Of a DNA stretch of 64,000 bases, positions 1 to 64,000 are shown piece after piece. The notes under the pieces are model-generated. The model was given only the letters and a program-made list of their open reading frames with translations, was not told where the DNA came from and did no database searches. Source of the DNA: Alicyclobacillus kakegawensis NBRC 103104 (GTDB lineage: Bacteria > Bacillota > Bacilli > Alicyclobacillales > Alicyclobacillaceae); assembly GCF_001552655.1 (NCBI RefSeq), contig NZ_BCRP01000002.1, forward strand, positions 62,001 through 126,000, read 5' to 3'. The position numbers and the translations under genes were made by a program. Positions within the stretch are counted from its first letter, which is position 1; every line of letters begins with the position of its first letter.

Positions 1-231
1 GCCGGGGGCAGCTGGATTTCGGTCCATCACGGTGGCGGCGTCGGCATGGGATACTCGATTCACGCCGGGATGGTCGTGGTGGCGGACGGATCGGACAGGG
101 CGGCACGCAAGTTGGCGCGCGTGCTCACGACCGACCCGGGCATGGGCATCATTCGCCATGTCGACGCGGGTTACGACAAGGCCGAGCGGGTGGCCAAGGA
201 GCGCGGCGTGAAGATTCCGATGTGGCAGTGA
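1..231 (+). CDS. hutU: Urocanate hydratase, C-terminal fragment
   Basis: The reading frame is open from base 1 and ends in TGA at 229-231. It encodes the last 76 residues of a protein whose beginning lies outside the window. The fragment carries the [12 protein letters not shown] stretch followed by [10 protein letters not shown] and a [16 protein letters not shown] segment, typical of the urocanase C-terminus. HutU converts urocanate to 4-imidazolone-5-propionate with a tightly bound NAD+, the second step of histidine degradation, in the cytoplasm. The next genes, hutI and hutG, encode the following two steps, which supports the assignment. Only the tail is visible, so integrity of the whole gene cannot be judged. 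Confidence 0.93.
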
Positions 232-261
232 AGGTGTGTGAATGGCAGGGGGGATGTGTGC

Positions 262-1542
262 ATGCAAGTGGACCTGTTGATTCGCAACGGTCGCTTGGCC
301 ACCTTGGCGGGTGGAGAAGGTCCGCGGCGCGGGCGGACGATGCGGGATGTGGGCTACGTCGAGGGCGGCGTGGTCGGTGTCAAGGACGGGAAGCTGGCGT
401 TCGTAGGCGACGCTGCGGCGGCGGATGGTGCGCGGCTGGAGGCCAAGACAACGGTCGACGCAGACGGCCGCCTGGTCACGCCGGGTCTGGTTGATCCGCA
501 CACCCACCTGGTGCATGCAGGGTCACGCGAGAACGAACTGAGTCTCAAGCTGGACGGCGTGCCGTATCTGGACATTCTGCGCCAAGGCGGAGGCATTCTC
601 GCAACGGTGCGGGCGACGAGGCAGGCCGCCGAGGAGGAGCTTCTTACACAGGCGAAGGTCTCGCTCGCGCGCATGCTGGAGCAGGGTGTGACGACGGTGG
701 AGGCCAAAAGTGGCTATGGCCTCGACAAGGACACGGAACTTCGCCAGCTGCGCGTCGCCCGTGCGCTGAACGACGCGCAGCCGGTGGATGTGGTGTCCAC
801 CTTTCTCGGCCCCCACGCCCTGCCTCCCGAGTTCCGGGAGGACCCGGACACATTCCTCGACTTGATGTTGGAGCTGGCGGACGAAGTGCGCGCCCAGGGG
901 TTGGCGGAGTTCTGCGATATTTTCTGCGAGGAAGGCGTGTTTTCGGTCGCCCAGAGCCGCCGTTTTCTCCAGGCCTGCAAAGAGAAGGGGTTTGCGCTGA
1001 AGATACACGCCGACGAAATCGAGGCCCTGGGCGGTGCCGAGCTGGCGGCGGAACTCGGGGCGACCAGCGTGGACCACGTCATCAACGCGTCGCGGGCAGG
1101 GCTGGCCGCCTGCGCCCAAGCTGGCGTGATTGCCGTACTCCTGCCGGGAACCTCGTGGAACCTGGGGGCGAAACCGGCGGACGCCCGATTCATCCTTGAC
1201 CAGGCGGAGGGGGCAGTGGCGCTGGCCACTGACTACAATCCTGGCAGTTGTCCGACCGAATCGCTGCAGTTGATCATGGCCTTTGCGGCCAACCTGTACA
1301 GGATGACGCCGGAAGAAATCCTGACCGCGGTCACGCGCAACGCCGCCTACGCCGTTGGACGCGGCCACCTCGTCGGTACCATCGAGGTGGGCAAGCAGGC
1401 GGACCTCTGCATCTGGAACACGGATGAGCTGGCGTACATTCCGTATCACTTCGGCGTCAACCACGTCGAGGCGGTGTTCAAGCGCGGGATCCCGGTCGTT
1501 CAATCCGGCCGCGTGCTGGACGAAAGAGGTGGAGGCCGGTGA
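262..1542 (+). CDS. hutI: Imidazolonepropionase
   Basis: This 426-residue amidohydrolase-superfamily enzyme opens the ring of 4-imidazolone-5-propionate to give N-formimino-L-glutamate, the third step of histidine catabolism. The metal-binding DPHTHLVHAGSR motif follows a short N-terminal beta-sandwich strand region; later KIHADEIE, TSVDHVINAS and ATDYNPGSCPTESLQ segments match the family's metal and substrate sites. Length is typical (about 405-425). I chose ATG 262 because AGGGGGG at 247-253 sits 8 bases upstream; an earlier GTG at 238 is in frame but lacks such a site. It lies 30 bases after hutU and overlaps hutG by 4 bases, so it is part of a hut operon. Confidence 0.95.
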   Translation: MQVDLLIRNGRLATLAGGEGPRRGRTMRDVGYVEGGVVGVKDGKLAFVGDAAAADGARLEAKTTVDADGRLVTPGLVDPHTHLVHAGSRENELSLKLDGVPYLDILRQGGGILATVRATRQAAEEELLTQAKVSLARMLEQGVTTVEAKSGYGLDKDTELRQLRVARALNDAQPVDVVSTFLGPHALPPEFREDPDTFLDLMLELADEVRAQGLAEFCDIFCEEGVFSVAQSRRFLQACKEKGFALKIHADEIEALGGAELAAELGATSVDHVINASRAGLAACAQAGVIAVLLPGTSWNLGAKPADARFILDQAEGAVALATDYNPGSCPTESLQLIMAFAANLYRMTPEEILTAVTRNAAYAVGRGHLVGTIEVGKQADLCIWNTDELAYIPYHFGVNHVEAVFKRGIPVVQSGRVLDERGGGR

Positions 1543-2528
1543 TTTCTCACGTGCAGCGTCCCGGTTGGCGCTTTCGCGACCATCTGGACCCGAAAGTGGC
1601 GGATTGGATTCAGCCCTACCCCGAGGGCGATGCGGACCGAGCGGCGTTTGACCTGGCCTTGCTGGGCGCGCCGCTCAGCAAAACGTCCATCAGCCACTCA
1701 GCGGCGTTTCAGTTGCCTGCGGCCATTCGTTCGGCGTTCCAATCCTTGACGCCGTACAGTGTCCATCATCGCCTGGACCTATCGCAGCGGCTGCGGATGG
1801 TGGACCTGGGCGACGTGCGCATGCACCTGACGGACCTGGCTCGTTGCCACGAGGCCATCGAAGGGGCGGTTGCGTCCTATTGGAGCACGTATCAGGTGCC
1901 GTTGGTGATGTTTGGCGGCGACCACTCGACGACTGGGTGCGCGGTGCTCGGACTGGCGCGGGCGACCGAACGCCGCATCGGAATCGTTCACTTTGACGCC
2001 CATCACGACGTACGCAACCTGGAGGACGGCGGACGCCACAACGGCACACCGTTTCGCACCCTGCTTGAGTCAGGACGGGTGAAGGGCGAGCATATTGTGC
2101 AGATTGGGCTGCGCGATTTTGTGAACGCCAAGGCGTATCACGAGTATGTGCTGGCGCACGGGGTCAGCGTGATCACGGCGCGCCAGGTGCGGCGGCGGGG
2201 ATTGGCCGCCGTGGTGGAGGAGGCGTGGCGCACGGCGAGTCGTGGCACGGATATGGTTTACATCAGTTTCGATATGGACGTGATGGACCAGAGCGTCGTG
2301 CCGGGCGTGCCTGCCCCCAGTCCCGGTGGCCTGCAGGTGTGGGAAGCGGTGGAGGTTCTGGAATGGCTTGGCGCTCAGTCGCAAGCGGCCATGATGGACA
2401 TCGTCTGCGCCGACCCCACCCAGGATGTGCGCGACCTGACGACGCGCGTGGCCGCCCACCTGGCACTCTCCTTCATGACCGGGGTGGCGTTAAGGCCGGA
2501 CACACCAGAACCGTCGGGGGACGTGTAG
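1539..2528 (+). CDS. hutG: Formimidoylglutamase (arginase family)
   Basis: This 329-residue ureohydrolase-fold enzyme hydrolyses N-formimidoyl-L-glutamate to glutamate and formamide, completing histidine breakdown. The manganese-binding motifs are all present: GGDHS, FDAHHD (D-x-H-x-D type) and SFDMDVMD. The order after hutI and the family length (about 310-330) favour HutG over arginase or agmatinase. The GTG start at 1539 overlaps the hutI stop (GTGA), with an AGAGGTGGAGG-type ribosome site just upstream, so the two are probably translationally coupled. It appears to be the last hut gene, because a strong terminator hairpin follows about 100 bases later. Confidence 0.93.
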   Translation: MISHVQRPGWRFRDHLDPKVADWIQPYPEGDADRAAFDLALLGAPLSKTSISHSAAFQLPAAIRSAFQSLTPYSVHHRLDLSQRLRMVDLGDVRMHLTDLARCHEAIEGAVASYWSTYQVPLVMFGGDHSTTGCAVLGLARATERRIGIVHFDAHHDVRNLEDGGRHNGTPFRTLLESGRVKGEHIVQIGLRDFVNAKAYHEYVLAHGVSVITARQVRRRGLAAVVEEAWRTASRGTDMVYISFDMDVMDQSVVPGVPAPSPGGLQVWEAVEVLEWLGAQSQAAMMDIVCADPTQDVRDLTTRVAAHLALSFMTGVALRPDTPEPSGDV

Positions 2529-2632
2529 GCGGGCGGTGGCGGTTTCGCGCAGGCGTGGGACCTGGTCAGGCCAGTTCTGAGTTGAGTTCCGTTGAGTCGA
2601 GTTCCGTTTGGAAGGAGCGCGGCCCATTGCGC

Positions 2633-2681
2633 GCCGCCGGGCCCGGCTGAGGCCATTGCCGCACGCGGCCCGGCGGCTTTT
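2633..2681 (+). terminator. Rho-independent terminator after the hut operon
   Basis: A perfect 11-bp stem (GCCGCCGGGCC at 2633-2643 with GGCCCGGCGGC at 2667-2677) is followed directly by TTTT. It lies about 105 bases after hutG and before the next promoter, so it likely ends hut transcription. The rest of 2529-2848 holds no gene; a GAGTTCCGTT decamer occurs twice, at 2584 and 2599. Confidence 0.8.
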
Positions 2682-2794
2682 GTCATCCTCTCAGCGTGTG
2701 ATCAAATTCAGGGCCATAGGTTCCGTCATCTCGCATGACCCGTCCGGACAGCAGCGACACCGGATAGCCGAGACTCATTGGCAACCCTCGCTCG

Positions 2795-2823
2795 TTGAGT
2801 ACAGTGGCGCATTGTGTCACAAT
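2795..2823 (+). promoter_or_regulatory. Putative promoter with palindromic operator
   Basis: TTGAGT (2795-2800) and CACAAT (2818-2823) are separated by 17 bases and could be -35 and -10 elements. The -10 element is the right half of a perfect 6-1-6 palindrome, ATTGTGTCACAAT (2811-2823), a plausible repressor site for the MFS gene 26 bases downstream. No regulator gene is adjacent, so the operator role is inference. Confidence 0.4.
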
Positions 2824-2848
2824 ACTAGCAGCGAAGGGAGTCTTTCGG

Positions 2849-4045
2849 GTGTCTTATATCCAGCGCGGGCAACCGGGGTATCGGTCCGCAACTTTGTCGT
2901 TGTTTGCCGGAGCCTTCATTACGTTCGCTGTGTTGTACACTACACAACCCGTGATGCCTCTTTTGTCTCGTGACTATCAAGTCAGTCCGGCGGTAGCCAG
3001 CCTCTCCCTGTCCGCTGCGACGGGCGCTTTGGCGCTTGCCATGATGGTTGTATCCGGGGTCTCCGACAGGTTCGGGCGCAAGCGAGTCATGGCCCTGTCC
3101 CTGCTCTTATCCTCTTTTTTGTGTCTGGCAGTGGCGGCGGCGCCGAGTTTTGCGTTGCTGGTGATCTTACGCGCGCTCCAGGGCGTCGTTCTGGCAGGAT
3201 TTCCGTCGATTGCCATGACTTATGTGAGTGAGGAATTTCACCCGGCTTCGGTGGCGCCGGTCATGGGGCTGTACGTCAGTGGAACGTCTGTCGGCGGCAT
3301 GGTGGGGCGATTGGCGACGGGCGTATTGACCGACATGTACTCCTGGAGGCTGGCGATAGCGGCCATCGGGGTCATCGGCTTGGCGCTGGCAGCGTTGTTT
3401 TGGCTGTGGCTGCCCAAGCCGGCGCATTTCACGCCACAGTCGGTCAGCACGGCGGAGATGTGGCGCCGGTTTGTCCAGGCCCTTTGCAATCCGGCGTTGC
3501 GCTGTATCTATCTGTTGGGGTTTCTGTTGATGGGTGGCTTCGTAACCATGTATAACTACCTCAGTTACCTGCTGATGGAGCCACCTTACGGACTCAGTCA
3601 GACGGTGGTCGGGTTTTTGTTCATGGTGTACCTGACCGGGACCGTCAGCTCAGCTTGGATGGGCCGCCTGGCTGAGCGATGGGGGCGTGGCAGGGCGCTG
3701 CGCACGGCCGTGGCCATCGCTCTGGTCGGCTGCCTGACCACGCTGTTTCCCACGCTGTGGATGAAACTCGTGGGACTTTGCGCGTTCACGTTTGGCTTCT
3801 TTGGTGCCCACGCCGTAGCCAGCGGCTGGGTGGGCCAATTGGCTCACCAGGTTCGGGCCCAGGCCTCATCCCTTTACCTGCTGTTTTATTATGCCGGCTC
3901 CAGTATTGTGGGCGCTTGTGGAGGGCTGTGTTGGAGCCGGTTCCGGTGGCCAGGTGTGATTGGCTTGATTGCCTTCCTGCTGGTTGTGGCGTGGGTGGTG
4001 GAGATGAGGATTCAACACCATCTGCGGATTCAACGAACAGGTTGA
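2849..4045 (+). CDS. MFS transporter (drug/metabolite efflux type)
   Basis: This 398-residue integral membrane protein has about twelve hydrophobic segments and the major facilitator signature SDRFGRKRVM between predicted TM2 and TM3; a weaker GRLAERWGRGR repeat follows in the second half. It resembles YnfM/YybF-type proton-driven exporters, but the substrate cannot be read from sequence. I chose GTG 2849 because GAAGGGAG at 2833-2840 is 8 bases upstream; an in-frame ATG at 2795 would put the putative promoter inside the gene. It is a single-gene unit between the hut terminator and the pheS leader. Confidence 0.85.
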   Translation: MSYIQRGQPGYRSATLSLFAGAFITFAVLYTTQPVMPLLSRDYQVSPAVASLSLSAATGALALAMMVVSGVSDRFGRKRVMALSLLLSSFLCLAVAAAPSFALLVILRALQGVVLAGFPSIAMTYVSEEFHPASVAPVMGLYVSGTSVGGMVGRLATGVLTDMYSWRLAIAAIGVIGLALAALFWLWLPKPAHFTPQSVSTAEMWRRFVQALCNPALRCIYLLGFLLMGGFVTMYNYLSYLLMEPPYGLSQTVVGFLFMVYLTGTVSSAWMGRLAERWGRGRALRTAVAIALVGCLTTLFPTLWMKLVGLCAFTFGFFGAHAVASGWVGQLAHQVRAQASSLYLLFYYAGSSIVGACGGLCWSRFRWPGVIGLIAFLLVVAWVVEMRIQHHLRIQRTG

Positions 4046-4088
4046 CGCCTCGCCTGCCGAAACCTGGCGGTCTCCATCACCGGATCTT

Positions 4089-4117
4089 TTGCCTTGTCTG
4101 ACGCCTTCCCGTATACT
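4089..4117 (+). promoter_or_regulatory. Putative sigma-A promoter of the pheS leader
   Basis: TTGCCT (4089-4094) and TATACT (4112-4117) are spaced by 17 bases, about 45 bases before the start of the T-box leader. The spacing and -10 match the vegetative consensus; the -35 is partial. Confidence 0.6.
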
Positions 4118-4159
4118 ATAAAGAACAGCGTGCCGATGAGGTGGACCCAAAAAACTGCG

Positions 4160-4508
4160 AACGGCTGTGAAGGGGAGAGTAGCGCAGGAGGCCCTCTGCC
4201 AGGGAGGCGGCGCCTTGGACTGAGAGCGCGCCAGGGAGGCGTCCTGTGTGAAGTTCACCCTGGAGCTGCCAGTCTGAAACCGTCCGCTAGGACCAGGATG
4301 GCTGACGGCGCCCGTCTGATGGCGGGGCCAGCGCCGCGAAGCGAACCAGGGTAGAAGCGGGAGTAGGGCTGGCCGGGGCGGATCCGTTATCCGGAACGAG
4401 GTGGGCCTGTGCGCGTACCGATGCGGACATTGGGTTGTCACGCGCGGCAGGTCAAAAAGGGTGGTACCGCGAGCAATTCGTCCCTTGGGGCGAGTTGCTT
4501 TTTTTGCG
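4160..4508 (+). ncRNA. T-box riboswitch leader for pheST (Phe specifier)
   Basis: The universal T-box sequence AGGGTGGTACCGCG is at 4458-4471, directly before a terminator hairpin (about 4473-4505; GCAATTCGTCCC pairs with GGGGCGAGTTGC, then seven T). Upstream, the base of Stem I carries GAAGTTCACC, in which TTC at 4254-4256 is in the specifier position and reads as a phenylalanine codon, matching the downstream synthetase. By family knowledge, uncharged tRNA-Phe pairs with the specifier and the T-box bulge, favouring the antiterminator and transcription of pheST when phenylalanine is scarce. The 5' boundary is approximate. Confidence 0.92.
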
Positions 4509-4562
4509 GCACGAGCACGTTTGGACCTTTGTGTCCCTTGGGAAGGCTGGTGAAAATTCGGG

Positions 4563-5642
4563 ATGAATACGGAACAGTTGCAGGCGGATATCGACAACAT
4601 TCGCGCCGCCGCCCTGCGTGAGCTGGAAGAAATCGAGAGTGAGTCGGCGCCCGACGCCGAGAACGCGAGCCGGCGGCTGGAGGCGTGGCGGGTGCAATAC
4701 CTGGGCAAGAAGGGCTTGCTGGCTCAGGTTTCCCGGCAGATGAGAGAATTGCCCAAAGAGGAACGACCGCGCCTTGGGCAGGTGGTGAATGAGGCCCAGC
4801 GGGTGCTGCAAGACCGACTCGGGCGTGCCAGGCAGCGGGTGGAGGAACTGGCGCTGTTCGCCCGCCTGCGTCAGGAGCATATCGACGTAACCCTGCCCGG
4901 GCGCGCGCCTGCCCGTGGGACCATCCACCCCTTGACGCGGGTGATCACTGAAATTGAGGACGTGTTTCTGGGCATGGGCTTCTCCATCGTGGAAGGCCCC
5001 GAGGTGGAGACGGATCACTACAATTTTGAGATGTTGAACATCCCCAAAGACCACCCGGCGCGCGATATGCAGGACACATTCTACCTGACCGAGGAGCTGT
5101 TGCTGCGCACCCAGACATCCCCGATGCAGGTGCGGACGATGGAGAAAATGCGCCCGTTTGCGCCCATCAAGGTGATTTGCCCGGGGCGGGTCTATCGGCG
5201 GGACGAGGATGACGCCACGCATTCGCACGCGTTCAACCAGATTGAGGGTCTGGTCGTCGACCGGGGCGTCCGCATGAGCGACTTGAAAGGAACGTTGGAG
5301 CAGTTTGCCCGGGCTATCTTCGGTCCCAATCAGGAGGTGCGCCTGCGCCCCAGCTTCTTCCCGTTCACAGAACCAAGCGCCGAGGTGGACGTCCGCTGCA
5401 CGAACTGCGGCGGCCGCGGCTGCCGGGTGTGCAAGCACAGCGGCTGGCTGGAGATCCTCGGCGCCGGCATGGTCCATCCGCATGTGCTGAACGGGGCGGG
5501 GTACGACAGCCGCGAGTTCAGCGGCTTCGCGTTCGGCATGGGTCCCGAGCGAATTGCCATGTTGAAGTACGGGATTGAAGACATCCGCCTGTTGTATCAG
5601 AACGACCTGCGGCTGCTGCGCCAGTTCTCGTCTGTCTTTTGA
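4563..5642 (+). CDS. pheS: Phenylalanine--tRNA ligase, alpha subunit
   Basis: PheS is the catalytic subunit of the alpha2-beta2 class II synthetase that charges tRNA-Phe. The first 90 or so residues form the charged coiled-coil arm that contacts tRNA. The catalytic domain follows with the motif 2 region ([28 protein letters not shown]) and motif 3 ([18 protein letters not shown]). At 359 residues it is slightly longer than the B. subtilis protein (344). An unusual [17 protein letters not shown] segment near residue 280 holds four cysteines as CxxC...CxxC; this feature occurs in some PheS proteins and may bind zinc. It is co-transcribed with pheT 32 bases downstream and controlled by the T-box leader. 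Confidence 0.97.
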
Positions 5643-5674
5643 GCGACGCCTGTCGAGGATGAGGGGAGAAAGGT

Positions 5675-8128
5675 ATGAGAGTCTCGTATCAATGGCTGTC
5701 CGAATATGTCGATTTAGGCGGAGTCTCGCCGCAAGCGCTGGCTGATGCCCTGACCAGCGCCGGCATTGAGGTGGAGTCTGTCAGGCCACGTGTGGAACGG
5801 CTGCGCCGGGTGGTCGTCGGGCGTGTGGTGACGTGTGGTCCGCACCCCAATGCGGACCGGCTGAAGGTCTGCACGGTGGACGTGGGACAGGACGCCTTGT
5901 TGACGATTGTCTGCGGTGCGCCCAACGTCGCCCCGGGACAAAGGGTGCCCACGGCTTTGGTCGGGGCCGAGTTGCCGGGCGGACGAATCAGCCAGGCCAA
6001 GCTGCGTGGGGTCGAGTCGCAGGGCATGCTGTGTTCCGCTAAGGAGATTGGGCTGGAGGTGCGCTGGCTCCCCAAGTCCCAGACGGAGGGGCTGTACCTG
6101 TTGCCAGAGGACGCCCCGGTGGGCGCGGACGTGTCGTCGTTGTTGGGGCTCGACGACGTCATCCTCGACCTCAGCCTGACGCCAAACCGCAGCGACTGCC
6201 TGTCGCTGCGCGGGCTGGCGTACGAGGTGGCGGCGCTTTTGGAGCGGCCGCTGCGCTTTCTGGAACCGCATCTGGGGGACGAAGTGCTGGATGCGGGCGC
6301 GTCCCCCGTGCGGATAGAGCTCAGAACACCCCGCTGTCCCCGGTATGAGGCGCAGGTGATGATTGGTGTCGCCGGCGGGCCGTCGCCGCTGTGGATGCAG
6401 ATGCGCCTGTTGGCGATGGGGGTGCGTCCAATTGATGTGGTCGTCGACATCACCAACTACGTGATGCTGGAATGGGGGCAGCCGCTGCACGCGTTCGACT
6501 TCGACCAAGTGCGGCGGGGGACCATCGTCGTGCGCCAAGCGCAGCCGGGGGAGCGATTGGCGACGCTGGACGGGCAGGAACGCGTATTGGACGAGGATGT
6601 CATCGTCATTGCCGATGCCGAGCGGGCCATCGGCATCGCCGGCGTCATGGGCGGGGAAAATTCCGAGATCACCGCGTCCACGCGCCGGGTGGTCGTCGAA
6701 TCGGCCGCTTTTGACGCGGCCAGCGTGCGGCGGACCGGACAAAGGCTGGGGCTGCGTTCGGAGGCGCAGCAGCGCTTTGAAAAGGGGATCGATCCGGTCG
6801 CTGTCCGCGGCGCATTGCTGCGTGCCCGCCAGTTGCTGCAGGAGTTGGCGGGCGCCGCGCCTGTGGGCGGCGTCGTGTGCGCCGAGCAGGAGCGGCCGGC
6901 GCAGCCGCCGTTGCTCGATTTTTCGCCCCGGCGAGCCAATCAGCTGCTCGGTACCGATGTGGCAGCAGCGGAGATGGCTGCGATTTTTCGCCGCCTGGGC
7001 TTCTCCGTCCAACAGCTGTCGGAGGAAAAGTGGCAGGTTGGAGTGCCGACGCGGCGGGCCGACATCCGTCTGGAGGCGGATTTGGTGGAAGAGATTGGCC
7101 GCATTCACGGCTACGACGACATCCCGGCAACTCTGCCGGTGGGTCCGACGACGGTCGGGATGCGGACACAGGCGCAGCGGCTGCGCAAGTGGACGCGCGA
7201 GACCTTGGCCGGGCTGGGGATGAACGAAGTGTTCACCTACACCCTGGGGCATCCAGACCAACTGAACGCCCTGCGGCTGGCCGAGGATTCCTTTTACCGG
7301 AAGATGATCCCGCTCTTGCGGCCGATGTCCGACGAGCGGATTGCCTTGCGCACGCACATGCTGCCCGGATTGGCGCAGGTGGCGGCGTACAACCTCAGCC
7401 ACGGCATGACAGGCGGCTGCATATTCGAAATCGGACGGGTCTACTGGCCGCGCGAGCTGCCGCTGCGGGAGCAGCCGCTGGAACGCCAGCAATGGGCGGG
7501 GCTGTGGTTTGGTGAGCAGGCGGTGCGGTTGTGGCAGGCGGGGCGCGCGTACGATTTTTACGACGCCAAGGGCGTGTTGGAAGCTTGGTTGACCAGCCTC
7601 GGATTGGGATTGCGGGCTGCCTTTGTGCCGATTCAAGACGCGGACGCGCCCTGGCTGCACCCAGGCCGCGCAGCCGGCGTATGGATTGACGGGCAGATAA
7701 AGGTCGGAACCGTCGGCGAACTGCATCCCGAAACCGCGCAGCGGCTGGGGATAGGCGGGGCGGTTTACGCGGAGTTTGACCTGGACAAGGTGGATGAGTG
7801 CCTTGGCGGCGCTTGGAAGGCGCAACCCTTGCCACGGTATCCGGCTGTCCGCCGCGACCTGGCGGTGCTGGTGCCGCAAGCGGTGTCCAGTGCGCAGTTG
7901 TTGGCCAAGGCGGCTCAGGCGGCCGAACAAGCTGGCGACATCCTGCAAGACTGTCGCGTGTTTGACGTCTATGTCGGCCCGGGTGTGCCGGAGGGCCAAA
8001 AAAGCGTCGCGGTGGCGTTCACATACCAATCGGATGAGCGGACACTGACGGATGAGGAAACGGAAGCCGTCGAGCGGGCCATACTCCGGGCGTGGGAGCA
8101 GGCGTTTGGCGCCCGCCTGCGCGGCTGA
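5675..8128 (+). CDS. pheT: Phenylalanine--tRNA ligase, beta subunit
   Basis: PheT is the structural, editing and tRNA-binding subunit of the synthetase; 817 residues against 804 in B. subtilis. In order: B1 domain (MRVSYQWLSEYVDL), an EMAPII-like tRNA-binding OB fold (about 40-150, with HPNADRLKVC), the B3/B4 editing domain, the B5 domain (about 400-475), the inactive synthetase-like core, and a C-terminal ferredoxin-fold anticodon-binding domain (about 720-817, PRYPAVRRDLAVLV). ATG 5675 has a GAGGGGAGAAAGG ribosome site. It lies 32 bases after pheS in the same T-box-controlled operon. Confidence 0.97.
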   Translation: MRVSYQWLSEYVDLGGVSPQALADALTSAGIEVESVRPRVERLRRVVVGRVVTCGPHPNADRLKVCTVDVGQDALLTIVCGAPNVAPGQRVPTALVGAELPGGRISQAKLRGVESQGMLCSAKEIGLEVRWLPKSQTEGLYLLPEDAPVGADVSSLLGLDDVILDLSLTPNRSDCLSLRGLAYEVAALLERPLRFLEPHLGDEVLDAGASPVRIELRTPRCPRYEAQVMIGVAGGPSPLWMQMRLLAMGVRPIDVVVDITNYVMLEWGQPLHAFDFDQVRRGTIVVRQAQPGERLATLDGQERVLDEDVIVIADAERAIGIAGVMGGENSEITASTRRVVVESAAFDAASVRRTGQRLGLRSEAQQRFEKGIDPVAVRGALLRARQLLQELAGAAPVGGVVCAEQERPAQPPLLDFSPRRANQLLGTDVAAAEMAAIFRRLGFSVQQLSEEKWQVGVPTRRADIRLEADLVEEIGRIHGYDDIPATLPVGPTTVGMRTQAQRLRKWTRETLAGLGMNEVFTYTLGHPDQLNALRLAEDSFYRKMIPLLRPMSDERIALRTHMLPGLAQVAAYNLSHGMTGGCIFEIGRVYWPRELPLREQPLERQQWAGLWFGEQAVRLWQAGRAYDFYDAKGVLEAWLTSLGLGLRAAFVPIQDADAPWLHPGRAAGVWIDGQIKVGTVGELHPETAQRLGIGGAVYAEFDLDKVDECLGGAWKAQPLPRYPAVRRDLAVLVPQAVSSAQLLAKAAQAAEQAGDILQDCRVFDVYVGPGVPEGQKSVAVAFTYQSDERTLTDEETEAVERAILRAWEQAFGARLRG

Positions 8129-8259
8129 GAGAAAAGCCGGACCGGGTCCAATGGCGGGGCCGCGCGAAAGCGAGCGCTTGAGCAGGAGTTTGGCCATCCT
8201 TGCACGAACCTTGTAACCATGAGGGATGAAACGCATGCTCATTCGATGGGGGGCTATCC

Positions 8260-8559
8260 GTGGCAAAAGAAGAGGTAAACCGCGCGCGCGTCTTCATTCT
8301 TGGCACTGAGTATACGCTCCGCGGAAATGCATCCGTGGCTCATCTGCGCCAGGTGGCGGACAAGGTGGACGCGGTGATGGAGCAGGTGGCCAAGGCAAAC
8401 CCCCAGCTCGAATCGCGGCGTGTGGCCGTGCTCGCGGCTATCAATCTGGCGGATGAACTGATTCGTCTGCAGAATGAATACGAGGAACTGCTGGCGTTGT
8501 TGGACGACCAGACGGCTGCCGCCACGAAGGAGTCCGACGGCCCCGGTGAAAATCGTTGA
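8260..8559 (+). CDS. zapA: Cell division protein ZapA
   Basis: This 99-residue protein matches ZapA: the N-terminal ARVFILGTEYTLRGN beta segment, then a long helix from about residue 30 (VDAVMEQVAKANP through LADELIRLQNEYEEL) that forms the dimerising coiled coil. ZapA binds FtsZ and bundles protofilaments at mid-cell. The start is GTG 8260 with a G-run at 8248-8253. Its place between pheT and cvpA is the conserved B. subtilis order (yshA-yshB), which raises confidence for such a short protein. Confidence 0.9.
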   Translation: MAKEEVNRARVFILGTEYTLRGNASVAHLRQVADKVDAVMEQVAKANPQLESRRVAVLAAINLADELIRLQNEYEELLALLDDQTAAATKESDGPGENR

Positions 8560-8577
8560 TGCAGCCAGGAGCGGGGT

Positions 8578-9105
8578 GTGCGCTTGGACCTGTTTGATTT
8601 GATTGTGACGGTCATCGTGGTGGTCGGTGCCATTCGAGGCTATCGGCAGGGGCTCTTTCGTACCGTGATGCGCTTGGCGGGCGTGGTGGCCGCCTACGCA
8701 GGAGCGATGTGGGCACGTCCGTACCTGGCCCAGTTGATTGGGCCCCTGCGTGGCGCGTCGAATCCGGTTGGACCCGGATTGGGCCAGTGGCTTGGAGACG
8801 TCAACGGCGCCATCGCCTTCTTCCTGGCCTTCGTGGTGATTCTTCTCGTGATACGGGTGTTGATTGGCGCTATGGACACCTTGTTCCGGCTCCCTGTACT
8901 CTCCACGCTCAATCGGCTGGCAGGGCTTTTAGCCGGCGCCGTGTTGGCGCTCGCCGTGGTGTATGTGCTGACTTTGGTCCTGCACTATGTGCAAAACCCG
9001 CGGCTGCAGCAGGAACTGAACCATTCGGCGATTGCCAGCTGGTTTGAGGAACGGCACTTTGCCCCCTACGGGCAGACACAGACTACGGCGGTGGAGAGGA
9101 CATAG
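8578..9105 (+). CDS. cvpA: CvpA family membrane protein
   Basis: A 175-residue membrane protein with four predicted hydrophobic segments and the family start pattern LDLFDLIVTVIVVVGAIRGYRQGLFR. CvpA proteins were named for colicin V production in E. coli; their role in Bacilli is not settled. The start is GTG 8578 with AGGAG at 8567-8571. It lies 18 bases after zapA, as in B. subtilis. In B. subtilis polX and mutS2 follow directly; here polX is missing and a terminator plus an opposed gene intervene. Confidence 0.88.
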   Translation: MRLDLFDLIVTVIVVVGAIRGYRQGLFRTVMRLAGVVAAYAGAMWARPYLAQLIGPLRGASNPVGPGLGQWLGDVNGAIAFFLAFVVILLVIRVLIGAMDTLFRLPVLSTLNRLAGLLAGAVLALAVVYVLTLVLHYVQNPRLQQELNHSAIASWFEERHFAPYGQTQTTAVERT

Positions 9106-9117
9106 CGGAGAAGAACA

Positions 9118-9150
9118 GAGACGATCCGGTCCATCGGGATCGTCTCCTTT
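9118..9150. terminator. Hairpin terminator between cvpA and the opposed membrane gene
   Basis: GAGACGATCC (9118-9127) pairs perfectly with GGATCGTCTC (9137-9146) and is followed by CTTT. It lies between two convergent genes. The T-run is short, so it may act in both directions but with moderate strength. Confidence 0.6.
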
Positions 9151-9181
9151 CGACTCAACAGCTGTTTTCGCCCCAGCGGGC

Positions 9182-9529
9182 TCAGGTGTCACGGCTGCGG
9201 CGGAACTCCGTCGGAACGAACAAGTCGATGATGCCAATCACCAGCGAGGCCAGCAACGCCCCCAGTATGGTGACGCGCATCCCCGGCACCACCAATTGGG
9301 TCAGGTAGATGATGACTGCACTGACGATGAACCCGACCAATCCTCGTCCGTATGGAGAAACTCGGCGCCCAAACAGGGCTTCCACAGCCCAACCCAACAG
9401 GGCGATGACGACGGCAGCCACCAGTGCAGTCCAGAAGTTCACGACCGCAAACCCGGGCACCAAAAAGCCGACAAACATCAGGACCAGAGCGGATACGATG
9501 AAGCGGACAATCGTTCCCAGCCAGTTCAT
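9182..9529 (-). CDS. Phage-holin-4-superfamily-like small membrane protein
   Basis: A 115-residue protein with four hydrophobic segments (VRFIVSALVLMFVGFLVPGF, WTALVAAVVIALLGWAVEALFG, GLVGFIVSAVIIYLTQLVVPG, ILGALLASLVIGIIDLFVP). This matches the small membrane family annotated as phage holin family in Bacilli, which is a chromosomal family and does not indicate a prophage. Its function is unknown. ATG at 9527-9529 is preceded by AAAGGAGGAG on the minus strand, better than an in-frame ATG at 9547 that would bury this site. It sits between cvpA and mutS2, where B. subtilis has polX. Confidence 0.75.
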   Translation of the reverse strand: MNWLGTIVRFIVSALVLMFVGFLVPGFAVVNFWTALVAAVVIALLGWAVEALFGRRVSPYGRGLVGFIVSAVIIYLTQLVVPGMRVTILGALLASLVIGIIDLFVPTEFRRSRDT

Positions 9530-9685
9530 GCCGCTCCTCCTTTCCATGCGTTGTACTCATAGGCTGTCCGCAACCTGCCTGGCTCATGTGCTACAATGGG
9601 TTGGAACTTGCGACCATTGGACGCCGTCGGGCCGCTGCCCGGATGGCGGCGCGGCGGCGCCGGAAGCGAGGATAACGAAACCAGC

Positions 9686-12022
9686 ATGGACGAACGAACA
9701 TATACCTTACTTGAATTCGACAAGGTCATCGAGCGGATGGCGGAGCGCGCGGCAACCTCTCTTGGCCGGGAACGGCTGTCGGCCCTGCGCTGCTTCAGCG
9801 TGCCCGAGGATGCGGAGCGGGAACTGGCCGCCGTGGACGAGTCTCTGCAAATGCTGTTGCGGTTTGGGCCGCCTCCGTTTGCCGGCGTCACCGACGTGCG
9901 CGGCAGTCTGCGCAGCGTACGCATTGGCGGCACGCTCAGCCCCGAGTCGTTGGTGGCCGTCGCCGACTTCATGCAGGCGGTGCGGCGCATCCGCCAGTTC
10001 ATGGAACGGCACGGGGCGTCCTGGCCATCCCTCACTGGCGCAGCGCAGAGGCTGACGCCCACGCGCGCTGTCGAGGAGCAGATCCGCCACGCCATCGATG
10101 TGGACGGCACCGTCCTGGACCAGGCCAGTTCCGCCCTGCGCCGGTTGCGCAGTGAGCGCCGCGCCATCCAAGCGCGCGTCCGCGAGGTGCTGGACGGCTT
10201 CCTCCGCTCGCACGCGAAAATCTTGCAGGAGCCCGTCGTTGCCATGCGCGGCAACAGTCTCTGTCTGCCGGTTCGGGTGGAGTTCAAAAACCAGATCCGC
10301 GGCATCATCCGGGACTACTCAGCCTCCGGGGCGACGGTGTTCATTGAACCCCAGGCCGTGGTCGAACAGAACCAGCGCGCGGAGCGGCTGGCTGTGGAGG
10401 AGGAGCGTGAAATCGAGCGCATCCTCCACGAACTGTCGCAGGCCGTCGGCGGGGTCGCGGACGTCTGCGAGGAGAACCTGGAGGTGGTCGCCCGCCTGGA
10501 CAGTTGGTTTGCCAAGGCTGAGTGGGCCCGGCACGAGGAAGCCCAGCGTCCCACCATTCGCCGGGACGGCGTCTGGCGCCTGCGTCGCGCCCGCCATCCA
10601 CTGCTACCCCGCGGGGAAGCGGTCCCGCTCGACATGAGCCTGGGGGAATCGTTTCGGTTGCTCATCATCACCGGCCCGAACACCGGTGGCAAGACGGTAA
10701 CCCTGAAGACGGTGGGGCTGCTCACCCTGTTGGCGATGTGTGGCTGTTTTCTGCCCACCCAGGGGCCGAGCGAGGTCGCTTGGTGCCGCGAGATTTGTGT
10801 GGACATCGGCGATGAGCAGAGCATCGAGCAGAGCCTGTCCACCTTTTCTTCGCACATGCGCAACATTGTTTCCATGCTGCAAACGGCGGGCGAACATAGC
10901 CTCGTGCTGCTCGACGAGCTGGGAGCGGGGACCGATCCGTCCGAGGGCGCGGCCCTGGCGATGGCCATCTTGGACGAGTTTTACGCCCGCGGCAGTCGCG
11001 TCGTGGCGACCACGCACTATCCTGAATTGAAGGCGTACGCCTTCTCCCACCCGTCGGCCATGAACGCCAGCGTCGAGTTCGATGTCGACACCCTGCGTCC
11101 CACCTATCGCCTGCGCATGGGCGTGCCGGGGCGCTCGAACGCGCTGACTATCGCCGCTCGGCTGGGTCTGCCGGAGGCGGTGATTGAGCGGGCGAGGCAA
11201 GGGATAGCGGACACGGACGTGCAAATGGAGGACCTCATCGCCAAGATGGAGACAGCGCGCAAAGAGGCGGAGCGGGCCCTGCAGCAAGCGGCGCAGGAGC
11301 AAGCGCAGGCCCAGAAGCTGCGAGAAGACTGGGAACGCCGGACACGCGATTTGGATGAACAGGCGAGGCAGCAGCAGGCGGCCGCCACAGCCGCGGCGGA
11401 ACGGATTCTCGAATCCGCTCGTCGGGAGGCTGAATCGGTCATCCAGGAGTTGCGGCAACTGCGGGCTGAGGTGGTCAAGGACCATGAGCTGGTGGCGCTG
11501 CGCAAGCGTTTGGAGCAAGCGCGGCCCGAGCCGGGCGAGAGGGCTGTGTCCACGCCGCCTGCGGCCGATGTGGGGGCGCTTGTCCCGGGCACGCTGGTGC
11601 GTGTCCCCTCGGTGGGGCAAAAAGGGGAAGTGCTGGAGGTTTCCGCCGACGGGCGAGAACTGGTGGTGCAGCTCGGGTTGTTACGGATGAAGGTGGCGGC
11701 GGGCGAGGTCGAGGTGCTGAATCGCCCGGCGCAAGCGCCAAAGTCCACCGGCGTGCGCCGCAGCGCCGTGAAGTCGGTGCCGCTGCAGATGGATGTACGC
11801 GGCGAGACGGTGGACGAAGCGGTGCACAGGCTCGACAAGTACCTCGATGACGCGGTGGTGGCCCGGTTGCCACGGGTGACGATTATCCATGGCAAGGGAA
11901 CGGGCGCCCTGCGCGACGGCGTCCGCCGTTTCCTCAGCGCCCATCGCCACGTCAGTTCCTGGGCCCCCGGCGGCCCGGGAGAGGGTGGAGACGGAGCCAC
12001 AGTCGTCACCCTGGCCCTGTAG
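9686..12022 (+). CDS. mutS2: Endonuclease MutS2
   Basis: This 778-residue MutS-family ATPase (B. subtilis 785) has the core and clamp helices (about 1-290), the ATPase domain with Walker A GPNTGGKTVTLKT and Walker B LVLLDELGAGTDPSEGAAL, a long coiled coil (about 500-620) and a C-terminal Smr nuclease domain beginning at LQMDVRGETVDEAV with IIHGKGTGALR. It lacks the MutS mismatch-recognition domain. MutS2 is known as a suppressor of homologous recombination and, in B. subtilis, as a factor that binds collided ribosomes. I chose ATG 9686, where the conserved N-terminus begins; GAGG at 9668-9671 is somewhat distant. A TACAAT at 9592-9597 could be a -10 element. Confidence 0.95.
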   Translation: MDERTYTLLEFDKVIERMAERAATSLGRERLSALRCFSVPEDAERELAAVDESLQMLLRFGPPPFAGVTDVRGSLRSVRIGGTLSPESLVAVADFMQAVRRIRQFMERHGASWPSLTGAAQRLTPTRAVEEQIRHAIDVDGTVLDQASSALRRLRSERRAIQARVREVLDGFLRSHAKILQEPVVAMRGNSLCLPVRVEFKNQIRGIIRDYSASGATVFIEPQAVVEQNQRAERLAVEEEREIERILHELSQAVGGVADVCEENLEVVARLDSWFAKAEWARHEEAQRPTIRRDGVWRLRRARHPLLPRGEAVPLDMSLGESFRLLIITGPNTGGKTVTLKTVGLLTLLAMCGCFLPTQGPSEVAWCREICVDIGDEQSIEQSLSTFSSHMRNIVSMLQTAGEHSLVLLDELGAGTDPSEGAALAMAILDEFYARGSRVVATTHYPELKAYAFSHPSAMNASVEFDVDTLRPTYRLRMGVPGRSNALTIAARLGLPEAVIERARQGIADTDVQMEDLIAKMETARKEAERALQQAAQEQAQAQKLREDWERRTRDLDEQARQQQAAATAAAERILESARREAESVIQELRQLRAEVVKDHELVALRKRLEQARPEPGERAVSTPPAADVGALVPGTLVRVPSVGQKGEVLEVSADGRELVVQLGLLRMKVAAGEVEVLNRPAQAPKSTGVRRSAVKSVPLQMDVRGETVDEAVHRLDKYLDDAVVARLPRVTIIHGKGTGALRDGVRRFLSAHRHVSSWAPGGPGEGGDGATVVTLAL

Positions 12023-12043
12023 CGGCGCGTTTGCCAACGTAGA

Positions 12044-12093
12044 GGGGCTTGGCCAAGTGCCTTCGGCACGTTGGGCAAGCCCCCCGGCATTTT
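12044..12093 (+). terminator. Terminator after mutS2, with UUCG tetraloop
   Basis: A long stem with one bulge runs from GGGGCTTGGCCAAGTGCC (12044-12061) across TTCG to a strand ending CAAGCCCC near 12083; TTTT follows after a few bases. It lies in the 110-base gap between the convergent mutS2 and penicillin-binding protein genes. Confidence 0.7.
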
Positions 12094-12132
12094 CGGATGT
12101 GGTGTGGCTTTTTGAGGTGGCGCGCCCCGAAG

Positions 12133-15024
12133 TCAGTGCGCGCCGCTTTCTCCAGGCGGGGGAGCTGAATTTGTTTCCCCTGATCCCCCGCCTGCCTCGG
12201 CATTCCCCGGTGGCCGCGACTCTGCGCCCGGCGGTGAGGGGGTGTTGTCCGCGTTTTTGCCGCCCCCTCCCGCCAGTCCGTTACCGGTGCTGTTGGCTCC
12301 TGTGTTGTCACCGGGGTTTCCTCCCGGGATGGCTTGGACGACCACCGTGTTGGAGGGCGTCGACAGACCAGACGCCGTGGTCGCGTAGACGCGATAATAC
12401 ACGTTCCCTGTTGTCTGGGGCACCGTCTTGTCCAGATACTGGGTGCCCGTCAACCCATCGGCGATTTTCACATAAGGGCCGTCGGGCTGGACGGATCGCC
12501 AAACGCTGTACGAAGACGCCCCCTGGGCCCGCGACCAGCGCAGCCAGACACCGTCGTTGCGGATGGCTGCCGTCACAGCCGGGGCAGCCGGTCGTTGGGC
12601 CAACTCGGAAGTGGATAACTCGGACAGCACGCGGCCGCCGCGCGGGTCCGGCTGGATCGGTGCCAATTGGGAATCAATCTCTGTCTGCACGCCGGCCGGT
12701 ATGGTGAACGGCAGTTTCAGGAACACGCCTACCTGAATCTCGTTGGCCGGAGTCTTGGTGGTCGCCAGGTACTTCTTGCCGTGGTACACGACATACGGCA
12801 GTTGGACGTGCACGTCGCACGTCTTAGTCGGCTGCGTGCCCTGGATGAACCACTCGGTCTCCACGTCGTTGTCCGCTTTGCACAAGGCTGTCGGCAGCTC
12901 ACCGGACGCCTTGCAGACCGTGACACGGACCAGGCCGGACGGACGCGGCAAGGGCTTGGTCGACGGGTGCTCCTGAAGCAGCGGATCCATGATGTCGTTC
13001 CACATTGTGAACTTCTCGTTGTAAATGGTGGACGGGATGTGGCGCTGGTAATCGTATCCGGTCCACAGGCCAAGTGTGTAATCCTGGGTGAAGCCCACGA
13101 ACCACCCGTCGAATTCATCGTCGGTGGTTCCTGTCTTGCCGTAAATGTATTGAGAAGGAAAATGTTCGCCCACGGCGGAAGCCGTCCCCTTCGTCACGAC
13201 ATCCCGCAGCATGTCGTCCAGGATGAAGGTGGCCTGCGGAGAGAACACCTTATTCACCTTCGGATGCACCTGGTATACGGTCGCGCCATCGCGTCCGACG
13301 ATTTTCGACACGAAGTAGGACTGGTGCCACACACCCTCGTTGGCCAGCGTGGTGTAGGCGCTGGTCATCTGTTGCACGGTCAGACCGTAGGTGAGACCGC
13401 CGATGGCCGTCGATAAATTGGACATATCGCCGCGTGTCAGGGTGACGCGGCCATCCAGGGTCTTCTCTCCAGGGTAAATGCCCATCTTTTCCAGGTACTT
13501 CGTTCCGTTTTCCGGCCCGATGTCGTGCAACACCACGATGGCTGGCACGTTATAGGAGTAGGTCAGGGCGTCGCGGACGGTGGTCACGCCGCGCCAGCGA
13601 TTGTCATCGTCGTGGACATCGCCATCCTTGTACCAAGACACCGGCACGTCCATGAGCGGCGTGGCGGCTGTGATGGCGTGCATGTCAAGGGCGGGTCCGT
13701 AATCGACCAGCGGTTTGATGGCGGAACCTGGCCGGCGCGGGACATCGGAGTGGTCGAGTTCGCTCTTGCCGTTGCCGCCGCCAAGCGCCACGATGGCTCC
13801 CGTGTGGTTGTCTATCAGCGCCGCTCCCGCCTCAAACAGGTTCTTCTGCGGCTTACCTTGGGCGTCTATCCGAGTCGCCGTGGTGCCGGCGTAAAACTTC
13901 GGATCTTTCAGGACTTGGTCCATGTGATTTTGGATATTCAGGTCGAATGTCGTGTAAATCTTGTATCCTGCCGTCGAGAGCGCCGCATCGGCCGCCGCCG
14001 TGTTGGGGTACAGCCCTTGCTTGACCAGCTGCTGTGTCACCCAGGGTTCAATTTCGCTCTTCATCAAATAGGGATACTGGATGGATACTTTCGGCGGCAG
14101 ATGCAGGTCATTGCGAATGTCGTACGACACCGCATCCTCGTATTGCGCCTTGGTGATCATCTTGTTCTTCAACATTTGTTCCAGAATGTAGCGTTGTCTG
14201 GGAATCACCGGTGACGGGTCGATCACGTAGCGCCGCTTGCTTTTGTCATAGCGGTACGGTGTGAGCTGCGCTGGATTGTTCGGAATCGCGGCCAGGAAAG
14301 CCGCCTCCGGAAGGTTGAGGTCTTTAGCGCTCTTGCTGAAGAGAATCTGCGAGGCCGCCTCGACGCCGTAAACCTGCTGTCCGCCCATGCTGCCCATCCA
14401 CACCCAATTCATATAATCGGTCATGATTTCCGGTTTCGTGAGGATGTGGTTGAGTTTCAGCGCCAGGGCGATCTCCTGCACCTTGCGGCGCAGGGTCTGT
14501 TGTTGCTCCGGAAACACCGCCAGTTTCACCGTCTGCTGGGTGATGGTGCTGGCACCGCTTTCGATGTGGTGGTGCAGCACATCTTGCACCAGCGCTCTGC
14601 CCATTGCCATGGGGTTGATGCCGATGTTCGTCCAGAAGGTCTTGTCTTCTCCCGCCACAAAAGCGTCCACGAGGTTGTTGGATACCTGGCGGATGGATGA
14701 GATGGGCTGCCGCGCCCCGTTCTTGTCGAATTTCCCTATCACTCGGCCGTTGCGGTCGTACACGACTGACGGCTGGCTGAGGTTGGCGAAAGTCGCAGCA
14801 GAAATGGCGGGCAAGCCTTTCAGCAGCGACTTGGCGTAGCCAATGCCGGCGCCCAACGCGAGGACAATCAACGAGGCCGCAGACATCGCCGTGATTTTTA
14901 CAATGGCGATGGCGATGCGGCGCCCACGCGGCCGTTGGGAGCGTGCCGCTTGCGCCTGCTCGTCGGACCCCGTATGCCGGCGGCCCAACTGTCCGCGCGG
15001 TGGCCGTTTCGGCGTGTCGCCCAT
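12133..15024 (-). CDS. Class A penicillin-binding protein (PBP1A family)
   Basis: A 963-residue bifunctional peptidoglycan synthase. Residues 1-35 are basic and cytoplasmic, about 36-60 form one membrane anchor, then a GT51 glycosyltransferase domain (EDKTF near 124, GASTITQQ, RRKVQE, GVEAASQILF), a transpeptidase domain with active-site PGSAIKP (near 432), SYN (near 489) and KTGTTDDEFDGWF (near 630), a fibronectin type III domain (about 808-893) and a Gly/Pro/Asn-rich tail. The GT51 motif usually written EDxxFxxHxG reads EDKTFWTNIG, with Asn in place of His. A promoter (15055-15083) and GGGGAGGAGG ribosome site precede ATG. It is transcribed away from tyrS. Confidence 0.93.
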   Translation of the reverse strand: MGDTPKRPPRGQLGRRHTGSDEQAQAARSQRPRGRRIAIAIVKITAMSAASLIVLALGAGIGYAKSLLKGLPAISAATFANLSQPSVVYDRNGRVIGKFDKNGARQPISSIRQVSNNLVDAFVAGEDKTFWTNIGINPMAMGRALVQDVLHHHIESGASTITQQTVKLAVFPEQQQTLRRKVQEIALALKLNHILTKPEIMTDYMNWVWMGSMGGQQVYGVEAASQILFSKSAKDLNLPEAAFLAAIPNNPAQLTPYRYDKSKRRYVIDPSPVIPRQRYILEQMLKNKMITKAQYEDAVSYDIRNDLHLPPKVSIQYPYLMKSEIEPWVTQQLVKQGLYPNTAAADAALSTAGYKIYTTFDLNIQNHMDQVLKDPKFYAGTTATRIDAQGKPQKNLFEAGAALIDNHTGAIVALGGGNGKSELDHSDVPRRPGSAIKPLVDYGPALDMHAITAATPLMDVPVSWYKDGDVHDDDNRWRGVTTVRDALTYSYNVPAIVVLHDIGPENGTKYLEKMGIYPGEKTLDGRVTLTRGDMSNLSTAIGGLTYGLTVQQMTSAYTTLANEGVWHQSYFVSKIVGRDGATVYQVHPKVNKVFSPQATFILDDMLRDVVTKGTASAVGEHFPSQYIYGKTGTTDDEFDGWFVGFTQDYTLGLWTGYDYQRHIPSTIYNEKFTMWNDIMDPLLQEHPSTKPLPRPSGLVRVTVCKASGELPTALCKADNDVETEWFIQGTQPTKTCDVHVQLPYVVYHGKKYLATTKTPANEIQVGVFLKLPFTIPAGVQTEIDSQLAPIQPDPRGGRVLSELSTSELAQRPAAPAVTAAIRNDGVWLRWSRAQGASSYSVWRSVQPDGPYVKIADGLTGTQYLDKTVPQTTGNVYYRVYATTASGLSTPSNTVVVQAIPGGNPGDNTGANSTGNGLAGGGGKNADNTPSPPGAESRPPGNAEAGGGSGETNSAPPPGESGAH

Positions 15025-15054
15025 GCGGATACCTCCTCCCCAATATCCTGATTA

Positions 15055-15083
15055 ATTATAGTGGGAGTCAACAGACCCGGCAA
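15055..15083 (-). promoter_or_regulatory. Sigma-A-type promoter of the penicillin-binding protein gene
   Basis: On the minus strand, TTGCCG (15083-15078) and a perfect TATAAT (15060-15055) are 17 bases apart, about 30 bases before the ATG. Its -35 is only 4 bases from the -35 of the divergent tyrS promoter. Confidence 0.75.
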
Positions 15084-15087
15084 ACCA

Positions 15088-15117
15088 TTGACGGTGAAGA
15101 GGATGGCTTGGTATACT
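15088..15117 (+). promoter_or_regulatory. Sigma-A-type promoter of the tyrS leader
   Basis: TTGACG (15088-15093) and TATACT (15112-15117) with an 18-base spacer lie immediately before the T-box leader. It is back-to-back with the penicillin-binding protein promoter. Confidence 0.75.
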
Positions 15118-15127
15118 GGCACAAACT

Positions 15128-15374
15128 TCAGCTCGGAAAACAGCCCGTGAACAGGCTGCGGTAGGTGGCCGGCGAGGTTCAGAGAGCCGGTGGGGGGGTG
15201 CAAACCGGTCCTGCTTGCCACTGAAATTACGGCCTGGGAGGCGCGTCGGCGGCAGTCGATGACGGTGGCTCCGTTATTCGCCAATGAGCGGTCCTCGACA
15301 TCCCTTGGTGTCGAGGACAAATCGGGTGGTACCGCGAGTCTATCCTCGTCCCGTGTGGGGACGGGGATTTTTTC
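15128..15374 (+). ncRNA. T-box riboswitch leader for tyrS (Tyr specifier)
   Basis: The T-box core CGGGTGGTACCGCG is at 15323-15336, followed by a terminator stem (CCTCGTCCC at 15344-15352 with GGGGACGGGG at 15357-15366) and six T. Upstream, GAAATTACGGCC at the base of Stem I places TAC, a tyrosine codon, at 15226-15228 in the specifier position. A separate hairpin, TGTCGAGGACAAA with TCCTCGACA (about 15293-15319), lies just before the T-box core and is consistent with Stem III. By family knowledge uncharged tRNA-Tyr stabilises the antiterminator. The 5' end is approximate. Confidence 0.92.
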
Positions 15375-15428
15375 GTGACGCCTGCCTCACGGCGAGCATC
15401 TGAGAAGCACAGGAAAGGGGTTTTGGCG

Positions 15429-16673
15429 ATGTCCGAGGACAAGATGTCCTTGACACCAGATCAGGAGGCGGAGGTGGACCGCCAACTGCGCATTATCCGC
15501 CGCGGTGCGGCAGAGATTGTCCCGGAAGAGGATCTTGTGCGCAAGCTGCGCCAGTCGGTGGCGACGGGGCAGCCGTTGCGCATCAAGCTGGGACTGGATC
15601 CAACCGCCCCGGACATTCACCTGGGACACACGGTGGTGCTGCAAAAGATCCGCCAGCTTCAGGATCTCGGCCATCTGGCCCACCTGGTCATCGGCAACTT
15701 CACCGGCCAAATTGGCGATCCGACCGACAAGTCGGAAACCCGCCGGCAGCTGAGCGAAGACGAGGTGCAAAGCAACGCGCAGACGTACGTGGAGCAAATC
15801 TTCAAAGTCCTCCATCCCGACAAGACGGAGGTCGTCTACAACGCGGATTGGTTGGCGCCCCTGACGTTCGCCGATGTCGTGCGTCTCGCTTCCACGTTGA
15901 CGGTGGCCCGCATGCTGGAGCGGGAAGACTTCCAGAAGCGGTTCCGGGACAACCGGCCGATTCACATTCACGAGTTCTTCTACCCGCTGATGCAGGCGTA
16001 TGATTCGGTGCACCTGCGGACCGACATAGAACTGGGCGGAACGGACCAGAAGTTCAATCTGTTGATGGGCCGCACCCTCCAACGCGAATTTGGGCAAGAG
16101 CAGCAGGTCGCCTTGATGATGCCGCTGTTGGAGGGCCTTGACGGTGTGAACAAGATGTCCAAGAGCCTTGGCAATTACATCGGCGTGGCGGAAGACCCGC
16201 ACACCATGTTCGGCAAAGCCATGTCGATTCCGGACGAGCTGATGCCCCGCTATTTTGAACTGGTTTCCGACGTGCCGCTGGAGGAATTGGAGCGTATTCA
16301 GGCCAGTCTCAAGGATGGCTCCCTCCACCCACGCGACGCGAAGATGCGCCTGGCCAGCGAGCTGGTGCGCCGGTTTCACGGGGAGGACGCGAGCCGCGAG
16401 GCGGTGGCGCGCTGGCGACAGGTGTTTCAAGCCGGCGGCCTGCCGGACGACGTGCCCGAAGTCGAATGTGGCGCGGGAGCGGTGTGGATTGTCGAGCTGC
16501 TGGTGAACTTGGGGCTGGCCGTCAGCCGCAGTGAGGCGCGGCGATTGCTTGAGCAAGGGGGGGTGCGCGTGGACGGCGAGCGCCTGCAGGATGTGGATGC
16601 GCAGGTAGAGGTCCGCGACGGAATGGTCATCCAGGTTGGCAAGCGCCGGTTTGCGCGCTGCCGCGTGCGATAG
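15429..16673 (+). CDS. tyrS: Tyrosine--tRNA ligase (TyrZ-like)
   Basis: A 414-residue class I synthetase that charges tRNA-Tyr. The HIGH-type signature is DIHLGHTVVLQ with GLDPTAP just before it, and the KMSKS loop is NKMSKSLGNYIG. The C-terminal 65 residues form an S4 RNA-binding domain (LVNLGLAVSRSEARRLLEQGG). The N-terminal pattern fits the longer TyrZ branch of B. subtilis rather than its main TyrS. ATG 15429 has AGGAAAGGGG 8 bases upstream; the in-frame ACG/ATG region at 15375 is inside the terminator tail and is unlikely. It is controlled by the tyrosine T-box. Confidence 0.96.
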   Translation: MSEDKMSLTPDQEAEVDRQLRIIRRGAAEIVPEEDLVRKLRQSVATGQPLRIKLGLDPTAPDIHLGHTVVLQKIRQLQDLGHLAHLVIGNFTGQIGDPTDKSETRRQLSEDEVQSNAQTYVEQIFKVLHPDKTEVVYNADWLAPLTFADVVRLASTLTVARMLEREDFQKRFRDNRPIHIHEFFYPLMQAYDSVHLRTDIELGGTDQKFNLLMGRTLQREFGQEQQVALMMPLLEGLDGVNKMSKSLGNYIGVAEDPHTMFGKAMSIPDELMPRYFELVSDVPLEELERIQASLKDGSLHPRDAKMRLASELVRRFHGEDASREAVARWRQVFQAGGLPDDVPEVECGAGAVWIVELLVNLGLAVSRSEARRLLEQGGVRVDGERLQDVDAQVEVRDGMVIQVGKRRFARCRVR

Positions 16674-16831
16674 CCGAACAGCCTATCGTCCGCCTCCCGC
16701 GCGGGCGCCGGCCGAGAGCCCAACTTCAACAGCTGTTGGGCATCGGCTGGGCTCCTGCATATATTGGTTGCAGAATGCTGCTCTCCGCGGCGGTCGCCGC
16801 GGGGGTGGGGCGACATCTAGGAGGCGGACGG

Positions 16832-17818
16832 ATGAAGAAGTACGTTGTACGCGAAGGCGACACGATGTGGAAAATCAGCAAGCGGACCGGCGTCCGCTTG
16901 CCGCTTTTGACGGCTGCCAATCCGCAAATTCGCGATCCAAATCAACTCCAGCCGGGCTCTATCATCCTGATTCCGGAACTGAACAAGGGACAGGCGGGCG
17001 GCGGTCCGGGGCAGCCGGGGACGGGGGCCGCCGTGCCCGCGGCGGCCGAAGCTGCGGATTGGACCGCGGCCGGGCCGGGGACGGTGCAGACGCCGGCCAG
17101 CGGCGAGCCGGTGCCGCCCTATTTCGGGTTCGTGTGGTCGCATGTGGTGCAGCCCGGCGAGACGTGGCAGTCCATCAGCCAAGCCTATCAGGTGCCGGTG
17201 ACCCAATTGCAGCAGATGAACACGCTGCACAAGCCGACGCTGGAGCCGGGGGACATCGTCTATGTACCCGGCACAGGACCTTCGCCGGGCGTAGCGCAGC
17301 CGGGCGCTGGCAAAGTGGCTGCCGGACCGGCCGCCGCTGGGGGCGGGGCGGCTGGTTGGCAACCAGCGGGTCAGGGTGCGGCGGCTGGCGCCGGTCCCGT
17401 GCCTCCCGACTGGGAGGGCCCCGCGCCGCCCATCGCACCGCCGGGCTATCCGGCGGTTCCGGAGCCGGGAACCGGCTATCCCGGACAACCCACTCAGCCG
17501 TACTACGGGTATGCGTATCCAGGCGCGATGTACCCGCCCGGGGCGCCCTGGGGCTATCCGTACCCGATGCCGCAGCCGCCGGGGTGGATGCAAGATCAGG
17601 GTCCGCACACCCACTACCCGTACCGCTGGAGCGCAAACCCGCCCTACTGGGGCGGTCCGCCACACAACGCGGCCTACGCCGGTGCGTGGGCTGACGACTG
17701 GGACGACGAGGACTCGTCATCCTGGACATGGGATTCGGAATCGGCCCTGTGGGAGGACCCGGATTCCCGGCCGCCTTCGGAACGGCCAGAGGGCGACGCC
17801 GCGTCCGACAGGCCATGA
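16832..17818 (+). CDS. LysM-repeat protein with Pro/Gly/Tyr-rich tail (spore coat-like)
   Basis: A 328-residue protein with two LysM domains: residues about 2-46 (YVVREGDTMWKISKRTGV to LIPE) and about 105-150 (HVVQPGETWQSISQAYQV to YVPGTG). They are joined by a Gly/Ala-rich linker. The second half is rich in Pro, Gly and Tyr (for example YYGYAYPG, WGYPYPMPQPPG) and ends in an acidic stretch. There is no signal peptide. This architecture, plus a translationally overlapping CotS-like gene, suggests a spore coat or cortex-coat protein like SafA, which is made in the mother cell; that is inference. ATG 16832 has TAGGAGGCGG upstream. A CATATATT box at 16758-16765 could be the -10 of a sporulation sigma factor. 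Confidence 0.8.
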   Translation: MKKYVVREGDTMWKISKRTGVRLPLLTAANPQIRDPNQLQPGSIILIPELNKGQAGGGPGQPGTGAAVPAAAEAADWTAAGPGTVQTPASGEPVPPYFGFVWSHVVQPGETWQSISQAYQVPVTQLQQMNTLHKPTLEPGDIVYVPGTGPSPGVAQPGAGKVAAGPAAAGGGAAGWQPAGQGAAAGAGPVPPDWEGPAPPIAPPGYPAVPEPGTGYPGQPTQPYYGYAYPGAMYPPGAPWGYPYPMPQPPGWMQDQGPHTHYPYRWSANPPYWGGPPHNAAYAGAWADDWDDEDSSSWTWDSESALWEDPDSRPPSERPEGDAASDRP

Positions 17819-18849
17819 CCGATGCGGCGCTGGTACGGCTGCTCACGCGGGAGTACGGCATCCAGCCGCTGTGCATCCTGCCTATCAAGACGGTCTGGGG
17901 GGTTGTCGACGTCCGCGGCGGCCGCTACATCTGGAAGCCCGCCGGCCGGCACGATGGGCAGAGGCGGCTGCTGGAACTGGCGCGCTTCGCCCAGGGCATC
18001 GCCCCGGCCCTGACCTTGGCTGCGCCCGTCTTCACCCGCGGCGGCCGCATGCTCAGTGGCTGGGATGGACAGTTGGGATACCTCCAACCATGGTTGGCTG
18101 GCCGTCACGTGCTCCTGTCCAACCCAGATGAACGGTTGTCGGCGTTGCGGACGCTGCTTCAGTTGCACGAACTCTCACAGTCCTGGCTGTCGGCGCTACC
18201 CAGTTTCGTGCAACGCGCGGGCTTGGCCGCGCGGATGACCGGCAAGCTGCGGACGCTCCACAGCGTTTGGCCGCAGGCAGAGGCGGCCTGGCCCGCCTTG
18301 GCCCGGGCGCGCGGCCTGGTGTTCGCCATGGCCGGGGCTTGTCCCGTCGGCCCAGCGGAGCCCGTAACCGGCGTCGCCTTTTGCCACCGCGACGCCGCGC
18401 CGCACAACCTGATCTGGCTGTCGGGCCAATCGAAGCGGGAGGCATCGCAGGCGGTCCAGGATCCGTGTGCGGGCCGCATCGCCCTGATTGATTTTGACCG
18501 TGCCGGCTGGGATGATCCGCTCGTCGACGTGATGCAATTGTTCAATCACAGTGTGTACTTTGCCCCGCCCGGAGCGACCGAGGTGCGGCGGTGGATGGAC
18601 GCCTATCAACAAGCCGCTGCGCTCTCCGAATCGACTGAGGAGCGCGCTTGGCGCCTTCTCTTGTTTCCGGACGTCTTGGTGCGGGCCTTGGCGGAATGGT
18701 ACGGCCAGGGCTTACCGGCGCGCGGGCGGCTGCGCGTGTCCGCCGCCTTGCACAAGGAACGCCAGCGCTGGTTGGCCTGGCAGCAGGACTATCGGGAACG
18801 GTTTGGCGCCACCCAGCTGCGGCGCGTGGTGGCGCGCCCCTGGAGCTAA
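17815..18849 (+). CDS. CotS-like spore coat kinase-fold protein
   Basis: A 344-residue protein of the aminoglycoside phosphotransferase-like CotS/YutH family. The kinase-fold motifs are FCHRDAAPHNLIW (catalytic loop, HxD...N type) and LIDFDRAGWDDP (metal-binding DFD). CotS-family proteins are spore coat components; what, if anything, they phosphorylate in Bacilli is not established. The ATG at 17815 overlaps the stop codon of the LysM gene (ATGA), so translation is probably coupled, which links both to the spore surface. CotS, CotI and YutH cannot be told apart here. Confidence 0.8.
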   Translation: MTDAALVRLLTREYGIQPLCILPIKTVWGVVDVRGGRYIWKPAGRHDGQRRLLELARFAQGIAPALTLAAPVFTRGGRMLSGWDGQLGYLQPWLAGRHVLLSNPDERLSALRTLLQLHELSQSWLSALPSFVQRAGLAARMTGKLRTLHSVWPQAEAAWPALARARGLVFAMAGACPVGPAEPVTGVAFCHRDAAPHNLIWLSGQSKREASQAVQDPCAGRIALIDFDRAGWDDPLVDVMQLFNHSVYFAPPGATEVRRWMDAYQQAAALSESTEERAWRLLLFPDVLVRALAEWYGQGLPARGRLRVSAALHKERQRWLAWQQDYRERFGATQLRRVVARPWS

Positions 18850-18870
18850 GCTCGCCGGGGCGGCGGCCGC

Positions 18871-18900
18871 TTGCCGTTGGATTGCCGGCAATCTTATACT
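18871..18900 (+). promoter_or_regulatory. Promoter with palindromic operator before the NAD synthesis pair
   Basis: TTGCCG (18871-18876) and TATACT (18895-18900) are 18 bases apart. A perfect 12-bp palindrome, ATTGCCGGCAAT (18881-18892), fills the spacer, where a bound repressor would block RNA polymerase. The regulator is unknown. Confidence 0.65.
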
Positions 18901-18957
18901 GGAAGGCGTACTGAAGGCGGACGAAGTCCGGTTGCCATCGACAGAGGAGTGACAAGC

Positions 18958-19824
18958 GTGCGCGAATGCGGCAAGCTGGCCGTCGCCCAGGTGCGGCCAA
19001 CTCTCGGGGACATCGCACATAACGCAGAAAAGCACATGGAATGGATAACCAAGGCTCGGGATCGGGGAGCGCAGTTGGTGGTCTTCCCGGAACTGGGTTT
19101 GACTGGCTACCAGGTTCAGGACTTAACCCTGGAAGTTGCCCGTCGCCTGGATGACCCGGAGATTGTCCGGGTCATCGACGCGAGCCGCGGGATTGACACC
19201 GTGTTCAGTTTTGTCGAGGAATCGGACGAGCACCTGTTTTACGTCGCGGCCGTGTACGCCAAAGACGGCGAGGTGGCGGCGGTGCACAGGAAGGCGTATT
19301 TGCCGACCTACGGCATGTTTGATGAGGGCCGGTATTTTGCCAGAGGCAACCGTTTCGCGGCGTTTTCGGGCCGGTTCGGCCGCACCGGCATGCTGATCTG
19401 CGAGGACGCGTGGCATGTGACCAGCCCGTATCTGCTGGCCTTGGACGGCGCCTCGCTGCTGCTCGTCCCGTCGTCCAGTCCGGCGCGCAGCGTGGGCGAC
19501 CAGGACAGGTTCGGATCGCAGTCCTTTTGGCGCCAGTTGCTACAGGTGTACGCGCGCTTGTTCGGGGCCTACGTGGTGTTCGCCAACCGTGTCGGCTTTG
19601 AGGACGGCGTCAACTTTTTCGGCGGCTCGTTCGTGCTGACGCCCGACGGCGAGTTTGCTGCCGACGGCCCTGTGCTGGAGGAGGCGCTGCTGCTGGCGGA
19701 CGTGGATATGCGGGCGGTGCGCAGAGTCCGTTACACGACGCCTATGCTGCGGGATGAGCGGATGGACTTGGTGCGGGCCGAATTGGATCGCATCCGCGCT
19801 GGAAACGGAGGGGTGCAGGGATGA
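18958..19824 (+). CDS. Carbon-nitrogen hydrolase, probable glutaminase partner of NAD synthase
   Basis: A 288-residue nitrilase-superfamily amidohydrolase with the catalytic triad Glu45 (VVFPELGLTGYQ), Lys112 (HRKAYLPTYG) and Cys148 (MLICEDAWH). It overlaps nadE by 4 bases (ATGA). In many bacteria a similar domain is fused to the N-terminus of glutamine-dependent NAD synthase, where it releases ammonia from glutamine; here the two halves are separate genes. The glutaminase role is therefore inferred from context; another amide substrate is possible. GTG 18958 was chosen because AGAGGAG (18943-18949) lies 8 bases upstream. Confidence 0.82.
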   Translation: MRECGKLAVAQVRPTLGDIAHNAEKHMEWITKARDRGAQLVVFPELGLTGYQVQDLTLEVARRLDDPEIVRVIDASRGIDTVFSFVEESDEHLFYVAAVYAKDGEVAAVHRKAYLPTYGMFDEGRYFARGNRFAAFSGRFGRTGMLICEDAWHVTSPYLLALDGASLLLVPSSSPARSVGDQDRFGSQSFWRQLLQVYARLFGAYVVFANRVGFEDGVNFFGGSFVLTPDGEFAADGPVLEEALLLADVDMRAVRRVRYTTPMLRDERMDLVRAELDRIRAGNGGVQG

Positions 19825-20669
19825 AGCCTGCGATTCGCGAACGCCTCGTGCTCAACACCGATTTGACGGTGGCGACGTTGACGGCGTTCATCCGCGAGGA
19901 GACGGAGAAGGCCGGGTTTCAGCGCGTGGTGCTGGGTTTGTCCGGGGGCATCGATTCAGCCCTGGCGGCCTATCTGGCCGTTCGCGCATTGGGGGCTAAG
20001 CGCGTGCAGGCGGTGCTGATGCCATATAAAACCAGTTCCCCGGCCAGCCTCGGCGACGCCAGGGCGGTGGTGGACGACCTGGGGCTGCCCAGTTTGGTGG
20101 TGCCGGTGACTGCCCAGGTGGATGCTTATTTTGACATGATGGATGACCTGGTCGGCCCATCGACCCCCCTGCGCCGGGGCAACAAGATGGCGCGGGAACG
20201 GATGAGCATCCTGTTTGACCTCTCGGCACACCTGGGGGCGCTGGTGCTGGGGACGAGCAACAAGACGGAGCTGCTGCTTGGGTACGGCACCCAGTTTGGT
20301 GACATGGCCAGCGCGCTCAACCCGATTGGCGATCTCTACAAGTGTCAGGTGCGGCAACTGGCCGCCGCTGTCGGGGTGCCCAAGGCGATTTTGGACAAAG
20401 CGCCGAGCGCCGACCTTTGGCAAGACCAGACGGACGAGAAGGAACTGGGCTTCACCTACGACGACGCCGACGAGATCCTGTACCAGTTGGTGGACCAACG
20501 GATGTCGGTGCGGGAACTGGTCGAACTTGGCTACGATGAGGAGCTGGTGCGGCGGTTGGCGGAGCGCGTCAGGCGCAACCAATACAAGCGGCGTACCCCG
20601 CTGATTGCGAAGGTGTCGGGACGGACGATAGGGATTGATTTCCGCTATCTGCGCGATTGGGGGTTGTGA
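19821..20669 (+). CDS. nadE: NAD+ synthase
   Basis: A 282-residue N-type ATP pyrophosphatase that amidates deamido-NAD to NAD+. The PP-loop is LGLSGGIDSA (Ser41-Ser46). Further conserved stretches are MPYKTSSPASLGDA, GTSNKTELLLGYGTQFGD and KAPSADLWQDQTDE. The length matches ammonia-dependent NadE (about 270-280), with no fused glutaminase domain. The ATG overlaps the stop of the nitrilase-like gene, which suggests that the two proteins act together as a split glutamine-dependent enzyme. Confidence 0.95.
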   Translation: MKPAIRERLVLNTDLTVATLTAFIREETEKAGFQRVVLGLSGGIDSALAAYLAVRALGAKRVQAVLMPYKTSSPASLGDARAVVDDLGLPSLVVPVTAQVDAYFDMMDDLVGPSTPLRRGNKMARERMSILFDLSAHLGALVLGTSNKTELLLGYGTQFGDMASALNPIGDLYKCQVRQLAAAVGVPKAILDKAPSADLWQDQTDEKELGFTYDDADEILYQLVDQRMSVRELVELGYDEELVRRLAERVRRNQYKRRTPLIAKVSGRTIGIDFRYLRDWGL

Positions 20670-20672
20670 GAC

Positions 20673-21407
20673 ATGGCAGGACATTCGAAATGGCACAATA
20701 TCCAGCGGCGCAAAGGCAAGCAGGACGCTGTCCGCGGCCAGTTGTTCACGAAGCTGTCGCGCGACATCTACAACGCGGCGAAGGAAGGCGGGGGCAACCC
20801 GGACACCAACTTCCGGCTGCGCGCGGCGATTGAGAAGGCGAAGCAAAATAACGTGCCCAACGACAGCATCGCCCGCACCATCGCCAAGGCGACCGGGACC
20901 CTGCAGGGGGTTCACTACGAGGAAGCTGTGTACGAAGGGTACGGCCCGCACGGCGTGGCCGTAATGCTGGAGATTGTCACCGACAACCGCAACCGCACGG
21001 CCGCCGACATTCGCCACATCTTCGCCAAACGCGGCGGCAATTTGGGCGAGACCGGCTGTGTAGCCTGGATGTTTGACCGGGTGGGGAGCATCAGCGTGGC
21101 CAAAACGGACGGGCTGACGCTGGACGACGTGATTCTGACGGCACTCGACCTGGGAGCGGAGGACGTCCGCGAGGAGGCGGACGAGTTTGTGGTCATCACA
21201 GCGCCCGAAGCGTTCACCCAAGTCAGGGACGGCCTGGAGGCGCAGGGGTGGACCGTGACGGACGCCGAGATCACCTATGAAGCGAAGACCACTGTCCCGC
21301 TGTCGGGCGAGCAGGCCGAATCGGTGCTCGACCTCATCGACGCGCTGTCCGAGCACGACGATGTGCAAAACGTGTATGCCAACCTGGAGCTTACCGAGTC
21401 CGCCTGA
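20673..21407 (+). CDS. yebC: YebC/PmpR family protein
   Basis: A 244-residue protein with the hallmark start MAGHSKWHNIQRRKGKQDA and the RNAIEKA-like RLRAAIEKAKQNNVPND segment. The family was long annotated as transcriptional regulators; recent work on YebC-type proteins points to a role in relieving ribosome stalling at proline-rich sequences. Length is typical (about 240). It starts 3 bases after nadE and likely belongs to the same transcript, although it is normally linked to ruvC in other bacteria, and ruvC follows about 760 bases downstream here. Confidence 0.94.
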   Translation: MAGHSKWHNIQRRKGKQDAVRGQLFTKLSRDIYNAAKEGGGNPDTNFRLRAAIEKAKQNNVPNDSIARTIAKATGTLQGVHYEEAVYEGYGPHGVAVMLEIVTDNRNRTAADIRHIFAKRGGNLGETGCVAWMFDRVGSISVAKTDGLTLDDVILTALDLGAEDVREEADEFVVITAPEAFTQVRDGLEAQGWTVTDAEITYEAKTTVPLSGEQAESVLDLIDALSEHDDVQNVYANLELTESA

Positions 21408-21520
21408 ATCGGGGCGCGCGGGCGCGACCTGGAGTGTCGGGGAGGGAACCGGTGCCCCTGCATAATGCCGGCTGCCCGTGGCATGCTAGGCCTGAACGGA
21501 CAGGAAATGAGGTGGGAATG

Positions 21521-21937
21521 ATGTCACGGTGTGGCGCCCGCGGGCGTCGGCCTGCCGTACTCGGTCGCAGCCGACGCGGGCGGGTGTGGATACGGCTTCT
21601 CATCGGCGGCGCGGCCGTGTGGGCTGCGGCCTTCACGGCCACCCCGCGGGTGTGGGCGGATGCGCCGGCAGTGACCGATTTTGACCAGGCACAGGTCTCG
21701 GTCGAGCGGGCTGCCGACGCTTGGGCGGTCGATGGACCGTGGCGCCGGGCGGTGTTCATCACCCTGTACGGGGACGGTCGCGGACAACTGACGGTCAGGC
21801 CGGTGGCTACCGATGCGGTGGTCAGCTTCGCCGCCGAACACCCGTGTTGGCGGCTGGACAACAGCCTGACATTGTGGTTTCATCTGCCGGTCTACGTGCG
21901 GGAGGTTCCCAACCTGAGCAGCCAGCGATCCGTTTGA
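21521..21937 (+). CDS. Unknown small exported protein
   Basis: A 138-residue protein that I do not recognise. It has a basic N-terminus, a hydrophobic stretch (IRLLIGGAAVWAAAFTA) and a likely signal peptidase site after RVWA, leaving about 100 mature residues with one cysteine and several predicted strands. GAGGTGGG at 21509-21516 supports ATG 21521. In B. subtilis the secreted sporulation checkpoint protein BofC is encoded just before ruvA; this gene has the same position and a signal peptide but no obvious BofC similarity. High-GC codon use resembles the neighbours. Confidence 0.55.
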   Translation: MSRCGARGRRPAVLGRSRRGRVWIRLLIGGAAVWAAAFTATPRVWADAPAVTDFDQAQVSVERAADAWAVDGPWRRAVFITLYGDGRGQLTVRPVATDAVVSFAAEHPCWRLDNSLTLWFHLPVYVREVPNLSSQRSV

Positions 21938-22170
21938 ATGAGCGAGCACCATCATCGGCCATAACAGTATTTGGACATACAGTACGATGCGGGCGGATGG
22001 CTTCAGGCTCCGCCTCGTTTTTGGCCTGCCGCTGGCAGCCGTTGGCGGCGGCCAGCCCCAGTTCTGCCTCTGCATGTCGAGTCTACGTTGTCAAGTAGGA
22101 ATTTTATATCCCCGTAGAGAACTGATCTGACAATCCAGCGCGGGCTGCCCGCGGCTAGGAGTGGCATGTC

Positions 22171-22710
22171 ATGAATCAGCAACGTGTGCTTGGGATTGAC
22201 CCGGGCACGGCGCGGATGGGCTACGGTGTGCTGGACGCGGAGGGGCCACGGCTGCGCCCAGTGGCGTTTGGGTGCATCGAAACGCCGGCGCACACCCCGG
22301 TGGCTGTCCGCTTGCAGATGATTTACCGCGAATTGAGCGCGCTTATTGCTAGAACTCGTCCCGAGGTTATGGCGATTGAACAGTTGTTCATGGGTCGCAA
22401 CACCACCACTGCCATCAGTGTCGGGCAGGCGCGCGGGGTGGCACTCCTGGCCGGGGCAGAGGCACAACTGGCCATCGCCGAATACACGCCCATGCAGGTG
22501 AAACAGGCGGTGGTTGGTTACGGCCGCGCCGATAAAAGCCAGGTTCAGGAAATGGTGCGGGTGCTCCTGGGGCTGGCGGACAAACCGCGCCCGGACGACG
22601 CGGCGGACGCTTTGGCCTTGGCTATCACGCATGCCCACGCGGCCCCCATCGCGGAGCGCCTACGGCCGTCGGCCACGGATGGGGTAAGGAGAGGAGCGCG
22701 GTGGCCGTGA
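22171..22710 (+). CDS. ruvC: Crossover junction endodeoxyribonuclease RuvC
   Basis: A 179-residue RNase H-fold nuclease that resolves Holliday junctions with RuvAB. The first acidic residue is in LGIDPGTARMG (Asp10), the conserved glutamate in VMAIEQLFMGRN, and the last acidic cluster in RPDDAADALALA. Its stop overlaps ruvA by 10 bases. RuvC is absent from B. subtilis and most Bacillus species, which use RecU, so its presence here separates this organism from that group. The gap 21938-22170 before it contains no recognised gene or clear promoter. Confidence 0.95.
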   Translation: MNQQRVLGIDPGTARMGYGVLDAEGPRLRPVAFGCIETPAHTPVAVRLQMIYRELSALIARTRPEVMAIEQLFMGRNTTTAISVGQARGVALLAGAEAQLAIAEYTPMQVKQAVVGYGRADKSQVQEMVRVLLGLADKPRPDDAADALALAITHAHAAPIAERLRPSATDGVRRGARWP

Positions 22711-23348
22711 TTGTGTTTCTGCGCGGCACGGTGCATGCAATCGGCGCAGGCCACGTGGACCTCGACGTGAACGGAATCGGGTACCGTGTCTATGTGCCCG
22801 CGCCCGTCACACGGCAGGTCGCTCTGGGACGCGAAGCGTTCTTGCACACCCACCGGTATGTGCGTGAGGATTCGGATGAGTTGTACGGCTTCTTGGACGA
22901 ACGGGATCGGGACTGGTTTGAAATGCTGCTGCGGGTTTCTGGCATCGGGCCGAAGGGGGCTCTGCAGATTGTCTCGGACGCCGGCCGGGACGAGTTTTTC
23001 CAAGCGGTGATGCATGAAGACGCGGCGGCTTTGTGTCGACTGCCCGGCGTCGGCAAGAAAACGGCGCAGCGCATCATCTTGGAGCTGAGGGAGAAGGTCT
23101 CCGTGGTCAAGGGGACCGCGACCGGCGCAGGCGAGCCCTGGACCCCGCAGACGGCGCTCCTAGGCTCCGATGCACATCCGGAGGCGGGAGGGCTGGCCGC
23201 GGACGTGATTGAGGCCCTGATCGGGCTTGGCTATAATGAAAAGCAAGCCTACGCGGCGGTTGCCGCCGTGTTTGAAGAGGGGAAAGCCCTGGACGCGGCG
23301 GAGGCGCTGCGCGGCTGCCTTCGTTACCTGAGCGGCGCGCGCGCATAA
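22701..23348 (+). CDS. ruvA: Holliday junction branch migration protein RuvA
   Basis: A 215-residue protein with an N-terminal OB fold (FLRGTVHAIGAGHVDLDVNGIGYRVYVP), two helix-hairpin-helix motifs (VSGIGPKGALQI and LPGVGKKTAQRI) and a C-terminal domain that contacts RuvB (EALIGLGYNEKQAYAAV). RuvA binds four-way junctions and recruits RuvB. GTG 22701 overlaps the end of ruvC and has an AAGGAGAGGAG ribosome site. Confidence 0.96.
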   Translation: MAVIVFLRGTVHAIGAGHVDLDVNGIGYRVYVPAPVTRQVALGREAFLHTHRYVREDSDELYGFLDERDRDWFEMLLRVSGIGPKGALQIVSDAGRDEFFQAVMHEDAAALCRLPGVGKKTAQRIILELREKVSVVKGTATGAGEPWTPQTALLGSDAHPEAGGLAADVIEALIGLGYNEKQAYAAVAAVFEEGKALDAAEALRGCLRYLSGARA

Positions 23349-23414
23349 GTCGCTCGCCGCGGGCGGGGCGGGCTTGTGGCTAGGATCTTCGAACGCACGG
23401 AAGGGGACGCATGG

Positions 23415-24449
23415 ATGGAGGAGCGCATGGTGGCCGCTGAATGGCACCGCGAGGATGCGGCCCTGGATACGTTGCGCCCACGGTTTTTGGACGATTACAT
23501 TGGCCAGAAGGCGGTCAAGGACAACCTGCGGGTGTTCATCCAGGCGGCCAGGGAACGTCAGGAGGCGTTGGACCATGTCCTCCTGTACGGCCCGCCAGGG
23601 CTTGGCAAGACCTCCCTGTCCATGATTATCGCGAACGAATTGGGTGTGAGCATTCGCGTCACGTCGGGCCCGGCCATTGAGCGTCCAGGAGACCTGGCGG
23701 CGCTTTTGACCAACCTTCAGTCCGGCGATGTCCTGTTCATCGACGAGATTCATCGCTTGCCGCGAGCGGTCGAAGAGGTGCTGTATCCGGCCATGGAGGA
23801 TTTCGCCCTGGACATCCTGATTGGCAAAGGGCCCACGGCGCGCTCGGTGCGCCTGGATTTGCCTCCGTTTACGCTGGTTGGAGCGACCACGCGGGCAGGC
23901 TTGCTATCGGCGCCGCTGCGCGACCGTTTCGGCGTGATTGCGCATCTGGACTACTATACGACGGAGGACCTGGCGGCCATCGTGATGCGCACGGCAGGCA
24001 TTCTGCAGTTGCCATTGGCGGCAGAGGCGGCGTTGGAGATCGCCAGTCGCAGCCGCGGCACCCCGCGCGTGGCGAATCGCTTGCTCAAGCGGGTGCGCGA
24101 TTTCGCCCAAGTGCACAAGCAGCCCACGGTCACGCGCGAGGTTGCTGAGCGGGCGTTGGCGCGGTTGCACGTGGACCGCCTTGGCCTGGATGAGCTTGAT
24201 TTCAGATTGCTGCGGACCCTGATTGAGAAGTTTGACGGCGGGCCAGTGGGTCTCGATACACTGGCCGCCGCCGTGGGAGAAGAGGCAGGCACGATAGAGG
24301 ATGTCTATGAACCGTATCTGATTCAACTGGGCATGATTCAGCGTACCCCACGCGGTCGGGCGGCGACTGCGCGCGCCTATGAGCATTTGCATAAACCGAT
24401 TCCGCCGGGCCGCTTTGCGGCAGAAGATGCGGACGCGATGGGCGGTTGA
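23415..24449 (+). CDS. ruvB: Holliday junction branch migration ATPase RuvB
   Basis: A 344-residue AAA+ motor that drives branch migration. Walker A is [10 protein letters not shown], Walker B is [10 protein letters not shown], sensor 1 is VGATTRAG and the arginine finger lies in APLRDRFG; a winged-helix domain ends the protein. I chose ATG 23415, whose product begins MEERMVAAE, close to the B. subtilis start MDERLVSSE, with GGAAGGGG 8 bases upstream. The frame remains open to a GTG at 23376, which has no good ribosome site. Confidence 0.96.
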
Positions 24450-24491
24450 GCCGCGATGTCGGCTAAACTCCCGGGCGGATTTGGCGAGAAG

Positions 24492-24519
24492 ACCCCCAAA
24501 AACTCCCGCGCGGCGCGAA
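24492..24519 (+). promoter_or_regulatory. Putative sigma-I promoter of sigI (autoregulatory)
   Basis: ACCCCCAAAAA begins at 24492 and CGAA is at 24516-24519, 18 bases after the C-run. ACCCCC and CGAA are the -35 and -10 motifs described for B. subtilis sigma-I promoters, which include that of sigI itself. The site ends 15 bases before the sigI start codon. Spacing and start site were not tested. Confidence 0.55.
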
Positions 24520-24534
24520 TTTATGTAGAGCGAG

Positions 24535-25287
24535 GTGGCAGGTGTGGGGGGATTCCCCTTTCGACGCAAAACGTCGCAGGACCCCGAACGTCTCTACCCG
24601 CTGCTCAGGTTGGCTCAGTCTGGGGACGAGCAGGCGCGCAGTGACCTAATTGAAGCTTATGTGCCGTTCGCGCTGAGGATTGCGTCACAAGCGTCGCGTC
24701 GATACATCGATCCAGACCGAGATGACGAGTTCAGCATAGCCCTGATGGGTATGAATGAGGCGATAGATCGATTTGATCCATCGAAGAAGGTCAACTTTCT
24801 GGGATTTGCGGAAACCATCATCCGTCGCCGCCTGATTGACTACTTTCGTTCCCAGCGCCTGCACGGACGCACCGTGCCCTGGACCGACTTCGACGTAGTG
24901 GATGAAGGGGACAATGTCATCAACTACGTCGAGGTGCGGACATCGCTGGATGCGTATGAAAGAGAGGAGGAGGAAAGGCGGCGACGGCAGGAGATTGAGG
25001 AATACGCCAAGCGGTTGCGGGAGTTTGGGTTGTCTTTCCAAGAACTGGTCAAGGTGTCTCCGAAACACGCGGACGCCCGGCAGAACGCCATGGAGATTGC
25101 GCGCTTGGTCGCGGCGGACGACGAGTTGCGTCGGTATGTCATGGAGCGGCGAGCGTTGCCGTTGAAGCAGCTGCAGGAGCGAGTCCAAGTGTCGCGCAAG
25201 ACGTTGGAAAGACAGAGAAAGTACATTCTCGCCGTCATCCTGTTGTTGTGCGGCGATTATGCAACTTTGCAAGACTATATTTCGTAA
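24535..25287 (+). CDS. sigI: RNA polymerase sigma factor SigI
   Basis: A 250-residue sigma-70-family factor of the SigI group. The N-terminal sigma2-like domain (about 20-120) includes DEFSIALMGMNEAIDRFDP and FLGFAETIIRRRLIDYFRSQ; the C-terminal SigI-specific domain includes LPLKQLQERVQVSRKTLERQRKYILA, a helix-turn-helix-like segment. SigI responds to heat and cell-wall stress in B. subtilis and to polysaccharides in clostridia. The GTG start at 24535 is the best available but its ribosome site is weak. The partner rsgI lies 61 bases downstream, and a sigma-I-type promoter is directly upstream. Confidence 0.93.
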   Translation: MAGVGGFPFRRKTSQDPERLYPLLRLAQSGDEQARSDLIEAYVPFALRIASQASRRYIDPDRDDEFSIALMGMNEAIDRFDPSKKVNFLGFAETIIRRRLIDYFRSQRLHGRTVPWTDFDVVDEGDNVINYVEVRTSLDAYEREEEERRRRQEIEEYAKRLREFGLSFQELVKVSPKHADARQNAMEIARLVAADDELRRYVMERRALPLKQLQERVQVSRKTLERQRKYILAVILLLCGDYATLQDYIS

Positions 25288-25348
25288 GGCGTCCGGAGCG
25301 GCGGTAGGCCATCCGGCAGCCCGTCCTGGGGCGAAAGGAGGCGGCCCG

Positions 25349-26860
25349 ATGCCAAGGGGGGTTGTGCTTGGCATCACTCGGCGGCATGCCATCGTTTTAA
25401 CCCGCGATGGCGAGTTTTGTCGAATTCCGCGACAGAGCGGCATGTCGGTGGGTGGAGAAGTAAGCTGGGAGGCGCATCGGCACGCGTGGACTCGCGGGTG
25501 GCAGAAGGCTGCCGTGGCCGTCTGCGCAGCGGTCGTGTTCGCGGGGGTCGGGCTGCTGGGCGCGGGACAATTTTGGCCTTCGGGACGCGCCTACGCCTAC
25601 GTGTCGTTGGACATCAATCCCAGTGTCTCGTTGACGGTCGACCGTCACACCCGCGTTCTGCGGGCCTCGCCGCTCAATGCATCCGGGCGCTCCCTGCTGA
25701 AACATGTGCACGTGGACGGAGATGAGCTGGGACAAGCCATCGGACAATTGGTTACGGCCACGGTCACGGGGCAGATGCTGTCTGCCGGGGATACGATTTT
25801 GGTCTCGGCGGCGCCTGCGGAATCAGGTCATGCCGTGGGTGACATTGCGTCCCGTGCGGCGGCGGCGGTGAAATCGGCCATTTCTGGGAACCCGAGTGCC
25901 AGGCGACTCCATCCGCGTGTGTATTCGTTGGACCTGTCCCACAGTGTCTGGAAGACGGCGGCAGCAGCCAAGTTGTCTCCGGGCAAGCTGGCCGCCTATT
26001 TGGCGGCGCATAAAGAAGGCGAATCGGTTGCGCTGTCCGACCTCTCCGGAGAGACATTGGCGCGGGTGCTGACCACAGCCCGGGCATCGAAATCGCTCTT
26101 GAGCACGCTCGAAAACGGGGATGACGCGGCGATAGCTTCGCTCATTCGCTCCCTGCCCGCGTCTTCCGCCCCCGCAAGCACCGCCCCGGCAGGGGCAAGC
26201 ACGCCAGCAGGCGCCGCGCGATCCGACAGCGGGGGACCGTCCAACCAGCATGGACAGCCGCAGGCCGCGCAGCCGAAGGCCGGATCTTCCCCGCGGGATG
26301 CGAGTGGAACGGGAGAACCCCCGATTCAGGCGCCGTCCTCTTCTCAGGACAAAGCTGAGTATGTGCGGATTGAGGTGGGCGGTGTCACGCTCTGGGTTGA
26401 GGTGCAATCGTCAAGCGCGCCCCCGAGCGACGATGGGGGAACGGCGTCAGCCCTGAAACAGGGGGGAGCCAAGACGGCTGACCAACCGACCAGTTTTCAG
26501 ACCAAGGTGCAGGCCGCGGCGCACACTGGGGGCGCCGGATGGTCCCCGGTATGGGGAGGGCGCGTACGGGCGCCGCTGAGCGAAAACCATGGGCACTCGG
26601 AGCACCAGGAGTCTCACGGTCGAATCCAGCTATGGAGTCATTCCCACGGTCACCCGTCTGGGAGGGGAGAAGGTCGCACGTCCGTTGGCGGTCCTGTGCG
26701 CACGCACGGCGACGGGTGGCTAACCCAATTCCATGCCAATCAGACCCATTCACACTCAACTGCCCATACACCGGCCAAGTCACACCGCAAGACGCGGGAA
26801 GCTGGCAAGCACAGCGTGAAAGCCAAGGCCCACGCGCACCTGCACGCGGCGATACATTAA
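25349..26860 (+). CDS. rsgI: Anti-sigma-I factor RsgI with histidine-rich tail
   Basis: A 503-residue single-pass membrane protein. Residues 1-40 form the cytoplasmic RsgI_N domain that binds SigI (GVVLGITRRHAIVLTRDGEF); about 53-75 is the membrane helix; the extracellular part begins with AYVSLDINPSVSLTVD. The Asn90-Pro91 bond falls in the motif where RsgI proteins are reported to self-cleave. Residues from about 270 are Ala/Ser/Pro-rich and disordered, and 412-503 hold 18 His. There is no carbohydrate-binding module as in clostridial RsgI. ATG 25349 has AAAGGAGGCGG. In this family signal-triggered cleavage frees SigI; the signal here is unknown. Confidence 0.9.
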   Translation: MPRGVVLGITRRHAIVLTRDGEFCRIPRQSGMSVGGEVSWEAHRHAWTRGWQKAAVAVCAAVVFAGVGLLGAGQFWPSGRAYAYVSLDINPSVSLTVDRHTRVLRASPLNASGRSLLKHVHVDGDELGQAIGQLVTATVTGQMLSAGDTILVSAAPAESGHAVGDIASRAAAAVKSAISGNPSARRLHPRVYSLDLSHSVWKTAAAAKLSPGKLAAYLAAHKEGESVALSDLSGETLARVLTTARASKSLLSTLENGDDAAIASLIRSLPASSAPASTAPAGASTPAGAARSDSGGPSNQHGQPQAAQPKAGSSPRDASGTGEPPIQAPSSSQDKAEYVRIEVGGVTLWVEVQSSSAPPSDDGGTASALKQGGAKTADQPTSFQTKVQAAAHTGGAGWSPVWGGRVRAPLSENHGHSEHQESHGRIQLWSHSHGHPSGRGEGRTSVGGPVRTHGDGWLTQFHANQTHSHSTAHTPAKSHRKTREAGKHSVKAKAHAHLHAAIH

Positions 26861-26921
26861 CGAACGTAGAGTCTCGCAGCGGGATGGGGCGCGTTGGTTT
26901 GTTAGGGTTGCTATGGACGTG

Positions 26922-26955
26922 CAAGGGCCGATGGACTGTCGGCCCTTGTTGTCTG
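26922..26955 (+). terminator. Terminator after rsgI
   Basis: CAAGGGCCGA (26922-26931) pairs perfectly with TCGGCCCTTG (26939-26948), followed by TTGTCTG. It lies 60 bases after rsgI and before the queA promoter. The T-run is interrupted, so strength is uncertain. Confidence 0.6.
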
Positions 26956-26965
26956 TCCGAGGGTT

Positions 26966-26993
26966 TTGGGACGGACGGGTGATCCCGTATAAT
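26966..26993 (+). promoter_or_regulatory. Promoter of the queA operon
   Basis: A perfect TATAAT (26988-26993) with TTGGGA (26966-26971) 16 bases upstream, 45 bases before queA. No preQ1 riboswitch signature is visible in the short leader. Confidence 0.65.
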
Positions 26994-27038
26994 AGGGTTT
27001 TGATTGCGTTGCCGCTGTCTGAGGAAGGGTGAAAAGAC

Positions 27039-29221
<2,183 letters not shown>

Positions 29222-29290
29222 TTGACAATGCGTGAACGCATGCCCGCCGGTGTACGGGTGGGTGGTCGTGACGAGAGAGGATGTGTCGGT

Positions 29291-29635
29291 TTGCAGTCCA
29301 GCAGTTCGCTGATTTTTATCGTTGTCATCCTGGCTCTGTTCTATCTGGTGGTGTTTCTGCCGCAGCGGCGGAACCAACGCCGGCGCGTTGAGATGATGCG
29401 CAAGCTGTCGCCGGGGGCCGAGGTCATGACATCAGCCGGGATCTTCGGCACGGTCGTCGACGTGGGTGAGGAGCGGGTTACGGTGGAGATTGCCCCGGAT
29501 GTCGCCGTTCAGGTGCACCCGCAGGCGATAGCCAATGTCGTCCGCGCCGCTTCTGACCAGGCAGCTTCAGAGTCTGTGGAGGCCCGGGACAGGGAATCCG
29601 ATGAACAGGAGGACTCATCGGCCGGGGATGATTGA
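29291..29635 (+). CDS. yajC: Preprotein translocase subunit YajC
   Basis: A 114-residue protein with one N-terminal membrane helix (LIFIVVILALFYLVVFLPQRRNQRRR), a small domain (LSPGAEVMTSAGIFGTVVDVGEERVTVEIAPDVAVQV) and an acidic tail. YajC associates with SecDF-YidC. TTG 29291 is the best start: GAGAGAGG lies 10 bases upstream and the product begins right before the membrane helix; longer versions back to 29228 add a charged extension unlike the family. It follows tgt as in B. subtilis (yrbF). Confidence 0.88.
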   Translation: MQSSSSLIFIVVILALFYLVVFLPQRRNQRRRVEMMRKLSPGAEVMTSAGIFGTVVDVGEERVTVEIAPDVAVQVHPQAIANVVRAASDQAASESVEARDRESDEQEDSSAGDD

Positions 29636-29661
29636 CGTGGCCCAGGCCGGCGGGGCGCGAC

Positions 29662-29690
29662 AAGGCCGCCTGGGTTGAGGCGGCCTTCTT
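29662..29690. terminator. Bidirectional hairpin terminator
   Basis: AAGGCCGCC (29662-29670) pairs perfectly with GGCGGCCTT (29679-29687) and is followed by CTTCT. It lies between the convergent yajC and minus-strand membrane gene and could serve both. Confidence 0.65.
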
Positions 29691-29697
29691 CTGGATG

Positions 29698-30096
29698 TTA
29701 ATCCTGGATGCGTGCGGTGCTCGCACCGATGATGCCTGTGAAGGCTCCGATCAAGGAGATGATGCACACGCGAAGCACGCTTGCAGGGTCCAGGGCCGTT
29801 GTGTCCGGGTACAGGCCGAGCCCGATACCCAGCATGATCCCTGCGTAGGATAGCCCCACGACGCCGCCGTAGTACCATCCCCTGGTTGTACCGGCGCGGC
29901 TGCTGGTCAGCGCACCGCAAATCACGGCGGCGCAGCGAACGCAGTAGGCGGCCGTGTCTAGTTGAGCTGCGGACGCAGTCCCGAAGTGGGCCCACATGGC
30001 CACGAGCAGAGCTCCGACGGCGGTGACGAACAGGGACCACGCGAGTCCGAACAGAACGGGAAACCGACGGAACGAGTTGGAACTGTGCTCCGCCAT
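29698..30096 (-). CDS. TIGR04086 family membrane protein (YrzE-like)
   Basis: A 132-residue protein with four hydrophobic segments (LFGLAWSLFVTAVGALLVAMWAHF; AAVICGALTSSRAG; YYGGVVGLSYAGIMLGIGLGLY; VCIISLIGAFTGIIGAS). It matches the small four-helix family next to yajC in Bacilli (YrzE in B. subtilis). Function unknown. An AAGGAGAGG site precedes the ATG on the minus strand. It is convergent with yajC and divergent from the GGDEF gene; the 216-base gap to that gene shows no convincing promoter. Confidence 0.75.
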   Translation of the reverse strand: MAEHSSNSFRRFPVLFGLAWSLFVTAVGALLVAMWAHFGTASAAQLDTAAYCVRCAAVICGALTSSRAGTTRGWYYGGVVGLSYAGIMLGIGLGLYPDTTALDPASVLRVCIISLIGAFTGIIGASTARIQD

Positions 30097-30312
30097 TGTG
30101 CATCCTCTCCTTGCAAAGGATCGGTTTTCGGTGCCGCCATGCTGATTCTATGTCCCCTGTCCATCATTTATGAAATTCATGTACAATAGATTGTGCAACG
30201 TTGGAAATTCGGGGCAATCCATCCATGACAGATAGAGACACGAGAGATACTTGAAGTACGGGATATTGCGGCGCATGGGGCGGGAGGGTGCCTTTGGAGT
30301 GGGTGAAGGCAT

Positions 30313-32469
30313 TTGAAAAGTGACCGAGCGGCCTTAGCCAAAGTCTTCGAGTTGGGCGTAGGTTTGATTGGAATCCTCCTTGCTTGCAGCACGTTTCCGG
30401 GTTTGACCCGGATACCCCTCTGGCTGCTTCTGTATTGGTTTGCCCTCGCCATCCTGCTGGAAGCCATTCTGGTACCGATTGGCAAGACCTTAATCACCTT
30501 GATTGTCGCGCTGCCGATTGGCGTCGCCTTGGCCTACGGGGTCGCTCCGGCGGTGTGGCTGCTGGTGGTGGCCGAGCTGTGTACGCCCTGGCTGCGCCAG
30601 TCGCGGCCCCGCTGCTCCAGCGCGTTGTTTAATGCGGGCCAGTACGCCGTGAGCGCCTGGGCTATGGCGCTCGTCATGCGTGGGGTGGCCCCGTTCGACA
30701 TGTCCGCGGCCGGCGGAGTGCAGCGGTTTCTTGCCGGCCTCGCCGGCGCTGCCGTGTTCTTCGTGATCAACCACGGGCTGGTTCAGGTCTGCGCCTGGCT
30801 GTGGGGACGGTTTTCTTGGCGAAGCGCCATCGAGGCTGCCGCTTGGGATGGGATGACCTACTTGATCGCGATCCCGTTCGACGTGATCATGGTGGCGCTC
30901 CAGCCTATCAATCCGGTGCTGGCCGCCGTCGCCTTTCTGCCCATCGTGTTGCTGGGCCAGTTGCTGCGCATGTACCGCAGGATGGCCCTGATGCAACAGG
31001 TCCACCAGTTGACTGGACGGCTCGCCGCCGAGTTTGACGTCGACCGCATCTGTGAAGAGGCGGCGCGCCTGGCGGCGAAACTGACGGATGCCGACTCGAC
31101 CGCCGTGTTTACGCTGGACGAGCGGGATCATATCCTTCTGCCGAACGCGATTTACCCGATGGAGACTTCAACCTCTTACCAGCTGGACGGATGGCGGGAG
31201 GAGGACGGCAGCGTTGTGTGGCAGGTCGCGCGAGGCACGGGCATGGTCTACATTCCCGATGCGCACAGAGATCCGCGCCTTAGCCGCAACAGTGGATTGC
31301 CGACAGATCGGTTTCGCAGCGTGGCGATGTTCCCTCTGCGGGCGCAGGGGCACGCCCACGGCGTGGTGATGTGTTTCGCCGCCAACAGCCATGCGTTCAC
31401 CAGCACCCTGGAATACGTGTCGGCGTTGGCTGCCCAGGTGGCCATGCTGCTGGAGAACGCCAAGTTGTACCAGGAACTGCAGGAGTTATCCTGGCGGGAT
31501 GGCGCGACGGGCCTGTACAATTACCGATTTTTCTACGCGGCGCTCGCAGGTCGGCTGCAGGCGGCGCGCGAACACGGGCAGCCGCTCACGGTTGCCATCG
31601 TGGATGTGGATCTGTTTAAGAAATTCAATGATACCTACGGGCACCTGGCGGGGGACGCGGTGCTGAAATCGGTTGCCGGGCTCCTCTCGCAGCTCGCCGG
31701 CCCCGGTGCCATCGTCGCGCGTTACGGCGGCGAGGAGTTCGCGCTCATCCTTCCCGTCGATCCCGGCGCGGCATGGACCATCCTGGAGCGCATACGCGGC
31801 GAGATCAGTCGCCATGTGGTGGAGTTTGATGGCCACCGCCTGCAGGGCCTGACCGTAAGTTGCGGCTTTGCCTCCTTTCCGGACCACGGGAGCAACGACA
31901 GAGACCTCCTGCTCAAGGCCGACTCCGCCCTGTATTGGGGAGCCAAGCAGCGGGGGCGCAATCGCACGGTGGTCTATGCGCCCGAGTTCGACGCTCAGTT
32001 GTTCGTGGATAACCCGACGGGCCTATACACGCTGCATTTCATCAACGTGCGTTTGCGTGAGGAGTTGGCACACGGGGTCTGTACCTGGGGGGCCATCTGT
32101 CTGGACATTGAGCACTTTTCCCAAGTGAACCAGAGGTTTGGTTTCGACGCCGGGGATCAGGCGCTCAGGAAAGTCAGCCTGATACTGAAAGAGTCTCTGC
32201 GCCAGGGTGAGCTGGCCTGCCGCTACGGCGGAGACGAGTTTTTCGTCCTCCTGCCGATCCGCTCCCGCTCAGAGCTGGACGGGGTGGCGGAGCGTCTGGT
32301 GGAGGCGGTCGCCAGCCACCCTATCACGCTCGATACAGGAGTGCGCCTGGCGCTGAAACTCAACTGCCGGACGGAACTGTTCACGGAGCTGAACGACTTC
32401 ACCGATTTGGCGGACCGGGTGGGAGACATGTTCGCGGAGCTGCACGCGGAGGAGGCCTCGAGGGCCTGA
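30313..32469 (+). CDS. Membrane sensor with GAF and two GGDEF domains (diguanylate cyclase)
   Basis: A 718-residue protein. Residues about 1-220 hold around eight membrane helices; about 225-390 form a GAF domain; then two GGDEF domains follow, about 400-560 (RYGGEEFALILP near 470) and about 570-715 (RYGGDEFFVLLP near 637). Both keep the signature loop, so both could make c-di-GMP from GTP. The first has the metal-binding pattern VDVDLFKKFND; in the second it reads LDIEHFSQVNQ, less canonical. Neither has an RxxD inhibitory site five residues before the loop. There is no EAL or HD-GYP domain. TTG 30313 is the likely start, with GGAGTGGGTGAAGG upstream. It stands alone between opposed or unrelated genes. 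Confidence 0.88.
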   Translation: MKSDRAALAKVFELGVGLIGILLACSTFPGLTRIPLWLLLYWFALAILLEAILVPIGKTLITLIVALPIGVALAYGVAPAVWLLVVAELCTPWLRQSRPRCSSALFNAGQYAVSAWAMALVMRGVAPFDMSAAGGVQRFLAGLAGAAVFFVINHGLVQVCAWLWGRFSWRSAIEAAAWDGMTYLIAIPFDVIMVALQPINPVLAAVAFLPIVLLGQLLRMYRRMALMQQVHQLTGRLAAEFDVDRICEEAARLAAKLTDADSTAVFTLDERDHILLPNAIYPMETSTSYQLDGWREEDGSVVWQVARGTGMVYIPDAHRDPRLSRNSGLPTDRFRSVAMFPLRAQGHAHGVVMCFAANSHAFTSTLEYVSALAAQVAMLLENAKLYQELQELSWRDGATGLYNYRFFYAALAGRLQAAREHGQPLTVAIVDVDLFKKFNDTYGHLAGDAVLKSVAGLLSQLAGPGAIVARYGGEEFALILPVDPGAAWTILERIRGEISRHVVEFDGHRLQGLTVSCGFASFPDHGSNDRDLLLKADSALYWGAKQRGRNRTVVYAPEFDAQLFVDNPTGLYTLHFINVRLREELAHGVCTWGAICLDIEHFSQVNQRFGFDAGDQALRKVSLILKESLRQGELACRYGGDEFFVLLPIRSRSELDGVAERLVEAVASHPITLDTGVRLALKLNCRTELFTELNDFTDLADRVGDMFAELHAEEASRA

Positions 32470-32591
32470 GCGGTTCCAGACTCAAAACATACTGCCTCCG
32501 CCCTTGGTTCATACTGACCATCAGGTGCGGATCTCATTCCCTCTTCTGGATGGCGGCGTCCGCAAGCTGGTAGCGGTTGGGGGCGGTGTGG

Positions 32592-33281
32592 ATGTTAGAA
32601 CTACCGCTGTGGCAGTTGTGTGTGCGCATCGTGGTGCTGTACCTGTCAGTCATGTTGGCCCTGCGCTTTATGGGAAAACGGGAGATTGGCCAGTTGTCCG
32701 TGTTCGATTTTGTGGTCTCGGTGATGATGGCCGAACTGTCCACTGTGCCGATGGAAGACACCCGCGTACCGCTCGTTCAATCTCTCCTGTGCATCGGCGC
32801 CTTGGTGGTGTTGCAGATCCTGGTGGCGCTGGTGCAGTTGAAGAGCCACCGATTCCGTCATTGGGTGGAGGGGGAACCGACCGTCTTGATTGAACGCGGA
32901 CAGATACGCGACAAGGAGATGGCCCGCTCGCGCTACACGATGCACGATCTGCTGACCCAGTTGCGGGAAAAGGGGTTCGCCAACGTGGCCGATGTGGAGT
33001 TTGCGATTCTGGAGACGTCCGGCCAACTCAGTGTCTTTCCCCGCCCGGACAAGCAGCCGCTGACACCGGCGGACGCGGGCCTCATACCGGAATCCGCCGG
33101 CTTCCCGATGCCGCTTGTGTTGGACGGGCGGGTGGTCGAGAAAACATTGCGCCAAATTGGGCAGAGCCGAGAGTGGCTGGAGGCGGAGGTGCGCCGGCGC
33201 GGTTACGGAGAGCTGGCGGATGTCGCGTACGCCGCCATTGACGCCCAAGGGCGGCTGCATCTCGATGCCCGCGACGAGTGA
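32592..33281 (+). CDS. DUF421 domain membrane protein (YetF/YrbG-like)
   Basis: A 229-residue protein with three N-terminal membrane helices (LCVRIVVLYLSVMLALRFMG; FDFVVSVMMAELS; LLCIGALVVLQILVALVQL) followed by the soluble DUF421 domain with the family signature GEPTVLIERGQI and MHDLLTQLREKG. Such proteins are widespread in spore formers; YetF-type members have been linked to germination or spore membranes, but the molecular role is unclear. In B. subtilis yrbG lies beside yrzE and spoVB as here. ATG 32592 follows GGGGGCGG; a few in-frame codons upstream could also start. Confidence 0.82.
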   Translation: MLELPLWQLCVRIVVLYLSVMLALRFMGKREIGQLSVFDFVVSVMMAELSTVPMEDTRVPLVQSLLCIGALVVLQILVALVQLKSHRFRHWVEGEPTVLIERGQIRDKEMARSRYTMHDLLTQLREKGFANVADVEFAILETSGQLSVFPRPDKQPLTPADAGLIPESAGFPMPLVLDGRVVEKTLRQIGQSREWLEAEVRRRGYGELADVAYAAIDAQGRLHLDARDE

Positions 33282-33361
33282 GGGCGCGCCGCGAAGGCTG
33301 CGCCGTCCGCTTCCCATCTGCGGCTGACATCTGCGCCACGAGCCGCCCTCCGCCGGGAGGT

Positions 33362-34945
33362 TCAGGTGGTGAACGGAAAGCATCGCAACGCGCGCGCCAA
33401 TAGCGGACCGATGCGCGGAATGCGCGACAGGTTGGACGAGGTCAGCACCCGCATGGCTCCCAGCAACCAGGTGTAGACGGCTCCGCCCACCGCCAGCGCC
33501 AACAGCAGGGAGAGGGTACGGGTGGGCTGCTGGGTCTGCCGCAAAAACTCCAGGACTATCAGCATGCCGAACGACGCCAAGGCAATTTTTGCGGTGTCAT
33601 CAATGCGCACCGCAAACCCGATGTACCGGTAGACGTCGATAAAATTCAGCGCCGTCGTCAGCACCACAGAGGCGGAGGTCGCCAGCGCCACGCCCAGGAT
33701 GCCGAGCCCCGGCCGAGCGGCCAGCAGATACATGAGGGCCAGCTGCACGACGCCGCCAATCACCGAGTTGCGCATGGCGGCTCCGGCCCGGTTGAGACCC
33801 TGCAGGATGCCGGCCAGAGGGCCACGCAGGTAGAGCAGAAAACCGCTTGGGGCCATCAGCGCCAAAATCGGGCCGACGCTGGGCTCGCCGTAGACGGCTT
33901 GGCACAGCGGCGTGGCGAACAAGGTGAGTGCGACCGACATCGGGAACCCCACCAGCGCGGTGGCTTTCCAGGTCTGCATCAGGCGCGTGCGGATGCGCTC
34001 TGGTTCCTCGTCGGCGGCAGCTTCCGACACGGCGGGGACCAAGGTGGTGGCTAGTGCGCCGGTGAACACGGTCGGAAAGACCAACAGCGGGATGGCCATG
34101 CCCCCATACTGGCCATAGAGGGTGGTCGCCGCCTGGGTCCCGTGTCCGGCCAGCGCGAGCGCCCGGGTGACCAGCACCGGTTCGGCCGCATACAGGAGCG
34201 AGCCGATGAGCCGATTGAGCGTCACTGGTGCGGCCACCTCGGCAATGGCGGACAGCGTCTGCCGGGCGGTCTCCAGGCTGCGGTTGGGTGCGTCGGCAAA
34301 CACTACCGATACGCGCGCCCGCCGCCGGTATTGGATGACCAGGAAAACGAGGCCGGCCAGTTCACCGCACATCATGCCGAGCATGGCGGCGGCGGCCGCG
34401 TAGGCCAGGCTGACGTGAACCCAGTACGCGGCCAGGACCCAGACGCTGCAGATGCGGACCAGCGTCTCCAGGATGGACGCCCAGGCGGGCGGTGACATGT
34501 CCTGCAGCCCCTGAAAGTAGCCGCGGAAAATGCTGGCGATGGCAATGATGGAGACAATGGGAATCATCGCCAGGTAGGTCGGATAGGCCATCGGGTTGGT
34601 CAGCCAGTATTGTCGCACCAGGACTCGCAGCAGCCACATCAGAAGGGTGAAGAGGGCGGCCATGCTCAGGATGACCACGGTGCTGACGCGCAGGACACGC
34701 AAGGTGCGAACCTTGTCTCGCTGGACAACCGTCTCTGCGACCAGCTTGGATATCGCCACCGGCAGGCCAGCGGTGACAAAGGTCAAGATGAGGCTGAGGA
34801 GGGGGCTGACGAGTTGGAACAGGCCGATGCCTTCGGCGCCAATCAGGCGTGTGAGAAAGATGCGGTAGACGAAGCCGAGGATTCGATTGACCAGGGCGGC
34901 GGCCATCAGCACCATGGCGCCCTGGAGAAACGAACGGCGGACCAC
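33362..34945 (-). CDS. spoVB: Stage V sporulation protein B (MOP-family lipid flippase-like)
   Basis: A 527-residue polytopic protein of the MATE/MOP superfamily with about 14 membrane segments. It begins VVRRSFLQGAMVLMAAALVNRILGFVYRIFLTRLIG, shown here in pieces: FLQGAMVLMAAALVNRIL, then GFVYRIFLTRLIGAEGIGLFQ, the typical SpoVB opening. SpoVB is needed for spore cortex synthesis and is related to MurJ. The GTG at 34945 has GGGGAGGGG 7 bases upstream; the frame is open for 37 more codons without a site. Gene order beside DUF421 and comN matches B. subtilis. Confidence 0.88.
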   Translation of the reverse strand: MVRRSFLQGAMVLMAAALVNRILGFVYRIFLTRLIGAEGIGLFQLVSPLLSLILTFVTAGLPVAISKLVAETVVQRDKVRTLRVLRVSTVVILSMAALFTLLMWLLRVLVRQYWLTNPMAYPTYLAMIPIVSIIAIASIFRGYFQGLQDMSPPAWASILETLVRICSVWVLAAYWVHVSLAYAAAAAMLGMMCGELAGLVFLVIQYRRRARVSVVFADAPNRSLETARQTLSAIAEVAAPVTLNRLIGSLLYAAEPVLVTRALALAGHGTQAATTLYGQYGGMAIPLLVFPTVFTGALATTLVPAVSEAAADEEPERIRTRLMQTWKATALVGFPMSVALTLFATPLCQAVYGEPSVGPILALMAPSGFLLYLRGPLAGILQGLNRAGAAMRNSVIGGVVQLALMYLLAARPGLGILGVALATSASVVLTTALNFIDVYRYIGFAVRIDDTAKIALASFGMLIVLEFLRQTQQPTRTLSLLLALAVGGAVYTWLLGAMRVLTSSNLSRIPRIGPLLARALRCFPFTT

Positions 34946-35197
34946 GCAGCAACCCCTCCCCGGAGAATCGGACTGGCGTCTGCCGGACACCTGCCTGTGC
35001 GCTTGGCGGCCTGCGCCGGGACGCTTGTGGACAAACGAGGCACGTCCTACAGCCATCTGTATGCGCTCTTGCCGGCGGATAGTCGCCTGTCTGCAGGAAG
35101 TCTGCCATGGGTGACGAACTTGTCTTTATGGAAATGACCAGGCGCCGGGACCACCGCTTAGGCGGATGGTCGTGGCCTGTGGGTAGGGGGAGATGAG

Positions 35198-35527
35198 ATG
35201 GGTTGGCAGGAGGAATCGGGTCGCGACGAAGGGGCCTTAGCGGAACCCTGGCGCGGCTATGAACGTGACCTGATGAATCTTTGCGCCATCAAGGCGGAAG
35301 AGTTTCATCTGTTGGGCTACGAGCACGTGACAGCCGAGGATGTGTGGCGCTGTGTGCGTGAGCGGACGCACGGCAGCCAGCCGCTACACCGCATGGTGGA
35401 GGCCATCTTGGGGCTGCAAATCGGTCAGTTCATGAGTTACGCGACCTTGGACGCTTATCGAGGAGGCGCGGACGAGGAGGATCGACTGGCCGCGTTTCCC
35501 TGGTTTGACGGTGGAAAGCGCGGTTGA
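35198..35527 (+). CDS. comN: Post-transcriptional regulator ComN-like
   Basis: A 109-residue acidic protein with the family core CAIKAEEFHLLGYEHVTAEDVW followed by CVRERTHGSQPLHRMVEAIL. ComN (YrzD) in B. subtilis controls localisation of the comE mRNA through DivIVA and lies directly before secDF, exactly as here. ATG 35198 has GGGGGAGATGAG upstream. A secD promoter overlaps its last codons. Confidence 0.85.
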   Translation: MGWQEESGRDEGALAEPWRGYERDLMNLCAIKAEEFHLLGYEHVTAEDVWRCVRERTHGSQPLHRMVEAILGLQIGQFMSYATLDAYRGGADEEDRLAAFPWFDGGKRG

Positions 35528-35534
35528 TTATACT
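35505..35534 (+). promoter_or_regulatory. Promoter of secDF inside the end of comN
   Basis: TTGACG (35505-35510) and TATACT (35529-35534) with an 18-base spacer straddle the comN stop codon. Both hexamers are close to the vegetative consensus. Confidence 0.7.
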
Positions 35535-35559
35535 AATGGACGTGTTGTTTTCGCGGGGG

Positions 35560-35594
35560 GGTGCTCGAAACAGGACAGGACTGTTTTGAGCACC
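35560..35594 (+). promoter_or_regulatory. Strong hairpin in the secD 5' leader
   Basis: GGTGCTCGAAACAG (35560-35573) pairs with CTGTTTTGAGCACC (35581-35594): 14 pairs with a single G-U and a 7-base loop. It has no T-run, so it is not a standard terminator. It lies between the predicted secD promoter and its ribosome site. Confidence 0.6.
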
Positions 35595-35625
35595 TCCGTC
35601 GGCGCGGTGGGGAGGACAGGCATTA

Positions 35626-36888
35626 ATGAGGTGGGGCCGTTTTCTCGGCTTTCTAGCTATCGTCTGCATCATTCTCGGTGTGACCGCAGGCACTTCCATG
35701 AACGTCTGGAAAACCATCCGGCTCGGATTGGATCTGCAGGGCGGTATGGACTTGCTGTACAAAATTGAACCCCCGCAAGGGCAGGCCCTGACTGCGGCCG
35801 GGAAACAGGCCCTCTTACAAGCGGTGCAACTGCGCGTCAACTCTCTGGGCGTGGCCTCGCCCGTGATCGAATTGGAGAGCGGCGACCAAATCCGCGTCGA
35901 GTTGGCCGGAAACTTCAACCAACAGACGGCGGAACAAGTGATAGGCCAAACGGCGCAACTAGAGATTTACGGAAGCGCCGTGGAGAAAAACGGGAAATGG
36001 GTGCCGGCCCCCCATGCCAAGCCGCTCATCACCGGCGCTGATATCCAGCCGAACAGCGCCCAGGTAGGGCAGGACCAATACGGCAACATAGCGGTCAACC
36101 TGGAGTTCAAGGATAAACAAAAGTGGGCCAACATCACCAAGCGATACACCAAAAAGGTGCTGTACACATTCCTGAACGGGCAGTTGTTGACAGCGGCGAA
36201 AGTGAACGGGGAGATACCCAACGGACAGACGCAACTGACCGGGAACTTCACGGTCCAAAGCGCGACGGAGTTGGCCAAGGAGTTGAACGCTGGCTCTCTG
36301 CCTTACCCCTTAAAGCTGGTCAGCTCCATGAATGTCGGTCCTACCCTCGGCATGGTCTCGCTGCGGGCGACACTGTGGGCGGGCCTGGCGGCGGTGGCCC
36401 TGATCTTCATCTTCATGCTGCTTGTCTACCGGCTGGCTGGACTGGTGGCCGATTTAGCCCTGGTGGCCTATGGCTACCTCACGCTGGTCACGTTTTCCGG
36501 CATGCATGTGGTGCTGACCCTCTCCGGCTTGGCTGCGCTCGTGCTCGGCGTCGGCATAGCCGTGGATGCCAACATCATCACCTATGAACGGGTCAAAGAC
36601 GAGGTGCGCGCCGGCAAGAGCCTGCAGTCGGCTGTCATTTCCGGGAACAAGCGGGCGCTGCGGACCATCATCGACGCCAACGCGACCACGTTCATCGCCG
36701 GCGCGGTGATGTATTGGTTCGGCCAGGGGGACATCCGCGGTTTTGCGGTGGCTCTGATGATAAGCATTGTCATCAGCATGTTGACGGCGGTGCTGTTGAG
36801 CCGGGCCATGCTGCTGTTGCTCACTCGCTCGGGTGCCGTCCGCCGACCGTGGTGGTATGGCGCGAGGAGAGAGGGGGTGAAGGCGTGA
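35626..36888 (+). CDS. secD: Protein translocase subunit SecD
   Basis: A 420-residue RND-family membrane protein that, with SecF, uses the proton gradient to help complete protein export. It has one N-terminal helix, a periplasmic-type head domain starting with LGLDLQGGMDLLYKIEP (the conserved D1 motif), and five C-terminal helices (from about 240) with LGVGIAVDANIITYERVKDE, which carries the key aspartate. In B. subtilis secDF is one fused gene; here it is split as in most bacteria, with a 4-base overlap. ATG 35626 follows GGGGAGGAC. Confidence 0.95.
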   Translation: MRWGRFLGFLAIVCIILGVTAGTSMNVWKTIRLGLDLQGGMDLLYKIEPPQGQALTAAGKQALLQAVQLRVNSLGVASPVIELESGDQIRVELAGNFNQQTAEQVIGQTAQLEIYGSAVEKNGKWVPAPHAKPLITGADIQPNSAQVGQDQYGNIAVNLEFKDKQKWANITKRYTKKVLYTFLNGQLLTAAKVNGEIPNGQTQLTGNFTVQSATELAKELNAGSLPYPLKLVSSMNVGPTLGMVSLRATLWAGLAAVALIFIFMLLVYRLAGLVADLALVAYGYLTLVTFSGMHVVLTLSGLAALVLGVGIAVDANIITYERVKDEVRAGKSLQSAVISGNKRALRTIIDANATTFIAGAVMYWFGQGDIRGFAVALMISIVISMLTAVLLSRAMLLLLTRSGAVRRPWWYGARREGVKA

Positions 36889-37799
36889 AGGTGCACTTTG
36901 ACATCGTGCGCCGGCGGCATTGGTTCTTCGGGTTGTCGCTCGTGATCACCGTTATCGGCCTGATTGTGTGGGCCACCATGGGCTTCAACTTGGGGACCGA
37001 TTTCAAGGCTGGATCACGCGTGCAGATGGACCTCGGCCAGCCGGTAAACATAGCGCAGGTGCGGTCGATGATGAGCGACGCCGGGTTGCCGGTGGGACAG
37101 GACGCCATCACCGTCGCCGGTGCCAACAAGCAGACGGCCGTCGTCCGCTTCCCGCAGGTGTTGACGCAGGCGCAGGTGGCCACCATCAATCGGCTGGAGA
37201 AACAGCAGTTTCCGCATTCGCAGGGAGCGGCCATCTCGACCGTGTCCCCATTCGTGGCGCAGCAGACCTCGCGCAAGGCGGTCTGGGCGGTGCTGCTGGC
37301 CTCGTTGTTCATCGTCGCCTACCTGGCGGTACGGTTTGAATACCGGTTTGCGCTTGCCGCCATCATCGCGCTCCTGCATGACGCGTTCATCGTGATCTCG
37401 GTGTTCGCGATGTTCCGCCTGGAAGTGGACTTGACGTTCGTCGCCGCGGTGCTGACCATTGTGGGCTACTCCATCAATGATACGATTGTCATTTTTGACC
37501 GCATTCGCGAAAACCTCAAGCTCACGCCGCCGAAGACGTACCATGATCTCCAGCAGCTGGTGAACCGCAGTCTCTGGCAGACCATGACGAGGTCCATCAA
37601 CACGGTCGTGACGGTGTTGATAGCGGCGGTGATGCTGTATTTGTTCGGCGGCCAGTCGATACACAACTTCACGCTCGCCCTCATAGTCGGTCTGGTCAGC
37701 GGGGCTTACAGCTCCATCTTCATCGCGAGTCCCATCTGGTTCGTCTGGCGCGGACGGGGGCTGCCCCGCGGCGAGCCGGAAGGGGTGCCGGGCGCATAG
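36885..37799 (+). CDS. secF: Protein translocase subunit SecF
   Basis: A 304-residue partner of SecD with six membrane helices; the N-terminal FKAGSRVQMDL, the ALIALLHDAF-like AIIALLHDAFIVISVFA, and YSINDTIVIFDRIRENL motifs are family hallmarks. The GTG at 36885 overlaps the secD stop (GTGA) and follows AGAGAGGGGG. The frame extends upstream within secD but the coupled start is convincing. Confidence 0.95.
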   Translation: MKVHFDIVRRRHWFFGLSLVITVIGLIVWATMGFNLGTDFKAGSRVQMDLGQPVNIAQVRSMMSDAGLPVGQDAITVAGANKQTAVVRFPQVLTQAQVATINRLEKQQFPHSQGAAISTVSPFVAQQTSRKAVWAVLLASLFIVAYLAVRFEYRFALAAIIALLHDAFIVISVFAMFRLEVDLTFVAAVLTIVGYSINDTIVIFDRIRENLKLTPPKTYHDLQQLVNRSLWQTMTRSINTVVTVLIAAVMLYLFGGQSIHNFTLALIVGLVSGAYSSIFIASPIWFVWRGRGLPRGEPEGVPGA

Positions 37800-37821
37800 G
37801 CGGGAAGCTTGGTGGTACGGG

Positions 37822-37848
37822 ATGCGCTCCTCTGGGAGCGCATTCTTG
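37822..37848 (+). terminator. Hairpin between secF and the cation efflux gene
   Basis: ATGCGCTCC (37822-37830) and GGAGCGCAT (37835-37843) form a perfect 9-bp stem with a TCTG loop, followed by TCTTG. It may attenuate read-through from secDF. Confidence 0.5.
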
Positions 37849-37867
37849 ATCCACGTGGAGGAGAGGC

Positions 37868-38809
37868 GTGTTGCAGGGGCCGACGGATCGACAAATGCAG
37901 CTTGCCGCCTGGAGCGGATTGGTGGTCAACGTCCTGTTGACCCTGGCCAAGGCGGCGGTGGGCGTGCATGCCGACAGCCGCGCTCTGCTGGCCGATGCCG
38001 TGCACTCCGGCGCGGACGTGTTCGGGTCCATCGCGGTCATGGTCGGCCTGAGGGTGGCGCGCAAGCCTCCGGACGCGGACCATCCCTATGGCCACGGCAA
38101 GGCGGAGCTGCTGAGTTCCGCGGTGGTGGCAGCGGTGCTGGTACTGGCCGCCGTGCAGGTCGGCTACGATTCCATCGGCTCCCTGTTCACCGCTGTCTCG
38201 CCGCCTTCGCCACCGGCGGCGTGGATGGCCGCCGCGGCGATTGCGGTCAAAGAGGCGCTATACCAATATTTCCACCGGCTCGGGCGGCGGCTGCACAGCC
38301 GCAGCCTGTTGGCCAGCGCCGTGGACCACCGCTCCGACGTGTTCGCCTCCTCGGCGGCTCTCCTCGGCATCGTCCTGGCCCTGGTTGGACGGTGGGCGGG
38401 CGTGCACTGGCTGCTGTACATGGACGGGGTGGCGGGCGCGTTCGTGGCTCTATTGGTGCTGAAGATGGGCTACGACTTGGCCCGGGAGACCGCCCAGCCG
38501 CTGATGGATCGGGTGCTGGAAGGGGAAGAGCTGCTGCCTTATGAGAGGTGTGTCAACGGTGTGCGGGGCGTGCGGAGGATCGACGGACTGCGTGTGCGCG
38601 ATCACGGCCAGTACGTGATTGTCGACGTCAAGATCGGAGTCGACGCGGACATGACGGTGGCCCGCGGGCACGCCATCGCGGCCGACGTCAAGCAGGTGCT
38701 CATGCAGGAGTTTCCCAGGGTGCTGGACGTGCTTGTCCATGTCAACCCGTATTATCCGGATCCGCCCGTGGATAGAGGGCCCCGGGACAGCGAGGAGGGT
38801 GGAGCGTGA
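37868..38809 (+). CDS. Cation diffusion facilitator family transporter
   Basis: A 313-residue divalent-cation/proton antiporter with about six membrane helices and a C-terminal cytoplasmic domain. Metal-site motifs are ADAVHSGADVFGS in TM2 and AVDHRSDVFAS in TM5, with HPYGHGKAE between. The TM2 site reads H...D and TM5 H...D, a pattern common in zinc, iron or manganese exporters, but the substrate cannot be fixed. The GTG start at 37868 has GGAGGAGAGG upstream. Its stop overlaps recJ (GTGA). Confidence 0.88.
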   Translation: MLQGPTDRQMQLAAWSGLVVNVLLTLAKAAVGVHADSRALLADAVHSGADVFGSIAVMVGLRVARKPPDADHPYGHGKAELLSSAVVAAVLVLAAVQVGYDSIGSLFTAVSPPSPPAAWMAAAAIAVKEALYQYFHRLGRRLHSRSLLASAVDHRSDVFASSAALLGIVLALVGRWAGVHWLLYMDGVAGAFVALLVLKMGYDLARETAQPLMDRVLEGEELLPYERCVNGVRGVRRIDGLRVRDHGQYVIVDVKIGVDADMTVARGHAIAADVKQVLMQEFPRVLDVLVHVNPYYPDPPVDRGPRDSEEGGA

Positions 38810-40803
38810 ACACACCGCTGTGGCGCACGGCACAGGTCCAACCGGAGCGGGCGGAGGCGCTGGCCAGGCGGATGGCGATTCCGGTGCGCGTCGCGCGCTG
38901 GCTGTGCGCGCGCGGATTGGATGGGGAGGACAACCCGGCCCAGTGGCTGACTCCGTCTGCTGTCCCCTACACCCCGCCGTTCGCGTTTCTCGACATGGCG
39001 GCGGCCGTGGCGCGCATTGGGCAGGCAGTGCGTGCAGGTGAGCGGATTGCGGTGGTCGGCGATTACGATGTCGACGGGGTGACAGCCAGTGCTATCCTGA
39101 TGGACACGCTGGACGCGCTGGGGGCCAAGTGCGTGTGCGTCCTGCCGCACCGGGAGCGGGACGGGTACGGGCTCTCCCACGCGCTGGTGGACCGGGCGCT
39201 GGCAGCCGGGTGCCAATTGATTGTGACCGTGGATAACGGCATTCGCGCCGGCGCTGCCGTGCTCTACGCGTTGGCGCAGGGGCTGGATGTGGTGGTCTCG
39301 GACCACCACGAGCCGGGGGAGGGACGGCCGCCGAGCCAGATTCCGGTCGTTCACTGGTCACGCGCCAGCCATCCGGATGCGCTCAAGCGGTTGTCGGGCG
39401 CCGGCGTCGCCTGGAAGCTGTGCCAGGCGCTTCTCAGCGAAGCCGGCGGACTGGCTGGACCCGCGGTGGAGCGCGCGCGGGCGGGGGAGGCGTTTCGCCT
39501 GGGCCTGGCGGCTCTGGGCGCCTTGGCGGACGTGATGCCGATGGTAGGTGAAAATCGGCGCCTGGTCGTCGAGGGCTTGGCCGCCCTTCGTCGCTGCCGC
39601 AGACCGGGTTGGCTGGCCTTGTGCGCGGTGGCGGGTCTTGATGCAGACAGCGTCACAGCGACCGACGTGCTGTGGCGGATTGCCCCGCGGTTGAACGCCG
39701 CTGGACGCATGGACACGGCCGAGCATGCGCTGGCCCTGCTGCTCGCCGCCGATCCCGGCGAAGCCCAGGCCCGCGCCGAGGAAATCGAGCGGCTCAACGG
39801 CCTGCGCAAGGCGGAAACGGAGCGGGCCTTGGCGCAGGCCAAGGTGCAGGCCCAGGAACAGATCTCGTCCGGCGCGGGTTTCGTGGTCTCCCACGGGCCT
39901 TGGCCGCTCGGCGTGGTCGGCATCGTCGCCGCCAAACTCACCGAGACGTACGGGGTGCCCGCCTTGGTGCTGGCCGACACCGGGGATACCCTCCTGCGGG
40001 GATCCGGTCGCGCTCCGGCCGGTTTTCCCTTGCACCAGGCACTGGCGGATTGCGCAGAGCTGTTCGACCACTTCGGCGGCCACGACGAGGCGGTCGGCTG
40101 CGGCCTGTCGCGGGAACGCCTGACGGACGTCCGCCAGCGGCTGAGCGCGTTCGCTGCCGCTTGGCAGTCTGAATGCCTGTCCCCGGCGAACACGCCGCAG
40201 GTTCTGGCCGATGACTACCTGCCCCTCGCCGAAGCGACGCTGGAGTTGGCGGCATGGATAGACCGCCTGGGACCATACGGGCCGGGGCACCCCATGTGGC
40301 GGTTCTGTGTCGGGCCGGTGCGCATTGTCCAAGTGCGCCGGATGGGGGACGGCCGCCATGTCCGGCTCAAGGTCAGTGAGGCCGGAGGTTGCCAGGACCT
40401 GGTTTGGTTCCATGCCCCGCCCTCGGTGTTCACGTGGAAGCCGGGCGATACGGTGACCGCGATTGTCGAGTTGGAGCAGAGCGTTTGGCAGGGCCGGGCG
40501 CGCGCCCAACTGCGGGTCATCCAGGCGGGACTCTCCAATCGCGTGCTGACACGCGAGCATTTTGCCGACCTGTACCGCCTGCTGCGGGCGCGCCGTCGTC
40601 TGCGCGCCATCGAAGCGGTGCGGGAAGCGCCAGGCTACGGACTGGATCAGGTGGCGACGATGCTCGACACGTTTGTCGAACTCGGGTTTGCTCGCTTGTC
40701 GGATCATGCGTATCATGTTGTTGAATCGGCGGCGCCGCGCGATTTGCGGGAAGCCGCACACTACCGTGACCATTTGCGGACAAACGCGGCATGGTCCGTT
40801 TGA
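38806..40803 (+). CDS. recJ: Single-stranded-DNA-specific exonuclease RecJ
   Basis: A 665-residue 5'-3' exonuclease of the DHH family used in recombination and repair. Motifs: VVGDYDVDGVTASAIL (motif I), TVDNGIRAG, VVSDHHEPGEG (DHH) and, after the DHHA1 domain, SGRAPAGFPLHQAL and GGHDEAVGCGL. An OB-fold region follows to about residue 570. It is about 120 residues shorter than B. subtilis RecJ (786), whose extra C-terminal domain seems reduced here. The GTG start overlaps the previous gene by 4 bases. The recJ-apt-relA-dtd order is conserved in Bacilli. Confidence 0.94.
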   Translation: MNTPLWRTAQVQPERAEALARRMAIPVRVARWLCARGLDGEDNPAQWLTPSAVPYTPPFAFLDMAAAVARIGQAVRAGERIAVVGDYDVDGVTASAILMDTLDALGAKCVCVLPHRERDGYGLSHALVDRALAAGCQLIVTVDNGIRAGAAVLYALAQGLDVVVSDHHEPGEGRPPSQIPVVHWSRASHPDALKRLSGAGVAWKLCQALLSEAGGLAGPAVERARAGEAFRLGLAALGALADVMPMVGENRRLVVEGLAALRRCRRPGWLALCAVAGLDADSVTATDVLWRIAPRLNAAGRMDTAEHALALLLAADPGEAQARAEEIERLNGLRKAETERALAQAKVQAQEQISSGAGFVVSHGPWPLGVVGIVAAKLTETYGVPALVLADTGDTLLRGSGRAPAGFPLHQALADCAELFDHFGGHDEAVGCGLSRERLTDVRQRLSAFAAAWQSECLSPANTPQVLADDYLPLAEATLELAAWIDRLGPYGPGHPMWRFCVGPVRIVQVRRMGDGRHVRLKVSEAGGCQDLVWFHAPPSVFTWKPGDTVTAIVELEQSVWQGRARAQLRVIQAGLSNRVLTREHFADLYRLLRARRRLRAIEAVREAPGYGLDQVATMLDTFVELGFARLSDHAYHVVESAAPRDLREAAHYRDHLRTNAAWSV

Positions 40804-40839
40804 CGAAGGGTCGGTTTCATATTGGATAAGAAGGAAACT

Positions 40840-41352
40840 ATGGAGTTTAGGCGGCTTATCCGGGAGATTCCGGATTTTCCTCAGCCGGGAATTTTATTTC
40901 GCGACATCACGCCGCTCTTGGCCGACGGCGCCGGCTACAGGCAGGCGATTGACGCGCTGGCCGAGTTTTCACGCGGGCTGCGGGCCGACTTGATAGTGGG
41001 CCCGGAGGCGCGCGGGTACGTGGTCGGGGCGCCACTGGCCTATGCTCTGGGCGTGGGTTTCGTTCCCGTCCGCAAGCGGGGGAAGCTGCCCGCGCAGACG
41101 GTGAGCGTGGAGTACCAGTTGGAATACGGCACCAATGTGCTCGAAATCCACACGGACGCGGTCGCCCCCGGGCAGCGGGTGGTGGTCGCCGATGACCTGT
41201 TGGCCACCGGCGGCACCATCGGGGCGACCATTGAGTTGGTCCGCAAGTTGGGCGGGCAGGTGGTCGGCGCTGCTTTTTTGATTGAGCTGACACACCTGCG
41301 CGGCCGGGACAAGCTGCCCGACATCACCATACGGACGTTGGTTGAGTATTGA
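40840..41352 (+). CDS. apt: Adenine phosphoribosyltransferase
   Basis: A 170-residue salvage enzyme that makes AMP from adenine and PRPP, exactly the B. subtilis length. The PRPP motif is VVVADDLLATGGT; GPEARGYVVGAPLAYALG is the family signature. I chose ATG 40840, whose product MEFRRLIREIPDFP aligns with the B. subtilis start; TTG 40822 is an alternative. Its stop is followed at once by the relA frame. Confidence 0.95.
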   Translation: MEFRRLIREIPDFPQPGILFRDITPLLADGAGYRQAIDALAEFSRGLRADLIVGPEARGYVVGAPLAYALGVGFVPVRKRGKLPAQTVSVEYQLEYGTNVLEIHTDAVAPGQRVVVADDLLATGGTIGATIELVRKLGGQVVGAAFLIELTHLRGRDKLPDITIRTLVEY

Positions 41353-41393
41353 TGGTTATGGCACAGCAATGGGTGCGGCAGGGGAGTGGTCGT

Positions 41394-43550
41394 GTGTCCA
41401 TCGAGGACCTCTGCGAAAAGGTGGCAGGATACGCGAAACCGGAGGAACTCCATCTGGTCCGCCGGGCTTACGCGCTGGCCGAGAAAGCGCACAGCGGCCA
41501 GCGGCGCAAGTCGGGCGATCCGTACATCACTCACCCTTTGGCTGTGGCGGACATTTTGGCGGACCTGCGCTTGGACACCACGACACTGGCAGCCGCGCTG
41601 CTGCACGATGTGGTCGAGGACACCGCCGTGTCCGACGAGGACATCGTGCGGGAATTCGGCCCCGAGGTGGCCGCCCTGGTGGATGGGGTCACGAAGCTGA
41701 AACGAATTAAGTTCGACTCCCGGGAGGAGCACCAGGCGGAAAATTTGCGCAAGATGTTCATGGCGATGGCCAAGGACATCCGCGTCCTCTTGATCAAGCT
41801 GGCCGACCGGCTGCACAACATGCGCACCCTGCGCTACCAGACACCGGAGAAGCAGGCGCGCACGGCCCGTGAAACGCTCGAGATCTTCGCTCCTCTGGCG
41901 CACCGGCTTGGCATCTACACGGTGAAATGGGAACTGGAGGACACGGCGCTGCGCTACCTGAACCCGCAGCAGTACTACCGGATTGTCAACCTGATGGCAA
42001 AAAAACGCCGGGAACGGGAGCAGTACGTCGAAGGCGTGATGCAGATCCTGCGCCAGCGCCTGCAGGAACTGGACATCCAGGCGGAGGTTTCCGGGCGCGC
42101 CAAGCACATCTACAGCATTTACCGGAAGATGGTGACCCAGCACAAAGAGTTCAACGAGATCTACGACTTGTTCGCCGTGCGCGTGATTGTCGACAGCATC
42201 AAGGACTGCTACGGGGTTCTGGGCGTCGTGCACACACTCTGGAAGCCGATGCCGGGCCGCTTCAAAGACTACATCGCTATGCCCAAGGCGAACATGTACC
42301 AAAGCCTGCACACCACCGTCATCGGCCCCAACGGTGACCCTCTGGAGATTCAAATTCGCACCTGGGAGATGCATCAGACGGCGGAGTATGGGATTGCCGC
42401 CCACTGGGTGTACAAAGAGGGGGCGCAGCGGGCGGAGGGTAAGTTCGCCCAAAAACTCGCCTGGTTCCGGGAGGTCCTGGAATGGCAGCAGGACTTCCGC
42501 GACGCCCAGGACTTCATGGAGACGCTGAAGATTGACCTGTTTTCGGACGAGGTGTTTGTGTTCACGCCCAAGGGCGATGTCATCGAACTCCCGACCGGAT
42601 CGGTCCCGATTGATTTTGCCTACCGCATTCACACCGATATCGGCAACCGCTGCATCGGCGCCAAGGTCAACGGCAAGATTGTGCCGCTGGATTACAAGCT
42701 GAAAACCGGAGATATTGTCGAGGTCCTCACCTCCCGCCACAGCTACGGGCCCAGCCGTGATTGGCTGAAAATTGTGCAATCTTCCCAGGCCAAGAGCAAG
42801 ATCCGGCAGTGGTTCAAGAAGGAGAAGCGCGAGGAGAACATCAACCGCGGCCGCGAATTGGTTGAGAAAGAACTCGTCCGGCAGCGGTTGAACCCGGCTG
42901 ACCTGCTGACCTCCAACTACGTCGCCGATGTCCTGCAGAAGTTTAATTTCAGCCGCGAGGACGACTTGTTTGCCGCCATCGGCTACGGCGCCTTGAGCCC
43001 TGCCCAGGTGGTGACACGGCTGGTCGAGCGCTACCACAAGGACCATGAGGAGACGACGATTGAGGTCGTCAACCGAGAGTTTCCCTCCCGCGCGCGACGC
43101 AACCCGACGGGTGTGCGTGTCCAGGGAGCGGACAACCTGTTGGTGCGTTTTGCCCGTTGTTGCAACCCGGTCCCGGGCGACGAGATCCTCGGATTTGTGA
43201 CGCGCGGGCGCGGGGTGTCGGTGCACCGCACGGACTGTCCGAACGTGAAGGAACTGCGCGCCGACGCGGAACGGATGCTGCCTGTGGAGTGGGCTCCAAC
43301 TCCCGATTCCGATTTCCGCGTGGAGCTGGAGATCCTGGCTCTCGACCGCAACGGCCTGCTCAACGAGGTGCTGATGGCCATGGCCGAGTCGAAGACCGAA
43401 GTCACCGCGGTCAGCGGCCGGGCGGATCACCAGCGGATTGCGCACATCCACTTGAGTGTACGCATTCACAACCTGGAACACCTGCGCAGCGTGGTCGAGC
43501 GGCTGAAGCGGCTCAAGGATGTGCAGAGCGTGCGGCGCGTGATCCACTAG
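41394..43550 (+). CDS. relA: (p)ppGpp synthetase/hydrolase RelA/Rsh
   Basis: A 718-residue long RSH protein that makes and degrades the alarmones (p)ppGpp in the stringent response. Domains: HD hydrolase (about 30-180, LLHDVVEDT), synthetase (about 220-340, GRAKHIYSIYRKM and EIQIRTWEMH), TGS (about 380-440), zinc-finger-like region with RCCNPVPGDEILGF, and C-terminal ACT (about 645-718). Both catalytic halves look intact. GTG 41394 has GGGGAG 7 bases upstream and gives an N-terminus like B. subtilis RelA; ATG 41352 is an alternative that adds 14 residues. Confidence 0.96.
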   Translation: MSIEDLCEKVAGYAKPEELHLVRRAYALAEKAHSGQRRKSGDPYITHPLAVADILADLRLDTTTLAAALLHDVVEDTAVSDEDIVREFGPEVAALVDGVTKLKRIKFDSREEHQAENLRKMFMAMAKDIRVLLIKLADRLHNMRTLRYQTPEKQARTARETLEIFAPLAHRLGIYTVKWELEDTALRYLNPQQYYRIVNLMAKKRREREQYVEGVMQILRQRLQELDIQAEVSGRAKHIYSIYRKMVTQHKEFNEIYDLFAVRVIVDSIKDCYGVLGVVHTLWKPMPGRFKDYIAMPKANMYQSLHTTVIGPNGDPLEIQIRTWEMHQTAEYGIAAHWVYKEGAQRAEGKFAQKLAWFREVLEWQQDFRDAQDFMETLKIDLFSDEVFVFTPKGDVIELPTGSVPIDFAYRIHTDIGNRCIGAKVNGKIVPLDYKLKTGDIVEVLTSRHSYGPSRDWLKIVQSSQAKSKIRQWFKKEKREENINRGRELVEKELVRQRLNPADLLTSNYVADVLQKFNFSREDDLFAAIGYGALSPAQVVTRLVERYHKDHEETTIEVVNREFPSRARRNPTGVRVQGADNLLVRFARCCNPVPGDEILGFVTRGRGVSVHRTDCPNVKELRADAERMLPVEWAPTPDSDFRVELEILALDRNGLLNEVLMAMAESKTEVTAVSGRADHQRIAHIHLSVRIHNLEHLRSVVERLKRLKDVQSVRRVIH

Positions 43551-43584
43551 ACCAGGATGACGGGGCAAGAAGGGGGACGAACCG

Positions 43585-44034
43585 ATGCGAGCGGTGGTGC
43601 AGCGATCAGGCCCGGCCGAGGTGACGGTGGACGGCCGCGTGGTCGGCCGCATTGACCATGGGCTGGTGGTCCTGCTCGGTGTGGGCGTGGACGATACGGA
43701 ACAAGACGCCGACTACGTGGCGGAAAAGGTGGCTCACCTGCGCATCTTCGCAGACGAGACGGGACGCATGAATCGTGACGTGCTGGCCGTGGGCGGCGCC
43801 GTCTTGTCGATCTCGCAGTTCACCCTGTACGGGGACGTGCGCAAGGGACGCCGTCCCAACTACATGGCGGCGGCTGCGCCGGAGTTGGCGCGCGCTTTGT
43901 ACGACCGGTTCAACGCGCGGCTGCGCGGCTGTGGGCTGCGCGTGGAGACCGGAGAATTTGGTACCATGATGCAGGTCTCGTTGGTCAACGACGGGCCCGT
44001 CACAATTCTCGTGGATAGCGCGCGAGGCTTTTGA
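43585..44034 (+). CDS. dtd: D-aminoacyl-tRNA deacylase
   Basis: A 149-residue enzyme that hydrolyses D-aminoacyl-tRNAs. The two active-site motifs are [11 protein letters not shown] and [10 protein letters not shown] (the GP cross-subunit motif). Start ATG 43585 follows GGGGGACGAACC, 34 bases after relA, in the conserved relA-dtd pair. Confidence 0.95.
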
Positions 44035-44059
44035 ATGGAATGGTGGAGGTGGCTGCAAC

Positions 44060-44707
44060 GTGCGCGTCGAGTCGTTTGTCGTCAGCCCTTTCGGCTCCAA
44101 TTGTTACGTGTTGGCGGCGGCGGAAGGTGCGGGATCGCCCGCGGTCATCGTGGACCCTGGGGATGTGTCCTTGGATCCCGTGTTTGCGCACATCGAAGAG
44201 AAGGGCTGGCGGGTGACCGCGGTGTGGAACACACACGCCCACATCGACCACGTGCTGGGCGTCGATGCGGTGCGCCGGCGCTACGGTGTGCCGGCGTACG
44301 TGCACCGCGCGGATTTGCCGCTGTGGCAGCAGGTGCCCGAGTACGCCCAGATGTGGCTTGGCCGCACGGTCGACAAGCTGGCGCCGCCTGATGCGTTTTA
44401 TGAGGACGGGGACGAGGTGTCGTTGGCAGGGTTGACGTTCTCGGTTTGGCACACCCCCGGCCACTCGCCGGGCAGCGTCTGTCTGATTGGGAGCGAGCTG
44501 GCGTTCACCGGGGACACGCTGTTCGCCGGCACCATTGGGCGAACCGACCTGCCGCTCTCCGACGCCGCCGCGATGGAGGCCTCGCTGAGGCGGCTTTTGG
44601 CCCTAGACGATGGGCTGCAGTTGTATCCAGGGCACATGCAGCCGACATCGATGGCGGTGGAGCGGAGGACCAACCCGTTTCTGCGGCCGTTCGCCGAAAG
44701 GGACTGA
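44060..44707 (+). CDS. Metallo-beta-lactamase fold hydrolase (glyoxalase II-like)
   Basis: A 215-residue hydrolase with the zinc-binding NTHAHIDHVLG motif, then HTPGHSPGSVC, FTGDTLFAGTIGRTDL and YPGHM. It is closest to the YqgX/YcbL-type glyoxalase II-like proteins, which act on thiol esters of hydroxyacids or related molecules; the real substrate is unknown. GTG 44060 has GGAGG upstream and lies 25 bases after dtd, a common neighbour in Bacilli. It converges with cheB. Confidence 0.88.
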   Translation: MRVESFVVSPFGSNCYVLAAAEGAGSPAVIVDPGDVSLDPVFAHIEEKGWRVTAVWNTHAHIDHVLGVDAVRRRYGVPAYVHRADLPLWQQVPEYAQMWLGRTVDKLAPPDAFYEDGDEVSLAGLTFSVWHTPGHSPGSVCLIGSELAFTGDTLFAGTIGRTDLPLSDAAAMEASLRRLLALDDGLQLYPGHMQPTSMAVERRTNPFLRPFAERD

Positions 44708-44730
44708 GCGGACGGGCATCCACCGCCGGG

Positions 44731-45399
44731 TCATGAATGCTTCCTCCCTGTCTCTCCGGCGCGTTGGACGGCGGATTCGTCCGCTTGCGAGAGCATGCGC
44801 AGGGCGCGCTGGCGCTCCTCAATGTGCGGCCACAGGGCGTGCAGCGGCAGCTGTACGTCCGCCAGCCCCGCTTCGTAGACGGATTTGGGCATGCCGTAGA
44901 CTGCGCAGGTCTCTGGGGCCTCCACCATGATGTAGCCGCCGTATTTGTGCACCTCCCGGCAGCCGTTGGTTCCGTCCCGGCCCATCCCGGTCAGGATGAT
45001 GGTCAGCAGGTCCTGCCGATACAGGGAGGCCAAGGATGTGAGCGTGACATCGATGCAGGGCCGGTACAAGTATGTCCCACCGTTCTCAATTTGGAAGCAA
45101 ACCGCTCCCCGGTCTTCACAAATTCGCGTCTGCCGCCCGGCTGGAGCCAGGTAGATGCGGCCCGGCTGCACGGGCTCGCCGTGCACAGCCTCACTGACCG
45201 GCAGTGGGCAGAGCCTGTCCAGATGTTGGGCGAGCGGAGCGGTGAAACCGGTCGTCATGTGCTGGCACACGACAATAGGGGCCGCGAACCCGGAGGGGAA
45301 TTCCGGGAGCAGCCGTGCCAGCGCTGCAGGTCCGCCGGTGGAGGCGCCAATCAGTACAAATTTCGGCCAACCGCAGGTGTCCCGTGAAGATCTGTTCAT
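44731..45399 (-). CDS. CheB-type methylesterase domain protein without receiver domain
   Basis: A 222-residue protein that consists of the CheB catalytic domain alone. The catalytic residues are visible: Ser20 in LIGASTGGPAAL, His47 in CQHMTTGF and Asp in LTGMGRDGTNG. CheB removes methyl groups from, or deamidates, chemoreceptors, but normally has an N-terminal receiver domain that CheA phosphorylates; here it is missing, so activity would not be tuned by CheA phosphate. ATG 45399 has a poor ribosome site; TTG 45408, with GAGGG upstream, or an in-frame ATG at 45495 could start instead. None adds a receiver. It is divergent from the MCP-CheA-CheW operon. Confidence 0.8.
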   Translation of the reverse strand: MNRSSRDTCGWPKFVLIGASTGGPAALARLLPEFPSGFAAPIVVCQHMTTGFTAPLAQHLDRLCPLPVSEAVHGEPVQPGRIYLAPAGRQTRICEDRGAVCFQIENGGTYLYRPCIDVTLTSLASLYRQDLLTIILTGMGRDGTNGCREVHKYGGYIMVEAPETCAVYGMPKSVYEAGLADVQLPLHALWPHIEERQRALRMLSQADESAVQRAGETGRKHS

Positions 45400-45748
45400 C
45401 GTCGTCAATGGCGGCAACCCTCGCAGTCCAGTGTACAGTCTTTGAATTTGGTCCCTCTCAGCATACAACAGCACATCAGCATGTACATCAGGCATTTTAC
45501 GCGCCCAAGGCGGGTTTGGACAGGGCCATGTCGGTTATTGTCGGGATTTGTTGGTTGTGGTACCATGGTTGCGATGGTGTACCCAAGCCCTGCCTGTCAG
45601 GGTTCCAAAGGTTCCGAGCGCCGTCCAGCGGATGCGCCGGTCGGACGCATGGGTGACCGCCGTAGGGGAGAGGGAGACAAAGTTTTGTTTGGCCCCGTCC
45701 CGTGATGGAAGAGAATGAAGAGAAAACAGATATAGAGAATACATAGGG
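45400..45748. other. Long intergenic region upstream of the riboswitch
   Basis: Between the divergent cheB and the chemosensory operon I see no convincing gene. It must hold both promoters. Purine-rich sequence at 45703-45745 contains TATAGA (45731-45736) and TACATA (45740-45745), either of which could be the -10 of the riboswitch transcript, but no matching -35 or sigma-D motif stands out. Confidence 0.4.
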
Positions 45749-45850
45749 TTAGCAACGTTCAGGGCAAACCAGCGGAAACGTTGGGACGCAAAACCATGGG
45801 TCTACGGGCTGCGGCTAGGGCCAAGCCTAGGATCGCCAGGTTGCCGTGGG
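45749..45850 (+). ncRNA. Cyclic di-GMP-I riboswitch (GEMM)
   Basis: The class I c-di-GMP aptamer core is clear: CAGGGCAAACC (45760-45770), a P2 stem AGCG-GAAA-CGTT with a GNRA tetraloop (45771-45782), GGGACGCAAA (45783-45792), then a P3 arm with CTAGG/CCTAG pairing (about 45815-45830) and closing GTTGC (45840-45844) that pairs with GCAAC (45752-45756) as P1. It is followed by an intrinsic terminator and then the MCP gene. It therefore most likely senses c-di-GMP and controls the MCP-CheA-CheW operon at the level of transcription elongation. Confidence 0.93.
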
Positions 45851-45854
45851 ATGG

Positions 45855-45880
45855 GGCAGCCTGTGCGGGCTGCCTTTTGC
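45855..45880 (+). terminator. Riboswitch expression-platform terminator
   Basis: GGCAGCC (45855-45861) and GGCTGCC (45868-45874) form a stem followed by TTTTGCTT. GGTTGCC (45839-45845), which contains the 3' strand of aptamer P1, can pair with the same GGCAGCC, giving a competing antiterminator. Ligand-stabilised P1 would free the terminator, so the predicted logic is OFF at high c-di-GMP. Confidence 0.8.
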
Positions 45881-45947
45881 TTGCAGGCCGTCAGACAGAG
45901 ACAGGCAGCGCAAGTTGCCAATCTGCAAAGAGGTAAGGGTGTGTGTT

Positions 45948-47960
45948 GTGGTGAAGTTTGCGGATCTTCGGTTTCGTCTGCCGTCGGTCGGCCACTACGG
46001 CCGGGTCGGGTCTGTCGGGATGCGACTGTTAGTCTCCTTCCTCATCTTCTTGGTAGTGCCCACTGTGGTGATTGGCTGCTTCTCCTTCTGGGTCGCACGA
46101 AACCAGGTGAAGTCGGAAGTGACGTCCTCCGCTGTTTCCGGGGCCACGGTGTTCGACCAATCTTTGACGACGTTTTTCACCCAGCAGGAGGAAAACCTCA
46201 CATTCCTCGCGGACGATGTCGACTCCATCCTGATGTCGGGAAACACGAGCCTGCTGAACACGGAACTGCAAAACTTCTACACCTCGCACGACGGTCTCGT
46301 CCTGCGCGCTTATGTGGGCACCGACAAGGGAGTCTTCGTCCAACCGACGGGGGCACAGAACAACGGGTTTGACCCCACCAAGTCGAGTTGGTACAAACAG
46401 GCGGAAAATGCTGCTGGCTCCATCGTCATTGGAGCGCCGCGATATGACGAAGCAAGCGATACCTATGTGATCCCGATTGCGCGGGAGTTGCCGAACGGAG
46501 ACGGGGTCATTGGCCTGGATCTGTTGGCCAGCCCGATAGTCAGCATGGCGCAGGACGTCAAAATCGGGCGGGCAGGGCACTTGGCGGTCATCACGAATGA
46601 CCGTGTGGTCATCTCGGAAAAAGGAATGCGCACCGGCACGGTACTCAAGGATGCCGCCTGGAATCCGATGTTTACAGGAAAAACGGGGTCGTTTGATGTG
46701 GCGGGCAACGGTCAGGAAACGCAACACATCGAATTTATGACCAACACGCTGACCGGCTGGAAAGTGGCGAGCGTCATCTTGCCGAGCGAATACAGCGCCG
46801 CCACAGATCCCATTCGCAATGTCACCATCTACGACATTGTCATCACGCTGGTCATCGGGCTTGTCCTGATGTTCTTTGTCGTCCGCTCCATCACGGAACC
46901 GCTGGCCGATTTGGTCACAGCGGCGCGAGAGATCGGCGCTGGCAATTTGACCCGGCGCATTCGCGTCGGACGGCGTGACGATCTGGGACGCCTGGCCGAT
47001 ACGTTTAACGCCATGGCGCAGTCGCTGCAGAGCATAATTCAGGACGTGGGCCAGACGGCGCAGCAAGTATCCGCTTCCGCGGAGGAACTGACCGCCAGCG
47101 CGGAAGAGAACAGCCGGGCGACGGAGCAGGTCACACTGACCGTGCAGGAAACGGCGGCCGGCATGGAAAAGCAGGCGCAGATTGTCGAGGATGGGCGCCA
47201 GCAGGTGGTGGAGATGGCCGGGGAGATGGAGCGGGTCAGGGACGCCTCCGAACAGGTGGCCAGCGCCGCGCAGGATGCCTCCCGCGTCGCAGCGCGCGGC
47301 CAGACGGATTTGGATGGCGTCATCGCCCAAATGCGGGCGATTCAGGACCGCGTCAATCGGCTGGCTGAACAGATTCAGGGACTTGGTGAACGGTCGCGAG
47401 AGATTGGGACGATTATTGAGGTCATCACCAACATCACGGATCAAACCAACCTGCTCGCGCTCAACGCCGCTATCGAAGCCGCCCGGGCCGGTGAACTGGG
47501 CCGCGGTTTCGGGGTGGTGGCCGACGAGGTGCGCAAGCTGGCCGAACAATCGGCAGAGTCGGCGCAGCAGATTGTCGCGCGCGTCGAGGCCATGCGCAAG
47601 GATACGGACCAGGCGGTGCGGTCGATGGCGGAGAGCGTCGAGGCGGTTGGGCAGGGTGTGGAACAGGCCGGACGGGCCAGCGCCTCCTTCCAGCAGATTT
47701 TGCAGGCGACCTCCGATGTGGCGGCGCAGATTGAGTCGGTCTCGGCGGCAGTGGCCCAGATGGCTGAGCACACCGAGCAATTCCGGATTGGCATGGATGG
47801 GGTGGCGACCGTCACGGAAACGACCTCGGCGGGCATGCAGACGGTGGCAGCCTCAGCGGAGGAACAGCTGGCTTCCATGGAGGAGATCACCGCATCGGCG
47901 GGGTCGCTCAGCCAACTGGCGGAACAACTGCAGGAGCGCATCGCTCACTTCCGGGTATAG
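45948..47960 (+). CDS. Methyl-accepting chemotaxis protein (Cache-type sensor)
   Basis: A 670-residue chemoreceptor. TM1 is about 25-47, an extracellular dCache-like sensor about 50-290 ([19 protein letters not shown], then [11 protein letters not shown]), TM2 about 291-313, HAMP about 314-366 ([19 protein letters not shown]), and a long cytoplasmic signalling coiled coil whose tip reads [20 protein letters not shown] near 500-520, the CheA/CheW contact. The ligand is unknown. GTG 45948, 9 bases after AAGGG, was chosen; GTG 45939 or 45951 are close alternatives. Longer versions would run through the terminator. It is the first gene behind the c-di-GMP riboswitch, 59 bases before cheA. Confidence 0.92.
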
Positions 47961-48019
47961 TCCACCGCGGTTTGGAGGTGTGGTTTGAACCGAAGCCGGA
48001 CCAGGGGGGGCTTGAGACT

Positions 48020-50032
48020 ATGGACACATCACAATACATCGACCTCTTTATTGAAGAGGCCCGCGAGCACCTGCAGGCGCTCAGCGACAATCTGCTGGAG
48101 CTGGAACGAGACCCGGGCAATGCCAATCTCATTCAGGCCATGTTCCGGAGCGCCCACACAATCAAGGGCATGGCCGCCAGTATGGGCTTTGAGCGCATGG
48201 CGCATCTGACGCACGAGATGGAGGACCGGCTGGATGATATCCGATCCGGTCGTGCCCCGCTTGCGGATGCGTTTATCGACGCCTTGTTCGCTTGCGTGGA
48301 TGCGCTGGAGGGGTGTCTGCAGGCGATTGTGGAGGAAGGCAGCGACGCCTCGGCATCGGTCGAAGAGGCCAGCCGCAAGCTGGCAGCTGCGCTTGGGTCG
48401 ACGACCAGCGCAGAGATTGCGGCCACCGGGGAATTGGCGGCAGCGAAACCGGCGGACGCGGCCGTGTCTGCGACTGGCGAATGGGACATTCAGGTGCGGT
48501 TTGCCGCGGATTGTTCGATGCCCGCGGTTCGCGCGTACATGGTGTATCAAGCGCTGCAGGAAGGATTGTCGGTCACGCGGACGGATCCCGCGCTGGAGCG
48601 GGTGATGGCTGGCGAATGCGGCCTGGAGTTCCACATTTTTTCAGCCTCCGGCGTGGATGTCGACGCGGTGCGCAGCCAAGCCCTGGAGGTAGCCGAGGTG
48701 GACAGCGTGGAGGTCACGCAGGTGGCCGCCGCGGCTCCCGCTGCGGCCCCTTCATCGGGGGCTGTTCCTGGTACGGCGCAGAGCGCTTCGGGCAAGCAAT
48801 CGCAGCCGGCGGCGGGCGCGCCCCGTGCCGCGACGCAGGCGGGCGCCAAGAAAAACCAGCGCGCCAGCCAATCCATCCGTGTGGACTTGTCGCGCCTGGA
48901 CGATGTGATGAACCGATTCAGCGAGATTGTCATGGACAAGACGCGGCTACGACAGTTGGCGTCCGAGCGCCAGGACGCGGCCCTGGAGGACGCCGTTCAC
49001 CATTTCGAGCGGGTGTGCGACGAGCTTCAGAGTTTGCTGCTGCGCATCCGCATGCTTCCGGTGGACACGGTGTTTCAGCGCTTTCCGCGAATGGTGCGGG
49101 ACCTCGCGAAGTCTCTTGGCAAACAGGTGGAACTTCGGCTGGAAGGGCAGGAGACCGAGTTGGACAGGACCGTGATGGACGAAATCGGGGACTCGCTCGT
49201 CCACCTCATCCGCAACGCCCTCGACCATGGCTTGGAGACACCGGCCGAGCGGCGCGAGGCAGGGAAACCCGAGACGGGTGTTCTCCGCTTGTCGGCCTAC
49301 CAGCAGGGGGACGATGTATTTATTGAGGTGAGGGACGACGGGCGCGGGCTCAACCGCGAGAAGATTGCCCGCAAGGCGGTGGAGATGGGCCTCCTGGAGG
49401 CGGATGAGGCGGCCAAGCTGTCGGACGAGCAAGTGTACGGCTTGCTCTTTGCGTCCGGATTCAGCACGGCCGAATCGGTCTCGGACGTCTCCGGCCGCGG
49501 CGTGGGCCTGGATGCGGTGCGTGACACCATTGTCGGCCTCGGTGGAGAGGTGGATGTCCAATCAGAGCCTGGCCGTGGGACTTCGTTCATTTTGCGAGTG
49601 CCCCTCACGCTGTCGATTATACAGGCCATGCTGGTCCGCATTGAGGATGAGCGGTACGCCATCCCGCTCAGTTCATTGGTCCAGATCTATCAAGTGGAGC
49701 CGGAGCAGGTCAAGGAGAACGGCAATCGGCGTTACGTCGAATTGGGCGGGCGACTGCTCCGATTGGTCGACGCCCGGGAGTGGCTGGGGCTGGAACCGGT
49801 CGACCGCGCGCAGGACGTGATACAAGTCGCGGTGTTGGGCCGGGCGGACAAGGCCTTGGCGGTCATCGTCGACGAGTTTTTGGATACAGAGGAGATCGTG
49901 GTGAAGCCACTCGGAGGCTATCTGCAGGGACGGATTCCGGGCATTTCAGGCGCTGCCATCCTCGGCGATGGGGCGGTGGTGCTGATTTTTGACGCGGCCG
50001 CCTGGGTTGCACAGGCCGCGGGGCAGAGGTGA
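48020..50032 (+). CDS. cheA: Chemotaxis histidine kinase CheA
   Basis: A 670-residue kinase that reads out the receptor array. Domains: HPt (P1) with the phosphorylated His46 in RSAHTIKGMAASMG; a response-regulator-binding P2-like region (about 155-240); an Ala/Pro-rich linker; dimerisation P3 (about 285-340); the ATPase P4 (about 345-520) with IRNALDHGLE (N box), VRDDGRGLN (G1), GRGVGLDAV (G2) and PGRGTSFIL; and CheW-like P5 (about 525-665). All catalytic boxes are intact. ATG 48020 follows AGGGGGG at 48004-48010. No CheY is encoded nearby. Confidence 0.96.
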   Translation: MDTSQYIDLFIEEAREHLQALSDNLLELERDPGNANLIQAMFRSAHTIKGMAASMGFERMAHLTHEMEDRLDDIRSGRAPLADAFIDALFACVDALEGCLQAIVEEGSDASASVEEASRKLAAALGSTTSAEIAATGELAAAKPADAAVSATGEWDIQVRFAADCSMPAVRAYMVYQALQEGLSVTRTDPALERVMAGECGLEFHIFSASGVDVDAVRSQALEVAEVDSVEVTQVAAAAPAAAPSSGAVPGTAQSASGKQSQPAAGAPRAATQAGAKKNQRASQSIRVDLSRLDDVMNRFSEIVMDKTRLRQLASERQDAALEDAVHHFERVCDELQSLLLRIRMLPVDTVFQRFPRMVRDLAKSLGKQVELRLEGQETELDRTVMDEIGDSLVHLIRNALDHGLETPAERREAGKPETGVLRLSAYQQGDDVFIEVRDDGRGLNREKIARKAVEMGLLEADEAAKLSDEQVYGLLFASGFSTAESVSDVSGRGVGLDAVRDTIVGLGGEVDVQSEPGRGTSFILRVPLTLSIIQAMLVRIEDERYAIPLSSLVQIYQVEPEQVKENGNRRYVELGGRLLRLVDAREWLGLEPVDRAQDVIQVAVLGRADKALAVIVDEFLDTEEIVVKPLGGYLQGRIPGISGAAILGDGAVVLIFDAAAWVAQAAGQR

Positions 50033-50481
50033 TAAAAAGCGTGCAGTACATTCTTTGCCGACCGGCTGGACAGGTGTACGCCATAGCCATGGACGCGGTC
50101 AAGTCGGTCGAGCGTGTGGGACGGCTGACGAAGGTGCCGAACACGAAGCCGTTCGTCAAGGGGCTGATGAACCTGAGGGGGGAGTTGACCCCGGTTATCG
50201 ACTTGGCGCATTTTCTGGAGTTGGGAAAGACGCTGCAGTCGGCGCAGGCCCGCGTGGTCGTGGTGGAATCGGCGGACGTGACGTTGGGCCTGTTGGTGGA
50301 ATACGCGCGGGAGGTGCGGGAGATTGCGGACGCGGACCTGGACAAGGAGGATGCGCGCTCCCGCAACCAGGCGGTGCGGGCTGTCGCCAACGTGAACGGG
50401 GAGGCGGTCGGCATCTTGGACATCAACTATATCCTCGACCCAACTCACGGCGTGATTACGTCCACCCAAAAAGGGGCTTGA
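50029..50481 (+). CDS. cheW: Chemotaxis coupling protein CheW
   Basis: A 150-residue single-domain CheW protein (SH3-like double barrel): YILCRPAGQVYAIAMDAVKSVE, TKVPNTKPFVKGLMNLRGELTPVIDL are the typical N-terminal and scaffold segments, written here as adjoining parts. CheW links receptors to CheA P5. The GTG start overlaps the cheA stop (GTGA), so translation is coupled. It ends the operon at a strong terminator. Confidence 0.92.
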   Translation: MIKSVQYILCRPAGQVYAIAMDAVKSVERVGRLTKVPNTKPFVKGLMNLRGELTPVIDLAHFLELGKTLQSAQARVVVVESADVTLGLLVEYAREVREIADADLDKEDARSRNQAVRAVANVNGEAVGILDINYILDPTHGVITSTQKGA

Positions 50482-50508
50482 ATCTTCCTCACACCCGCGA
50501 TACATGTG

Positions 50509-50542
50509 GCAGGAAAAGGGCTCATGAGAGCCCTTTTCCTGC
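50509..50542. terminator. Bidirectional terminator between cheW and hemY
   Basis: GCAGGAAAAGGGCTC (50509-50523) and GAGCCCTTTTCCTGC (50528-50542) make a perfect 15-bp stem with an ATGA loop. The A- and T-tracts inside the stem allow termination in both directions between convergent operons. Confidence 0.8.
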
Positions 50543-50543
50543 G

Positions 50544-52013
50544 TCAAGGGGTCGCCCGTCGGGAATGCGTGGAGACAGGCGTTGGCTGCTTGAGATAGGT
50601 GGCGGCAGCTTCCGCCACGGTCTGTGCCTGTGCGACACAATCGGGGATACCGACGCCGCGGTATCCAGCTCCTGTCAGAAAGACCCCTGGGAGCCGCTGT
50701 GCCAACTCCTTTTCAACCTCAGCGAGCCGCTCCAAGTGTCCCACAGTGTACTGGGGCATGGACTTGTCCCAGCGGGTCAGGCGTGCAAACACTGGCTTGG
50801 CGGTGATGCCGGTGAGATCGGCCAGTTCTTGGCGCACCCTCCGGATGATCTCCGGATCGTCCAGGGTTAAGCCCTGCTCATCCCCGGCGCGGCCCACATA
50901 GCCGCGAATCAAGGTATAGCCCTGCGGGGTGGTGTGCGGCCACTTGCTCGAGATCCACGTGCTGGCCGTGATAAACCGGTGTTCAACGCGGGGGGCTAGA
51001 AAGCCCGATGCGTCCAGTCGCGGCATGTCTTCTCCCCGGTAGACCAATCCCACTGTCGCTGTGGAGGCGTACGGGATGGAGAGCAGATGGTCAGCCGTGC
51101 GCAGCCAGGGTTTGAGCAGTTGTGCGGTCACGAAAGCGGGCGTGCTCAGGATGACCGCGTCGGCTTCAAGGAGGCGCTCGCCGTGCGGCAGCCGAACCCG
51201 CATGCGGTAGCCGGCCTCAGTCCGGGCCAAGTCGACAGCCTGCGCCTGAGTGAGCAGTTGAGCCCACGTGTGCAGTTCGTCGTACAGGCGTTCCACCAGG
51301 GTCGTAAAGCCGCCCCGCAGGGCGACAAAAGCGCTGCGGCTGCTATGCGCTGCAGCGGCTTCAGCCTGCTGTCGACGCAGCGCGGCCGCCGCCAAGATGA
51401 GGCTGCCGTGCTCCAGTTCCATTCGGCGGAAGTGCGGGAATGTGGCGTCCAGGCTGAGCGCGTCCGCTTGCCCCGCATATATGCCGGCGAGCAGCGGTTC
51501 GCAGAGCCGGTCCACCCACTCATCACCCAGCCGCCGGCGCAAAAAGGCGCCGACCGACACGTCCCCAGGGTCGGCCAGCGGCGGCAGGGTCAAATCACGG
51601 AGCACACGCCACTTGCCGCGCGCAGAGATGACGTCGTTGCCCCACAGGGCGTCCCACCGATGGGGGATGCCCATATACGTACCCGTCGGCAGCAGCGCCA
51701 ATCGCCCGTGGGAGACCACGTAGGTGCGCTGCGCGGACGATCCGGACGGCACAAGCTCGGATTCGATGCCCAGGGCCCGTACCAATGCCATGCCCGCCGG
51801 CTTGCGCACCAGCATGGAGTCCGGCCCGCCTTCCAAGACAAACCCGTCCTCGCGGTACGTGAGCAGCTTTCCGCCCAGACGGCTGTCAGACTCGACCAGG
51901 ACGCACTCGACTTCGGGTGCGGACCCCGTTTGGCTGGCCTGCTTCAGGTAAAACGCGCTGGCCAAGCCACTGATGCCACCGCCGACAATGACCACGCGTC
52001 GACGTTCGTTCAT
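50544..52013 (-). CDS. hemY: Coproporphyrinogen III oxidase / protoporphyrinogen oxidase family
   Basis: A 489-residue FAD enzyme. The dinucleotide-binding VVIVGGGISGLASAFYLKQ is at the N-terminus, followed by LVESDSRLGGKLLT and FVLEGGPDSML, and at the C-terminus GAGYRGVGIPDCVAQAQTVAE. In Bacilli the HemY (also HemG or CgoX) enzyme oxidises coproporphyrinogen III to coproporphyrin III, the step before iron insertion. Its start overlaps the stop of hemH by 4 bases. It is last in the hemE-hemH-hemY operon. Confidence 0.94.
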   Translation of the reverse strand: MNERRRVVIVGGGISGLASAFYLKQASQTGSAPEVECVLVESDSRLGGKLLTYREDGFVLEGGPDSMLVRKPAGMALVRALGIESELVPSGSSAQRTYVVSHGRLALLPTGTYMGIPHRWDALWGNDVISARGKWRVLRDLTLPPLADPGDVSVGAFLRRRLGDEWVDRLCEPLLAGIYAGQADALSLDATFPHFRRMELEHGSLILAAAALRRQQAEAAAAHSSRSAFVALRGGFTTLVERLYDELHTWAQLLTQAQAVDLARTEAGYRMRVRLPHGERLLEADAVILSTPAFVTAQLLKPWLRTADHLLSIPYASTATVGLVYRGEDMPRLDASGFLAPRVEHRFITASTWISSKWPHTTPQGYTLIRGYVGRAGDEQGLTLDDPEIIRRVRQELADLTGITAKPVFARLTRWDKSMPQYTVGHLERLAEVEKELAQRLPGVFLTGAGYRGVGIPDCVAQAQTVAEAAATYLKQPTPVSTHSRRATP

Positions 52014-52945
52014 CCCTCAGACCTCCCTGCTTCAAACCATCGCTTGCACACCAGGTCCGCCAGCACGCGGATGAAGGCCGGGTCATCGTTGAGCGCGGCC
52101 GTTCGTACCAGGCGGATTCCCAGCTTGTCGGCGAGCTGCTGGCATTCGATGTCGATGTCGTACAGAATCTCCAGGTGCTCAGAGACAAAACCAGCCGGGC
52201 AGATGATCACCTCGCGCGTCCCGGATTGCGCCAACTGGCGTAGCACTTCAAGGATGTCCGGCCCTAGCCACTCGTCCTGGGTGCGCCCTGCACTCTGCCA
52301 CGCGTATACCGGCTGCTTCAGGTGCAACCGTTTTGCCACCGCCTCTCCCGTTTGGCGCAGCTGATCCGGGTAGGGGTCGGCCCATTCTAAGACTCGTTTC
52401 GGAAGGCTGTGAGCACTGAAGATGACCACAGCAGATTCTGGGTGCTCCGTCTTGGCCAGCGCCTCGCTCACACGCACGCTCAAAAGCTGGATAAAGCCCG
52501 GGTGCAGGTGCCAAGAGCGGATGGCATGGACGGTCAGCGGCGTGTCCGCGGCGGCCCGCTCGACCTCTTGCAGGTAGGTTTCGACGCTGAGACGGGAGTA
52601 GTGGGGGGCCAGGACGAGGGCGACGGCGTCGCGGATTCCGTCGTCCACCATGCGGGCCGTAACGTCGGCGAGAAATGGCTGGGTGTGCTTGTAGCCGAGA
52701 TACACCTGCGCTTGCACTTTACCGTCTGCGTCCAGTTGCCGCTGCAGGGCTTGCGCCTCCGCCCGGGTGATCTCGTTGAGCGGAGAGACCCCGCCGATGG
52801 CTTGGTAGCGGCGCAGCAAATCGCTCAACAACTCGGGCGTGGGCTTACGTCCGTGGCGGATATGCGTATAGTACGCCTCGACTTCGTCCAGGCTGCGTGG
52901 TGTACCGTACGCCATGAGCAGGACGCCGATGCGTGCGTTCATCAT
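52010..52945 (-). CDS. hemH: Coproporphyrin ferrochelatase
   Basis: A 311-residue chelatase that inserts Fe2+ into coproporphyrin III (protoporphyrin IX in the classical scheme). Recognisable stretches: IGVLLMAYGTPRSLDEVEAYYTHIRHG in two parts, RYQAIGGVSPLNEITRAQ-type start of the porphyrin cleft, the active-site histidine in VFSAHSLPKRVL, and ICPAGFVSEHLEILYDIDIE. Length fits the 310-residue B. subtilis enzyme. It overlaps its neighbours on both sides by 4 bases, so the operon is tightly coupled. Confidence 0.95.
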   Translation of the reverse strand: MMNARIGVLLMAYGTPRSLDEVEAYYTHIRHGRKPTPELLSDLLRRYQAIGGVSPLNEITRAEAQALQRQLDADGKVQAQVYLGYKHTQPFLADVTARMVDDGIRDAVALVLAPHYSRLSVETYLQEVERAAADTPLTVHAIRSWHLHPGFIQLLSVRVSEALAKTEHPESAVVIFSAHSLPKRVLEWADPYPDQLRQTGEAVAKRLHLKQPVYAWQSAGRTQDEWLGPDILEVLRQLAQSGTREVIICPAGFVSEHLEILYDIDIECQQLADKLGIRLVRTAALNDDPAFIRVLADLVCKRWFEAGRSEG

Positions 52946-53994
52946 TTCACCTCCACCTCGGCCAGCTTTTGCTGACTGTATTCGTGGACAAAAGCCGCCA
53001 AACGCTTCAGCTTGCTGCCGTCAGTCAGGCGGTGCACACCGTGTCCCAGGTTGAAAATGAAGCCAGGATGGGACAGGCCGGCATCGAGGATGGACCGGGC
53101 GCGCGCTTCGATGACCTCCCAGGGCGCGAAGAGCAGGGCCGGATCGAGGTTGCCCTGCAGGGCAATTTCATTTCCCACCCGGCGCGCCGCGTCCGCCATG
53201 TCCACCCGCCAATCGACACCGATAACGGTGGCGCCGGTCTCACGCCAGATGGGCAGTAGTTCTCCCGTCGTCACGCCGAAGTAGATCAAAGGCACCGCCA
53301 ACGGCCGCAGCTCGTCCATGATGCGCCGCATCGTCGGCAGCACAAAGCCCCGGTAATCCTCCGGCGCCAAACTCCCGACCCAAGAATCGAACAACTGGAC
53401 CGCGTCGGCTCCCGCTTCAACCTGCGCCTTCAAATAGCGAACGGTGATGTCCGCCAGGGTGTCCATCAGGTCCTGCCACAGGTCGGGCTGGGCCCACATC
53501 ATCTGTTTGGTCAGGCGGTAATCCCGCGATGGACCGCCTTCGATGAGGTAACTAGCCAGGGTGAACGGCGCCCCCGCAAAACCGATGAGCGGGACGGTCA
53601 GCGTCCGTTTCAACTCCCGGATGGCCTCGAACACATACGGCAGTGCCTCCTCGGGTTCAAACCGGTGCAGCGATTCCACATCGCGGCGGTCCCGCAGCGG
53701 CTGGGCCAGCACCGGGCCGATGTGCTCCTGAATCTCAAACTGTCTTCCCATCGCGCCGATGGGCAGCGAGATGTCAGAAAAGAGGATAGCCGCATCCACA
53801 CCCAGCTGCTCCACCGGAAGGCGTGTGACCCGGGCGCACAATTCCGGCTCCTGGCAGATCTGCAGCAGCGAGTACCGTTCCCGCAGTTGCCGGTATTCCG
53901 GCTGGTAGCGCCCCGCTTGACGCATGAACCAGACGGGCGCGGCGTCCACCGGTTCGCGCCAACAGGCCCTTAGAAATCGACTTGACCTCGACAT
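52942..53994 (-). CDS. hemE: Uroporphyrinogen decarboxylase
   Basis: A 350-residue TIM-barrel enzyme that decarboxylates uroporphyrinogen III to coproporphyrinogen III. The signature PVWFMRQAGRYQPEYR is near residue 20, and FSDISLPIGAMG holds the catalytic aspartate region; GFAGAPFTLASYLIEGG and GVDWRVDMADAARR also match. ATG 53994 follows AAGAGGG on the minus strand; the frame extends 38 codons further without a site. It is the first gene of hemE-hemH-hemY, with a promoter about 100 bases upstream. Confidence 0.96.
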   Translation of the reverse strand: MSRSSRFLRACWREPVDAAPVWFMRQAGRYQPEYRQLRERYSLLQICQEPELCARVTRLPVEQLGVDAAILFSDISLPIGAMGRQFEIQEHIGPVLAQPLRDRRDVESLHRFEPEEALPYVFEAIRELKRTLTVPLIGFAGAPFTLASYLIEGGPSRDYRLTKQMMWAQPDLWQDLMDTLADITVRYLKAQVEAGADAVQLFDSWVGSLAPEDYRGFVLPTMRRIMDELRPLAVPLIYFGVTTGELLPIWRETGATVIGVDWRVDMADAARRVGNEIALQGNLDPALLFAPWEVIEARARSILDAGLSHPGFIFNLGHGVHRLTDGSKLKRLAAFVHEYSQQKLAEVEVK

Positions 53995-54097
53995 GAGCAC
54001 CCTCTTTTCTTCTGTCACAAGCCGCCGCCAGCGCGGCCGGTTCACTCGGCTGCGAATGGCGCGGCGGTGCGCGCAGCCTGGCATCTGTTCCATTCCA

Positions 54098-54127
54098 GTT
54101 ATACTCATTCCCTGGACAGGCTTGCAA
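54098..54127 (-). promoter_or_regulatory. Promoter of the hemEHY operon
   Basis: On the minus strand TTGCAA (54127-54122) and TATAAC (54103-54098) are 18 bases apart, about 105 bases before hemE. The leader shows no recognised riboswitch. Confidence 0.6.
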
Positions 54128-54170
54128 CCAAGACCAAGCGCAACGTGGATGGCGGCGTGCGAACTGTCGC

Positions 54171-54200
54171 TTAACGGTCACAACCATGATGAGCTATAAT
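54171..54200 (+). promoter_or_regulatory. Promoter of the bacilliredoxin gene
   Basis: TTAACG (54171-54176) and a perfect TATAAT (54195-54200) with an 18-base spacer lie 64 bases before the start codon. Confidence 0.65.
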
Positions 54201-54264
54201 AAGGAAGACGACCCTTTCGGTCTCCCCATTGCATTTGGGAACAATTTCCCAAGGAGGTATGGAG

Positions 54265-54696
54265 ATGGCGATGGAACTGGATTTCTATGCGATGATGGTC
54301 CAGCCGATGCGCGACGAGTTGACGCAAATTGGCTTTCGTGAACTGCGTACACCCGAAGAGGTGGACGAAGCTCTGCAGAAACAGGAGGGCACCACACTTG
54401 TGTTTGTCAACTCGGTGTGCGGCTGTGCCGGCGGCATCGCCCGTCCCGCCGCGGGACAGGCGCTCCAGCACGACAAACGCCCGGACAACTTGGTGACCGT
54501 GTTCGCCGGTCAGGACAAAGAGGCGACCGCGCGGGCCCGCGAATATTTCGAGGGGCTGCCGCCTTCCTCGCCGTCGATGTTCCTGTTCAAGGACGGCAAA
54601 TTGGTCGGGGCCCTGCACCGGCACGACATCGAGGGCTCCGACGCCGAGACCGTGGCGGGCAAGTTGAAATCCTTGTTTGACGAATTCTGCGCCTGA
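54265..54696 (+). CDS. brxB: BrxA/BrxB family bacilliredoxin
   Basis: A 143-residue thioredoxin-fold protein with the family motif [14 protein letters not shown]; Cys52 and Cys54 form the CGC active site. Bacilliredoxins remove bacillithiol from S-bacillithiolated proteins after oxidative stress, so this organism probably makes bacillithiol. The sequence [20 protein letters not shown] is nearly the same as in B. subtilis YqiW (BrxB). AAGGAGG at 54250-54256 supports ATG 54265 (8-base spacing) over ATG 54259. Confidence 0.92.
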
Positions 54697-54744
54697 CCGG
54701 CTGTACGGGACGGCTGGGCTCGCGGTCGGTCCGCGTCCGGGGTG

Positions 54745-54781
54745 CCGACCACCCGACTCTCGGGTGGTCGGTTTCCTTCTT
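54745..54781 (+). terminator. Terminator after brxB
   Basis: CCGACCACCCG (54745-54755) and CGGGTGGTCGG (54761-54771) form a perfect 11-bp stem followed by TTTCCTTCTT. Confidence 0.85.
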
Positions 54782-54848
54782 ATGATAGAATCAGGACGCG
54801 GGTTCCACTCACGCTCGTGGAGCGGATGTCGCACCTGAGGAGGCGTCT

Positions 54849-55511
54849 ATGGCTCGAAAACACGGAATGGAAGAGTATTTAGAAGCCATCTATGTCCTGG
54901 AAGGAGAAGGGGAAACGGTCATCCCCTCCCGGTTGGCCGACTACCTGGGCGTGGCTCGGCCAACCGTGACGCAAACCGTCCAGCGTCTGACCCAGTCTGG
55001 CTACGTGCACACGGGCGAAGGTAAGGAAATTCAATTGACCGAGACCGGACGCCAGCGGGCCGAACAGGTGGTGCGGCGGCATCGCCTCCTGGAGCGTTGG
55101 TTGACGGACGAACTCGGACTTGATTGGGCTGACGCCCATGTGGAGGCCGGGCGGCTTGAGCACAGCATCTCCCCTCTGGTGGAGCGCCAGTTGTTTGAGC
55201 GGCTGGGACACCCGACCACCTGCCCGCACGGCAACGTCATTCCCGGGTCCGGCGCATCGCAGCCGGCGGGGCAGCCGTTGTCCGAGGTCGCGGCGCCCGC
55301 GGACGTAAAGGTCATCCGCATTGTGGAGATCGCGGAGGAAGACCTTGATCTTTTGCGTTTCTTGCACAAGGCCGGCATCATCCCAGGCAACCGGTTGCAC
55401 CTGGCGCGCGGGATAAATCCGTACGAGGCCGGCATCGAAGTGGTGGTCGGCGGGGCCACCTATGCCTTGGACGAGAGCGTGGCCCGCCGCGTGTTGGTGC
55501 AGCCGGCCTGA
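54849..55511 (+). CDS. DtxR-family metal-dependent transcriptional regulator
   Basis: A 220-residue three-domain regulator: winged helix (1-65, LADYLGVARPTVTQTVQRL as recognition region), dimerisation and metal-binding domain (66-140, with EHSISPLVERQLFERLGHP and CPHGN), and a C-terminal FeoA/SH3-like domain (about 148-220). The CPHGN motif and the third domain favour the iron-type DtxR/IdeR branch over the shorter MntR, but the metal needs testing. By family knowledge it would repress metal uptake genes when metal is plentiful. ATG 54849 follows GAGGAGG. Confidence 0.88.
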   Translation: MARKHGMEEYLEAIYVLEGEGETVIPSRLADYLGVARPTVTQTVQRLTQSGYVHTGEGKEIQLTETGRQRAEQVVRRHRLLERWLTDELGLDWADAHVEAGRLEHSISPLVERQLFERLGHPTTCPHGNVIPGSGASQPAGQPLSEVAAPADVKVIRIVEIAEEDLDLLRFLHKAGIIPGNRLHLARGINPYEAGIEVVVGGATYALDESVARRVLVQPA

Positions 55512-55665
55512 CCTGGGCATAACCAGCAAACCTTTCGTCCACCTTAACGAGGGTATCCGATTCTGGATCCTATGCGCGTGGCAGGGCGCGAGCAGAGAGC
55601 TGGCTCTGTTCCCCGGAGCAAGCTGCACCGGCACTGCGACCTGCAAGGTGGAGGAGTGTTTGCCC

Positions 55666-56526
55666 GTGAGTTTTGCTGGGAAACGTACATTCTGGGGCTG
55701 GTTGCGCTGCCTGACGGCGTGTTTGACGACTGTGGCGTGGACGGCAAGCGTGGCCTTGGCGCGAGAGGAGGCTCCGCAGCGTGTCTACATCAACGCCCGC
55801 GCCGCCGTCGTTCTTGATGCCGAGAGTGGGCGGGTTCTGTACGCCAAAAACGCCGACGAGCCCCGCTACCCGGCCAGCACCACCAAATTGATGACGGCGA
55901 TTCTGCTGGTGGAGTATCTGCATCTGAACGATCCCGTGTACATCAGCGAGGCGGCCGCCCACCAGCCGCGGGTTCGGCTCGGATTGCGCCCCGACACGTA
56001 CATCACAGCCGAACAGGCGCTCCACGCCCTCATCATGAAGAGCGCCAATGACGTCGCCTACGCTGTTGCCGAGACCGTGGGCGGATCGCAGTTGGGATTT
56101 GCCCGCATGATGAACGTGAAGGCACGGCTGTTGGGCTGCACGCACACCAACTTTGTCACCCCCAACGGTCTGCACGAGGATGAACACCAGGCTTCGGCCC
56201 GCGATATCGCGCTGATTCTTCGCGAGGCGGTCCGCCATCCCGAGATTGTCCAAGCCATGCAGACGCAGCAGTACACCATAGGCGACAAGACCATCCGCAA
56301 CGGCAACCGCCTGATCTATCTGCGCGATACCCCGTTTGGCGAGGTGGTGGGCGGCAAGACCGGTTACACCATCAAAGCCATGTACTGTTTGGCGTTTGCC
56401 GTGCGCCAACATGGACGCCTGCGGATTTCGGTCGTGCTCGGGGCGCCGCGCAAGAGCGCGATGTACCGGGAGACGCAGCGTTTGCTGGGCTTTGCGGCGG
56501 ATAACCGAGCTGTCCAACTTGTGTAG
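55666..56526 (+). CDS. D-alanyl-D-alanine carboxypeptidase (DacB/DacF-like)
   Basis: A 286-residue serine peptidase of family S11 that trims the terminal D-Ala of peptidoglycan stem peptides. A signal peptide ends after SVALA. The three active-site motifs are PASTTKLMTA, KSANDVAY and GGKTGYTIKA. The protein stops soon after the peptidase domain, so the PBP5 C-terminal beta domain and amphipathic anchor found in DacA and DacF are missing. GTG 55666 has GGAGGAG 9 bases upstream and begins just before the signal peptide; earlier starts would add an odd extension. It may act in vegetative growth or sporulation. Confidence 0.87.
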   Translation: MSFAGKRTFWGWLRCLTACLTTVAWTASVALAREEAPQRVYINARAAVVLDAESGRVLYAKNADEPRYPASTTKLMTAILLVEYLHLNDPVYISEAAAHQPRVRLGLRPDTYITAEQALHALIMKSANDVAYAVAETVGGSQLGFARMMNVKARLLGCTHTNFVTPNGLHEDEHQASARDIALILREAVRHPEIVQAMQTQQYTIGDKTIRNGNRLIYLRDTPFGEVVGGKTGYTIKAMYCLAFAVRQHGRLRISVVLGAPRKSAMYRETQRLLGFAADNRAVQLV

Positions 56527-56784
56527 GGACCCGCGCATCGGGTCGAACGGCTGATGCACAAGCAGGTAGCCAGGGTCAACACCCCCGGTCTGCGGCCACC
56601 GTTTCATACGCTCGCCTCTCCCACCCCCTTGCTCATTCACCGTCTGCCAACCGATTGCGGCGTGTGCCACATCGAAACAAGCCGTCCCCGAATATGTTGG
56701 GGTGACGACGCTGCGCGGGGGCGGAGGACGGATTTCGCGCCTTGCGAAAGGAAGCTGCTTGAGCGGAGCGATGGGGGTGGCACC

Positions 56785-57018
56785 ATGCGGCGGTCGGTTG
56801 CCTTGGCGTATGTGTTGTGGTTTTTCTTGGGGTATCTCGGGATCCACCGGATGTACTGCGGGCGGGTGGTGAGCGGGGTGATCATGTTAACTCTCACCAT
56901 TCTCGGCGGCGTCACGTTTCCCATCCTGATCGGCCACCTGCTGATGTTCGTCGTCGGCGTGTGGTGGTTGGTGGACCTGTTTTTGACAGCCGGGATGGCG
57001 CAGGAGCCCCAGCGCTGA
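56785..57018 (+). CDS. TM2 domain membrane protein
   Basis: A 77-residue protein with two membrane helices and the TM2 domain pattern: AYVLWFFLGYLGIHRMYCGR, then GVIMLTLTILGG and GVWWLVDLFLTAGM. TM2 proteins are widespread and of unknown function in bacteria. ATG 56785 follows a GGGGGTGG site. The preceding 258 bases hold nothing recognisable. Confidence 0.8.
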   Translation: MRRSVALAYVLWFFLGYLGIHRMYCGRVVSGVIMLTLTILGGVTFPILIGHLLMFVVGVWWLVDLFLTAGMAQEPQR

Positions 57019-57037
57019 CGACGGCCCGGTCGTCGCC

Positions 57038-57067
57038 TTGCTCGTACCGGGTGCGGTCTGCTATGCT
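57038..57067 (+). promoter_or_regulatory. Putative promoter of dusB
   Basis: TTGCTC (57038-57043) and TATGCT (57062-57067) with an 18-base spacer, about 45 bases before the chosen start codon. Confidence 0.5.
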
Positions 57068-57113
57068 TTGGGGATAGATGTATGACCGTGCATGTTGGAA
57101 CGAGGATGCAGCG

Positions 57114-58115
57114 ATGGGGGGATGCTGTTTGCGCGAGCTGACGATTGGGGGCGTACGCATTGAGGACCCGGTCATTTTGTCGCCCATGGCCGGGGTATGC
57201 AATCCGCCTTTCCGCCGTCTGGCCAAGGAGCTTGGCGCCGGCATGGTCTGTGCCGAGATGGTCAGCGACAAGGCGTTGGTGAACGGGAACAAAAAGTCAC
57301 ATAAGATGCTGACCATCCTGCCGGACGAGCACCCGGTCAGTCTGCAATTGGTGGGGTATGACCGGGAGTCGATGATTCGCGCCGCCGAGATGGTCGGCGA
57401 AACCAATGCGGACCTGATTGATATCAACATGGGCTGTCCCGTGTTGAAGATTTACAAGAACGGATCGGGCGCCGCGTTGGCGCGCGACCCTGAATACGCC
57501 GCCTCGATTGTGCGGGCTGTGGTTGACCGCGTGGACAAGCCGGTCACTGTCAAATTCCGCAAGGGATGGGACGACGATCACGTAAATGCGGTGGAGGTGG
57601 CGCAGGCGGTGGAGGCGGCCGGAGCCAGCGCGGTGGCCGTGCACGGCCGCACCGCCAAGCAGATGTACAGCGGCCGCGCCGATTGGTCCATCATCCGTGC
57701 GGTGAAAGAGGCGGTGCGTATCCCGGTCATCGGCAATGGGGACGTCACCAGCCCCGAGGACGCCGAGCGCATGTTCGACGAGACGGGTTGCGATGCGGTG
57801 ATGATTGGGCGGGCTGCGCTGGGCTATCCTTGGATTTTCCGCGAGGTCGTCCACTACTTGCGCACGGGCGAAAAATTGGCGCCTCCCAGTGTGGAGGAGC
57901 GCATCCGGACCGCCATCCGCCACCTGGAGCTGCTGGTTGAATACAAGGGCGAGGACATCGGGGTCAAGGAGATGCGCAAGCACGCGGCTTGGTACATCAA
58001 GGGCCTTCCCGGATGCGCGGAGATGCGCGGCGTCATCAACCAGCAAACCACCCTCGTGGGCATGCGGGGCTGCCTGGAGGCGTTTTTGGACGGCATGCTC
58101 TCGAAGGCGTCTTGA
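57114..58115 (+). CDS. dusB: tRNA-dihydrouridine synthase B
   Basis: A 333-residue FMN-dependent TIM-barrel enzyme that reduces uridines in the tRNA D-loop; the length equals that of B. subtilis Dus. Motifs: LSPMAGVCNPPFRRLAKELG in the FMN-binding start, NMGCPVLKIYKNGSGAAL with the catalytic cysteine, VHGRTAKQMYSGRADW and IGNGDVTSPEDA. ATG 57114 starts close to the conserved region; an in-frame ATG at 57078 would add 12 residues. Transcription is alone here, facing the MFS gene. Confidence 0.94.
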   Translation: MGGCCLRELTIGGVRIEDPVILSPMAGVCNPPFRRLAKELGAGMVCAEMVSDKALVNGNKKSHKMLTILPDEHPVSLQLVGYDRESMIRAAEMVGETNADLIDINMGCPVLKIYKNGSGAALARDPEYAASIVRAVVDRVDKPVTVKFRKGWDDDHVNAVEVAQAVEAAGASAVAVHGRTAKQMYSGRADWSIIRAVKEAVRIPVIGNGDVTSPEDAERMFDETGCDAVMIGRAALGYPWIFREVVHYLRTGEKLAPPSVEERIRTAIRHLELLVEYKGEDIGVKEMRKHAAWYIKGLPGCAEMRGVINQQTTLVGMRGCLEAFLDGMLSKAS

Positions 58116-58198
58116 CGCGCTGGGCGGCAGGCGCCAGGCCCGCCGCTGGTCGGGCCGGCAATCATCCGCCAGCGGTCTGAACGGCCCACGCGTGGGCT

Positions 58199-59440
58199 TC
58201 AGTCTCCGCCTTGCGCCGCGTCCAGGGACCGTCCCAGCGTTTCCCGGCCGAAGATGAGCACCACCAGGAAACCCACAATGACAGTGGCGAAGAAGATCGT
58301 GAACATCGCCGTGATGCTGACGCCGCTGCCCAGCAGCGCACCGACCAAAAACGGGGCGATGATGCCGCCGATGCGGCCAAAACCGGCGGCCCAGCCGATC
58401 CCGGAGGCGCGAGCGAAGGTGGGAAATTGCTCTACTGTAAATATATAGGTACTTGCGAACGCGGCCAGCATGAAGTAGTTGAGGCAGAGGCCAAACAAGA
58501 TCAGCCAGAGTGTGTTCGGCGCGTACCCGAAGCCGAGGGCGGACAGGGCGGTGAACAGCATGGCCGGCACCAGGATGCGTTTACGGCCCCACTTCTCCAC
58601 CAACCAGGCGGCCGTCAGATAGCCGGGGATCTGGGCGATGGTCATGATGAGCACGTAGCCGATGCTGTGCACCAGGTTGTAGCCTTTCAGCGTCATCACC
58701 GACGGCAGCCACACCGACATGCCGTAATACGCGAAGTTCATCACAAGCCACAGCACCCATGTGACCAGTGTCCCGCGCAGAATCCCGGGGCGCCACAGGG
58801 TCGCGATGGAGCGGGACATCGACCGGCGCTGCAGGGCCTGAAACTTAGGGGTCTCGGGCAGCGACTGTCTCAGGACGAGCGTGAACAGGGCGGGAATCGC
58901 ACCGATTAAGAACACGATGCGCCAACTGGTCCAGGGGACGACAAAGAACGAAATCAGCGCCGCCAGCAAAGACCCGCCCGCCCAAAACGATTCTAGGAGC
59001 ACCACCCTGCGGCCACGGACCGACTCAGGTGAGGATTCCAGAACGTAGGTGGTCGCCACCGGCAATTCGCCGCCCAGGCCGAGTCCGACGAGAAAGCGCA
59101 GGACGATGAACACAGCCAGGGAGCCGGCAAACGCCGTCAGCCCCGTGGCCAGGCTGTAGATGAGAATGGTCCACATAAATACAGTGCGGCGTCCAAAGCG
59201 GTCGGCCAGGGAGCCGGCAAACGCCGAGCCAATCGCCATACCGATGAAGCTGACACTGCCCAGTACGCCCATGACGCTGGGGCCCAGGTGCCACAGGGCG
59301 GCGATGGACGTGAGCACGAACGACAGCAGGGCGTTGTCCATCGAATCGAACAACAGTCCGATTCCGGATACCGACAACAGGCGCGCTGCCGAAGGCTGCC
59401 GCTCATCGGCCGCGGGGGACGATACAGTGACGTCGTTCAT
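58199..59440 (-). CDS. MFS transporter (sugar porter/AAHS-like)
   Basis: A 413-residue twelve-helix transporter. The MFS signature after TM2 is GSLADRFGRRTVFM and its second-half repeat is LVEKWGRKRILVPAM; VLRFLVGLGLGGELPVA is typical of the sugar-porter and aromatic acid/niacin (NiaP, B. subtilis YceI) groups. The substrate may be an organic acid or vitamin but is not certain. GAAAGGAG precedes the ATG on the minus strand. A perfect palindrome GCCCACGCGTGGGC (58184-58197) lies just beyond its stop. Confidence 0.87.
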   Translation of the reverse strand: MNDVTVSSPAADERQPSAARLLSVSGIGLLFDSMDNALLSFVLTSIAALWHLGPSVMGVLGSVSFIGMAIGSAFAGSLADRFGRRTVFMWTILIYSLATGLTAFAGSLAVFIVLRFLVGLGLGGELPVATTYVLESSPESVRGRRVVLLESFWAGGSLLAALISFFVVPWTSWRIVFLIGAIPALFTLVLRQSLPETPKFQALQRRSMSRSIATLWRPGILRGTLVTWVLWLVMNFAYYGMSVWLPSVMTLKGYNLVHSIGYVLIMTIAQIPGYLTAAWLVEKWGRKRILVPAMLFTALSALGFGYAPNTLWLILFGLCLNYFMLAAFASTYIFTVEQFPTFARASGIGWAAGFGRIGGIIAPFLVGALLGSGVSITAMFTIFFATVIVGFLVVLIFGRETLGRSLDAAQGGD

Positions 59441-59587
59441 GGCGGTCACTCCTTTCTCAACAGGTGGTTTGGCGCCCGCCCAAGGGGCGAGGTTGGTACC
59501 GACATATGCCGCTGCGGCCACGGTGGTGCATCCGGTGGATGGGGCGGCGGACCAGCTCCGGCGCCGCAGGAAACGGGGGGACAAGCG

Positions 59588-60868
59588 TTGCGTTCGTTTC
59601 GCATTTTGCACACGGCCGACCTGCACCTGGGTTCACCCATGGCCGGGTGGACGCAGCAACTGCCTGAGGCTTGGCGCCAGCGCATCCGCCATGCCGTGGA
59701 CGGCGTCTGGCAGCGGATTGTCGACCTGGCGCTGGCCGAGCAGGTCGACGTGGTGACCATCGCCGGCGACCTGTTCGACCGCGCGGACGCGCCGATGGCC
59801 GTTCATTTCGAGTGGTTACGCGGTCTTGAGCGGCTGGCTGCAGCCAACATCCCGGTCGTGCTCTGCCACGGCAATCACGATCCGCTCGTCTCACCACCCC
59901 CTGTTCCCTGGCCGGACCTGGTGCACGTCTTGCCGGCCGCTCCCGTTGTTCCCGACGCGTCGTATGTGGCTCCCTCGGTGCATCTGTCGCTGGCACCCGA
60001 CACGAGGCTCCAGGTGAGCGGTTTTTCCTATCCCGCCCGCGCCTTGACGCCGTCTTTGGCCTATGCCTTCGTACGCGACCCGGGCGCGGATTTTGCTGTG
60101 GCGTTGTACCACGGCGCGGTCGGCTCTGCGCACGGGCACGCGGCTTACTGTGCGACCAGCGAGACGGAACTGGCGCAGCGGGGGTTTGACGTCTGGGCGC
60201 TCGGCCACATCCACCAGCCCAAGGTGCTGCGCGGGCACAGCCCGCTCATCGTCTACCCAGGCAATCCGCAAGGGCGCAGTCTGCAGGAGACCGGGCCGCG
60301 CGGCTGTTTTTTGTTGGACGTGTCTTCGCAGGGGGCGGTGCAAACCCGCTTTTGGCCGACCGCCGACCTGGTCTGGATGGAGTGCGAAGTGAGGACGGAG
60401 GGAGACTCGCTGGCGGGCCTGCGTCAAGCTGTGCTGGAGCAGCTGGGCGCATTGTGCGAGCGCTGCCCGGGACAATGGCTATTGGTGCGGGTGCGGCTGG
60501 TTGGAGAGGGCCGAGTGGCCGCGGCGCTCGGCGATCCGGCCGAGGTGCTGGAGGCAGTGCGTCAAGAGGTGGCGGCGCGCGCATGGCCACTGTGGGTGGT
60601 CGCGCTGGAGTCTCAGGTCGCTCCCCCATTGGACCTTGAGGCGCTCGCCCACAGCCCGGAGTTGTTGGGAGAGTTGGTCCGGGTATACCGCCGCTACCGG
60701 GAGCAGCCGGCGGCGGCCAGAGAGCTTTTGCGGCAGGAGTTGGCGGACGTGTTTCACCACGGCAACGATCTGTCTGTGGACAGCCTGTCCGACGCCGACG
60801 TGGCGGAACTGCTGGCGGCCGCCTTCCGGCTGCTGGCGACATGGGCTGTGCAGGAGGATGCGGGATGA
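59588..60868 (+). CDS. Metallophosphoesterase exonuclease, YhaO/SbcD-like
   Basis: A 426-residue calcineurin-fold phosphoesterase. Metal-binding motifs occur in order: LHTADLHLGSP, IAGDLFDRA, CHGNHDP, YHGAVG and LGHIHQPK. Such enzymes pair with an SMC-like ATPase as the Mre11/SbcD nuclease of a DNA-end processing complex. The following gene, overlapping by 4 bases (ATGA), encodes that ATPase, and the pair matches B. subtilis YhaO-YhaN. TTG 59588 is preceded by GGGGGG at 59576-59581; the family start lies immediately after. Confidence 0.88.
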   Translation: MRSFRILHTADLHLGSPMAGWTQQLPEAWRQRIRHAVDGVWQRIVDLALAEQVDVVTIAGDLFDRADAPMAVHFEWLRGLERLAAANIPVVLCHGNHDPLVSPPPVPWPDLVHVLPAAPVVPDASYVAPSVHLSLAPDTRLQVSGFSYPARALTPSLAYAFVRDPGADFAVALYHGAVGSAHGHAAYCATSETELAQRGFDVWALGHIHQPKVLRGHSPLIVYPGNPQGRSLQETGPRGCFLLDVSSQGAVQTRFWPTADLVWMECEVRTEGDSLAGLRQAVLEQLGALCERCPGQWLLVRVRLVGEGRVAAALGDPAEVLEAVRQEVAARAWPLWVVALESQVAPPLDLEALAHSPELLGELVRVYRRYREQPAAARELLRQELADVFHHGNDLSVDSLSDADVAELLAAAFRLLATWAVQEDAG

Positions 60869-63852
60869 GGCTGCGGCGTCTGGAACTGTATCAGGTCGGG
60901 CCGCACAACGGATTGGTGCTGGATAACGTGGGAGATGGCTTGACGGTGGTGTGCGGACCGAATGAGGCGGGAAAAAGCAGCCTGCTCCTCGGTCTGCGCG
61001 GGGTCTTGTTCGGCCGCGTGGTCAGTGCCGAGCCGAGGCCCGCCTGGCGGCCAGGGGCGCACGGGGTGGCCGTGGTGGTGCGCGACGGAGAGACCTGGCG
61101 CATTGAACGCAGCCTGGACCGCCGGCGGCGGCCGCTCATCCAGGGCCCCGGCGGGCGCAGGCTGGGCGGCGAGGACGCCCTGCGCCAGGCCTTGCCTGAA
61201 CTGGGATTGGTGGAGGATGTGGCCTACCAGTCGGTGTTCACCTTCCAATTGGCGGATTTGGCGTCTTTGGCCCCGGACCACGGCCAGATTCGCGATCAAC
61301 TGTTCACGGTCGGCCGTCTTGGCCTCCGTTCCGCGGCGGCCGTGGAGGCCGAACTGGCTCAACGGGCGAAGGCGCTGTTCAATCCGGATCCGCGCGCGCG
61401 TCGGCCCCAGTTGACTCAGTGTCTGCAGGAGTGGCGGGCGCTTGTGGAGGCCAGGAGCCGGGCGGACGACTCCGCGTCGGCGTACCGGGCCGTGCAGGCC
61501 GAATTGGAACGGCGGCGGGCCGCGCTGGCGGAAGTGGCGAAACAACGGGTGGTGGAGACCGAGCGCTGCCAGCACCACCAGTGGCTGCTTGGACTCTATC
61601 CTCTGTTTCTGGCCGGCGTTCGCGCCGCGGCTCGACTCGAAGCCGTGTTGAGCGGCGTTCAGCCGAGGTCCGAAGGTCTGGGAAGCCCGGCGGATAGGGC
61701 TTGCGCTGGCGTGCACCCGACGATGGCTACCGCCTCCGCTCCGGCCGGCGCTGACCTGGGGGAGGCTGCCCAAGCCGACCTGGCGCGACTGCGAGCACAG
61801 GCCGCCGCTGCCGCCGAGTGGTCGTGGCGGCTGCAACAGCTTGAGGGCCTGCTCGCCCGCGTGGCGGAGGAGACCGCGGCCGCGGCCGCCACGGCCACCA
61901 CCTTCACCTGGTTTCAGGCGCCTGCCTTGGCCGGTCAGCCCGCTTCTGCACACGACCTGGCTACGCTGGAGACGCTGGTGCAGGAGGAAGACCGCTTGCT
62001 GCAGCAGCTGGAGGCGAGTCAGCGGGCGTGGGAAGAAGCGTCGGTGGTCCAGGCGGATCGGCGCAAACAGCTGTCGGAGCGGGGATTCGTCGAGACGGAC
62101 GCGGTCCAGGAGCTGGCGCGGCGACAGGCGGAGGCGCAGCGCCGCCTGGCCGAGTTGACGGCTGACGCCGAGCGTGTGCAGGCGATGTTGGCGAAGGTTC
62201 GCGAGCGGACGGCGCTGGAGCGCGAACGGGCTGCGTTGGCGCAAGCACCACGGCGGAGGCAGCCGGTGGTCAGGCGGTGGATGCTGTGGCTGGCCGGCGG
62301 TTTGGCGCTGGCGGCCGCCGTGGCGGCCGGGCTGCGACAGGAGTGGACACCGGCCGGCAGCGCCCTCTTGGCCGCCCTGTTGGCGCTGTGGGTCGCGGCC
62401 AGGGCCGGCGCAGGACAGACGCCAGCCGACCGGGAGCAAGCCGCTCCCAGCGCGCGCCTGGCCGAGCTGGACGGGCGCCTGGCCCAATTGGAGGCCGAGC
62501 TGGAGCAGTTGGCGGCCCGCCTGGTGCATGTGGATGTGGAGCGGCCGGAAGAACCGTTGCTGCTCGATGCGGGCGCGGCGGTCGCGGCAAGGATGCGCCA
62601 GCAGGAGCAGGCGATGCAGCGGGTGGCGAGCGATGAGCAGTTGGTGTGGGCCTGGCAGGCGGCCTGCGCGCAAGTGCAGCGGATGGACGAGGCGCGCCGG
62701 GCGGCCCGGACCGCGCTTGCCGCCCACAGGCGAGCCTTGGCAGATTGGTGCCAGGAGCACGGCGGGACTGGGGACCCGCCCCAGCGCGCCCGCGAGGTGT
62801 TGGAGGAGTTTCGCCGCTGGGGCGAATTGTGGGAACGCCGCCAAGCTGCGGCCCGGAGCCTGGACGAAGCGCGGAAAACGTTGGCGGAGCTGGCGGCGTG
62901 GTGGTCGGCGCACGGCCTGGCGGACCCGCCCGCGGTCGCCGGGGAAGACGCGTCTTCGCTGTGGGCACATGTGAACCGCGTGCAGGCGCGGCTTAGTGCC
63001 TGGCGCCGCCAGCAGGAGGACAGGCTGCGCGAGCTGGAGGAGGCGCTGCTCGACTGGCGGCGGGCGCACGCTGAAGCGGTAGGACGAGCGGGTGGAGGGA
63101 AGGACTGGGCGGCCGCAAGTATGCAGCTTCGCGGCGAGACAGAGGAGTCCATCCGAGCCCGCCTGGACGACGCCCGGGAGACAGTGCAGAGGTTGACGGA
63201 GCGGCACGACGAGTTGGTCAAGCAGATAGGAGAGCTGGAGGCACGATTGCGCGACTGGCCGAGCACCAGCACGGAGTTGGAGTGGCAGGTTGCGGCGCTT
63301 GCGGAACAAAAAGACCTGCTGGCCAAACAGTGGGCGGTGTACAGGCTGGCGCAGGCGCTGTTCAAGGAGGCGGCGGCCCGCCACAAGGCCCTCCGGCAGC
63401 CGCGCGCCCTGCGCTGGGCTGGCGAGATCCTCGCGCTCGCCACCGACGGGCGGTATCCGCAGCTGCGGGTGGAGGAATCCACTGACGGCCAACGCTACCT
63501 TATCGTGACAGACGCAAAGGGGCAAGAATGGGATCCAGCGGCCCTGTCGCGGGGCACGCGGGAACTGGCGGCGCTCGCCGTCCGGCTGGCGCTGATTGCC
63601 GACTATCGAGAGCGCGGCGTCCACCTGCCCGTCATCCTGGACGATCCGTTGGTCAATCTGGATCCTCTGCGCCGATCGCGTCTGCTTCGCCTTCTCCTGG
63701 AGGTTTCTGGTGAGCAGCAGATCCTCTATCTGACATGCCACGATTCGGTCGTACAGTGGGCTCGCCAGCAGGGTGTGCAGGTGCAGGTGATGTCGCCCCA
63801 TCCGCTGTCGGCGGCCCACAGACAGGCTGCGGCTGCGGGTCCGGAGCGGTGA
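60865..63852 (+). CDS. SMC-like AAA ATPase, YhaN/Rad50-type
   Basis: A 995-residue ATPase. The N-terminal nucleotide-binding half includes VVCGPNEAGKSSLLLGL (Walker A, near 31-45); long Ala/Glu/Arg-rich coiled coils follow; about residues 465-505 hold two adjoining hydrophobic stretches (MLWLAGGLALAAAVAAG and ALLAALLALWVAA), which suggests a membrane hairpin as in YhaN; the C-terminal half has LSRGTRELAALAVRLAL (signature motif) and VILDDPLVNLDP (Walker B). It is therefore a YhaN-type rather than a classical SbcC, which has a zinc hook. ATG 60865 overlaps the yhaO-like gene. Confidence 0.87.
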   Translation: MRLRRLELYQVGPHNGLVLDNVGDGLTVVCGPNEAGKSSLLLGLRGVLFGRVVSAEPRPAWRPGAHGVAVVVRDGETWRIERSLDRRRRPLIQGPGGRRLGGEDALRQALPELGLVEDVAYQSVFTFQLADLASLAPDHGQIRDQLFTVGRLGLRSAAAVEAELAQRAKALFNPDPRARRPQLTQCLQEWRALVEARSRADDSASAYRAVQAELERRRAALAEVAKQRVVETERCQHHQWLLGLYPLFLAGVRAAARLEAVLSGVQPRSEGLGSPADRACAGVHPTMATASAPAGADLGEAAQADLARLRAQAAAAAEWSWRLQQLEGLLARVAEETAAAAATATTFTWFQAPALAGQPASAHDLATLETLVQEEDRLLQQLEASQRAWEEASVVQADRRKQLSERGFVETDAVQELARRQAEAQRRLAELTADAERVQAMLAKVRERTALERERAALAQAPRRRQPVVRRWMLWLAGGLALAAAVAAGLRQEWTPAGSALLAALLALWVAARAGAGQTPADREQAAPSARLAELDGRLAQLEAELEQLAARLVHVDVERPEEPLLLDAGAAVAARMRQQEQAMQRVASDEQLVWAWQAACAQVQRMDEARRAARTALAAHRRALADWCQEHGGTGDPPQRAREVLEEFRRWGELWERRQAAARSLDEARKTLAELAAWWSAHGLADPPAVAGEDASSLWAHVNRVQARLSAWRRQQEDRLRELEEALLDWRRAHAEAVGRAGGGKDWAAASMQLRGETEESIRARLDDARETVQRLTERHDELVKQIGELEARLRDWPSTSTELEWQVAALAEQKDLLAKQWAVYRLAQALFKEAAARHKALRQPRALRWAGEILALATDGRYPQLRVEESTDGQRYLIVTDAKGQEWDPAALSRGTRELAALAVRLALIADYRERGVHLPVILDDPLVNLDPLRRSRLLRLLLEVSGEQQILYLTCHDSVVQWARQQGVQVQVMSPHPLSAAHRQAAAAGPER

Positions 63853-63957
63853 CGGCCGAGCGGCGGGTGCGGAGAGTTTGGGTGCGCCGTTTGTGGACAG
63901 GCCGGCACACGGTCGCACCAAAGGACGCGGTGTGTGCCATGGAAAGGAGCTGGGCGA

Positions 63958-64000
63958 ATGGCGAGTTTGGAGATCTGGGCGGGACCGGCTGGCAGCGGCA
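63958..64000 (+). CDS. addB: Start of a P-loop protein, probably AddB
   Basis: ATG 63958 has AAAGGAG (63943-63949) 8 bases upstream and opens a frame to the window end, giving MASLEIWAGPAGSG, the beginning of a Walker A motif within the first 15 residues. AddB, the nuclease-helicase subunit of the AddAB recombination complex, starts in this way, and addAB neighbours sbcCD-type genes in Bacilli. Only 14 residues are visible, so the name rests on pattern and context. Confidence 0.5.
   Translation, partial: MASLEIWAGPAGSG

Follow-up and report, generated by a model that had tools for sequence, protein, structure and literature searches.

A predicted c-di-GMP-I OFF switch in front of the chemotaxis operon of Alicyclobacillus kakegawensis

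Riboswitches of the c-di-GMP-I class are well known in front of motility, chemotaxis and MCP genes (PMC6366702; PMC11218506; these and the papers below are cited from their available parts). Cd1, in the flgB leader of Clostridioides difficile, is described in the accessible text of PMC9262584 as an OFF switch whose antiterminator uses a strand of the aptamer, and the P1 helix of the Cd1 aptamer as weak or absent. Bc1 of the Bacillus cereus group lies before MCP genes and turned reporters on, according to the available part of PMC11218506. We investigated a window of 64,000 nucleotides from Alicyclobacillus kakegawensis NBRC 103104 (contig NZ_BCRP01000002.1, positions 62,001 to 126,000), in which an aptamer of this class stands in front of an mcp-cheA-cheW operon. 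As far as the accessible text goes, the locus resembles Cd1 in its aptamer class, in a predicted antiterminator between the aptamer 3' strand and the terminator 5' arm, in its motility-linked target and in an apparently weak P1 (PMC9262584). It differs in the target, which is a flagellar operon in the case of Cd1, and in a much shorter decision stretch: the two antiterminator strands are 9 bases apart, while Cd1 binds its ligand at transcript lengths of 87-147 (PMC9262584, same part). With Bc1 it shares the aptamer class and the MCP gene downstream (PMC11218506, in part), but it has one short terminator and an OFF layout, whereas Bc1 is an ON switch with a long platform and two terminators. 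The Geobacter pilM switch (GEMM-Ib) has a related aptamer fold but binds cGAMP, and because its terminator includes the aptamer strand, it gives an ON response (PMC9262584, likewise in part).

Among the open-licence papers listed, no title or abstract opening describes a cheA operon headed by a c-di-GMP switch, and the passages of a paper on GEMM riboswitches and chemotaxis mention none in front of cheA, although a printed precedent may exist; the open-licence literature returned nothing related for Alicyclobacillus together with a c-di-GMP riboswitch. The kind of switch is known, and a chemotaxis operon with the only detected CheA of the genome as its target is a modest new twist.

The aptamer and the strand it shares with the terminator

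Judged by its covariance match, the element upstream of the operon is almost certainly a class I c-di-GMP riboswitch aptamer: RF01051 matches over the full model (1-87) and scores 75.0 bits (E 6.8e-13), where the family's gathering score is 35. The sequence-only reading had named this class, and the Rfam search upholds it. The aptamer core described there was recovered as well from the sequence and the Rfam alignment, with CAGGGCAAACC, a P2 whose GNRA cap is GAAA, GGGACGCAAAA and P3. The aptamer alone folds no better than its dinucleotide shuffles (z -0.20), and no sigma-70 promoter was detected when 45300-46000 was scanned. The coordinates are collected in Table 1.

Table 1. Features of the switch and of the operon behind it (positions of the window)
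Feature	Position	Strand	Basis
c-di-GMP-I riboswitch aptamer (RF01051)	45753-45848	+	covariance match, 75.0 bits
G at the presumed Vc2 G20 position (c-di-GMP rather than cGAMP type)	45763	+	sequence; Vc2 numbering
P2 hairpin, GAAA tetraloop	45769-45784	+	Rfam alignment; 6/6 standard pairs
P3, base AACC 45792-45795 with GGTT 45839-45842	45792-45842	+	Rfam alignment; 14/14 standard pairs
Switching strand CAGGTTGCC: 3' strand of the P3 base, presumed ligand-contacting C45844, first P1 base C45845; predicted antiterminator 5' arm	45837-45845	+	
GGCAGCCTG: predicted antiterminator 3' arm and terminator 5' arm	45855-45863	+	
Terminator-like hairpin 45853-45862 / 45867-45876 with TTTT 45875-45878	45853-45878	+	fold, 10 pairs
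MCP gene, start GTG 45951 or 45948	45951-47960	+	HAMP and MCPsignal above cut-off, dCache_1 below cut-off
cheA, ATG at 48020	48020-50032	+	Hpt, P2, H-kinase_dim, HATPase_c and CheW domains in a translation begun at 48017
cheW	50029-50481	+	start overlaps cheA stop

In Vc2 numbering, we take G45763 to stand at the position of Vc2 G20 and C45844 to be the ligand-contacting C, Vc2 C92. A G rather than an A at this presumed G20 position, RF01051 as the best family of its clan at the locus, and the GGDEF and EAL domains encoded in the genome all argue against a cGAMP-type (GEMM-Ib) switch, which we regard as very improbable. Such a switch is brought to mind by the finding that c-di-GMP and cGAMP are recognised by closely related aptamers (PMC9262584), and G20A is the change that was used to bind cGAMP (PMC6274999), as the available parts of both papers have it. 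Among 80 switches of the family, four carry an A at the G20 position (L162 in G018, L167 in G013, L168 in G003 and L171 in G023); RF01051 is still their best family.

The sequence-only reading had placed the 3' strand of P1 within GGTTGCC (45839-45845). This does not agree with the Rfam alignment, where GGTT 45839-45842 is the base of P3 and only C45845 begins P1. The P1 proposed there, GCAAC 45752-45756 with GTTGC 45840-45844, was rejected for the bound aptamer since Rfam puts GGTT in the P3 base, and in the 67 family switches that could be anchored (13 of the 80 could not) 42% of the cells of its register are paired, inside the 26-53% found over the registers tried. The canonical register, 45753-45757 with 45845-45849, forms four of five pairs in the window aptamer and pairs in 48% of cells of the same 67 anchored switches, without an excess over the others; five of five pairs form in the genus leader L148, and five of five including one G-U in L177. 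The P1 of the window aptamer appears weak.

Directly after the aptamer follows a GC-rich hairpin with the core GGCAGCC 45855-45861 / GGCTGCC 45868-45874 and TTTT 45875-45878 next to it, just as the earlier reading had described its terminator. The pairing of GGTTGCC with the 5' terminator strand is also present and is longer than had been claimed: CAGGTTGCC pairs with GGCAGCCTG in nine of nine positions. The 29-nt segment 45836-45864, which holds both strands, beats 199 of 200 dinucleotide shuffles in folding (z -2.97; one of 200 as good). As a control, 166 T-tract hairpins situated over 400 bases further downstream in the fetched loci were scored against 10 aptamer strands apiece. The 99th percentile of this control is 22.0, and the match between the aptamer 3' strand and the terminator arm, at 22.8, exceeds it. 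Since 45839-45845 is required in the bound aptamer, the antiterminator and the bound aptamer would be mutually exclusive. The exchanged element would be the P3 base together with the ligand-contacting C, rather than P1. The earlier interpretation is partly supported: its antiterminator excludes the bound aptamer and the layout predicts an OFF switch, while the route through stabilisation of P1 is incorrect in detail, GGTT being the base of P3; it was right in outline and wrong on which helix is exchanged.

One could argue that c-di-GMP is bound here but that the hairpin is too weak as a terminator, so that the switch has little effect or works through translation or the stability of the RNA. 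The T tract has only four Ts, and a terminator scan requiring at least five Ts in eight bases does not list the hairpin at 45853-45878; moreover, about 70 bases of leader are left between the hairpin and the MCP start. However, the hairpin with its T tract recurs in all three members of the genus, the tract of L177 having six Ts, and the switching strand fits the terminator arm far better than the control hairpins fit aptamer strands. This alternative is unlikely, and we keep to termination as the preferred reading. A second GGCAGC...GTTGCC pair lies at 45904-45919, between the terminator and the MCP start, and could be another partner for the switching strand; L148 has GGCAGT...GTTGCC at this place and L177 is without the pair.

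Folding of the leader and the predicted sign of the response

In ligand-free RNA starting at 45745, the P3 base is paired at 0.59-0.67 until 45866, and at 3' ends 45868-45880 the antiterminator takes 0.62-0.89 and the terminator at most 0.35. With the 3' end at 45878 the antiterminator reaches 0.64-0.92 for five of the six assumed 5' ends. When the downstream part is folded apart from the aptamer the terminator forms at 1.00, compared with 0.25 in the free RNA. Other results of the model count against an OFF switch. Moving the 5' end to 45752 makes the terminator dominant without ligand (0.72). At 45880, the antiterminator ensemble has -59.1 kcal/mol, P2+P3 -57.2 kcal/mol and the forced P1+P2+P3 -50.7 kcal/mol, with ligand and tertiary energy outside the model; the modelled energy gap between the alternatives is small.

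The locus is probably a transcriptional OFF switch which would shut down mcp-cheA-cheW at high c-di-GMP, as predicted from the pairing layout and the folding model. At low c-di-GMP, 45837-45845 would pair with 45855-45863 and block the terminator, and the operon would be transcribed. At high c-di-GMP, the bound aptamer would retain 45837-45845, the freed terminator arm would close the hairpin 45853-45876, and transcription would stop 5' of the MCP gene. Because the antiterminator uses the aptamer's own strand and the terminator lies wholly downstream, termination should be favoured whenever the aptamer is held. The opposite sign, in which read-through into mcp-cheA-cheW would rise with c-di-GMP, is suggested by Bc1, which shares the aptamer class and a similar target and has the opposite sign in the accessible part of PMC11218506. 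Since this MCP-linked switch is an ON switch, the target gene does not tell the sign. Yet a terminator wholly 3' of the aptamer, a rival pairing with the aptamer's own strand, and the rise of the terminator from 0.25 in free RNA to 1.00 with the aptamer held apart speak for the OFF switch, and we find an ON response quite unlikely at this locus. Sequence and computation show the aptamer, the mutually exclusive pairings and the gene content; from these we infer ligand binding, termination, the sign of the response and its behavioural effect, along with the motile-to-sessile logic suggested earlier. With only 9 bases between the two strands, the cell would have to settle the choice while the polymerase adds a few tens of bases, which would leave little time and counts against the OFF reading.

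Two further genus genomes, G001 (leader L148) and G002 (L177), were compared. L148 keeps all nine antiterminator pairs, with A-U replaced by G-C at the second and G-C by G-U at the third, and its terminator falls from 1.00 to 0.03 in free RNA, a sharper switch in silico than that of the window. In L177 the fifth antiterminator pair is a G-G clash and no unbroken match exceeds 4 bp; the terminator remains at 0.92 in free RNA, which counts against the OFF reading. On the basis of these leaders, the predicted switch is strongly supported by L148 and weakened by L177. The two could serve as natural variants for tests, L148 being predicted to be sharp and L177 to be leaky.

The operon in its genome

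The order of the genes 3' of the switch is mcp-cheA-cheW by their domain matches, and this is the operon that the sequence-only reading had claimed. The CheA is 92% identical to that of Alicyclobacillus shizuokensis NBRC 103103, the nearest named relative in the scan. In the own genome (3.42 Mb, 71 contigs) the CheA query has one match at E 1e-100 or better, and the CheW domain has three, namely the operon CheA, the operon CheW and one on contig C3. The cheA of the operon is, by these searches, the only CheA detected in the genome; therefore high c-di-GMP would withdraw the chemotaxis kinase. Flagellin_N has two matches.

RF01051 matches the genome twice, the second time at C23:31980-32064, also 5' of an MCP gene; the two best of the four MCP signal domain matches sit 3' of these two switches. 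In the C23 switch, too, aptamer and terminator share such a match, over 7 bp, which counts for the OFF reading, and its terminator falls in free RNA from 0.86 to 0.37 by one measure and from 1.00 to 0.89 by another. GGDEF has three matches in two open frames and EAL three; the start of one EAL gene is at base 87 of contig C18. With an assembly in 71 contigs and an EAL gene at a contig edge, gaps could hide another switch. Some 13 kb before the riboswitch, at 30313-32469 of the window, a GAF protein with two GGDEF stretches (GGEEF and GGDEF) is encoded, a possible source of c-di-GMP. The window also holds a T-box leader (RF00230, 112.8 bits) at 15138-15356, 5' of a tyrosyl-tRNA synthetase-like gene at 15375-16673.

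CheA-linked switches in the family

The relatives search covered 151 genomes, that of the window among them, and 114 of these have RF01051 matches. The family of the window has 38 CheA matches in 30 genomes, and 10 of them, in 8 genomes, have a same-strand RF01051 match at most 9 kb upstream on the same contig. About 0.3 such links are expected by chance, as estimated from 226 RF01051 matches in 36 family genomes (about 126 Mb); the genomes are related, and the links are not independent. Two of the three CheA matches in G025 look duplicated, having the same score. The count took in 88 of the 92 matches of a first set (all over cut-off) and 41 of the 134 of a second, from which genomes without CheA matches and places far from CheA by coordinate were left out; G001 was set aside because of contig ends, and G020 may be affected likewise.

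The operons behind these switches vary. G004 has switch-cheA-cheW, and one switch of G025 lies 61 bases 5' of a cheA match. Other arrangements are switch-cheX/C-receiver-cheA in G017 and switch-cheX/C-receiver-mcp-cheW-mcp-cheW-cheA in G025. An EAL gene comes first in G015 (switch-EAL-cheW-cheA-mcp) and in G032 (switch-EAL-mcp-receiver-cheX/C-mcp-cheA-cheW), and G030 has open frames of sizes like those of the G032 operon, a likeness of size only. The EAL genes directly 3' of the switches and upstream of cheA operons lie at L196 476-1306 (+) in G032 and at L203 4589-5455 (-) in G015; in G002 (L113) an EAL match at C2:111566-112264 is located 3' of a switch at C2:111288-111374. Such EAL genes behind c-di-GMP-I switches might feed back on c-di-GMP. 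The EAL-led operon of G032 also encodes, at L196 4300-6042, a Protoglobin-MCPsignal-CZB receptor, likely an oxygen or gas sensor.

The aptamer-terminator match is 8-9 bp long in G015, in G004, in the first leader of G025 and in the four leaders of genus g4 (G020, G029, G030 and G032), and shorter in G017 (4 bp) and the second of G025 (6 bp); these lengths are the best per leader, so single values lean upwards. A closer set of 14 leaders consists of 12 that are CheA-linked or similar and of L129 and L112, a pair linked to MCP genes. In free RNA the terminator arm loses more than 0.4 of its local pairing in seven of the 14 and does not in the other seven. The latter include the four g4 leaders, which are nearly unchanged (from 0.99-1.00 to 0.94-0.98), and this counts against the OFF reading.

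The wider comparison used 80 fetched switches out of the 92 matches, 79 over the cut-off and L189 under it (32.5 bits); the 12 others comprise nine low scorers over the cut-off and three under. By our rule a terminator is present in 52 of the 80 and absent in 28. The aptamer-strand match is at or above the 95th percentile of the control in 27 of the 52 terminators and at or above the 99th in 10. In the ensemble of the free RNA only six of the 52 drop by over 0.4, which again counts against the OFF reading; most family switches would therefore have to switch kinetically, if at all. Within 3.5 kb downstream, or up to the contig end, nine of the 80 switches have an MCP signal domain and three a CheA. 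Two near-identical c-di-GMP-I leaders with the same score and the same terminator arms, L144 and L145, lie about 35 kb apart on G003:C221.

If the OFF reading is true, c-di-GMP would remove directed behaviour in this organism by halting transcription of the only detected CheA, and the control would run via a leader some 130 bases long, either in place of an action on the flagellum or in addition to it. Tentatively, and with more doubt than confidence, we suggest that c-di-GMP-I switches were repeatedly placed before cheA operons in Alicyclobacillaceae-like bacteria, where they could set the supply of the kinase by early termination, and that EAL-led OFF operons could make a self-locking choice between the chemotactic and the non-chemotactic state. 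Where an OFF switch heads an EAL-led operon, high c-di-GMP would also stop the operon's own c-di-GMP breakdown, and such operons are predicted to feed back on c-di-GMP.
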